This document shows positions 1-35,583 of a stretch of 35,583 bases of DNA, in pieces (position 1 is the stretch's first letter; each line of letters opens with the position of its first letter). The DNA comes from Acidobacteriota bacterium. Its GTDB lineage: Bacteria > Acidobacteriota > Terriglobia > UBA7540. The notes beneath the pieces were generated by a model, which saw only the letters and a list, made by a program, of their open reading frames with translations, was not told the DNA's origin and did not search any database. The DNA lies in the NCBI GenBank assembly GCA_902812465.1, contig CADDZE010000038.1, positions 1-35,583 on the forward strand, given 5' to 3'. Position numbers and translations under genes: made by a program.

Positions 1-1739
1 CCATCACTGAGGGCGTGAGCATCAAGGAGCTTTCCGAGAAGCTTGGGGTCCGGGCCAAAGATGTGATTCGCCGCCTGTTGGATAAGGGCATCTTCGCAAC
101 CATCAATCAGACGCTGGATAGCGAGACTGCTACCGAGATTGCCCGGGGCTTCGGAGCCGAGACCTCGGTCATTAGCTTTGAAGACGAGGTTATCTACGAG
201 GTTGAGGAAGCCGACAAGCCCGAGGACTTGGTGCCCCGGGCGCCGGTGGTTACGGTGATGGGACACGTTGACCATGGCAAGACCTCGCTCCTCGACGCCA
301 TCCGCGAGACCAACGTGACGGCACGTGAGGCTGGTGGTATTACCCAGCACATTGGCGCTTACCAGGTGGAGGTTAAAGCGCGTAAGGTCGTGTTTCTCGA
401 CACGCCAGGTCATGAGGCCTTCACCCTGATGCGCGCCCGGGGCTCGAAGGTGACGGACATAGTTGTGCTTGTTGTCGCTGCGGATGATGGCGTGATGCCA
501 CAAACTCTTGAGGCTATCAACCACGCCCGCGCCGCCAAGGTGCCGATTTTGGTGGCGATCAATAAGATTGATAAGCCTGAAGCCATGCCCGAAAGGGTGA
601 AGAAGCAGCTGGCTGACCATGGCCTGCTAGCGGAAGAGTGGGGCGGCGACACGGTGATGGTGGAAGTTTCGGCCAAGCAACGCAAGAACCTCGACCTCCT
701 GCTCGAGATGATTCTGCTCGTATCCGACATGCTGGGTCTCAAAGCCAACCCCAAGCGCTTGGCTTCCGGCACTGTGCTTGAAGCCAAGCTGGACCGCGGA
801 CGAGGCCCGGTGGCGACCGTGTTGGTACAGAACGGCACCTTGCGTGTAGGCGATCCTGTCATCGTCGGCTCGATTTATGGCCGCGTGCGCGCTATGTTCG
901 ACGACCGAGGCCGCCCGGTCATTGAGGCTCCGCCCTCGACTGCTGTGGAGGTGGTGGGGCTCGAGGACGTTCCGCAGGCGGGCGATCGCGTTCAGGCCAT
1001 CGAAGACACAGCGAAGGCGCGCCAGATTGCGATGCATCGCCAGGCGAAGGCGCGAGAGGCTGCCCTAGCCAAGACCGCGCGGCTCACCCTGGAACAGCTG
1101 CATGCCCAGATGGCGGCCGGCGACGTCAAAGAGCTGCCCCTGATCGTCAAGGCCGACGTGCAGGGCTCGGTAGAAGTGGTCACGGACACCGTCACCAAGC
1201 TAAGCGGCGAGAAGGTGAAGGTGAAAGTGATCCACGCCGGGGTGGGCGCTATCACGGAGACCGACGTGCTACTGGCGTCTGCGTCCAATGCCGTCATCAT
1301 CGGATTTAATGTCCGCCCGGAGCGCAAGGCCGCGGAGCTAGCACAACTCGAAAAGGTGGACATCCGCCTGCACACCATCATCTACGAGCTTAGCGAGGAA
1401 ATTAAGAAGGCTATGCTCGGTCTCCTCTCCCCCCAGTATAAGGAGACCATAGTGGGCCGGGCCGAGGTGCGCGAAACCTTCCGCATCGCCAAAGTGGGGA
1501 CCGTGGCGGGTTGCTACGTTCAGGATGGCAAGCTGAGCCGCGAGGCCCAGGTGCGCTTGCTGCGCGATAACGTTGTTACCTACGAGGGTCGGATTCACTC
1601 CCTGCGGCGCTTCAAGGAGGATGTGGGAGAAGTGCGGTCCGGAATGGAGTGCGGGGTGTCACTCGAGAACTTCAACGACATCAAGGTCGGCGACGTGATT
1701 GAGGCCTACGTCACCGAGAAGGTAGCACCAAGCCTATAG
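1..1739 (+). CDS. infB: Translation initiation factor IF-2 (5' end outside window)
   Basis: IF-2 is the GTPase that places initiator tRNA on the 30S subunit and promotes 50S joining. Reading begins in frame at base 3 with Ile-Thr-Glu-Gly before the GTG at 15, the usual lead into the IF2_N helix ([11 protein letters not shown]), so the GTG is almost certainly internal and the variable N-terminal region lies upstream of the window. The GTPase motifs are all present: G1 GHVDHGKT, G2 region [11 protein letters not shown]3 DTPGHEAF, G4 NKID and G5 SAK, followed by domain II, the linker helix and the C-terminal domains ending in [15 protein letters not shown]. The stop TAG ends at 1739. It heads a rightward block with a DUF503 gene and truB, the classical nusA-infB-type translation operon. 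Confidence 0.97.
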
Positions 1740-1808
1740 TATGGCGATGGCATCCTCGGGTGATCGCAGCGATTCGGTGATCCGATCACCCGACCACCCA
1801 GTAGCCCG

Positions 1809-2090
1809 ATGCCTCTCGGCGTTCTGACGCTGGATATTCACATACCTTACGCGCACTCCCTGAAAGAGAAGCGGTCTGTGCTGCAGCCCCTCTCGGCTCG
1901 CCTGCGCGCCCGTTTCAATGTCGCCGTCGCCGAGCTTGATCACCAGGACTTATGGCAGAGGGCTACCTTGGGCGTTGCCTCCATCTCGAACAGCCAAGCC
2001 CTGCTGGAATCGATGTTTCAACAGGTGCTGGCTGAGGCAGAGGCGATCCTCGGAAATGAGGTCACCAACTACTCGGTCCAGTTCTTCTAG
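1809..2090 (+). CDS. ylxP: DUF503 / YlxP-like small protein
   Basis: This 93-residue protein matches the DUF503 family, found next to infB and rbfA in many bacteria; its biochemical role is not settled, although a link to ribosome maturation is often suggested from context. Recognisable family signatures are an N-terminal strand followed by HSLKEKRSVLQPL and the later FNVAVAELDHQDLWQRATLGVA. Length is normal for the family. The ATG at 1809 is the only sensible start; no clear Shine-Dalgarno precedes it, so translation may depend on transcription from infB. It lies 69 bases after infB and 27 before truB, so all three are probably co-transcribed. Confidence 0.85.
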   Translation: MPLGVLTLDIHIPYAHSLKEKRSVLQPLSARLRARFNVAVAELDHQDLWQRATLGVASISNSQALLESMFQQVLAEAEAILGNEVTNYSVQFF

Positions 2091-2117
2091 GTAGGACGCC
2101 ACCCATCTGAACGTCAA

Positions 2118-3071
2118 ATGTCAAGCCAGCCAGTTGCAACGAAGCTGCCACCTTCTCTGTCGGGCGTTCTGATTATGGACAAGCCCGCGGGTATGACCTC
2201 GCATGATGTTGTCGCTGCCGTCCGGCGGATCGTGCGTACCCGCCAGGTGGGCCATTTCGGGACACTGGACCCGTTTGCCACCGGGGTTCTACCTATCTCA
2301 GTCGGCAAGGCAACGCGCTTTGCCCAGTTTTACCTGAAATCTCGCAAGGCCTACCAGGGGACTATCCGTTTTGGCTTCTCCACCGACACTTACGATGCTA
2401 CGGGTAGTCCGACTTCCGAACCCGTGCATCCTTCGCTCCATAGTGAGGCGCTGGAGCGAGTCTTCCAGCAGTTTACCGGACGCCTGGCACAGGTACCACC
2501 CCGCTTCTCGGCAAAGCACGTGGGAGGTGTTCGTGCCTATGAACTGGCAAGGCAGAAGAAGCCCGTCAGCCTTCCCCCTGTGAACGTTGAGATCTATGCC
2601 CTCGAGCTCCTGGGGATCGAAGGAGATTTGGTGAATTTCGCTGTGGAGTGCTCGGGCGGGACCTACGTCCGCTCGCTGGCTCACGACATCGGACAGCGCT
2701 TGGGATGTCCATCCCATCTGGCCAGCCTCCGCCGCACAGCCGTAGCCGAGTTCCGCGAGGATCGGAGCATTACACTCGAGAGGTTGGAGGAACTGGTGCG
2801 ACAGAATAGGCTCGAGGATTGCTTGGTTCCTCTCGAGGCACTCCTGCCCGAGTGCCCAGAACTTGTCGTCCGAGGCCGAGAAGAGCAAAGCGTCCGTAAC
2901 GGGCGCCGCTTCCAGCTAGCGCAGGCTACACGTCCGGTCCGAGGAATGCGATCCGAAGGGCGTTCGCCGGTGATCTCGCTTCTGAAGGTACTCAATGCGG
3001 ATCGCAGACTAATCGCGGTGGCGCGCCACGTGTCGGGAACGGTTTATCATCCCGATCTGGTGCTCGCCTGA
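2118..3071 (+). CDS. truB: tRNA pseudouridine(55) synthase TruB
   Basis: TruB converts uridine 55 in the T-loop of tRNAs to pseudouridine and also acts as a tRNA folding chaperone. The protein has 317 residues, a normal length. The family start motif GVLIMDKPAGMTSHDVV is at residues 16-32 and the catalytic motif GHFGTLDPFATGVLP at residues 45-59, with Asp51 as the expected catalytic aspartate. The later ECSGGTYVRSLAHDIG block is the typical substrate-binding segment, and the C-terminal part is compatible with a short PUA-like extension. It closes the infB-ylxP block and converges on the glycosyltransferase at 3220. Confidence 0.96.
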   Translation: MSSQPVATKLPPSLSGVLIMDKPAGMTSHDVVAAVRRIVRTRQVGHFGTLDPFATGVLPISVGKATRFAQFYLKSRKAYQGTIRFGFSTDTYDATGSPTSEPVHPSLHSEALERVFQQFTGRLAQVPPRFSAKHVGGVRAYELARQKKPVSLPPVNVEIYALELLGIEGDLVNFAVECSGGTYVRSLAHDIGQRLGCPSHLASLRRTAVAEFREDRSITLERLEELVRQNRLEDCLVPLEALLPECPELVVRGREEQSVRNGRRFQLAQATRPVRGMRSEGRSPVISLLKVLNADRRLIAVARHVSGTVYHPDLVLA

Positions 3072-3219
3072 AGGAATCGTGCCCGCCATCTCATGTCTCT
3101 CCCGCCGAATTTTCCGCACGGTGAAGCGGATGGCCAGCCTCTGAGAGGGACTATGACGAGCCTTCTCGCACGCCTCCTGTTGCCGCTCATTGATCAGGTG
3201 AATCGCTAGCTGAAGCGGC

Positions 3220-4407
3220 TCATTTTTTAAAACCTTCGAGACGAGGTTCGCTGGGACGCACATCGTTATACCCAGCCTCGTTTGCGTTCCCTTTTCGCTG
3301 GTTGCCCTCAGTCGCGAGCGCGAGCACCCACCGGGCTGCCTCATAAGCTGCATGCGGCCGTGCCAAAACTTGGGTGCGCTGACGCAGATCCCGCAATTCG
3401 GCCGGCTTCGCCAATAGCTGGTCGACCATCGCCGCTAGCTCGGCGGGACGGCGAGCCCAAAGGCCGGCCCGCCATTTCTCGATCCACCGGCAGGTTCGCT
3501 CTTCGTTGCCGGGTAGCGGTGCAAATGCCAGCACGGGGAGACCACAGGCAGCCGCTTCGAATAAGGTCGATCCGCCGGGCTTGCTGATCAAAAGGTCCGC
3601 AGCCGCCATCCAATCCCTTACATTGTCCACCCACCCGAGGACCCTGCAGTTGGGCAGCGCGCTGGCGAAACGGCGGAGCTGCGCCTTCAGGCGAGCGTTC
3701 CGGCCGGCGATGAAGACCGATTGGAACGGTTGATGCACGCGCTGAAGCGCGGCGGTGATTTCACTCGCCTTGCCGAAGCCCGTGCCTCCGAAGAGAACCA
3801 GCAGCAGAGGGAGCTCAGGATGGAGATTCAGGCGATACCGCGCCTCCTCCCGCTCTGGCACCGATCCGAACGACAAGTGGATGGGTATGCCACAGCAGAC
3901 GACTTTGCCTGGCGGAGCGCCGGCCGTCACAAGTTCCGCAGCCAGGTCGGGGTGGCTGGCCAAAAACAGATCCACTTCTTGCTGGATCCAGGCTTGATTA
4001 AAGTCCATGAGTTCGAGCGCAGCAAGCTGAAATCGAGTACCGCGCTCGCGCTTAAGCATCGCCGCCAGCTCGCAGAGGCCTACCTCGGTGGCCACTACCG
4101 CGTCAGGGTTCCAAGTCTCGATGAAATCGAAGAGCGGCTGTGCTCCCTGGCGGTATAGCCAGTACGGGCCGGTGGAGCGGGAACGATGCTGAATGGCTTC
4201 GATCCGGCGCCAAAGAGCGGGCCAGTAGCGCAGCGGAATCTCGTAGGAGTCGTAGTAGGCGCGAAACCAGCGAGTGCAATGTGCGAGCGCATCGACCACT
4301 TCGGCTCGGGCGTCAAGGCAGAGTTCGAGCAAGGCTGCCTGCAGGGCCTCCGCCGCCCGCCGGTGCGAAGCGCCGTGGGAAACCGTCAAAATAAGCACGC
4401 TGGACAT
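3220..4407 (-). CDS. MGDG-synthase / UgtP-like glycosyltransferase (GT28 type)
   Basis: A 395-residue GT-B glycosyltransferase predicted to move a sugar from a UDP-sugar to a membrane lipid such as diacylglycerol. The N-terminal half (about residues 5-165) resembles the MGDG synthase domain, beginning VLILTVSHGASHRRAAEAL where this family usually has a G-x-GH-x-x-A-A motif. The C-terminal half holds the GT28 nucleotide-sugar site: LVLFGGTGFGK (204-213), then DLLISKPGGSTLFEA (271-285) and PLPGNEE. No signal peptide; a peripheral inner-membrane location is expected. It is last in a leftward run after an epimerase and a polysaccharide deacetylase, 30 bases from the latter. The acceptor and the sugar cannot be read from sequence; a processive glucosyl- or galactosyl-transferase is the best guess. 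Confidence 0.82.
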   Translation of the reverse strand: MSSVLILTVSHGASHRRAAEALQAALLELCLDARAEVVDALAHCTRWFRAYYDSYEIPLRYWPALWRRIEAIQHRSRSTGPYWLYRQGAQPLFDFIETWNPDAVVATEVGLCELAAMLKRERGTRFQLAALELMDFNQAWIQQEVDLFLASHPDLAAELVTAGAPPGKVVCCGIPIHLSFGSVPEREEARYRLNLHPELPLLLVLFGGTGFGKASEITAALQRVHQPFQSVFIAGRNARLKAQLRRFASALPNCRVLGWVDNVRDWMAAADLLISKPGGSTLFEAAACGLPVLAFAPLPGNEERTCRWIEKWRAGLWARRPAELAAMVDQLLAKPAELRDLRQRTQVLARPHAAYEAARWVLALATEGNQRKGNANEAGYNDVRPSEPRLEGFKK

Positions 4408-4437
4408 CGGTGGTGCCCCATCTGATGATTGAGCTCG

Positions 4438-5169
4438 TCAGCTGACCTGACCATCCGAAGGCAAGAAGTCTTCGACGGAAACAAACGAGAGGCCCTTCTT
4501 CCACACACCTTCGATGATGGCGGGAAGAGCGGCCACGGTTACACTGGCGTCCACATGCTCCGGCGGACGAGGCTCGCGACCGTCATGCAGCAGCAGGATG
4601 GATCCCGCACGCAGCTTGGCAAGCGACCGCCGGATGACTTCTTCCGGACTGTTTCCGGCCACCCAATCGAATCCGGCATCGGACCATTGCACGTCGGTCA
4701 TCCGACGCTCCCTCAAAAGGGGGAAAAGCCCGAACCAGCGGATGCCGTAGGGAGGACGGAACAGCTTGGGGCGAAGGCCCACGAGCTGCTCGATCACGTC
4801 CTGCGTGCGGTCGATTTCAGAGGCCATTCGAGAACGGCTCTTAAACCAAAGGAAAGGGTGGGTGTAGGTGTGATTCCCTATCGTGTGCCCCTCCTCCCGA
4901 ATGCGACGAAGGGTGTCGGGATAACGGGCGGCATTCTTGCCGCAGACAAAGAAGGTGGCCGAAACCCCAGTTTCGTGCAGGATGTCCAGGATCTGCTCGG
5001 TGAAGGGTGACGCCGGCCCATCGTCAAAGGTGAGCGCGACCTGTTGGTCTTTTGCCGGTCCGCGCACCAACGAGCGCCCCAGAAGCTGCGAAGTCGGAGC
5101 GAAGCAGGCGTAAAATGCCGTTCCGCAGGCGCCAAGCAACGCCAAGGCGATCGCAGCCGCTGCATTCAT
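4438..5169 (-). CDS. NodB-type polysaccharide deacetylase (CE4)
   Basis: A 243-residue carbohydrate esterase family 4 enzyme, which removes N- or O-acetyl groups from glycans such as peptidoglycan, chitin-like polymers or exopolysaccharide. Visible family motifs are TFDDGP (Asp49 base, Asp50 metal ligand), GNHTYTHP with metal ligands His100 and His104, RPPYG, a Trp-containing VQWSDAGFDW and LLLHDG. The N-terminus (residues 3-22) is a hydrophobic segment that could be a signal anchor, placing the domain in the periplasm. A GGGAGG-type ribosome site lies about 6 bases before the ATG. It sits 21 bases after the epimerase and 30 before the glycosyltransferase, so the three form one unit probably working on an envelope glycan or glycolipid. 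Confidence 0.9.
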   Translation of the reverse strand: MNAAAAIALALLGACGTAFYACFAPTSQLLGRSLVRGPAKDQQVALTFDDGPASPFTEQILDILHETGVSATFFVCGKNAARYPDTLRRIREEGHTIGNHTYTHPFLWFKSRSRMASEIDRTQDVIEQLVGLRPKLFRPPYGIRWFGLFPLLRERRMTDVQWSDAGFDWVAGNSPEEVIRRSLAKLRAGSILLLHDGREPRPPEHVDASVTVAALPAIIEGVWKKGLSFVSVEDFLPSDGQVS

Positions 5170-5190
5170 CCGGAACCTCCCACTCTTATT

Positions 5191-6132
5191 CTAGGTGCGT
5201 ATTCTAGATGCGTACCAATCGACGGTCTTACGCAGTCCCTCCTCAAAGGGCACTTGGGGCTCATACCCGAGCAGCTGGCGCGCCAGGGCCAAGTCAGCCT
5301 GAGAATCTCGCACGTCGCCCTGTCGCGGCGGACCGCGACGCGGGATAATCCGGCGTTGGAAGATGTCGTTGAGTAGGTCTACCGTCTGGTTCAAAGTGTA
5401 GCGCTGGCCGGTCCCCACGTTGATCACGCCTCCCGCCGCGCCGCGGGCCGAGCAGGCCCGCAGCACCGCGTCAACAACGTTTGCCACATAAGTGAAATCG
5501 CGCGACTGCTCGCCGTCTCCGAAGATCGTCGGCGTCTCCTCCCGCAGGTAAGCCATGACAAACTTGGACAACACCCCTGAATACGGCGACTCGGGATCTT
5601 GCCGCGGCCCGAAGATATTGAAGAAACGCAGGGCGACGGCCTCCAGGCCGAAGAGTCGTGTGAAGAGCTGGCAGTAATACTCGCCGGTCAATTTGGTGAG
5701 CGCATAAGGGGAGAGCGGCCGCGGCGGCTGCCCCTCCGATCGCGGCAGACCCGGGGAATCGCCGTATACTGCCGCTGATCCTGCAAAGACGACTCGCTTC
5801 ACTCCCGCTTCGCGCGCCAGCAGCAGGACGTTGAGCGTGCCATCGATGTTAACGGAGTTCGTAGCGGCCGGGTCCGCTAGCGAGCGGGCAACACTGGAAA
5901 GCGCCGCCAGGTGCAATACGTAATTTACACCGCCGAAGCAAGACCGGATGCCGTCCCGGTCGCGAATATCCCCCTGGTGCCATTGGATGCGGTCCCATAC
6001 GGCGGCAAGGTTTTCAAGCCGGCCGGTGGAAAGATCGTCGAGCACGCGAACGCGCTCGCCTCGCTGGACCAGTGCCTCAACGATATGCGACCCGATGAAT
6101 CCCGCCCCGCCAGTCACCAGGTATTCGGCCAT
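5191..6132 (-). CDS. NAD-dependent sugar-nucleotide epimerase (extended SDR)
   Basis: A 313-residue extended short-chain dehydrogenase acting on a nucleotide sugar, probably a UDP-hexose or UDP-N-acetylhexosamine 4-epimerase. The dinucleotide-binding TGGAGFIGSH is at residues 7-16, the acidic residue for NAD at the end of strand 2 is in RVLDDLSTG, the Ser region is FAGSAAVYGD (116-125) and the catalytic Tyr143-Lys147 pair lies in SPYALTKLTGEYY. The RFFNIFGPRQDPESPYSGV segment is more like the WbpP/Gne type than classical GalE. It is the first gene of a leftward run with a CE4 deacetylase and a GT28-type glycosyltransferase and is divergent from the UDP-sulfoquinovose synthase across 125 bases. 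Exact substrate is unresolved. Confidence 0.88.
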   Translation of the reverse strand: MAEYLVTGGAGFIGSHIVEALVQRGERVRVLDDLSTGRLENLAAVWDRIQWHQGDIRDRDGIRSCFGGVNYVLHLAALSSVARSLADPAATNSVNIDGTLNVLLLAREAGVKRVVFAGSAAVYGDSPGLPRSEGQPPRPLSPYALTKLTGEYYCQLFTRLFGLEAVALRFFNIFGPRQDPESPYSGVLSKFVMAYLREETPTIFGDGEQSRDFTYVANVVDAVLRACSARGAAGGVINVGTGQRYTLNQTVDLLNDIFQRRIIPRRGPPRQGDVRDSQADLALARQLLGYEPQVPFEEGLRKTVDWYASRIRT

Positions 6133-6257
6133 AAGGCGCCAATCCGCGTTAAACTGGCAAGTTTAGCATGTCCCGCTAGGCTGCTTCTACGAACCCTCGG
6201 CGCCGAGCTTTTCGATGGCGAGAGGTAACCGGGGGACGTTTAGGGAGGTCATTCAGG

Positions 6258-7448
6258 ATGAGAGTTCTGATCGCGGGGGGCGATGGCTATCTGGGCTGGC
6301 CCACCGCTATGTACTTGTCGCGACGAGGTCACGAGGTGGCGGTGCTGGACAATTTCGCCAAGCGCCGCTGGGAGATGGAACGGAACGTCGAGCCCCTCAT
6401 CCCCATCTGTACGCTGCATGACCGGGTGAAGGCGTGGCGCGAGGTGAGCGGGCGGACGATGGAGCTTTTTGTCGCCGACCTGCGTAACTACGGTGTGGTG
6501 AAAGAGGCGCTGGAGACATTCCGCCCGGAGGCCATTGTCCACTATGGCGAGCAGCCCTCCGCGCCTTACTCGATGATTGACCACAACCGTGCCGTCTTCA
6601 CCCAAGTCAACAATCTCTCCGGCACCCTTAACCTGCTTTGGGCGATGCGTGAATGCGCGCCCGACTGCCACCTGGTGAAGCTCGGCACCATGGGCGAGTA
6701 TGGCACACCCAACATCGATATTGAGGAGGGCTTCATTGAGATCGAGCACAAGGGCCGCCGGGACACGCTGCCGTTTCCCAAGCAGCCTGGCTCGTTCTAT
6801 CACCTCTCGAAGGTACACGACAGCCACAACATCCTGTTCGCCTGCCGCATCTGGAAGCTGCGTTCCACCGACCTCAATCAGGGAGTGGTCTATGGCATCG
6901 ACACCGACGAAACGCTGCTGGATCCGCGGCTGGCCACCAGCTTCCACTATGATGAAGTGTTTGGCACGGCGCTCAACCGCTTCTGCGTGCAGGCCGTCGC
7001 CGGGCTGCCGCTCACGGTTTACGGGCGCGGGGGGCAGCGCCGCGGTTTTCTAAACATTCGCGACACACTGCGGTGCGTGGAGTTGTCTATTGTGCACCCC
7101 CCGCAGGCGGGCGAATACCGCGTCTTCAATCAATTCACGGAGACATTCAACATCCTGGAGCTGGCCGAGCTGGTCAAGAAGCAGGCGGCACAACTGGGTA
7201 TGGACGTGCGCATCCAGCACCTAGAGAACCCGCGCGTGGAGGCCGAAGAGCACTACTACAACCCCCGGCATCAGAAGCTGATCGAGCTCGGCTTGGTGCC
7301 CCACCTGCTCTCGGACGTTCTACTGACCAGCATGCTCGAGCGCGTGCGAGAGCATGCGCACCGCATCAAGCAGGACATCATCCTGCCGCACGTCACCTGG
7401 GATCGCCGCCGGGCGGCCGACGCTCGAACCCCACGAGCCCGGACGTAA
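6258..7448 (+). CDS. sqdB: UDP-sulfoquinovose synthase (SQD1/SqdB family)
   Basis: SQD1/SqdB makes UDP-sulfoquinovose from UDP-glucose and sulfite, the head-group donor for sulfolipid (and, in Sulfolobus, for N-glycans). The 396-residue protein is unusually close to the plant and cyanobacterial enzyme. NAD site GGDGYLGWPTA (7-17); family-specific HYGEQPSAPYSMIDHNRAV (95-113); active-site KLGTMGEYGTPNIDIEEG with Thr144 and Glu147; catalytic Tyr181 and Lys185 in SFYHLSKVHDSHN; then TDLNQGVVYG, FGTALNRFCVQA and the late NPRVEAEEHYYN. A good ribosome site, AGGGAGGT, ends 8 bases before the ATG. No SqdX-type transferase is next to it in the window; the divergent MGDG-type glycosyltransferase is the nearest candidate partner. 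Confidence 0.95.
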   Translation: MRVLIAGGDGYLGWPTAMYLSRRGHEVAVLDNFAKRRWEMERNVEPLIPICTLHDRVKAWREVSGRTMELFVADLRNYGVVKEALETFRPEAIVHYGEQPSAPYSMIDHNRAVFTQVNNLSGTLNLLWAMRECAPDCHLVKLGTMGEYGTPNIDIEEGFIEIEHKGRRDTLPFPKQPGSFYHLSKVHDSHNILFACRIWKLRSTDLNQGVVYGIDTDETLLDPRLATSFHYDEVFGTALNRFCVQAVAGLPLTVYGRGGQRRGFLNIRDTLRCVELSIVHPPQAGEYRVFNQFTETFNILELAELVKKQAAQLGMDVRIQHLENPRVEAEEHYYNPRHQKLIELGLVPHLLSDVLLTSMLERVREHAHRIKQDIILPHVTWDRRRAADARTPRART

Positions 7449-7485
7449 TCGGCGGCTTCGCACGTGCCCAGCGTTAAGCGTAGCC

Positions 7486-8097
7486 ATGGACCTACTGCTG
7501 ATGGGACTAGGGCTCGGTGTGGTAGGCGGGTTGTTCCCTAGCCCGCTTCACTTGATCGCACTCAGCCAGGTAGCCTTGAAGCGGTGGGCTCGGGCCACGC
7601 TCATCCTCCTCGGACCTCCCCTGCTTATAGACAGCGTCTTGTTGGTCGTCACGCTCTTCTTTTATCGCTACATTCCGCGCGACATTGCTCACTACGTCGG
7701 CTACGGGGGCGGCGCCTTGGTGGCAAGCTTCGGAGCCTACTCTCTGGTGGCAGCCGGGCGGAAGACCAGCGAGCGATTGGCGGAGTCTCGCGCACTCACT
7801 TACGCGAGTGTCTCGGCTGCCGCCCTGACGGAACTCGCCGCCCCGGGCACGTGGATCTATTGGCTGACTCTAGCTGGCCCCCTGCTGGCCGAAGGCCGCG
7901 CGCACGGATACGCCCGGGTTGTTCCGTTCTTTGCAGGAGGGCTGGTGGGGTATTACGGTGCAGCACTCTTCTCCGTGTGGGTCATGGCGTGGGGGGCGAG
8001 CTTGAACCGACAAATCCAGCAGCGGCTGTTTCCTCTCGCCAATTCGCTGCTCATCGTTTTGGGGATTGCCTACTTCGTTCGCGCTTATCACCGCTAA
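7486..8097 (+). CDS. LysE/RhtB-like multi-span membrane protein
   Basis: A 203-residue, strongly hydrophobic protein with about six predicted membrane spans. Topology and size fit the LysE/RhtB family of small-molecule exporters, but the key family motif near the N-terminus is altered (GGLFPSPLHLIALSQVALKR), so the assignment is tentative. The open frame runs further upstream into the end of sqdB, but the ATG at 7486 is preferred because it begins the hydrophobic MDLLLMGLGLGVVGG and avoids a long overlap. It follows sqdB by 37 bases on the same strand and may be co-transcribed, which would hint at a role in the same glycolipid or sulfonate branch; that is inference only. Confidence 0.65.
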   Translation: MDLLLMGLGLGVVGGLFPSPLHLIALSQVALKRWARATLILLGPPLLIDSVLLVVTLFFYRYIPRDIAHYVGYGGGALVASFGAYSLVAAGRKTSERLAESRALTYASVSAAALTELAAPGTWIYWLTLAGPLLAEGRAHGYARVVPFFAGGLVGYYGAALFSVWVMAWGASLNRQIQQRLFPLANSLLIVLGIAYFVRAYHR

Positions 8098-8668
8098 TCG
8101 TTTGACCCAGACCCGAGCGATGGCGGGCTGAGCGGCTTGGGCCGTACTTCGTCCCGAGCGAATCGATGGCGAGCTTTCGGCGGCGATGAAGGTAGCCGAG
8201 CCTTTGTTTTCAACAACATATCCGGTTCGTTTTGTCAAAATAAACACTCGCGTGCTGGCGCGAGGCCCTCGCCCAATCCGCACGCCCGCGATGTATACAA
8301 AGTGGACGGCGCATACAATCCACACGAGAGTGTGCCACAGGCCTGCTCGGGACCGCTGGTGGCATTGACGGACAGGCGATTAGCTGAGGCTTTTCTTTCG
8401 GTGGTTGGAATCCAATAGGGTGAAGCGCGGTGGGTCACTTTGTCTGCGACCTGCGAAGGCGCGCCTGGTTTGCCTGCGGCTAAGCGCGCTTGCCGGCGAC
8501 CTCCTCCAGTACTTGGACCATCCGCCGGCCCGGCAGCGGCTCGGATACGAGGAATGTCTTCGCCTCCGCCGGCGAGCCAGACGGGTTCGCAGCTGCTGAG
8601 ATTGTGAGCGCAGCCGTTTTCGAAGGCTGTAGACTCTGCCTCGCTGCTTGCTGAGCAGCACCGAAGGT
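8098..8668. other. Gene-poor interval with one copy of a dispersed repeat
   Basis: About 570 bases between the converging LysE-like gene and the small secreted protein. No convincing gene is present; short open frames here have no recognisable content and no clear ribosome site. The stretch holds the AT-richer 33-bp repeat described at 8207-8239, a GTATACA palindrome at 8293-8299, and a small perfect hairpin near 8645-8661 (GCTGCT / AGCAGC, five-base loop) without a T-tract. The remainder shows nothing I can name. Confidence 0.6.
8207..8239 (+). repeat. Dispersed 33-bp repeat, copy A
   Basis: This 33-base segment contains CAACAACATATCCGGTTCGT and is found again at 28086-28118 in the same orientation with 32 of 33 bases identical. 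It is much richer in A and T than its surroundings. Beyond the core, both copies also share CTCGCGT and, exactly 40 bases after its last base, GTATACA (8293 here), although the sequence between is not alike. In one frame the core reads FSTTYPVRFVK in both copies and the single difference is synonymous. Neither copy lies in a recognisable gene. It may be a regulatory element, a mobile-element remnant or part of a small unannotated gene. Confidence 0.8.
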
Positions 8669-9235
8669 TCAAGGCTCGTCGCGCGGTGGCTTGCCTTTGG
8701 ATTTGAAAACCACCTGCTTGTGTTGGCTCTTTTCCTGGCCGGAGACGGGGTCAACGATGATGGTTTGGAGATCCCCGACGAGGCGTGCGTAATCGGGATC
8801 GCCGGGCTGGCGGCCTTTGCCGCGTTCGACCTTGCCGGTGAAGCGATAGTACTTTTCGTGGATCTTACTGGTTTTGAACTCGACTTGGTCCTCCTGGCGA
8901 GTGCCGTCGATGGTGTAACTCAGCACTTCATCGGACTCTTCTTCGCCCTGCAGCACGTCGACATAGCCCTTGAGTTTGCCCTCCTCTTCGAGCAGACCGA
9001 GTGTGTCCCCTTCGTTCAGAAACTGGTATTCGCCCGAGAGATCGGGGACCGCGGAGCCGGGTTGCTGAGCGAAAAGGTCGAGAAGGCTGGCGATCCAGCA
9101 GACGAGAAGAGCGGCGCCAAGCACACCGGGCCATGACCGAAGGCTTTCCTTCGGCTTTGCGGCGGGTCGAAACCCGCCGGCGACCATGCCCCGAGCGGGC
9201 GTGCCACAGCCGCTCGTCGTCTCTGCAGCTCGCAT
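8669..9235 (-). CDS. Small secreted protein of unknown function
   Basis: An open frame of 188 residues. Residues 39-60 (LGAALLVCWIASLLDLFAQQ) look like the hydrophobic core and cleavage region of a signal peptide, and the mature part is charged and rich in beta-type sequence, beginning PDLSGEYQFLNEGDTLGLLE and ending with Lys-rich SKGKPPRDEP. I do not recognise a family. The start is doubtful: the first 35 or so codons after the ATG at 9235 coincide with three strong hairpins and read like translated non-coding DNA, so a GTG at 9124, just before the hydrophobic core, may be the true start. It follows dacB on the same strand by 59 bases (or 170 with the later start). A lipocalin-like or heavy-metal-type small beta domain is possible but not shown. 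Confidence 0.6.
   Translation of the reverse strand: MRAAETTSGCGTPARGMVAGGFRPAAKPKESLRSWPGVLGAALLVCWIASLLDLFAQQPGSAVPDLSGEYQFLNEGDTLGLLEEEGKLKGYVDVLQGEEESDEVLSYTIDGTRQEDQVEFKTSKIHEKYYRFTGKVERGKGRQPGDPDYARLVGDLQTIIVDPVSGQEKSQHKQVVFKSKGKPPRDEP
9137..9216. repeat. Cluster of three perfect hairpins
   Basis: Three consecutive perfect inverted repeats lie within 80 bases: CCGAAGG/CCTTCGG (9137-9154, four-base loop), GGCGGGT/ACCCGCC (9161-9178, four-base loop CGAA) and CGAGCGG/CCGCTCG (9192-9216, eleven-base loop). The middle one resembles REP-like palindromes such as those at 30040-30136. They lie between dacB and the signal-peptide core of the next leftward gene, so they could be a REP-type element, an mRNA processing or attenuation structure, or both. 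Confidence 0.7.
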
Positions 9236-9294
9236 CCTGCTATCCTTCGCCCTTAAAGGTACGGGCTCGCCAGGCTCAGGTCAAGCGCCCTTAA

Positions 9295-10956
9295 CTAGTT
9301 GGCGCCCGAATCGCCCTTCCGGCCCCGGTTGACAGCCTCCTGGTCGGCTGCAAGGTAACCAGCGGCCGCGATCTCTCCGAGAGCCTGGCCGACTATCTGC
9401 GTGGCTGCGTCGGCGCCCTGGGGGATAGCTACATGATTGGCGTAAATGGCAAAAGCCAGATGCTGGCCGCCAGGTGTGGTCATGTAGCCTGCAAGACCCT
9501 TGCCTGTTACCATCAAATTGCGGTTCAGAGGATCGTAGGCCGTGTAGGTGCCAGTCTTCGCGAAGACGTGGCCAGCAGCGGGGGAATGTACCTGAATATT
9601 CCACAGCGTGCCATCCCGGCCCAGGACAGGGAGTGCCTGCAAGAAGACTGGGTAGTAGGGCTGCCGGGCGATGTAAGCGAGGTAGTGGACCATAAAGTCC
9701 GGGGTGAAGAACGCCGCCTCTGAGCCGCCAGCGCCGTCGCCTTGCGAGGCGCCGCTCAAGTCGAGCCCAGCCTGGGTGAGCCAATCGTGCTCAAGATCGA
9801 AGCCGGCTTGGGCAAGGTTCGCTGTCTGACGAGCCGCGAGTGCGCCCAAGAGATAGGGCATGTTGCTGGCGTGCAGGTTCTGGCTCACCTTCAAGGTGAG
9901 CTTGACTTCCTCAGAAAGGGGAGGCGAAACGTGCTCCGCCACCAGGTTTTCGGGTTTGTAGAACGCGGCAAGCGTCTTCGCATCAGGCGCTAGGCGGGCA
10001 CGGCCGAGGGTGATGCCTGTCTGTTCGAGTGTCTCAGCGAAGACAATCTTGGCGAAACGGCTCGGCTGCGGCACGGGGTAGGGGAAAGCCGGCAGGGGGT
10101 CGGGCACCGGGCCGAGCGGAACCCGGCCTACAAGCGTCGCGGTATGCGTGCCATCCGGATTGGCCACATCCTTTTCCCACTTTAGGTCAGGCTCCCATTT
10201 GGCGTCCGGCCGGGATAGCGGCGGCCCAGTGGTCACTTGGTTGACAACGCGCAGGTAAGCGGTGGCAGGGGAGAGCTGGATTTGGGCCGGGGCGTTAACC
10301 GAAGGCCCGGGCCGCACCAGCACGTCAATTATGTTGTCATTGACAACAGCCGGCGACTCAATCATACCCGTGCCGCCTTCCGGTTCGCCTTCGGGGAAGA
10401 GGCTGGCGTCGACCACCACGCTGCCCTGAACGTGCTTGATCCCGTGCGACGCCACCTGACGCGCCAGCTCGCGAATCACCTCAAGCGGGTCACCGCGCAC
10501 CGGAGGGCCGCCATAGCTATGGTCTTCATTTTGGAAAGCCAGCGTGCCGTCCGGCTGGAGGCGGCCCGAGAGGTTAGGATCGCCGCTGGCGACCAGTACC
10601 AGATCGCCCTGCAGTGTTCCGTTGGCCGTCAGGGGGCCGGTGCGATAGACACGAGTACGGAAGCGGTAGCCAGGGCCGAGCAGCTGCAGAGCGGCGCCCT
10701 CCGTCAGCAGTTTCGTCGTGGAAGCGGGCGTAAAGAGTTTGTCAGGCTCGAGTGCGTAGAGAACTTGGCCCGTGTCCAGGGAATAGAACTCGATGCCGAA
10801 GCTCGCGTGCCAGAACTCCGGCCGGCTGACGATCTGCTGAATGCGTTCGGCGAGGCTCCCGCCAGCAAGCGTTGGCTGAGCGGCTAACCAGCAGGTTGCA
10901 GCGATTCCCCAGAGCAGATGGGTGGCAAGGCTTGCTTTCGTCCGGAGGGGGGTCAC
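9295..10956 (-). CDS. dacB: PBP4-type D-alanyl-D-alanine carboxypeptidase/endopeptidase
   Basis: A 553-residue serine peptidase of the S13 (PBP4, DacB) family, which trims D-Ala from peptidoglycan side chains or cuts cross-links in the periplasm. A signal peptide covers about residues 1-32. The three penicilloyl-enzyme motifs are in place: SxxK as Ser79-Thr-Thr-Lys82 in FTPASTTKLL, SxN as Ser358-Gln-Asn360 in KVSQNLHASN, and KTG at 467-469 in FAKTGTYTAYD. The long stretch between SxxK and SxN is the inserted domains typical of this family, including LVASGDPNLS and VVDASLF. The start is GTG at 10956, with an AGGAGGT box about 12 bases ahead. It is divergent from the MFS gene across 151 bases and precedes a small secreted protein. 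Confidence 0.93.
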   Translation of the reverse strand: MTPLRTKASLATHLLWGIAATCWLAAQPTLAGGSLAERIQQIVSRPEFWHASFGIEFYSLDTGQVLYALEPDKLFTPASTTKLLTEGAALQLLGPGYRFRTRVYRTGPLTANGTLQGDLVLVASGDPNLSGRLQPDGTLAFQNEDHSYGGPPVRGDPLEVIRELARQVASHGIKHVQGSVVVDASLFPEGEPEGGTGMIESPAVVNDNIIDVLVRPGPSVNAPAQIQLSPATAYLRVVNQVTTGPPLSRPDAKWEPDLKWEKDVANPDGTHTATLVGRVPLGPVPDPLPAFPYPVPQPSRFAKIVFAETLEQTGITLGRARLAPDAKTLAAFYKPENLVAEHVSPPLSEEVKLTLKVSQNLHASNMPYLLGALAARQTANLAQAGFDLEHDWLTQAGLDLSGASQGDGAGGSEAAFFTPDFMVHYLAYIARQPYYPVFLQALPVLGRDGTLWNIQVHSPAAGHVFAKTGTYTAYDPLNRNLMVTGKGLAGYMTTPGGQHLAFAIYANHVAIPQGADAATQIVGQALGEIAAAGYLAADQEAVNRGRKGDSGAN

Positions 10957-11089
10957 GTCGGTTTAGCTACCTCCTCATTTGGCATTCGAACCCCGCAGGG
11001 CCGGCCTAGTTTAACGCCCTTCTGCCGCGCGGCGTAAGAGTAAGGAAGAGGAGAACGCGTGGGGCCGCCGCGAAGCCGTACCCTTCGAC

Positions 11090-11098
11090 TGTTACAAT
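11090..11098 (+). promoter_or_regulatory. Extended -10 promoter of the MFS gene
   Basis: TG-T-TACAAT, an extended -10 element, ends only nine bases before the ATG at 11108. No good -35 box is seen. A start about seven bases downstream would leave almost no leader, suggesting leaderless translation. No strong Shine-Dalgarno is present. Confidence 0.5.
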
Positions 11099-11107
11099 CC
11101 TCAGGTC

Positions 11108-12439
11108 ATGGCCACCCGCGAGGACGTCACCATTCCGCTCGTTGACACTCCCCGTGCCCCTCGTGTGCCGCTCCATCTGCGCTATTTCGCACTGCTGAAG
11201 CGCAACGGGAATTTCCGCTGGCTGTGGATGGCGCAACTGGTGAGCGAGATCGGGGACTGGTTCTACAGCCTGGCGATCTATGATTTGCTGCTCGGGCTGA
11301 CCGGGAGCGGCAAGTCCGTCAGCTACGCCATCATCCTCCAGACCTTGCCCTGGTTCTTCATGACACCACTTTCCGGAACACTGGTGGATCGCCTTCCGCG
11401 CAGACGCCTGATGATCCTGGCCGACGTGGTGCGCGGGTGCGTGGTGCTGGGCCTCATTTTGGTGCGGACGCGCTCCAACCTCTGGATGGTGTATGCCCTG
11501 CTCGGGGCCGAGGTGGTCTTTGCCTCTATCTTCGAGCCAGCGCGGAGCGCTCTACTGCCTGACCTGGTCGAAGTGGACGAACTCCTGCCGGCCAATGCCC
11601 TGTCTTCCGCTACCTGGTCGGTAGCGCTGGCGGTGGGAGCGTCTTTGGGCGGGGTGGTTACGGCCTTGCTGGGGCGAAACGCCGCCTTTACGGTGAACTC
11701 CCTCTCGTTCTTCGCCTCCGGCTTGCTCATCAGCCGCATTCGCTGCCGCGAAAGCCATCTCTCGCTTGATGCGCACGGCACCGAGGAAGATAAGAGCCTA
11801 CGCGAAGGGCTATCGTACTTGAGCCGCACTCCGCAGGTAGTGATGCTAGTTCTTGCGAAGGGCGGCCTGGGTATGATCGCCGGGGCTCTGCTCTTGCTGA
11901 CACTTTTGGGTGAGCGCGTCTTCCCCGTCGCCGGCCGGGGCGCTCTGGCCGTAGGACTGTTGTACGCGGCGCGCGGCGCCGGGGCGGGCCTCGGGCCGCT
12001 GCTGGCTGACCGCTTGACCCGAGGGGAGCCGCGCCGGATGTGGAAGGCTGTGGGTCTGGCCTTCTTTTGGATCGGCGGCTCTTACCTTAGCCTGAGCCGG
12101 GCCCCTGTCCTGGCGGCGGCGATGATCGCCGTTTGCTGCGCCCACCTGGGCGGCAGTGTGGTGTGGGTCACGTCCACAACCCTGCTGCAATTGACGGCGG
12201 ACGATCGCTTCCGTGGCCGAATCTTCTCGCTCGATTACGGCCTGAACATGCTGGCCGCAGCGGCTTGCAACTATGCGATCGGCGTGGGAGCGGATACCTG
12301 GCACCTCAAGCCTCGCCAGTTAGCGGCGCTGATGGGCTCGGCCCTTCTAGTGCCCGGCCTATTATGGTTCCCGGCGCTCGCGCGCTGGGTGAAGGATCGA
12401 GCTCCCGCCCCGGCTATCAGCGCCCAAGGCGAAGACTAG
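11108..12439 (+). CDS. MFS exporter (EntS/MFS_3-like)
   Basis: A 443-residue major facilitator superfamily protein with about 10-12 predicted membrane spans in the inner membrane. The opening FRWLWMAQLVSEIGDWFYSLAIYDLLL and the loop motif GTLVDRLPRRRLMILADVVRG (split over the end of span 2) are characteristic of the MFS_3 group, which includes the enterobactin exporter EntS and macrolide efflux proteins. EPARSALLPDLV and ANALSSATWSVALAVGASLGG are also typical. The substrate is unknown; nothing in the neighbourhood points to siderophore synthesis. It is divergent from dacB and stands alone, with a hairpin 24 bases after its stop. Confidence 0.88.
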   Translation: MATREDVTIPLVDTPRAPRVPLHLRYFALLKRNGNFRWLWMAQLVSEIGDWFYSLAIYDLLLGLTGSGKSVSYAIILQTLPWFFMTPLSGTLVDRLPRRRLMILADVVRGCVVLGLILVRTRSNLWMVYALLGAEVVFASIFEPARSALLPDLVEVDELLPANALSSATWSVALAVGASLGGVVTALLGRNAAFTVNSLSFFASGLLISRIRCRESHLSLDAHGTEEDKSLREGLSYLSRTPQVVMLVLAKGGLGMIAGALLLLTLLGERVFPVAGRGALAVGLLYAARGAGAGLGPLLADRLTRGEPRRMWKAVGLAFFWIGGSYLSLSRAPVLAAAMIAVCCAHLGGSVVWVTSTTLLQLTADDRFRGRIFSLDYGLNMLAAAACNYAIGVGADTWHLKPRQLAALMGSALLVPGLLWFPALARWVKDRAPAPAISAQGED

Positions 12440-12462
12440 GGGTGGCCGAGCGAAGAGCAATG

Positions 12463-12484
12463 GGCTCGGGGAGACAGCCGAGCC
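12463..12484 (+). terminator. Hairpin after the MFS gene
   Basis: GGCTCGG and CCGAGCC form a perfect seven-base stem with an eight-base loop, 24 bases past the stop. There is no T-tract, so intrinsic termination is uncertain; it may instead protect the 3' end. Confidence 0.35.
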
Positions 12485-12555
12485 GCACGCACGCCGACAG
12501 GGTGCGAAAGAGCCTCGTCGCCACCACACGCTCGGTCTTGGCGAGCAAGCCAGCA

Positions 12556-13071
12556 CTATAGCCGGCTCAACACCCTCTGAGCCAAGGTCAGCAGCTGCTG
12601 CCGCGCGTTCGCATGGGTGGGGATAGCGATGTTGAATACCGCATTCTTCTTGCGCACGGTGATGCTAGCATCCGGCTCTTTCCCCGGAACCCCTAGGTTG
12701 ATCTGCGCCGAATCAGCCCCCGCGAGCTGGACAGGCTGCCATGGGCCACCTGCTTCTGCGAGCACCGTCTTTTCGACGGCTTTTGCCTCCTCAGGCGTAT
12801 TGCCAGCCGGATAGAAGATGTCGAACTCGACCTGTCCGGCCTTGCTGTCATAGAGGCAGTAGGCCCCCGTATTGTCGTTGGGGTTTAAGTTGGCGTGAGA
12901 AAGGGAAGACACGGAAACGCCAGCTTTGGTGAAGTCGGCAGGTGCCAGCGCCGAACACAGCTCCTTGCCCGAAGCCGGCTTTACCTTTCCCTTGGCCTCT
13001 GACGGCTTGGCGCTGCACAGCCCGGCAAGAAAGAGAAAAACCACTAGGACGCCCGCGATCCGAGCCGTCAT
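12556..13071 (-). CDS. Small secreted protein of unknown function
   Basis: A 171-residue protein with a clear signal peptide (MTARIAGVLVVFLFLAGLCSA, cleavage likely after residue 21). The mature part carries two cysteines, one in KELCSALAPADF and one in TGAYCLYDSK, which could form a disulfide, followed by a beta-rich segment (VEFDIFYPAG, ASITVRKKNAVFNIAIPT) and an amphipathic C-terminal helix. This layout resembles the DUF3558-like or small periplasmic lipoprotein-type beta domains but I cannot assign a family. A GGGAGGA ribosome site lies just ahead of the ATG at 13071. It is divergent from the TPR gene at 13366, across 294 bases in which only the promoter at 13342 is recognisable. Confidence 0.8.
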   Translation of the reverse strand: MTARIAGVLVVFLFLAGLCSAKPSEAKGKVKPASGKELCSALAPADFTKAGVSVSSLSHANLNPNDNTGAYCLYDSKAGQVEFDIFYPAGNTPEEAKAVEKTVLAEAGGPWQPVQLAGADSAQINLGVPGKEPDASITVRKKNAVFNIAIPTHANARQQLLTLAQRVLSRL

Positions 13072-13341
13072 TTTATCCTCCCGTCCCGCGATTTGCTCTA
13101 AGGCCCGATGGTCGGTGCGAACCGGCTTTGGCAGCCAGCAACCGCCTGAATCGTACAGGAAAAGCTCGCAGAACGGGATCGTTCCTCAGACCGATCCGTC
13201 GGTGTCGATGAGGGTGGCGGTGGCAGCCGATGGCCCGCGTGGCTTCTGGGCGGCGGCCTGCCGGTGGCTGCACCGCGGCCCGGGGGCGCACCCTAACCCC
13301 TCCGGCCTCAATCGCGCCTAGCGCGCAGGGTCTGCCTCCGG

Positions 13342-13350
13342 TGTTATAAT
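13342..13350 (+). promoter_or_regulatory. Extended -10 promoter of the TPR-nfeD-slipin operon
   Basis: TG-T-TATAAT is a perfect extended -10 element ending 15 bases before the ATG at 13366. No clear -35 box is seen. Transcripts would carry a leader of about nine bases without a Shine-Dalgarno. Confidence 0.65.
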
Positions 13351-13365
13351 CGGAGCCGACGCAGC

Positions 13366-15063
13366 ATGAGAACTGCCTTCTCCCTGCTCCTGGTCGCTTG
13401 TTTCACTTTGCCAGCCCAAGCCGTTGTCCCGACGCGTACTTTCCTGGTGTTCCCCTTCGAGAACCAGAGTGACAACGCGGACCTGGGGTGGATGTCCGAA
13501 GGCCTGGCGGACCTGCTCTCCGCACGCCTGGCCGGACCGAGCCGGGTAGCGCTCGACCGCGCCGACCGCGATCAGGCGTACGAGCAGCTGGGAATCCCGC
13601 GAGGGACGCCCCTCACTTTGGCTAGTGAATTCAAGGTGGCAGAAAAGCTGGGTGTGGATTGGGCCCTGGTGGGAAGCTTCAAGGTGGAGGGCAAGCAGCT
13701 TCGCGAGAGCGCCCAGTGGCTGGACGTCCATGCCCTGAGGCTTGATGCGCCGCTGGAAGCGAGCGGTGAGCTGGCCGACTTGTCGGATTTACAGAGCTTG
13801 CTCGCCTGGCGGCTGCTCGCCGCCCACGATCCTTCCTTCACCACCGGCTCCGAAGAGGATTTCGCGCGCGCCTTCCCCGCCGTCCGCCTGGATGCCTTCG
13901 AGAACTATATTCGCGGCATCCTTGCGGCCGACGAGGCAAGCAAGCTCCATTTTCTTCGCGAAGCAGACCGGCTGAATCCTTCGGACCATCGGGCGGCGCT
14001 CGAGCTGGGCCGGCACTTCTTTCAAACCAAAGACTACTCCGCTTCGTCCAAGTGGCTGCGGAAGCTCGTTCCCACCGACGACGGATACTTCGAGTCGCTA
14101 TTCCTGCTGGGGGTGAACGCATTCTTCCTCGGCCAGGATTCAGAGGCAGAGAAGGCGTTCGGCGCCCTTTCCCAGCAAATTCCCCTGAATGAAGTATGGA
14201 ACAACCTCGGTGTCATCGAGGCCCGGCGGAATCACTACGGGGAGGCGCTCGCCAGTTTCCAGCGCGCTTACCAAGGTGACCCGAACGACGCCGACTTCTG
14301 TTTCAACGTCGGCACCGCGCTTTGGTACCTTAAGCGCTACAGCAGTGCCGAACGCTACTTCCGCGAGGCTTTGCAAGCTGACGGCGATGACCCCGGCGCC
14401 CACGCCGCACTAGCACTGGTGATGGAGAAACTGGGCGACACACCGGGCGAGAGACGTGAGCGCGCCTGGCTGGCAGCCCACGAGAGTCAGGCGGATCCCG
14501 CGTCGGAGGCTGTGGCTGGCGAGGAGGGTCCACCGCCGCTCGGGGCTGGCGCTGGCGGTGCCCGCCGAGGCGATGAAGATATTCAACCTTTCCCACGCCT
14601 GAAGAAGAACTATGACGGGCGCGCCTTCCGGTTGCTGGCGCTTGCCGTCAACAACGCCCTGGAAGCTCGCCTGACCCAGGAACCGCCCGCCGAGCATGCC
14701 GACGTGCATCTCAGCCGGGGCCAGCGCTTCCTCTCACAGGGCCGGATGCCGGAAGCGGAGCGGGAGCTTGACGAAGCTGTTTCACTCAGCCCTCAGAGCA
14801 GCGAGGCTCACCTGCTCCTGGGCCAGGTCTACGAGTCGGAAGGCAAGCACCCGGAAGCGGCGCGCGAGATGGAGTCCGCGCTGCAGATCGACAATAATGC
14901 AGTGACGCACCTCTGGCTGGCGCGCATTTATCTCTCGCTCCATCGCAGGGACCTTGCCCTCCAGCACGCGCAGGCGGCGCTGCGCCTTAATCCGGCTGAC
15001 GCGGACGCTGAGCGGCTGCTCGAGGCCCTTCACAATCACCAGGCGGAAGAGAAGAAGCCATGA
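13366..15063 (+). CDS. Periplasmic TolB-like/TPR repeat protein
   Basis: A 565-residue exported protein, signal peptide MRTAFSLLLVACFTLPAQA. Residues 24-125 (FLVFPFENQSDNADLGWMSEGLADLLSARL and the following VDWALVGSFKVEG) resemble the TolB-like/FlgO-type amino-terminal domain often joined to TPRs and thought to bind partners. From about residue 195 onward there are several TPR units, for example EVWNNLGVIEARRNHYGEALASFQRAYQ and the C-terminal pairs around SEAHLLLGQVYESEGKHPEAAREMESAL, with a Gly- and Pro-rich linker near residues 380-405. The role is probably scaffolding in the periplasm. Its stop overlaps the start of the nfeD gene by four bases (ATGA), so the two are translationally coupled. 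Confidence 0.85.
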   Translation: MRTAFSLLLVACFTLPAQAVVPTRTFLVFPFENQSDNADLGWMSEGLADLLSARLAGPSRVALDRADRDQAYEQLGIPRGTPLTLASEFKVAEKLGVDWALVGSFKVEGKQLRESAQWLDVHALRLDAPLEASGELADLSDLQSLLAWRLLAAHDPSFTTGSEEDFARAFPAVRLDAFENYIRGILAADEASKLHFLREADRLNPSDHRAALELGRHFFQTKDYSASSKWLRKLVPTDDGYFESLFLLGVNAFFLGQDSEAEKAFGALSQQIPLNEVWNNLGVIEARRNHYGEALASFQRAYQGDPNDADFCFNVGTALWYLKRYSSAERYFREALQADGDDPGAHAALALVMEKLGDTPGERRERAWLAAHESQADPASEAVAGEEGPPPLGAGAGGARRGDEDIQPFPRLKKNYDGRAFRLLALAVNNALEARLTQEPPAEHADVHLSRGQRFLSQGRMPEAERELDEAVSLSPQSSEAHLLLGQVYESEGKHPEAAREMESALQIDNNAVTHLWLARIYLSLHRRDLALQHAQAALRLNPADADAERLLEALHNHQAEEKKP

Positions 15064-16442
15064 ACGCGGCTCCGCCGATTTCGACGGGGGCATCATCCGA
15101 ACGGATAGCGCGCTCCTTAGGCGGCCCGGCTCTACGCGGGGCGTCGGCGGCGGTTCTGGCACTTCTGATAACAGCCCGGCCGCTTAGCCCCGATAGCAGT
15201 CCCCAACCGGTAGTGCTCGAAATCAACCTGGAAGGTGTCGTGCAACCCGTCAGCGAGGAATACGTTGTCGCCGGCATCCGCGAAGCGAACCGCATGAATG
15301 CGGCGGCCGTCATTCTGGACCTGAGTACGCCCGGAGGCCTAGACACGTCGATGCGCGCCATCATCAAGGCGATCATCAGCTCCCGCGTGCCTGTTATTAC
15401 CTACGTGGCGCCCAGCGGAAGCCGGGCAGCCTCCGCTGGATTTTTCATCCTGCTGTCGGGGGACGTCGCGGCCATGGCCCCGGGGACGAATACCGGTGCC
15501 GCCCACCCGGTGCTGATCGGTGGATCCGACGTCGGCAAAACCATGGAAGCTAAAATCGAAAACGACGCAGCTGCTTATCTGCGCAGCATCGCGGGCAAGC
15601 GCGGGCGCAATGTGAAGCTTGCGGAAGAAGGCGTGCGTCAAAGCAAGGCGTTCACCGAAAAGGAAGCTCTGGAGAACCACTTGATCGACGCCGTGGCCAG
15701 CACGCCCCAGGATCTGCTGGCACAGCTCAATGGCCGCACTCTGCAGCGCTTTGACGGCAGCACTACGGTGTTGCGGCTCTCCAACGCACGGATCGAGCCC
15801 TACCGAATGAGCGAACGCCAGCGGTTCCTCTCCTGGATCGCCGACCCCAACGTTGCGTTCGTGCTGGGCCTGATCGGCCTCCTATGCCTGTACATCGAGT
15901 TCAGCCATCCGGGCATGGTGGTGCCGGGGGTGGTCGGCGCTCTGGCCATCATCCTGGCGCTGTTCGCCTTTCACCTGCTGCCCATTAACTACACGGGCGT
16001 AGCGTTGATCGTTCTGGCGCTGATCCTTTTTGTGCTGGAGGCGAAGGTTGGGTCGCACGGGGTGCTGGCCGCGGGAGGAGCGGTGGCCATGATTGTCGGC
16101 TCGCTGATTCTGGTCGATTCGCCTTGGCCGGCGGTACGCATCCGCCTTTCAACCTCGCTGGCCGTGACGCTGCCGGTGACGCTGATAGCCATGATTTTGC
16201 TGCGGGCGGTGCTTGCCGCCAAGCGGCAGAAGGCCATCACCGGCGAAGCGGGTATGATCGACAGCGTGGGCATTGCCCGCACTGACCTCGAACCGCGGGG
16301 CCAGGTCTTGATCCGGGGGGAGCTCTGGCAGGCACGGGCGGACGAGCCCATTCCCAGCGGAACGCGGGTGCGAGTACGCCAGACCGATGGCCTCACCCTT
16401 GTGGTGGAGCCGGATTCTAAACCTGCAGAGTGCAGCCGCTAG
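15060..16442 (+). CDS. nfeD: NfeD-type membrane serine protease (ClpP class)
   Basis: A 460-residue membrane-bound serine protease of the long NfeD (STOPP, 1510-type) family that partners with stomatin-like slipins and cuts their hydrophobic C-terminus. After an N-terminal hydrophobic segment, a ClpP-like domain runs from about residue 50 to 240: VILDLSTPGGLDTSMRA for the oxyanion region, Ser125 in SGSRAASAGFFILL as nucleophile and Lys165 in MEAKIENDAAAYL as general base, matching the Ser/Lys dyad of Pyrococcus PH1510. Then come several membrane spans (about 275-400) and a C-terminal NfeD OB-fold domain (GMIDSVGIARTDLEPRGQVLIRGELW is its hallmark, here given in part). It sits directly before a slipin gene, the conserved pairing. 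Confidence 0.94.
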   Translation: MNAAPPISTGASSERIARSLGGPALRGASAAVLALLITARPLSPDSSPQPVVLEINLEGVVQPVSEEYVVAGIREANRMNAAAVILDLSTPGGLDTSMRAIIKAIISSRVPVITYVAPSGSRAASAGFFILLSGDVAAMAPGTNTGAAHPVLIGGSDVGKTMEAKIENDAAAYLRSIAGKRGRNVKLAEEGVRQSKAFTEKEALENHLIDAVASTPQDLLAQLNGRTLQRFDGSTTVLRLSNARIEPYRMSERQRFLSWIADPNVAFVLGLIGLLCLYIEFSHPGMVVPGVVGALAIILALFAFHLLPINYTGVALIVLALILFVLEAKVGSHGVLAAGGAVAMIVGSLILVDSPWPAVRIRLSTSLAVTLPVTLIAMILLRAVLAAKRQKAITGEAGMIDSVGIARTDLEPRGQVLIRGELWQARADEPIPSGTRVRVRQTDGLTLVVEPDSKPAECSR

Positions 16443-16473
16443 CGCTTGAACTTGCGCTGCCGAAGGAGAGGCT

Positions 16474-17295
16474 ATGGATAACACCGCTGCCAGCCTGGGT
16501 TTGTTTCCCCTGATCGTTGTACTGATCGTCGTCATCTGGATCATCAAATGCCTGAACGTGCTGCGGGAGTATGAGCGCGCGGTGGTGTTCCGCCTGGGGC
16601 GCGTTCTGAAGAAGGATAAGGGGCCTGGCGTAATCATTATCTTGTGGCCGATCGACAAGATCGTGAAGGTATCGCTGCGCACGATCACCTGGGACGTCCC
16701 GCCGCAGGACATCATCACACGCGACAACGTGTCGCTGAAGGTTAACGCGGTGGTCTATTTCCGCGTCATCAACGCCACGCAGGCCATCGTCGAGGTGGAG
16801 AACTACCGCTACGCCGTCGAACAGGCAGCCCAAACCGGGTTGCGCACGGTCCTGGGCGAAGTCGAACTCGACGATCTTCTCTCGCAGCGTGAAAAGCTCA
16901 ACGCCCGCCTGCAATCCATTCTGGACGAGCATACGGAGCCGTGGGGCATCAAGGTGACGCAAGTGCAGGTGAAGCAGGTCGACTTGCCGCAGGAGATGCA
17001 GCGCGCCATCGCTCGGCAGGCGGAAGCGGAGCGCGAGCGCCGCGCCAAGATCATTTCCGCCGACGGCGAATACCAGGCTGCAGCCAAGCTAGCAGAAGCG
17101 GCTGCGGTTCTCAATCGCGAACCGGCCGCTATCACGCTGCGCTACCTGCAGACCTTGCTCGAGATTGGCACGGAAAAGAGCACCACGATCGTCTTCCCGC
17201 TGCCGGTTGACTTGCTCGCCGGGCTTCTGGCCAGGAAGCCCGCCAGCGGTGGGCCGCCTGCCAATCCGAGCATGGGAGGAGCCCAACCAAGTTGA
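16474..17295 (+). CDS. Slipin / stomatin-like SPFH protein
   Basis: A 273-residue SPFH-domain membrane protein that assembles into rings in the inner membrane and organises microdomains; it is the partner and likely substrate of the NfeD protease upstream. One N-terminal membrane span covers residues 8-27. The SPFH core includes [46 protein letters not shown] and [24 protein letters not shown], followed by the coiled-coil [19 protein letters not shown] and the C-terminal [11 protein letters not shown]. An AGGAGAGG ribosome site lies 3-4 bases ahead of the ATG. The 31-base gap to nfeD indicates one operon. Confidence 0.95.
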
Positions 17296-17323
17296 TCCCC
17301 GTCATCTCCCACTGAGTGGTCTC

Positions 17324-17899
17324 ATGACTTCGTCGGTCCGCAACGTTCTGCTCGGCTTCCTGGCGCTCGTCGCGCTCTGCGCGGTCTTCTTTTCACTCGG
17401 TTTCCTAGTGGGACACAACGAGCGTCATGGGTCATCGCAACCCACCGCGGAGCAGATCCCGCCGCCCGCCGAAAACGCACCCCCGGCGTCCGCTCCGCCC
17501 GAAGTCGAACAGATTGGGCCAAAGGGGTCCGCATCGGCCTCCGCAGTCCAAGGCGCTAAAGAGCCATCTGGGGTCAGCACCGGCGGAGAGCAGGGCTCCG
17601 AAAATGGCGGCCCCACGCCGAACACCCGCCAAGCTTCTAAGCCCGATGCCGATGCCGGCGTCACACTCCAAGTGGCAGCTCTCCGCACACAGCCGAGCGC
17701 CGAATCCTTGGTGAAGCAACTCCAATCCAGGGGCTACCGGGCATTTATTCTCCCGCCTCAGCCCGGCACTCCGAACGGTGAGCTCTTCCGGGTCTGCGTA
17801 GGACCGTTCGCTGCGCGTGCCGAGGCGGAGGCGGCACGCCAAAAACTTTCCCAGGAGGGATTCCCGGCCTTCATCAGGCACTCACCGGTTACACGCTGA
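17324..17899 (+). CDS. SPOR-domain membrane protein
   Basis: A 191-residue protein with one N-terminal membrane span (about residues 7-28, VLLGFLALVALCAVFFSLGFLVG), a long Pro-, Ala- and Ser-rich periplasmic linker (about 35-115) and a C-terminal SPOR domain (about 115-190: LQVAALRTQPSAESLVKQL and FRVCVGPFAARAEAEAA). SPOR domains bind denuded peptidoglycan glycans, often at the division site. The ATG at 17324 is preferred over earlier in-frame starts because it begins just before the membrane span and just after the slipin stop (28 bases). It is the last gene of the TPR-nfeD-slipin operon and converges closely on the GH16 gene. Confidence 0.88.
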   Translation: MTSSVRNVLLGFLALVALCAVFFSLGFLVGHNERHGSSQPTAEQIPPPAENAPPASAPPEVEQIGPKGSASASAVQGAKEPSGVSTGGEQGSENGGPTPNTRQASKPDADAGVTLQVAALRTQPSAESLVKQLQSRGYRAFILPPQPGTPNGELFRVCVGPFAARAEAEAARQKLSQEGFPAFIRHSPVTR

Positions 17900-17920
17900 C
17901 AGCTCCTGCTCTCATGCCAG

Positions 17921-18775
17921 TCACCGGCGGTAGACACGCACGTAGTCGACGAGCATCGTCTGAGGAAAGACGGTCGTCGCATCAGGATCCCCAGGCCAGT
18001 CGCCGCCAACGGCTACATTGAGAAGGATGAAATAGGGATGATCGAACACCCAGACGGGAACGTCCCCGCGCCGGACTGTCTTGTACAAGTGTCGGTCAGC
18101 GTAGAATCGGACCACCTCTGGCTCCCACTCGATCGCAAAGACGTAGAAGCGGTCGGCGAAGCGTTCGCCGTTCGGGAGTGTGTAGATGCCGGTCGCGCCC
18201 TGGGGTGGGAAGTTGGGGCCGTGAAGGCTGCCATGGATGACCGAAGGCTCGCGGCCGATGTTCTCGAAGATGTCGATTTCTCCACACCTGGGCCACCCTA
18301 CCTTACCCACGTCGGCGCCTAGCATCCAGAACGCTGGCCAGAGGCCTTGCCCGTAGGGGATCTTAATGCGCGCTTCGAAACGTCCGTAGGCCTGCTCGAA
18401 AAGGCCTTGCGTCTTCAGGCGGGCCGAAGTGTAGTCGCGGTGGACACCACCCGGCCCCGTGTAGCTCTCCCTCAGGGCGCGGATCGCCAGCATGCCGTGC
18501 TCGAGATGCACGTTCTGGCGGCGGCTCGTGTAGTACTCCAGCTCGTGGTTACCCCAGCCATTGCCGCCAATGTCATAAGTCCACTTTGACGAATCGGGCG
18601 CCGACCCATCCGGCCCGGAGAATTCATCGCTCCAGACTAGCTTCCATGCAGCCTTTGGGGAGGGATCGCGCAGCGGAAGCGAGCCAGGGTCAAATGCGGG
18701 ATGAAGCAGGCAGACTCCTCCGATCAGAGTTAGGCCTAGCAGCCCTACCTGCAAGCGGCCCTTGATTCTCAGCAC
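17921..18775 (-). CDS. Glycoside hydrolase family 16 beta-glucanase
   Basis: A secreted or membrane-anchored GH16 enzyme that cuts beta-1,3 or mixed-linkage glucans (laminarinase-like). With the start chosen here the protein has 284 residues: N-terminal hydrophobic segment (9-26), then WKLVWSDEFSG, the substrate-cleft GNGWGNHELEYYT (71-83) and the catalytic signature GEIDIFE with nucleophile Glu166, Asp168 and acid/base Glu171, ending FPQTMLVDYVRVYRR. The open frame extends to 18868, but the GTG at 18775 is preferred: a GAGGAG box lies seven bases ahead and a promoter at 18830-18859 falls inside the longer frame. It converges on the SPOR gene, 21 bases apart. Confidence 0.92.
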   Translation of the reverse strand: MLRIKGRLQVGLLGLTLIGGVCLLHPAFDPGSLPLRDPSPKAAWKLVWSDEFSGPDGSAPDSSKWTYDIGGNGWGNHELEYYTSRRQNVHLEHGMLAIRALRESYTGPGGVHRDYTSARLKTQGLFEQAYGRFEARIKIPYGQGLWPAFWMLGADVGKVGWPRCGEIDIFENIGREPSVIHGSLHGPNFPPQGATGIYTLPNGERFADRFYVFAIEWEPEVVRFYADRHLYKTVRRGDVPVWVFDHPYFILLNVAVGGDWPGDPDATTVFPQTMLVDYVRVYRR

Positions 18776-18829
18776 TGCGCGGCTCCTCGTCTGGTGAACA
18801 TTGTAAAGATTCCGCGGCAGATTGCAGCT

Positions 18830-18859
18830 ACTATAGCGGCGATCGGGTGAGACGCTCAA
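18830..18859 (-). promoter_or_regulatory. Sigma-70-like promoter of the GH16 gene
   Basis: On the minus strand, TTGAGC (18854-18859) and TATAGT (18830-18835) are 18 bases apart. The start of transcription would fall near 18823, about 48 bases before the GTG at 18775, which supports that start over the longer frame. Confidence 0.6.
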
Positions 18860-18970
18860 GAAGAGCAAGCCACGCGGCTAGAAGCCGGGCACGGAGGCAG
18901 CCCGCGCGCGGCCTCCACTCGTATCGTTTGCGCGCTGGCCAGTGCGCGCATGACGCCCGCAACACAACTA

Positions 18971-18979
18971 TGTTATGAC
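18971..18979 (+). promoter_or_regulatory. Extended -10 element of aroB
   Basis: TG-T-TATGAC overlaps the first possible ATG (18975) and ends ten bases before the ATG at 18990. If it is the promoter, translation must begin at 18990 and the message is nearly leaderless. Confidence 0.4.
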
Positions 18980-18989
18980 TATTCCTGCG

Positions 18990-20111
18990 ATGAAGCGGCT
19001 GCGGGTGAAATCGCGGCACTTTACTTATGATGTCGTGGCAGGGCGGGGAGCGTGGCGCGCGGTTCGTCCGTGGCTTACCCGGGGCTACTCCTCCGTATTC
19101 GTCCTGACTGAGCGTCCCCTATGGTCACGGTGGGGCGGTCTGTTCTCTAAGGAGAGCAACACTGCGGGGGCGCGCGTGCTATTCGTTGAACCCGGCGAGC
19201 GATCGAAGAACCTGAGGACCATCGAACGTCTGGCGGTGTGCCTGCTTGGGCTGGGTGCTGACAGGCGGTCCCTCTTGATTTTGTTCGGCGGCGGCGTGAT
19301 CGGCGACCTGGGAGGGTTCCTCGCTTCCGTCTACATGCGGGGCATCGACTGCATTCAGGTGCCGACCACGATCGTGGCGCAGGTGGATAGCGCCATCGGG
19401 GGCAAGACCGCTGTCAACACGGCGCGCATGAAGAATCTGATCGGCAGCTTCTATCCCCCGCGTTTGGTGGTGGCGGACCCGGGTGTGCTCACGTCGCTCG
19501 ATCTGCGCAGCTTCCGTTCCGGCCTGTTCGAAGTGGTCAAGCACGGCATCCTGGCGGGTGACCCGCTGTTCCGCCAACTTGAAGACGTCCTGGATTCTCT
19601 GCGCCCTACGAACGTGGAGGCGCTCGAGCCACTGCTGGTGCGAGCCGCGGCGGTGAAGGTTGACGTGGTGAATCGCGATGAGCGCGAAGCGCGGTTGCGC
19701 CACGTCCTAAATCTGGGCCACACCTTCGGTCACGCTCTGGAAGAGGCGACGCGCTACCAGCGCTTTCTGCACGGCGAAGCAGTAGGATGGGGCTTGCTGA
19801 TCGTAGCCCGGATGGCGCGGCGCATGGGCCTGCTGGCAGAGCCAGAGGAGCGCCGGATTTCGCAGCTTGTCCGCCGCGTCAGTCCCCTGCCCCCGATCCG
19901 CGACCTCGATCCCCGCCGGGTGCTGCCGCTGCTTTCTCAGGACAAGAAGGCCGTCGGCGGGCGAATCCGCTGGGTGCTACCGTTGAGAGTGGGCAAAGTG
20001 AAAGTGACCTCGGATGTACCCTTGGAAGTTGCCGCCGCCGCCTTTCGCGATGCCCAGAGAGACGGTAACGAGTGGCTTGACGCTGCCAGTGACGAGCGAT
20101 GCCAGAGGTAG
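18990..20111 (+). CDS. aroB: 3-dehydroquinate synthase
   Basis: AroB is the second enzyme of the shikimate pathway, turning DAHP into 3-dehydroquinate with NAD and a divalent metal in the cytoplasm. The 373-residue reading has the NAD and substrate core GGGVIGDLGGFLASVYMRG, PTTIVAQVDSAIGGKTAVN and FYPPRLVVADP, then the metal-binding LNLGHTFGHALE and the downstream FLHGEAVGWGL. EPGERSKN early on is also characteristic. An ATG at 18975 would add MTIPA; the later ATG is preferred because the first falls inside a promoter-like sequence. It is followed 81 bases later by ubiE/menG on the same strand, and the two may be co-transcribed. Confidence 0.96.
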   Translation: MKRLRVKSRHFTYDVVAGRGAWRAVRPWLTRGYSSVFVLTERPLWSRWGGLFSKESNTAGARVLFVEPGERSKNLRTIERLAVCLLGLGADRRSLLILFGGGVIGDLGGFLASVYMRGIDCIQVPTTIVAQVDSAIGGKTAVNTARMKNLIGSFYPPRLVVADPGVLTSLDLRSFRSGLFEVVKHGILAGDPLFRQLEDVLDSLRPTNVEALEPLLVRAAAVKVDVVNRDEREARLRHVLNLGHTFGHALEEATRYQRFLHGEAVGWGLLIVARMARRMGLLAEPEERRISQLVRRVSPLPPIRDLDPRRVLPLLSQDKKAVGGRIRWVLPLRVGKVKVTSDVPLEVAAAAFRDAQRDGNEWLDAASDERCQR

Positions 20112-20192
20112 CAAGCCCCTTGCGTTTGTTCAAACGGCCACTCAGCACCGTTCGGCCTGCGCGGGCAGCTGGCCCCGAACGGTCGGCCCTCT

Positions 20193-20966
20193 ATGGGTAG
20201 TCCCCTAGGCACCCCCGATCGCATCGAGGAGACAGGACGCGCCGTCCAGCGGATGTTTGCCGCCGTGGCGCCGCGCTACGACTTCCTGAACCACCTGCTC
20301 TCGCTGGGTCTGGATGTGCGCTGGCGTTATGCGGCCAGCCGCGCCCTGCAGGGCGCCTTGGCTCAGCCGCGGCTGCTCGTACTGGACGTCTGCTGCGGCA
20401 CCGGCGATCTTGCCCTGGCGCTGGCGCAGCACGCAGCCGGACGCGTCGTGGCCGCCGACTTCTGCCTTCCCATGCTGGAGCGCGCGCGCCACAAAGCGAA
20501 ACGGTCCGGCAAGCTGCCTATCACCCTGCTCGCGGCCAACGCGCTGACGCTCCCTTTCCCTGACAATTCAGTCGACGTCATCACCAGCGCGTTTGGCTTT
20601 CGCAATCTGGCCAACTATGCGCTGGGCCTGCGGGAGATGTGGCGTGTGCTTCGGCCTTCTGGGACCCTGGCCATTCTTGAATTCTCGCGCGTGCGCTGGC
20701 CTGTTTTCGGCCCCATCTTTCGCGCCTATTCCGCCCACGTCCTGCCACGCATCGGCACCTGGATTTCAGGCGTCAAGGGGCCGTACCAGTATCTGCACGA
20801 TTCCGTCAAGCGCTTTCCCGACCAGGAGGGATTGGCGCAGCAACTCGTCGCGGCGGGCTTCGTCAGCGTGCGGTATCAGAACTACTTAGGTGGCGTGGCA
20901 GCCCTGCATCTGGGCCTTAAGCCAGGTGCAGCTCCGGAGACGGAATGCGGAAGGGCGTCTTCATGA
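20193..20966 (+). CDS. ubiE: Demethylmenaquinone methyltransferase (UbiE/MenG)
   Basis: A 257-residue class I SAM-dependent methyltransferase that C-methylates demethylmenaquinone (and ubiquinone precursors in species that have them). Family motifs: FAAVAPRYDFLNHLLSLGLD near the N-terminus, SAM motif I as VLDVCCGTGDLALAL (63-77), ALTLPFPDNSVDVITSAFGFRNL and the C-terminal IL-EFSR segment, ending with the usual YLHDSVKRFPDQEGL. In an acidobacterium menaquinone is the expected product. The 3' end overlaps the convergent coiled-coil gene by six bases. Confidence 0.94.
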   Translation: MGSPLGTPDRIEETGRAVQRMFAAVAPRYDFLNHLLSLGLDVRWRYAASRALQGALAQPRLLVLDVCCGTGDLALALAQHAAGRVVAADFCLPMLERARHKAKRSGKLPITLLAANALTLPFPDNSVDVITSAFGFRNLANYALGLREMWRVLRPSGTLAILEFSRVRWPVFGPIFRAYSAHVLPRIGTWISGVKGPYQYLHDSVKRFPDQEGLAQQLVAAGFVSVRYQNYLGGVAALHLGLKPGAAPETECGRASS

Positions 20967-21920
20967 TCCCGGGCTTTGGCTCCAATCAGGCGGCGCGCCG
21001 CTTGCATCGAATTCCTTCTGCAGATCGTCGAGGGCCTGCTGCGCCTTAGCGACGGCTTCGCGTTTCTCTTCCACTTCGGCCTGCTTTTGGGGAATGCGTT
21101 GTGCCAGCTCCGCCTGGGTAGCAGCATTCATCTCCCGCGCCTGCTGAACCTGCATGAGGTTGAGCTCGTTCTCCGCCAGCTGCAGCTGTTCTTTTGCGAC
21201 TGCTAGAGCCTGGCGTGCGGCTTGGAAACGCGCCTGCCAGTACTCCTTGCTTCTTGCGCCGCCATTACCCGGGGCAGCCTTGTCAGCTTGGGGAGCCGCT
21301 GCATCGGAGGCAGACCTCGCAGGCAGGGCCGAGGCCTCCCGGCTAAGTTCTGCGGGATTGCCGCCTTCCCGCCGATACTGCTCTTCGAGGTCAGCAATGG
21401 CCTTCTCGTCCTCGGCGATCTGCTGCTTCTTCTCTTCGATGGCTTGAGCGCGCTTATTGATATCCGAGCGCGAGTATTCCTGCTGCAGCGTGTCGTAAGG
21501 GTTGGGATAATACTGCAGCTGGTTCAGATTCTCTTGTTGCTCCAGCACTGCCAGCTCCCGCTGATGCAGCTCGAGCTGAGCCTTTAGTTTGCCCATCTCC
21601 TCCCGGAAGTGCTGTTCCTTCTTGCTGGTGGAAGAAGGAGCACTCGGGGGGCCAGCGGACGGGCTGGGATGGGGGCTGGCACCGGGCGCTGCGGGCTTGG
21701 CTGGCAGGGTCGGCCCGCCTACCACGCTGATCCCTCCGGTGCCGCGCGGAATGTCCTCGTTGGTGTAAACCTTGGCGGCCTTCCTTTTGGCATTTTCCGC
21801 CCGCGTACGGCGCGCGAGTTCGGCCAGGGACTCCTGAGGGCCTGGCGGTTGTTCATCCGCGGAGCAGACCAGGCCGGCCAGGAGCAAGCATACCGGAACG
21901 ACCCAGAGGTATTTCCTCAT
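20961..21920 (-). CDS. Secreted coiled-coil protein, function unknown
   Basis: A 319-residue exported protein, signal peptide MRKYLWVVPVCLLLAGLVCSA. The mature start is SLAELARRTRAENAKRKAAKVYTNEDIPR, a type of opening I associate with acidobacterial periplasmic proteins, followed by a Pro/Ser/Ala-rich linker (about 70-100), a long coiled coil (about 100-180, QHFREEMGKLKAQLELHQRELAVLE shown in part), a second linker and a second coiled coil (about 225-305) containing ARFQAARQALAVAKEQLQLA. No enzyme motif is seen. A good AGGAG box lies seven bases before the ATG. Its 3' end overlaps ubiE by six bases. A structural or scaffolding role in the periplasm is plausible, not shown. Confidence 0.82.
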   Translation of the reverse strand: MRKYLWVVPVCLLLAGLVCSADEQPPGPQESLAELARRTRAENAKRKAAKVYTNEDIPRGTGGISVVGGPTLPAKPAAPGASPHPSPSAGPPSAPSSTSKKEQHFREEMGKLKAQLELHQRELAVLEQQENLNQLQYYPNPYDTLQQEYSRSDINKRAQAIEEKKQQIAEDEKAIADLEEQYRREGGNPAELSREASALPARSASDAAAPQADKAAPGNGGARSKEYWQARFQAARQALAVAKEQLQLAENELNLMQVQQAREMNAATQAELAQRIPQKQAEVEEKREAVAKAQQALDDLQKEFDASGAPPDWSQSPGS

Positions 21921-22004
21921 CGGTGAACTCCTGACGTCTCGTCACCGTTTGATAACCCTAGCTTACGCCAGGAAACGCGGCAAAATCAAGCCAGGCGGCG
22001 AGTG

Positions 22005-22823
22005 CTAAAAATCGAAGCGATAGCCCAGGATCATCTTGACGATGAGATGGTCAGTGCTTCGCGTCGCGCCCACGCCTACGCCAAAGTTGAATTCCCACTT
22101 CGGGGAAAGGTTCAGATCGAGGGTAGGGAAGATCTGCTGTTGCTGGTCGCGCAGGGGATCAAAGCCCGTCACTGGACCCAACGATCCGTAATACTCGAGT
22201 CCTCCGGCGATCTTGGGCGTGAAGTCGTAGCTCAGCTTGAAATTGGGTGAGAACTCAAAACCCTTGTGGACGCTCGGACCGTGGAAGGAGCGATCGAAGG
22301 TGGGGTTTAATGACCAGTACCAGCGGCCCTGCTTTTTATCGATTATCGGGCGGATTTCCCAGGTCCAGGTATCGGAGGAAAACTGACGTCTCTGATAACC
22401 AATCTCGTTCGAGATGCTGACGCCGACGGGCCAATGCCAGCTTTCCGGGACGCGGAAGCGCGGGCGGATGTGGTCGCCTACCCAGTCCCAGCCGTTTCCG
22501 TTACGGGCGCTGGTGAAGATGTAAAAGCCGGTTTCGAACCAGGGTGTGATGCCGCGCGTGATCTCGATCGTCTCGTGCCAGGCGTGCTCCGTGGGCAGCA
22601 CGCCGTCCTCGGCCTGCTTGCTGCCCTCAATGGTGAAATTGCTGTGGAGCTCCACCATGCTATGGTGCGGCGCAACGGTTTCGTAGCCGTAGACCTGAAT
22701 CTCGTAATTGTCCTGAGCCAGCGCGGCGGGGGAGCGCTGGAGGGACGCCAGGGCAAGGCAGACAGCGAGCTTGCGAAACCGCGCGGGATTCAAAGCACCG
22801 GCTGGTGGCAAGTTGGCAAGCAC
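22005..22823 (-). CDS. Predicted outer-membrane beta-barrel protein
   Basis: A 272-residue exported protein. The signal peptide region is FRKLAVCLALASLQRSPAALA, with cleavage before QDNYEIQVYGYET. The rest alternates polar and aromatic residues in short strands (WFETGFYIFTSA, WYWSLNPTFDRSF, KLSYDFTPKIAGGLEYYG, WEFNFGVGVGATRSTDHLIVKMILGYRFDF in parts) and ends with Phe, as barrel proteins normally do for BAM recognition. It resembles the acidobacterial and proteobacterial 'transporter/phenol degradation-like' barrel group, so a passive outer-membrane channel is the best guess. The start is uncertain: GTG at 22823 gives the long form, TTG at 22793 gives a more normal signal peptide. It precedes the coiled-coil gene by 84 bases. 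Confidence 0.75.
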   Translation of the reverse strand: MLANLPPAGALNPARFRKLAVCLALASLQRSPAALAQDNYEIQVYGYETVAPHHSMVELHSNFTIEGSKQAEDGVLPTEHAWHETIEITRGITPWFETGFYIFTSARNGNGWDWVGDHIRPRFRVPESWHWPVGVSISNEIGYQRRQFSSDTWTWEIRPIIDKKQGRWYWSLNPTFDRSFHGPSVHKGFEFSPNFKLSYDFTPKIAGGLEYYGSLGPVTGFDPLRDQQQQIFPTLDLNLSPKWEFNFGVGVGATRSTDHLIVKMILGYRFDF

Positions 22824-23010
22824 TCGGCCGAAAGTGCCCGTTCATGAAATTACGGCGATGGCCGAAAGGAAGAGGCCAGCAAGGCGTTATGCTGAGGGCG
22901 AGCCAACCTAGTGGGTTCGACACTTTCTCAAATCGTCGCCAGGCTCTCTTCCGGGCTCCATCCGCCTTTCCCTTCTAGCCATCCGCCGGAGTGAACTCCG
23001 CCCCCGCGCT

Positions 23011-23493
23011 TCACTGGTCACTGGCCGCGGCCCTTGGCGCTCGCCGGACCCAGACGATGTAGTCGGTGGCGGCCGGCTGGCCCCCGGCTTCGCGCACGGC
23101 GGCAGCTACCTGGCCGCGGTGATACGCGGAGTGCAGGAGGACATGCAGCAAAACGTCGCACAGCGGGTGTCGGAACTCGACGCCTTTCGTGTTTCGGTAC
23201 ACCACGCTGGCCGCAAGGCTCTCAGGCGTCTGCCGTCCGATGAGCAGCTTCCAATGCGCCGCCAACTCGTCAATCGCCCGCCTGCACTCTTCCGGCGTAT
23301 AGGAAGGCCACGCCTCGACCGACGCCGGATCCTCCTGCTCCAGGCGTGACAGCCAGATGCGCTGGGCGCCAATCACGTGGCCCAACAACCGGCGCGGGCG
23401 CTCCTCCGTCACGGTGGACAAGCTGCCCAGCGCTTCGTGGTTAGCCCAGCAATCGTATTCAAAGAGCTTCTCGAACGTCTGCTTCGACTCCAT
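23011..23493 (-). CDS. DinB/YfiT-like four-helix metal-binding protein
   Basis: A 160-residue protein of the DinB_2 superfamily: a four-helix bundle that binds a metal through three histidines, here His39 (LLGHVIGAQRIWL) and His121 and His125 (LLHSAYHRGQVAAAVREAGGQP). Members include bacillithiol and mycothiol S-transferases and other thiol-dependent enzymes; the true substrate here is unknown. The N-terminal FEYDCWANHEALGSL and the terminal ATDYIVWVRR are typical. It follows the unknown secreted protein gene by eleven bases and is likely in the same transcript. Confidence 0.9.
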   Translation of the reverse strand: MESKQTFEKLFEYDCWANHEALGSLSTVTEERPRRLLGHVIGAQRIWLSRLEQEDPASVEAWPSYTPEECRRAIDELAAHWKLLIGRQTPESLAASVVYRNTKGVEFRHPLCDVLLHVLLHSAYHRGQVAAAVREAGGQPAATDYIVWVRRAPRAAASDQ

Positions 23494-23504
23494 GGCTCCT
23501 GTGC

Positions 23505-24470
23505 TTACTGGCCAATCGGCGGGCCCTCGAGTGCAGTATAGGGAGTGACCAGGGCCAGGCTGACTTGTTGCCCCTTCGCTGCCACGGTGGCGTCTTCAAA
23601 GGGATTCGGACGGTTCGGGTTCTGTTGCTGCCAGGCAAGCTGCTGGAACAGCTTCAAGCCCTGGAGCACCTGGCCCAGTTGTGTTGCAGCTTCCGCCGAA
23701 TCGCAAGTCATGGTAACGTCCAGGTGGACCTTGTCCGCCGTCTGCACCCGGTAGGAGAGCGACCGCACGCGTTGGAACGCCTGGGACCAGTCGAGCTGCA
23801 TGTCCTTCTGGCTGGGCATCCAGCCTTTGAACCAATCGCTGATGGCCGCGCCCAGGGCCACGCCCCAGATGGGCGTGTTGGCCTGCGCCTCATGGAGCAG
23901 GCTCATGAAGTGGCTGTCCGAGCTGAGGGTGGGTGACTGAGCGGCGCGAGCCTCGATCATGGCCGTGAGCGGCGCCAGCGGACCGAAGATTCCGCGAGTA
24001 CGATCAAGCGCCGCCACGCAGGTGGCCTCCGGACCGGATCCGAAGCAGTAGGCCGTCGCATCCTGCACCGGTACCGCTTCGATACCCTGGCTGGCAGCGC
24101 GGCTAGCCATTCCTCGCGGATCAAAGCGGCCGCGGGCCACGCCTTCCAGCACCATGCCCCCTTCGCCTTCGCCCTTCTGCCATCCTAGCACCAGCTCGTC
24201 AATATCCCGCTCCTGAACGCCGAGTTTGGCAAGAAATGCCTCGAGGGCGCGCAAATTGGGTCCTACGTAGCGCTGACGCAGGGTGTTGTAATCGGGGAGG
24301 GTGCGCAAGACCGCCGGCTTCGAGTATTCTAGCCGAACAGTCTGGAGGGGGAACGCAGCCACCGCTTCCTGCACCAGGTCCTGGCCGTGAACTGCTGGCT
24401 GCAAAACCCACGTCGAAACCACTAAACAAAGGGTCAGCTTCAAGAACCGCGAAATCCAGCAAAGAGGCAT
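23505..24470 (-). CDS. Secreted protein of unknown function
   Basis: A 321-residue protein with a signal peptide (ISRFLKLTLCLVVSTWVLQPAVHGQ, residues 6-30). The open frame extends to 24599, but the ATG at 24470 is preferred because it begins the signal peptide and has an AGGA box ahead of it. The mature part is a mixed alpha/beta sequence with two cysteines close together (AYCFGSGPEATCVAALD) and a possible second domain starting near IWGVALGAAISDWFKGW. I do not recognise a family; the overall pattern (tests of error-like 'residual' domains, VTMTCDSAEAATQLGQVLQGL) recalls secreted proteins with repeated ferredoxin-like folds, but this is a guess. It is followed eleven bases later by the DinB-like gene. 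Confidence 0.72.
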   Translation of the reverse strand: MPLCWISRFLKLTLCLVVSTWVLQPAVHGQDLVQEAVAAFPLQTVRLEYSKPAVLRTLPDYNTLRQRYVGPNLRALEAFLAKLGVQERDIDELVLGWQKGEGEGGMVLEGVARGRFDPRGMASRAASQGIEAVPVQDATAYCFGSGPEATCVAALDRTRGIFGPLAPLTAMIEARAAQSPTLSSDSHFMSLLHEAQANTPIWGVALGAAISDWFKGWMPSQKDMQLDWSQAFQRVRSLSYRVQTADKVHLDVTMTCDSAEAATQLGQVLQGLKLFQQLAWQQQNPNRPNPFEDATVAAKGQQVSLALVTPYTALEGPPIGQ

Positions 24471-24617
24471 TACGTGTCCTTTCCTGTCATACGTCTCGCG
24501 CGTCCAGTCTGGAGGCCGCAGCCAATTGGATGCGATGGCCGTGCCGCCTGATGTCTGGGAGCGGTTGCTTCTGAAAAGGCAAACGGCCTGGGATCTCAAA
24601 CACCGACGAGCTCAACC

Positions 24618-27600
24618 TCAGTCCACCGTAACACCCACCTGCACGGTGTGAACCAGGTTGCCGGAAGCAGCCTTCACACTGACGGTGTAGTTGCCCTGGG
24701 GCGTCGAACTGAAGGTACCGCCTCCTCCGCAGGCCCACCACAGGAGCGCAGCCACCAGCAAAGCTCCCAAAGATGCCCCGAAGCGCAGCCGGGCACCCCA
24801 GTGCTGCTTTCGCCCGGCGGTGACAGCGCAAGCCAGCCCAAGCAGTAAGGCCAAGGCTTCGATCCACGGCTCCGGCATGGAGAGCGGCGGCTGGCGGTTC
24901 CCAGGCCGTCCAGGGGTCCACGATCCGGTAGTAGACACGTTAAGCGTTGCGGTGGAAGCGCTGGTCCCGTTGAGGGTCACTGATGTAGGGTTCAATGAAC
25001 AACTGCCGGCCGGGGGCGCGCCGCTGCAGCTCAATGAAACCGCCGCGGTGAAGCCGGTTGTCGGCGTCAGCGTAATGGTGAACTGGGCACTCTGGCCACG
25101 CGAGACGGTCGCCGTCCTTGGCGAAGCAGTCAGCACGAAATCAGTGCCAGTGCCCGTCAGGTTGACCTTCTGCGGGCTGCCCCCGGCGTCATCAGCAACG
25201 TTCAACGTCCCCACCCGTGCTCCCGCCGTGACGGGGGTGAACGTCACACTGATGGTGCAACTCTGTCCGGGCGAAAGGCTGCTGCCGCACTGGTTGGTTT
25301 CGTTGAAATCGGGTCCCAGCACACCGATGCTGCTGATATTCAGCGTGGCGTCCCCGGCGTTGGTCAGGGTCACATTCTGGGCAGCGCTGGTGCTACCGTC
25401 AATCTGGTTGCCAAAGGTGAGGCTGACGGGATTCAGGCAGGCCGCTGGTGTGCTGGCCTTCAGGTATTTGGTTATGAAGGCATCGGTGTTTCCTCCCGTC
25501 TGAGGCTGTAGAGGGTTCACGGTGGGGAAGTCGTTCGAGGAGGTGTAACCCACCACATAAGCATTGCCAGCCTGATCGACCGCCACCGCCGCGCCCGTAT
25601 CCGAGGTTTTGCCGCCCAGATAGGTGGAAAACGCCAAGGCGCAGCCGCCGGGAACGAGCCGCGAGACGAACGCGTCCTGGTTGCCGCCAATCGTGGCCTG
25701 TGTCGCATTGGCCAGGGGAAACTTGGTCGAGCCGGTCTGCCCGGCTACCGTTACGCTACCGGTGGGATCTAGGCCGATGCCATTGGCCGTATCCGAGCCC
25801 TCGCCGCCCAGGTAGGTGGAATAGACGAGTGAAGAGCTGCCGGATTTGGTGGTATCAATCTTGGCTACGAAAGCGTCTTGGATGCCTTGGAGGGTATTGT
25901 TGGGTGGGGGCAGGGAGTTGAGCAAGGGAAAGTCAGTGGAGTCCGTAAAGCCTGTCAAGTAGGCGTTTTGCGAGGAATCGACGGCGAGAGAGGAGGCAAC
26001 CTCATCGTTCGAGCCGCCCAGATACGTCGAGTAGAGAATCTTCTGCCCGGTAGGGTCCAGCTTAGTCAGGAAGGCGTCGCGCACCCCTCCAAAAGCGCTT
26101 TGATAGGCGTTCACGATGGGGAAGTTGTTGGAGCCGGTCCCCCCGGCCACGTAGATGTTGTTAGCGCTGTCCACGCCGATGCCCAGCGCGACCTCGGTGC
26201 TTCCTCCGCCTAGGAAAGTGGAATAAAGCAGGGAGGCGCTTCCCGACTGCGTGGTGTCCAGCTTGGCTACAAACCCATCCTGGCCTCCCTGCAGCGCGTT
26301 ATTGGGGGGCGGCAGGGGATTCTTGGTAGGGAAGCCGGGCGACTGGGTGAGTCCTACCACGTAGACCCTGTTCGAGGAATCCAGCGCGACCCCTAACGCT
26401 TGGTCATTGCTCGCTCCGCCCAGGAAGGTGGAGTAGAGAAGCGCCGATCCGCTCGGGTTTAGTTCGGCCACGAAAGCGTCCGTTGAACCAAACGAGCAAG
26501 TAGCGTTACATTGTGATTGGAAGGCGTTCACGACGGGAAAATCCGACGAGTTGGTGCCTCCCACAAAGTAGGCATTGCCGGAAGCATCCACCGCGATAGC
26601 TATTCCTTGGTCTTGCGAAGAACCGCCGACGTAGGTACTGTAAATCAGCGACGAGCCATCCGGCGAGAGCTTGGCCACAAACGCGTCCTGGCCCCCTTTT
26701 AACTTGTTCTGGTACGGCGTCCCCGCGGGAGGGAAATTGTTTGAGTTCGTGAAACCCGTAATATAGACCGCTCCGCTGGCGTCCACCGCCACGCCCTGCC
26801 CCTGATCGACCTGCGCTCCGCCCAGGTAGGTCGAATAGGCAATGCTGGGCGTCGAAGCCTGATCGGTCTGGTCCTGCGCGCGTGTATACACCACGACAGG
26901 ATCAATAACCAGGGGCCTCGTCGGGTCGTGGGGCGCAATCTGAAAGGCGACGTGGTTGTTGCCTTTTAGAACATACTTACCTTCCAAAAGGTCCGCCGTA
27001 CGCGGTGCTTGGTTCATGGTTCCTGATACCCATGGACTAACAGCTAGCTGTCGACCGCTTTCCAACGGTTGATAAACCCGAGGCTTACGGAGCCGGAACT
27101 CGCAATCAGCGAGGCGGACCACCAGGTCACCATTCGCCGCTACGTGTAAGGGCGTGGTTGACAACGCCTGCCGATCGGCGATCAATAATTGTTCCCTCCG
27201 AGGCTTCCGCCGCGTGCCGGACGCCGCCTGCCCGAAATCTTCTGCCCTCACTGCGAACTCAATAGCTTGTGGGTTGGCTCCTGGCGCCAGAATGAAGTCG
27301 TACTCCAGCTGCCCTTCGCGACCGTAGTAGACCACGTCGACGCCCGGGTAGACGTCCCTGTAGCGTACCTGGGAGTAAGTGGGAACGTTGGTATGCCAGC
27401 TCTGGGGATTGTTCCCAATGAAATAATTGGCCTTGCCAGGCAGCTGGCCGATCCCGGTTGCTACCGCCCGGGGACTGGCGCCTACGAGTTCCATACGGAG
27501 AACGGCCGGGATCCTGGATTGTGGCTGGGGTTCATGAGAACCTGCATGGATGCTGGGGTGAATAGCCAAGGCCGCCCCGCTGCTGGTCAGATACAGCGCG

Positions 27601-27887
27601 TAATAGGGGCTGCGCGCTAGAAACTTGACCTGATGGGCGCCTGGTCCGTCAACCTGGCCTAAATTAGGCTCGAAGGCCAAAGGCAAGCGCGATAGGATCT
27701 CGTCGGCACTGGGTTTGACCCCTTTGTTCTGAGGAGGAAGCCATCGAGCTGGCGTTCCTTTGCGGACCAAAACCGGTTGAGCGCCAGTAATAATCCGAAC
27801 CTGTTCTAGCCGCAGTAGAACGACGGCTGTGGGCACCGCAACTGCCGCCACACCAGCGAAATAGATCACCCTACCGGAAACCTTCAT
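24618..27887 (-). CDS. SBBP beta-propeller surface protein with anchor region
   Basis: A 1089-residue exported protein. Residues 7-25 form a hydrophobic signal-type segment. About 70-335 is the DUF7948-type region usual before such propellers (FEPNLGQVDG, then ANYFIGNNPQSWHTNVPTY and DVYPGVDVVYYG). Seven SBBP repeats follow at about 351, 416, 485, 555, 619, 689 and 753, each with a YSTYLGG-like opening and a YVVGYTSSNDFP-like end. Then a choice-of-anchor-D/ASH-like Ig domain (about 820-915), a second Ig-like domain (about 917-985), a membrane span (1008-1024), basic residues, a second span (1038-1052) running into Cys1053-Gly4, and a last short beta segment. The ATG at 27887 is preferred over the first one because a GGGGGGA box precedes it. 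The propeller probably faces outward, as a surface adhesion or carbohydrate-binding protein. Confidence 0.9.
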   Translation of the reverse strand: MKVSGRVIYFAGVAAVAVPTAVVLLRLEQVRIITGAQPVLVRKGTPARWLPPQNKGVKPSADEILSRLPLAFEPNLGQVDGPGAHQVKFLARSPYYALYLTSSGAALAIHPSIHAGSHEPQPQSRIPAVLRMELVGASPRAVATGIGQLPGKANYFIGNNPQSWHTNVPTYSQVRYRDVYPGVDVVYYGREGQLEYDFILAPGANPQAIEFAVRAEDFGQAASGTRRKPRREQLLIADRQALSTTPLHVAANGDLVVRLADCEFRLRKPRVYQPLESGRQLAVSPWVSGTMNQAPRTADLLEGKYVLKGNNHVAFQIAPHDPTRPLVIDPVVVYTRAQDQTDQASTPSIAYSTYLGGAQVDQGQGVAVDASGAVYITGFTNSNNFPPAGTPYQNKLKGGQDAFVAKLSPDGSSLIYSTYVGGSSQDQGIAIAVDASGNAYFVGGTNSSDFPVVNAFQSQCNATCSFGSTDAFVAELNPSGSALLYSTFLGGASNDQALGVALDSSNRVYVVGLTQSPGFPTKNPLPPPNNALQGGQDGFVAKLDTTQSGSASLLYSTFLGGGSTEVALGIGVDSANNIYVAGGTGSNNFPIVNAYQSAFGGVRDAFLTKLDPTGQKILYSTYLGGSNDEVASSLAVDSSQNAYLTGFTDSTDFPLLNSLPPPNNTLQGIQDAFVAKIDTTKSGSSSLVYSTYLGGEGSDTANGIGLDPTGSVTVAGQTGSTKFPLANATQATIGGNQDAFVSRLVPGGCALAFSTYLGGKTSDTGAAVAVDQAGNAYVVGYTSSNDFPTVNPLQPQTGGNTDAFITKYLKASTPAACLNPVSLTFGNQIDGSTSAAQNVTLTNAGDATLNISSIGVLGPDFNETNQCGSSLSPGQSCTISVTFTPVTAGARVGTLNVADDAGGSPQKVNLTGTGTDFVLTASPRTATVSRGQSAQFTITLTPTTGFTAAVSLSCSGAPPAGSCSLNPTSVTLNGTSASTATLNVSTTGSWTPGRPGNRQPPLSMPEPWIEALALLLGLACAVTAGRKQHWGARLRFGASLGALLVAALLWWACGGGGTFSSTPQGNYTVSVKAASGNLVHTVQVGVTVD

Positions 27888-27956
27888 GCCATCCCCCCGA
27901 GTGGAAGCAACCGCCGTGCTAGCCGCTAAGATCCCGAGCACTGCCGAAATCGCTTG

Positions 27957-27986
27957 AGGTTACCATCTGATGACGGAAGTTGTCAA
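27957..27986 (-). promoter_or_regulatory. Possible promoter of the SBBP gene
   Basis: On the minus strand, a perfect TTGACA (27981-27986) lies 18 bases upstream of TAACCT (27957-27962), a weak -10. The ATG is about 70 bases further on. Confidence 0.4.
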
Positions 27987-28085
27987 AGATCGGTCCCTTA
28001 CCTGGCGTTCCCGCCCAAGGCAGCGCCGATGACCAGGCGGCAGCAAGCGGCTCCGGCAACCGCTTTTTCAGGAGCCAACCTCGAT

Positions 28086-28118
28086 TTTTCAACAACATAT
28101 CCGGTTCGTTTCGTCAAA
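28086..28118 (+). repeat. Dispersed 33-bp repeat, copy B
   Basis: Second copy of the repeat at 8207-8239, same orientation, one mismatch (T in copy A, C here). Like copy A it is followed by CTCGCGT (28132-28138) and then, with exactly the same spacing, GTATACA (28178-28184); relative to copy A there are six extra bases between the 33-mer and CTCGCGT. It lies about 310 bases before the start of the TPR gene. Confidence 0.8.
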
Positions 28119-28399
28119 TCTAGGAAATTGCCTCGCGTCAGCCGGTGCGACCTCTTGCTGATGCGGCCGGCATGCCCGTATACATTCGGTACAAACCTGA
28201 CAAACCTCGGCGGGGGAAGACCGCTTACAACCTCTACGTTGTCTACATCTTGGACCCGAGGCTTCTACTTCCCGTGCGAGGGACCGAGGGGTTCCTTAGG
28301 GCTGCGCTCATTCCTATCGGGTCGCGTCGGCCGTACGTCGGTTGAGCAGCGGCGAGCTACCCGCCTGCCAACGGCATCCTCGCCAGGCTCGTGCCCCCG

Positions 28400-28408
28400 T
28401 GGTACAGT
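28400..28408 (+). promoter_or_regulatory. Extended -10 promoter of the TPR gene
   Basis: TG-G-TACAGT ends 22 bases before the ATG at 28431; the short leader would still contain the AGGAGGT ribosome site at 28417-28423. No -35 box is evident. Confidence 0.5.
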
Positions 28409-28430
28409 GCCAAGACAGGAGGTATTCGCG

Positions 28431-30032
28431 ATGCGCTCGTGTTCGATTCTTCTGGCACTTTGCCTGCTGTCCCAGCCCTGCGCTCTGGTGGCGCTGCAGG
28501 AGCATCATCATGCTGGGGGCGGCGCTGCCGTCGGACCTGAGAAGCTGGGTCAGGTTTCATTCCCCATCTCCTGTGCCGAGGCGGTTCGCAAGCCGTTCGA
28601 AAGGGCCGTCGCTCTGCTTCATTCCTTCCAATACGAGGCCGCAAGGCAAGGATTCCGCGAGGTGGCGCGGCAAGATCCGAACTGTGCCATGGCGTACTGG
28701 GGCGAGGCCATGAGCCTTTACCACCAACTCTGGGATTGGTCGCCTAGTCCGAAGACGCTCAACGATGGCTGGAAGGCAGCGCGCAAGGCGCAATCGCTTT
28801 CAGCCCCGACGCCCCGCGAGCGAGCCTACATCGACGCCATCGCCGCGTACTACCGCGACCCTAACCGCAAGGAAGTGTATCGCGTCCGCGCCGGGGCTTA
28901 CCGGGATGCGATGCGCAAGGTCTACCAGAATTATCCGGAGGACGGCGAAGCGGCCGCGTTCTACGCCCTGTCGCTGTTCGCGTCGGACCCGCCGAAGGAC
29001 CAGGAGCTGGCCGCGCGCAGGGAGGCCATCGCTATCTTGCACAGGCTCTTCGCTGCGCAGCCCGATCATCCGGGAGCGGCCCACTACCTGATTCACGCCT
29101 GTGATACGCCGGAGCTGGCTTCACAGGGTCTGGAAGCTGCGCGTCGCTACGCTCAGATTGCCCCGTCCTCTTCCCACGCCCTGCACATGCCTTCACACAT
29201 CTTCACGCGGCTGGGTCTGTGGCAGGAGTCTATTGAATCGAACCTCGCCGCGGCCGAGGCGGCCCGCCAGGCCACTCTAGCTCACCAGGGCGACGCCAGC
29301 TATCAGCTCCATGCGATGGACTTCTTACATTACTCCTACCTGCAGGTAGGGAGGGACGCCGCCGCGCGCCAGCTCATCGACGCGCTGAAGCAGGTCCCGG
29401 GCATCAACGCTCACCAGGCTGCCGCACACAAGGCGCTGTTTGAGGCTCGCTACGCGTTGGAGCTTCATCACTGGGCCGACGCTGCCGCACTCGCTCCGCC
29501 CAAAGGCGGTCCGCTAGGCGTGCAGATCGCCACCTACCACGCCCGAATTCTCGGCGAAGCTCACACCGGCCATGCCGAAGCCGCACGCGGGGATCTCGAG
29601 AAGGCCCAGCGGCTCCGCGCGAAGGCGGCTGCGACGCGCAAATATCAAGCTCCCGACATCGAAGAGCAAGAAGAGCAGGCATGGGTGGAGTACGCCGAAG
29701 GCAAGCCGGACGCCGCGCTGAAGACCCTCCGCGCCGCTGCCGAGCGCGAGGACGCCGAAGGTCCCGACAACCTGGGCATGCCCGCCCGCGAGATGCTTGG
29801 CGATCTGCTGCTGGAGCTGCACCGGCCGGCGGAGGCGCTGGCCGAGTATGAGACCGCGCTGAAGGAGACGCCCAAGCGCTTTGACGGCTTGTACGGAGCG
29901 GCTCGCGCCGCTGAGCTAGCCGGCAAGTCCGAGCAGGCGAAGGCCTATTACGCCCAGCTCGTCTCACTATGTGACCATGCACCCACCGATCGCTCCGAGC
30001 TCCAGGAAGCAAGAGCCTACGCGAGCAAGTGA
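28431..30032 (+). CDS. Secreted TPR-repeat protein
   Basis: A 533-residue exported protein. The signal peptide MRSCSILLALCLLSQPCALVA is followed by a short His-rich segment (LQEHHHAGGG). The remainder is helical, with TPR-like units including AVALLHSFQYEAARQGFREV, CAMAYWGEAMSLYHQLWD and, near the C-terminus, REMLGDLLLELHRPAEALAEYETALKETP. The central GAAHYLIHACDTPELASQGLEAAR and HALHMPSHIFTRLGLWQESIESN are recognisable family stretches found in many bacterial secreted TPR proteins of unknown role. The frame is open far upstream, but the ATG at 28431 has a perfect AGGAGGT seven bases ahead and begins the signal peptide. It stands alone between the divergent SBBP gene and a REPIN-like element. 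Confidence 0.88.
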   Translation: MRSCSILLALCLLSQPCALVALQEHHHAGGGAAVGPEKLGQVSFPISCAEAVRKPFERAVALLHSFQYEAARQGFREVARQDPNCAMAYWGEAMSLYHQLWDWSPSPKTLNDGWKAARKAQSLSAPTPRERAYIDAIAAYYRDPNRKEVYRVRAGAYRDAMRKVYQNYPEDGEAAAFYALSLFASDPPKDQELAARREAIAILHRLFAAQPDHPGAAHYLIHACDTPELASQGLEAARRYAQIAPSSSHALHMPSHIFTRLGLWQESIESNLAAAEAARQATLAHQGDASYQLHAMDFLHYSYLQVGRDAAARQLIDALKQVPGINAHQAAAHKALFEARYALELHHWADAAALAPPKGGPLGVQIATYHARILGEAHTGHAEAARGDLEKAQRLRAKAAATRKYQAPDIEEQEEQAWVEYAEGKPDAALKTLRAAAEREDAEGPDNLGMPAREMLGDLLLELHRPAEALAEYETALKETPKRFDGLYGAARAAELAGKSEQAKAYYAQLVSLCDHAPTDRSELQEARAYASK

Positions 30033-30396
30033 CAGTCCCGTAGCGGCGGGCTTATCCCGCCACGATCTTTTCTCGTCTGCCAACGAGGCGGCCGATTTAC
30101 CCTGTGGCTTGCGTGGCGGCCTAAAGCCGCCTCTACTTCCGTGGCGTATGATCGCCGCGTCAAGTAGCGGAAAAGCCGTCTTACTATTTGCGAAAGGGAC
30201 CGCGCGCCAGAAGTAGGTCCTCATCCACTTCTTCGACCGCCTGGCCGTTGCTGGCTGAGTGGTTCAGAGGGGCGCGTATCTTGGCGAGGGTTGGCGGCCA
30301 GGCACCGCTGATGGGTCAGGCCCAGTGCAAGCCAGAGGATCACCCTGGCGACCGCGGCGGGCCAGTCGCTGAGCAGGGCGGGTTTGCGCTTGCCGG
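30033..30396. other. Intergenic stretch with REPIN-like element
   Basis: About 364 bases between the converging TPR and YfhO genes. The first third is the palindromic element at 30040-30136. The remainder shows no gene; short frames in both strands carry no recognisable content. No T-rich intrinsic terminator is visible. Confidence 0.55.
30040..30136. repeat. REPIN/BIME-like pair of inverted palindromes
   Basis: A 97-base composite. Left unit: GTAG, one base, then GGCGGG-CTTAT-CCCGCC (30045-30061). Right unit, inverted: GGCGGC-CTAAA-GCCGCC (30115-30131), one base, then CTAC (30133-30136). The two 22-base units match at 17 positions when one is reversed. A GTAG foot followed by a GC-rich hairpin, with two copies facing each other about 50 bases apart, is the layout of REP doublets moved by RAYT (TnpA-REP) transposases. 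No RAYT gene is in the window. Confidence 0.75.
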
Positions 30397-33087
30397 CTAG
30401 ATCGCGCTGCATCGCGGATCAAGGTTGTAGATCGAGCCGAATACCCCCAGGGCCACCAGGGAGACGATTATTCCCGAGGCGAGCCCCTTCTGCCGGTAGT
30501 AGAAGCGAACCACGTGGCGGCCGGCCTCCACGCAGACGGCGCGAAACAGGTGATTGGCCCGCAGCACCGGCGTTTCGCGCCCGTCGACGGTGGCGTGCCA
30601 GTTGGGGTCGAACTGGTCTAGCAGCACGACGTATCCGGGCCGCGCGAGGCTGGCGTTGAGAACAACTTCCGCCGGGTTGCGCTCCACAATCTCTACGCTC
30701 CCCGCCGCGCCTGTCGCGGCGGAGGATTCTAGCCCCGGTGTCCCTTCGTTCGGTTCCGGGCGGGCGCTTACCGTTGAAGCCTTGGACACAGCTGGAGACG
30801 GCCCTGGGGACATCGGAGCTGCAACCTCGGCTCTGCTTAACGGGGGCGGCGATTCCAGGATCACCTGGCGCAGGGGATTGAAGTCGGGGGAGGAGAGGAG
30901 CGCCAGCGTGTCGTCCGCGCCGGGTGCGTAGACGGCCTCGCCCGCGGCGAAGGCGCGCGGCGTGAAACACAGGTCTTCGTACAGGTACCCGGGCCGCGGC
31001 GAGCCGTTGAAGATGCGCGCGGCCAGGCGAGTGGCTGGACTGGGGAACGCATGCTTGCGAGCGATGTACTTGACGTTAGCGCGGCCAAGCAAGCAGTCGA
31101 ACCTCCCTGGCTGGTCTTTGATCGCGCGAGCAAAAATCCAGAAATCATACAAAATCGAAGGCAGTGACCCCTCTAGGTCCGCGTTCTGCGCCACTTCGAC
31201 TCCTGAGAGCATGGTGCCGCGCTCGAGCTCGAGGTGGCCTAGAAAGGCAGCCTGCGCCGCCGGGGACAGATGGGCAGCCTCGGGGATGGAATCGAAGTTG
31301 ATAAAACGCTGCGGATCGTCCTGACCCTTGCGAGGTTCGTGTTCGTAGAGGAAGGCGAAACGGTAAGGTTGGCGGGGATCGCGAGGCTGATCCAAGGCAG
31401 GCGGCCGGTAGCTGTAGAAGCCCGGCGGCACCACGGGATTCGCAGCGTAGTTTTGCCAGGCGAGCTGGGCCACCCCGAGCAGTGCCACGGGCACCACCAA
31501 CCGCCGAGCCTGGTCTTTGCCTCGCGCGAGCGTCACGAGCCACAACAAACTGCCAAGAAGGAAGCCGGCCAAACCGGGCAGGAGCAACCGCAGCATCGTC
31601 ACCCAGTACTTCCCCCCGGCGCGTAGGTCTTCGGCGGGGAGCCATTCTGCAGCGCTCTGGGATGCGATCGCGTCACTCCAGTGCATCAGCCAGCTCCCCA
31701 GCCGAGTGAGCGGCTCGGGAGCGATCAGGGCGGCCAACCAGGCCAGGAGGACGGCGCCCAGCGTTCCAGAGAGAAGCGAGCGCAGAGTTCGGCTGCTCTC
31801 CTCGCGCCAGCAGGCCCGGCCAAGCGCGTCGATCCCGAAGCCACTGAGCAGGCAGACGGGCAGCAGCGCCGGAGCGAACATCTTCACCGGAAAGCGCACC
31901 AGCTGAAGCAGAGGAACCAGCAGATAGGTCTCAGCAAAGACGGGAGTGAAGCGTCCGAAAGCAACGAAGAGCAGAAGAAGCGCCGCGATGGCCGCGAAGT
32001 GCCTCCGCCGGTCCTCGCCCATGATCCAGCCCGCCAGGGCAAAGAACAGTGGGATGAAGCCAACGGAAACGGAGACGAAATAAGCCTGGTTCGCGCCGCC
32101 CAAGACCTCCGTCCACGGTGTCGCTCCTCCCAGAGGATCGCCGAAGAAGCCGGGAATCACCACGTCGAGGAGTGCCAGCGGATTGAGGGACCAGTAGGAA
32201 GTCTGCTGGAAGGACAGGCCGGCGGTGCCGCGGCGTGCGTTGTGCAGCAAGGCCAGGGACGGGAAGAATTGAATGGCGCAAAGGGCCACCATCGCTACTC
32301 CGGCCATGATGAACCTGGCGGCGACGCGGCGGTTGGCGGCACACCAAACCTGTTGCCTCGACCCGCGTTCGAAGAAAGCGTAGCCCAGGCAGAGTCCGTA
32401 GGATGCCAGCAGGGTGAAGGGCTCGCCGGCCAGCAGCTGCAGCCCCAAGACAACCGACAGTAGAATCCACGGCCGCCACGAACAGCTCCGGATGGCATGG
32501 TCGGTGGCTAGCAGCGCCCAGGGCAGCCACGCCGTACACGCCGCCTGGTTGTAGAAGTTCCCCAGCGAGAGTATCGGTCCGCTGAGCATGAAGAAGGCCG
32601 CAGCCAAGAACGCGGCGGTGCGGCTCTGCCGCCAGCGGCGCGCCAGCAGGTAGGTTCCGGCACCCGCGACGGCGAAATGTAAGGGGTAATGCAGCGTGTA
32701 AGCAAACTTTACGGGAAGCAAGATGATGAACAAAGTATACGGATAGAAAAAGAGAAAATTGGGATTGGAAAGCAGTGGCTCGCCGAAGCTGAGGTACGGA
32801 TTCCAATATGGCAGCCAGCCGCGCCGCACGCTGTCGTGAATAAACGTAGCTACCGGGTAGGTGTACTTGGAGACGTCACGGTAGAAGAGCATCTCCGAGG
32901 TGAATAGCGGGCGCCAGAACATGGCTAAAGCGCCGAATACCAGTAACAGGATGGGAAGCAGGGCGCCGCCTCCCTTGGTTCCCGGCTTCAGGCTGACAGT
33001 TTCCGGCCCCGCCGAGGGCCACTTGCCGCCCGAGTCTTCGCTCGCGCCTTGTGTATTTTCAATAACTTGGTGGCTTCGTTCCTTCAT
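30397..33087 (-). CDS. YfhO-type polytopic membrane protein (GT-C like)
   Basis: An 896-residue protein with about a dozen membrane spans in the first 560 residues and a periplasmic C-terminal domain. The opening MFWRPLFTSEMLFYRDVSKYTYPVATF, WLPYWNPYLSFGEPLLSNPNFLFFYPYT and the terminal DQFDPNWHATVDGRETPVLRANHLFRAVCVEAGRHVVRFYYR (shown in parts) are characteristic of the YfhO family, which has the GT-C glycosyltransferase fold and in Bacillus decorates teichoic acid; here it may transfer a sugar from a polyprenyl-phosphate to an envelope polymer. A TTG at 33123 would add 12 residues; the ATG at 33087 is preferred. Neither start has a strong ribosome site. It follows the DprE2-like gene on the same strand by about 95 bases and is probably co-transcribed. 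Confidence 0.85.
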   Translation of the reverse strand: MKERSHQVIENTQGASEDSGGKWPSAGPETVSLKPGTKGGGALLPILLLVFGALAMFWRPLFTSEMLFYRDVSKYTYPVATFIHDSVRRGWLPYWNPYLSFGEPLLSNPNFLFFYPYTLFIILLPVKFAYTLHYPLHFAVAGAGTYLLARRWRQSRTAAFLAAAFFMLSGPILSLGNFYNQAACTAWLPWALLATDHAIRSCSWRPWILLSVVLGLQLLAGEPFTLLASYGLCLGYAFFERGSRQQVWCAANRRVAARFIMAGVAMVALCAIQFFPSLALLHNARRGTAGLSFQQTSYWSLNPLALLDVVIPGFFGDPLGGATPWTEVLGGANQAYFVSVSVGFIPLFFALAGWIMGEDRRRHFAAIAALLLLFVAFGRFTPVFAETYLLVPLLQLVRFPVKMFAPALLPVCLLSGFGIDALGRACWREESSRTLRSLLSGTLGAVLLAWLAALIAPEPLTRLGSWLMHWSDAIASQSAAEWLPAEDLRAGGKYWVTMLRLLLPGLAGFLLGSLLWLVTLARGKDQARRLVVPVALLGVAQLAWQNYAANPVVPPGFYSYRPPALDQPRDPRQPYRFAFLYEHEPRKGQDDPQRFINFDSIPEAAHLSPAAQAAFLGHLELERGTMLSGVEVAQNADLEGSLPSILYDFWIFARAIKDQPGRFDCLLGRANVKYIARKHAFPSPATRLAARIFNGSPRPGYLYEDLCFTPRAFAAGEAVYAPGADDTLALLSSPDFNPLRQVILESPPPLSRAEVAAPMSPGPSPAVSKASTVSARPEPNEGTPGLESSAATGAAGSVEIVERNPAEVVLNASLARPGYVVLLDQFDPNWHATVDGRETPVLRANHLFRAVCVEAGRHVVRFYYRQKGLASGIIVSLVALGVFGSIYNLDPRCSAI

Positions 33088-33182
33088 TTTTAGAGGCCGA
33101 CAAGGGTTCAGGCCACTGACCAATCGTTGTTAACTACGGAGTAATCCTATCCGCCCGGGGGTCCGCCCGTCAACCAGGGGAG

Positions 33183-33923
33183 TCACAACCTCAGCCGCTT
33201 GAAGAGCCACTCCGGGATAAGGCGGACCAGTAACATAATCGGCCGCCAGAACCAGGGTAGGTAGACAACATCTTGGCCCCGCTCAATGGCTTTGTAAATG
33301 CCCCGTGCTACCGATTCGGGCGAGGCCACTAGGAATGTCCCCTGGCGGCCGTAGGTCATCGGGGTATCGACAAATCCGGGCTTAACGGTGATCACCCGCA
33401 CGCCAAAGCGAAAGAGGTAATTCCGGAGGCCCTGCAGGTAAGCCGTAAGGCCAGCCTTGGCAGCGCAGTAGAGAAAATTGCTCTGTCGGCCGCGGTCGCC
33501 GGCCACCGAGGAAATCGCACAAATGAAGCCGCTCTGCTGCTGGGCTAGGCGGGCAGCCAGCAGGTTGAGGAGGGAAACGCAGCCGGTGAAGTTGCTATCC
33601 AGGATACGGCGGACTTCCGCCGGGCCAGCCTCGGCCGGGGGAGTTGGGCCGAGATAGCCGATGCAGAGCACGGCACCGGCCAGGTTGCCTCCCGCTCGCT
33701 CGAAGCATCGGTCGATCACTGCCTGGTGCGAGGCGAAGTCCAGAACGTCGAGCACGAGCGCTTCGGCCCGGACTCCATAGCGAAGAGCCAAGTCTGACGC
33801 AAGGGCTTGGGTCTCGTATTCATCGCGGCCGGTCAGCAGACAGGCGTACCCGCGGCGGGCAAACTCCTCCGCCAGCGGACGGGCAATCCCCGATGTGGCA
33901 CCCAGAATCAGAACAACCGGCAC
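33183..33923 (-). CDS. Short-chain dehydrogenase, DprE2-like
   Basis: A 246-residue classical SDR. Cofactor motif LGATSGIARPLAEEFARRG (7-25); active-site Asn111, Ser139, Tyr152 and Lys156 (ISSVAGDRGRQSNFLYCAAK); and VITVKPGFVDTPMT after it. The replacement of the usual NNAG by CIGYLGP and the SSVAGDRGRQSNF block resemble DprE2, which reduces the 2-keto form of decaprenyl-phosphoryl ribose to the arabinose donor in actinobacteria. Starting at GTG 33923 with a GAGG box close ahead. The YfhO-type protein downstream would be a fitting partner for a lipid-linked pentose donor, but no DprE1-like oxidase is in the window. An alternative is any other SDR acting on a lipid-linked or small carbonyl substrate. 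Confidence 0.85.
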   Translation of the reverse strand: MPVVLILGATSGIARPLAEEFARRGYACLLTGRDEYETQALASDLALRYGVRAEALVLDVLDFASHQAVIDRCFERAGGNLAGAVLCIGYLGPTPPAEAGPAEVRRILDSNFTGCVSLLNLLAARLAQQQSGFICAISSVAGDRGRQSNFLYCAAKAGLTAYLQGLRNYLFRFGVRVITVKPGFVDTPMTYGRQGTFLVASPESVARGIYKAIERGQDVVYLPWFWRPIMLLVRLIPEWLFKRLRL

Positions 33924-34126
33924 AGAACCTCACAAGGATATGGGCAGTAGCAAGCGAGACCCATTCTACACATCTTACCGAACAGGTGTTTCGTAACCGA
34001 AGTTCGGAAACGGGACCGAGAAAAGCACTGCGAACCAATGGACGATATCGCGCTGCTGGCCACCCAATCTAAGTAAGACGAATCGGCGCGCCCACCGGAG
34101 ACCCGCGTGCCTTTACCACCCGGCCT

Positions 34127-34195
34127 GCGCGGGAGCCTGCTCGCGACCTGAGCAACTGTTGCTGCGCCGGAGCAGGCGCGCTTGCCGTCCCGCGC
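34127..34195. repeat. Long imperfect inverted repeat (cruciform)
   Basis: Left arm GCGCGGGAGCCTGCTC (34127-34142). Right arm in two parts: GAGCAGGC (34170-34177) and TCCCGCGC (34188-34195), separated by ten extra bases. Inside the loop, AGCAAC-T-GTTGCT (34151-34163) is itself palindromic. All 16 bases of the left arm are paired. Confidence 0.7.
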
Positions 34196-34272
34196 GTGAA
34201 TCGGCGAGGGGTACCACGAAGACATCCATCGCGCGTTGGCTATCGCACAAGGAAATATCGAGAGAGAGCCGC

Positions 34273-34301
34273 TTGACAGAGTTCCGAAAAGGCAGTTTAC
34301 T
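34273..34301 (+). promoter_or_regulatory. Sigma-70-like promoter of the Cys-rich gene
   Basis: A perfect TTGACA (34273-34278) and TTTACT (34296-34301) are 17 bases apart, the optimal spacing. Transcription would begin near 34308 and leave a leader of about 240 bases. Confidence 0.6.
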
Positions 34302-34549
34302 GTGGCTGCTAGCCAAAGATCGGTCCACTCCACCGAACCGGCACCGCGTCGTTTCCGTCCTGCAAACTCAGCGCGTGTGGCGAAGGTGAAAGAGTGCGGC
34401 GTAAATGAGGCGCCTCGGCCCCAGTGGGCGCCACCAAGCAGGTAGTCATAGCCAAGAAACGAACAAGCCGCACCTAGGTTCGATGAGGCGGCGCCAGACA
34501 CGGGCACGCCCGGTTAGCGAAGTCTATTCACTTCCAAAGGAGGCCCCCC

Positions 34550-35583
34550 ATGCCCGACCAGGAGAAGAGCAAGCCGTCCCAAGCCGACGCTACCCCGCCC
34601 GCGGTGCCGGAGCTCCACAGCGAAGATTTCCAGTATGTGTTGAGAGCTTTACTGGCTGCCTACCAGCCGATTCTGGAGCAGCAGCTGAACCTTGCCAAGA
34701 ACCCGGAGCAGTTGAAGAAAGAGGCGGAAAGCCGGCAGCCCAACTGCGCCGACGAACTCGCCGAAGCCAACCGGATCTTTGCCAAGTTCTTCACCGAAGA
34801 AGTCGCCCTGCGGTCTATTCCCGCCACCGGACGCCAGCAGCTGGGGCCGATTGAAAACTGGCGATGGTGTTTCGAGCATCTGCGCTGCTGCTTCATCTTC
34901 GGATGGCTGGTTTGCCGCGGTCCCCGCACATTCCGTGCCTGGGCCTATTACGTCTATCAGTACTGGCGCTGCATTCGCGAATCGATCGGCAGGCCCGTGG
35001 CCAGTCCTCCCAGCAGCGAACAGCGGCAGGACTTCCGCACCCTCGTCGAAGCTTTAGCCGCAGCCTACAAGCCCTATTTGACGGACCAGCTGGCCAGCGT
35101 TGAATTCCCGACTGGAATTCCCGAGGAGGTGATCGGGGGACAAATCGACTGCTTCGAGGGCCTAGAAGAGCCGTGCCGGATCTTCGAGCGCCTACTCACT
35201 TCCGAGGCTGCGCAGGCCCTGCTCGGCAGTGAAACTTTCACGGCCCGCCACCAGGATCGGAGCTTCTGGTTCTGCCGCTGCTGGTGCCTGTGTGCCATTT
35301 GCTTTGGCTGCTGCCTGGCCCGTGCTCGGAGCTTCGTCGACGTCGTCTGGTGCCTGGTGTATTACTTCCGCTGCTTAGGTGATTGCTTCCGGCCATTGCA
35401 ATGCGAAATCACCCAGCCGTCGGTGAATGAGTGCGCCGAGGAACAGTACTATCCGGGGCCCGGCGTCCTGGGAATCGAGATCTCCGGCACCGCCACCGGC
35501 GCCTTTTGCGATCACTACGTACTCGAGTGGAAGGATCCTCTGGACCCGCCTGCCGCCTATACACAGTCGGGTTTCTTCTACGC
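34550..35583 (+). CDS. Duplicated Cys- and Trp-rich protein of unknown function (3' end outside window)
   Basis: The ATG at 34550, preceded by AAAGGAGG seven bases away, opens a frame of at least 344 residues that runs off the window. No signal peptide or usual membrane helix is seen. After a charged N-terminus (1-24) there are two copies of one module, residues about 25-145 and 160-280, aligned with a constant offset of 134-135: DFQYVLRALLAAYQPILEQQL against DFRTLVEALAAAYKPYLTDQL, Cys66 against Cys201, RIFAKFFTEE against RIFERLLTSE, Cys107 against Cys242, Gly118 against Gly253, and WRC (139-141) against FRC (273-275). The second copy has CRCWCLCAICFGCC at 242-255, seven cysteines in fourteen residues. 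Residues 308-329 (GIEISGTATGAFCDHYVLEW) look like the start of an Ig-like beta domain. I do not recognise the family. Metal binding, membrane association through the Cys/Trp/Tyr-rich helices, or a structural role are all possible. Confidence 0.85.
   Translation, partial: MPDQEKSKPSQADATPPAVPELHSEDFQYVLRALLAAYQPILEQQLNLAKNPEQLKKEAESRQPNCADELAEANRIFAKFFTEEVALRSIPATGRQQLGPIENWRWCFEHLRCCFIFGWLVCRGPRTFRAWAYYVYQYWRCIRESIGRPVASPPSSEQRQDFRTLVEALAAAYKPYLTDQLASVEFPTGIPEEVIGGQIDCFEGLEEPCRIFERLLTSEAAQALLGSETFTARHQDRSFWFCRCWCLCAICFGCCLARARSFVDVVWCLVYYFRCLGDCFRPLQCEITQPSVNECAEEQYYPGPGVLGIEISGTATGAFCDHYVLEWKDPLDPPAAYTQSGFFY

Follow-up and report, generated by a model that had tools for sequence, protein, structure and literature searches.

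A rare three-gene operon encoding a protein with a duplicated, cysteine- and tryptophan-rich helical base and an exchangeable Ig-like arm

At the end of an acidobacterial contig, a reading frame that an initial annotation singled out as encoding an unrecognised protein runs off the assembled sequence. What kind of protein is this, and what might it do? The window, i.e. the whole stretch of DNA analysed, comprises 35,583 nucleotides, and the frame in question (gene A, encoding protein A) occupies positions 34550..35581 on the + strand (344 amino acids), with its 3' end open at the contig end. The contig stops within the gene, so that 34550..35583 (+) holds the first 344 of about 803 residues. 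Just 5' of the ATG, a ribosome-binding site, AAAGGAGG, can be read directly at 34536..34543 (+), and purine-rich sites of this kind precede many homologues of gene A. The initial annotation had called for the sequence past position 35583, and a profile search recovered it from a second contig of this genome (G000:C98:1-1374), where 458 further residues and a stop codon are encoded. The two pieces, on contigs C38 and C98, share one frame provided that a single base (or 1+3n) is absent at the contig break, which corresponds to ...VYAAPAPPAGPG... in the homologue L007. As the genome carries a single copy, and as both frame and alignment run across the break, we infer that the end of C38 and the start of C98 form one gene A. 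The joined protein, of about 803 residues with Ig-like domains following an N-terminal base, is the larger multi-domain protein that had been suspected. Estimated dN/dS is about 0.07-0.08 against the homologues L005 and L041 (dS being near saturation in these comparisons) and 0.08 for the closer pair L034/L035, indicating that gene A is under strong purifying selection.

Searches of Pfam, NCBIfam, PHROGs and PDB sequences with both the window fragment and full-length members returned no family for A, in agreement with the first reading of this DNA. When the 39 members were compared with Pfam at E 0.1, the base was left unmatched and weak Ig-like rows alone were returned; the PDB sequence search likewise gave no match to the base. 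Weak antibody and Ig-like rows in these searches were set aside as generic beta sandwiches.

The base itself is a tandem duplication, as had been proposed. Repeat 1 (residues 20-150; 34607..34999, +) and repeat 2 (residues 154-292; 35009..35425, +) are 33% identical over 122 columns in a BLASTP pair search (E 3e-14). Profile-profile comparison supports their relationship with a probability of 99.1% (E 4.6e-19, 124 columns), and their local score of 127 compares with 29 +/- 5 in 2000 shuffles (maximum 57; z 19). The two halves do align, if not "almost without gaps", as first described, since a few gaps are present. As the duplication is common to all members, it is older than the family. An AlphaFold2 model of residues 20-299, built from 39 sequences (pLDDT 90.8, pTM 0.87), predicts seven helices in each half, in identical order. 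The hydrophobic helices have a family mean Kyte-Doolittle value of 1.1-1.5, borderline for membrane insertion, and the cysteine- and tryptophan-rich aromatic helices noted earlier are indeed present.

Structure searches with the base model provided no relative: Foldseek found no match at E 0.001 in the PDB or BFVD, and no convincing relative occurred among the matches listed for the PDB by Foldseek and VIA-align. As the best second-look Z (4.2, with terpene synthases and GPCRs) lies below the level reached by unrelated helical proteins, we claim no fold for the base, whose predicted structure resembles no solved fold that could be found.

Cysteines are the most constant feature of the base. 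Fourteen of them (107, 113, 114, 141, 242, 244, 246, 248, 255, 268, 275, 279, 285, and 295) are identical in 39/39 members. The pairs 66/201, 107/242, and 141/275 correspond between the two halves, and seven cysteines fall within residues 242-255, both as initially reported. This cluster (C-R-C-W-C-L-C...C-C; 35273..35314, +) includes the invariant residues 242, 244, 246, 248, and 255. The C-x2-C spacing does occur, at 248-251-254, but Cys251 is conserved in just nine of the 39 members. The cysteines of the base might bind metal, be paired in disulphides or respond to redox state.

One reading of this pattern, which we regard as rather unlikely, is that the base is a thiol-lined site for Cu(I), Zn or Fe-S (a store, a sensor or a cofactor site), with the downstream membrane protein B (see below) transporting the metal across the membrane and the rest of A being accessory. 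The 14 invariant cysteines fit this reading, as does the hydrophilic N-terminus of A, which contains no hydrophobic segment before residue 104 and hence no signal-peptide-like start, as the initial annotation had stated. In addition, Cys244-248-(251)-255 and Cys268-275-279 are placed at the helical spacing i, i+4, i+7, i+11, so that they can form stripes, which on this reading would line neighbouring helices. On the other hand, neither Pfam nor the PDB provides a sequence match to copper-storage proteins or metallothioneins, the invariant tryptophans, arginines and glycines go beyond the needs of a store, no metal genes recur in the neighbourhood, and the exchange of C-terminal parts described below would be left unexplained.

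The part of A that follows the base starts in the window with residues 296-344 of about 803 (35435..35581, +), which belong to a first Ig/Fn3-like domain modelled as a beta sandwich. In a full-length model of L005 (pLDDT 83), residues ~276-790 form three such sandwiches, so the Ig-like beta segment suspected after the base extends into three Ig/Fn3-like domains, hereafter the arm. Structural matches of the L005 arm are Ig/Fn3 rods of adhesins and cell-adhesion proteins with Z 7-9 (SiiE Z 9.4, RbmA Z 7.7), a modelled resemblance that is generic and says little about function. A match in genome G271 was rejected as a family member, being the beta domain of a subtilase. A subtilase-like protein (L048 1523-5386) carries an accessory beta domain resembling the first arm domain of A (E 1.7e-5), which may hint at a source of arm domains.

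Do base and arm share a history? Several lines of evidence indicate that they do not. Pairwise identities of base and arm correlate at only 0.28: for example, the bases of L005 and L041 are 77% identical and their arms 34%, while L009 and L031 show the reverse (52% and 72%, respectively). Arms fall into four classes, with 41-98% identity within classes and averages of ~28-36% between them, and base identity is ~55% between arm classes, whichever class is considered. When mapped on the base tree, the arm classes require 12 changes, and a well-supported acidobacterial base clade (99/96) bears arms of classes 1, 2, and 4. One shared history is rejected by AU tests in both directions: arm class 2 does not hold as a clade under the base data (p 3e-7), nor does the seven-row acidobacterial base clade under the arm data (p 6e-43). 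The effect of arm class on identity is +0.03 before residue 295 and +0.25 after it; although the effect within the arm is in part built into the way the classes were defined, its absence from the base is not. The change point, residue 295, is the last invariant cysteine. The histories of base and arm thus differ: arms of four classes have been shuffled over the bases, with a sharp junction at 295. L005 and L041 come from acidobacterial MAGs with the same isolate label (YP4), and as their bases are alike and their arms unlike, a single community may harbour more than one arm class.

Nine cysteine positions are mostly conserved in the arm as well. This abundance of arm cysteines, together with the presence of the biofilm scaffold RbmA among the structural matches of the arm, could be accommodated if A were a structural coat or matrix protein (spore or cyst coat, biofilm scaffold) cross-linked through cysteines and built up from the cytosol with no signal peptide. 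We consider this improbable, somewhat more so than a metal site, as A is single copy, rare and patchily distributed. Moreover, the host phyla are mostly not known to form spores, and typical coat proteins have no invariant cysteine positions, unlike the base.

Homologue searches and lists of neighbours, both advocated in the initial annotation, revealed a recurring operon. On C98, gene A is followed by B (1394-1810) and then S (1719-2027); in this genome the B and S frames overlap by ~90 bases (L046 1394-2027). Of the 38 other loci, 30 have a recognisable B and 31 an S; neighbours are otherwise unrelated, and no other neighbour recurs widely. Neighbour clusters 0, 2, and 4-7 were discarded, as they consist for the most part of genes A, B or S read in antisense or in a wrong frame. 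B is a predicted membrane protein, DUF1360-like, with a DCxxC motif. It matches DUF1360 (PF07098) over profile positions 51-101 with E down to 2.6e-8; the B proteins of seven relatives score 21.2-34.2 bits, above the curated Pfam cut-off of 21 bits, and are thereby DUF1360 members, while B of our genome lies just below it (20.6 bits). S starts with MCCGQKR in our genome (M-x-CCGQKR as a pattern), ends in a short conserved domain (RYxExSPIxVRGPxTGRxYxFS...VDxRDAxALLxTxFF), and occurs once per genome and only beside A in the genomes tested. No convincing family was found for S in PHROGs or Pfam, where its matches are single-member and weak. A and its operon are thus without a described relative in the libraries searched, and A and S are assigned to no known family.

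An independently regulated single-gene locus, with its own strong promoter and a cruciform, had been proposed for gene A. This picture is not supported, since A heads the three-gene operon. A sigma-70 scan upstream of gene A gave no match by its rule; a promoter-like TTGACA-17-TTTACT pair (34273..34301, +) is recognisable by eye only and fails the scan's stricter rule. The inverted-repeat scan of the same region found no strong cruciform, the best nearby repeat being just 71% complementary. Homologues share no upstream motif beyond the ribosome-binding site, and an Rfam search of the window gave no match. Divergent from gene A, with ~630 bases between them, lies a short-chain dehydrogenase gene (33183-33923, -). 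Further away on the same strand, the window encodes a 908-residue protein with a C-terminal YfhO match over just 50 residues (30397-33123) and a 1107-residue protein with DUF7948, four SBBP beta-propeller repeats and an ASPM/SPD-2/Hydin-type Ig-like domain (24618-27941).

Do B and S follow the base or the arm? Given the arm, both correlate with the base (partial r 0.48 and 0.53, respectively, p 0.001); given the base, their correlation with the arm is weaker (0.12 and 0.13, p 0.07 and 0.06). B and S thus follow the base, with no clear dependence on the arm. This bears on the idea that A is an effector or toxin delivered into other cells, its arms serving different targets. Modular exchange of the kind seen between base and arm is common among such proteins, yet A contains no enzymatic domain, no immunity-like gene co-varies with the arm (B and S track the base instead), and secretion genes do not recur nearby, making this explanation very improbable.

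A further tie concerns two cysteines of the base, Cys122 (34913..34915, +) and Cys254 (35309..35311, +). Both are gone in all six homologues of one deltaproteobacterial clade (L034, L035, and L037-L040), which are also without B and S, and both are kept in every other homologue. For L037 the contig ends, but S is absent genome-wide. On the base tree, which does not include L037, these losses amount to one event, and L021, which has both cysteines and no S, is an exception in one direction. With a single evolutionary event and this exception, the apparent tie of B and S to Cys122 and Cys254 should be taken as a lead and not as proof.

One scan of 84,980 species genomes identified 38 loci outside our own, a lower bound, since the scan was built on short peptide patterns. 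They are distributed among about ten phyla (Acidobacteriota, Methylomirabilota, Pseudomonadota, Myxococcota, Thermodesulfobacteriota, Gemmatimonadota, Verrucomicrobiota, Actinomycetota, Deferribacterota, and Rhodothermota), of which single labels can be binning errors, as many loci are MAGs. Cultivated Pelomonas, Albitalea, Neoroseomonas, and Massilia strains have A, among them Massilia glaciei B448-2 and Neoroseomonas soli LMG 31231. The gene is nevertheless rare: it was found in 4 of 61 relatives, convincingly in two of 396 Acidobacteriota and in one of 300 genomes of one order, and in one of 289 of one phylum, the single case in each of the latter being the genome on which the search was centred. 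This scattered spread, with a fixed base and an exchangeable tip, recalls tail fibres, and A-B-S might be what is left of a phage, plasmid or contractile particle, or be carried by one, with the arm as a tail-fibre-like tip. B weakly resembles phrog_781 (E 1e-4) and has two weak matches in Microbacterium phages; S has no phage match. Searches for A itself in 50,697 phage records, 72,556 plasmid records and IMG/VR found nothing, and no structural phage genes recur beside it, so we give this origin very little weight.

A fixed platform with an exchangeable arm accounts most simply for the duplication, the operon, the invariant cysteines, the exchange at residue 295, the way in which B and S vary with the base, and the disappearance of Cys122, Cys254, B, and S together from a single clade. 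We tentatively propose (with a probability of about 0.4) that A-B-S forms a membrane-associated base bearing an exchangeable binding arm. The N-terminal ~275 residues of A would constitute the doubled, cysteine- and tryptophan-rich helical base and the C-terminal ~500 residues a rod of three Ig/fibronectin-like domains. Base, B, and S would contact each other to form the platform at the membrane, and the arm would bind a partner or surface and be swapped as a unit through recombination, thereby changing specificity. Cys122 and Cys254 could form a disulphide or bind metal in working with B or S. Two points speak against this proposal: the hydrophobic helices of the base are borderline for membrane insertion, and, as A has no signal-peptide-like start, the exposure of the arm on a surface would be unexplained. 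The arm may instead act on the cytosolic side. A bolder version, which we hold to be doubtful, is a widely transferred three-gene system combining a base of new fold, two small cysteine-bearing partners, exchangeable Ig-like arms and a thiol or metal link (Cys122/Cys254 with DCxxC of B or CCG of S) that locks or senses assembly.

Four findings go beyond the initial annotation: the operon, its occurrence in many phyla, the exchange of arms and the tie of B and S to the two cysteines 122 and 254. We are left with a conserved operon in about ten phyla, including cultivated strains, whose confidently modelled helical domain has no solved match that we could find. Base/arm exchange and the B/S/two-cysteine tie make a "hypothetical protein" testable, through arm targets, an A-B-S complex and the role of the 14 cysteines, and the operon would offer a first functional lead for DUF1360.

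How does A compare with known systems? The copper stores Csp1 and Csp3 resemble the base in being cysteine-rich helical bundles, Csp3 having no signal sequence either; Csp proteins, whether cytosolic or exported, are four-helix bundles whose cysteines bind 13-20 Cu(I) (PMC7558416). Unlike A, they are single small tetramerising bundles with neither arm nor B/S partners, and there is no sequence match; no four-helix-bundle copper storage chain is among the Foldseek and VIA-align matches listed for the base, an absence that need not tell against such a fold. SiiE and RbmA share with the arm a rod of beta-sandwich domains (Z 7-9), but they are secreted, only ~10% identical in sequence and without a helical cysteine base; A thus has the rod of a secreted Ig/Fn3 adhesin and, with its hydrophilic N-terminus, no recognisable secretion signal. 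Finally, a fixed base with an exchangeable tip is a working principle known elsewhere, and phage tail fibres and spikes, like A, have a conserved docking end and an exchangeable recognition end. A differs from these in being found neither on phages nor beside tail genes, and in having a helical cysteine base and the partners B and S.
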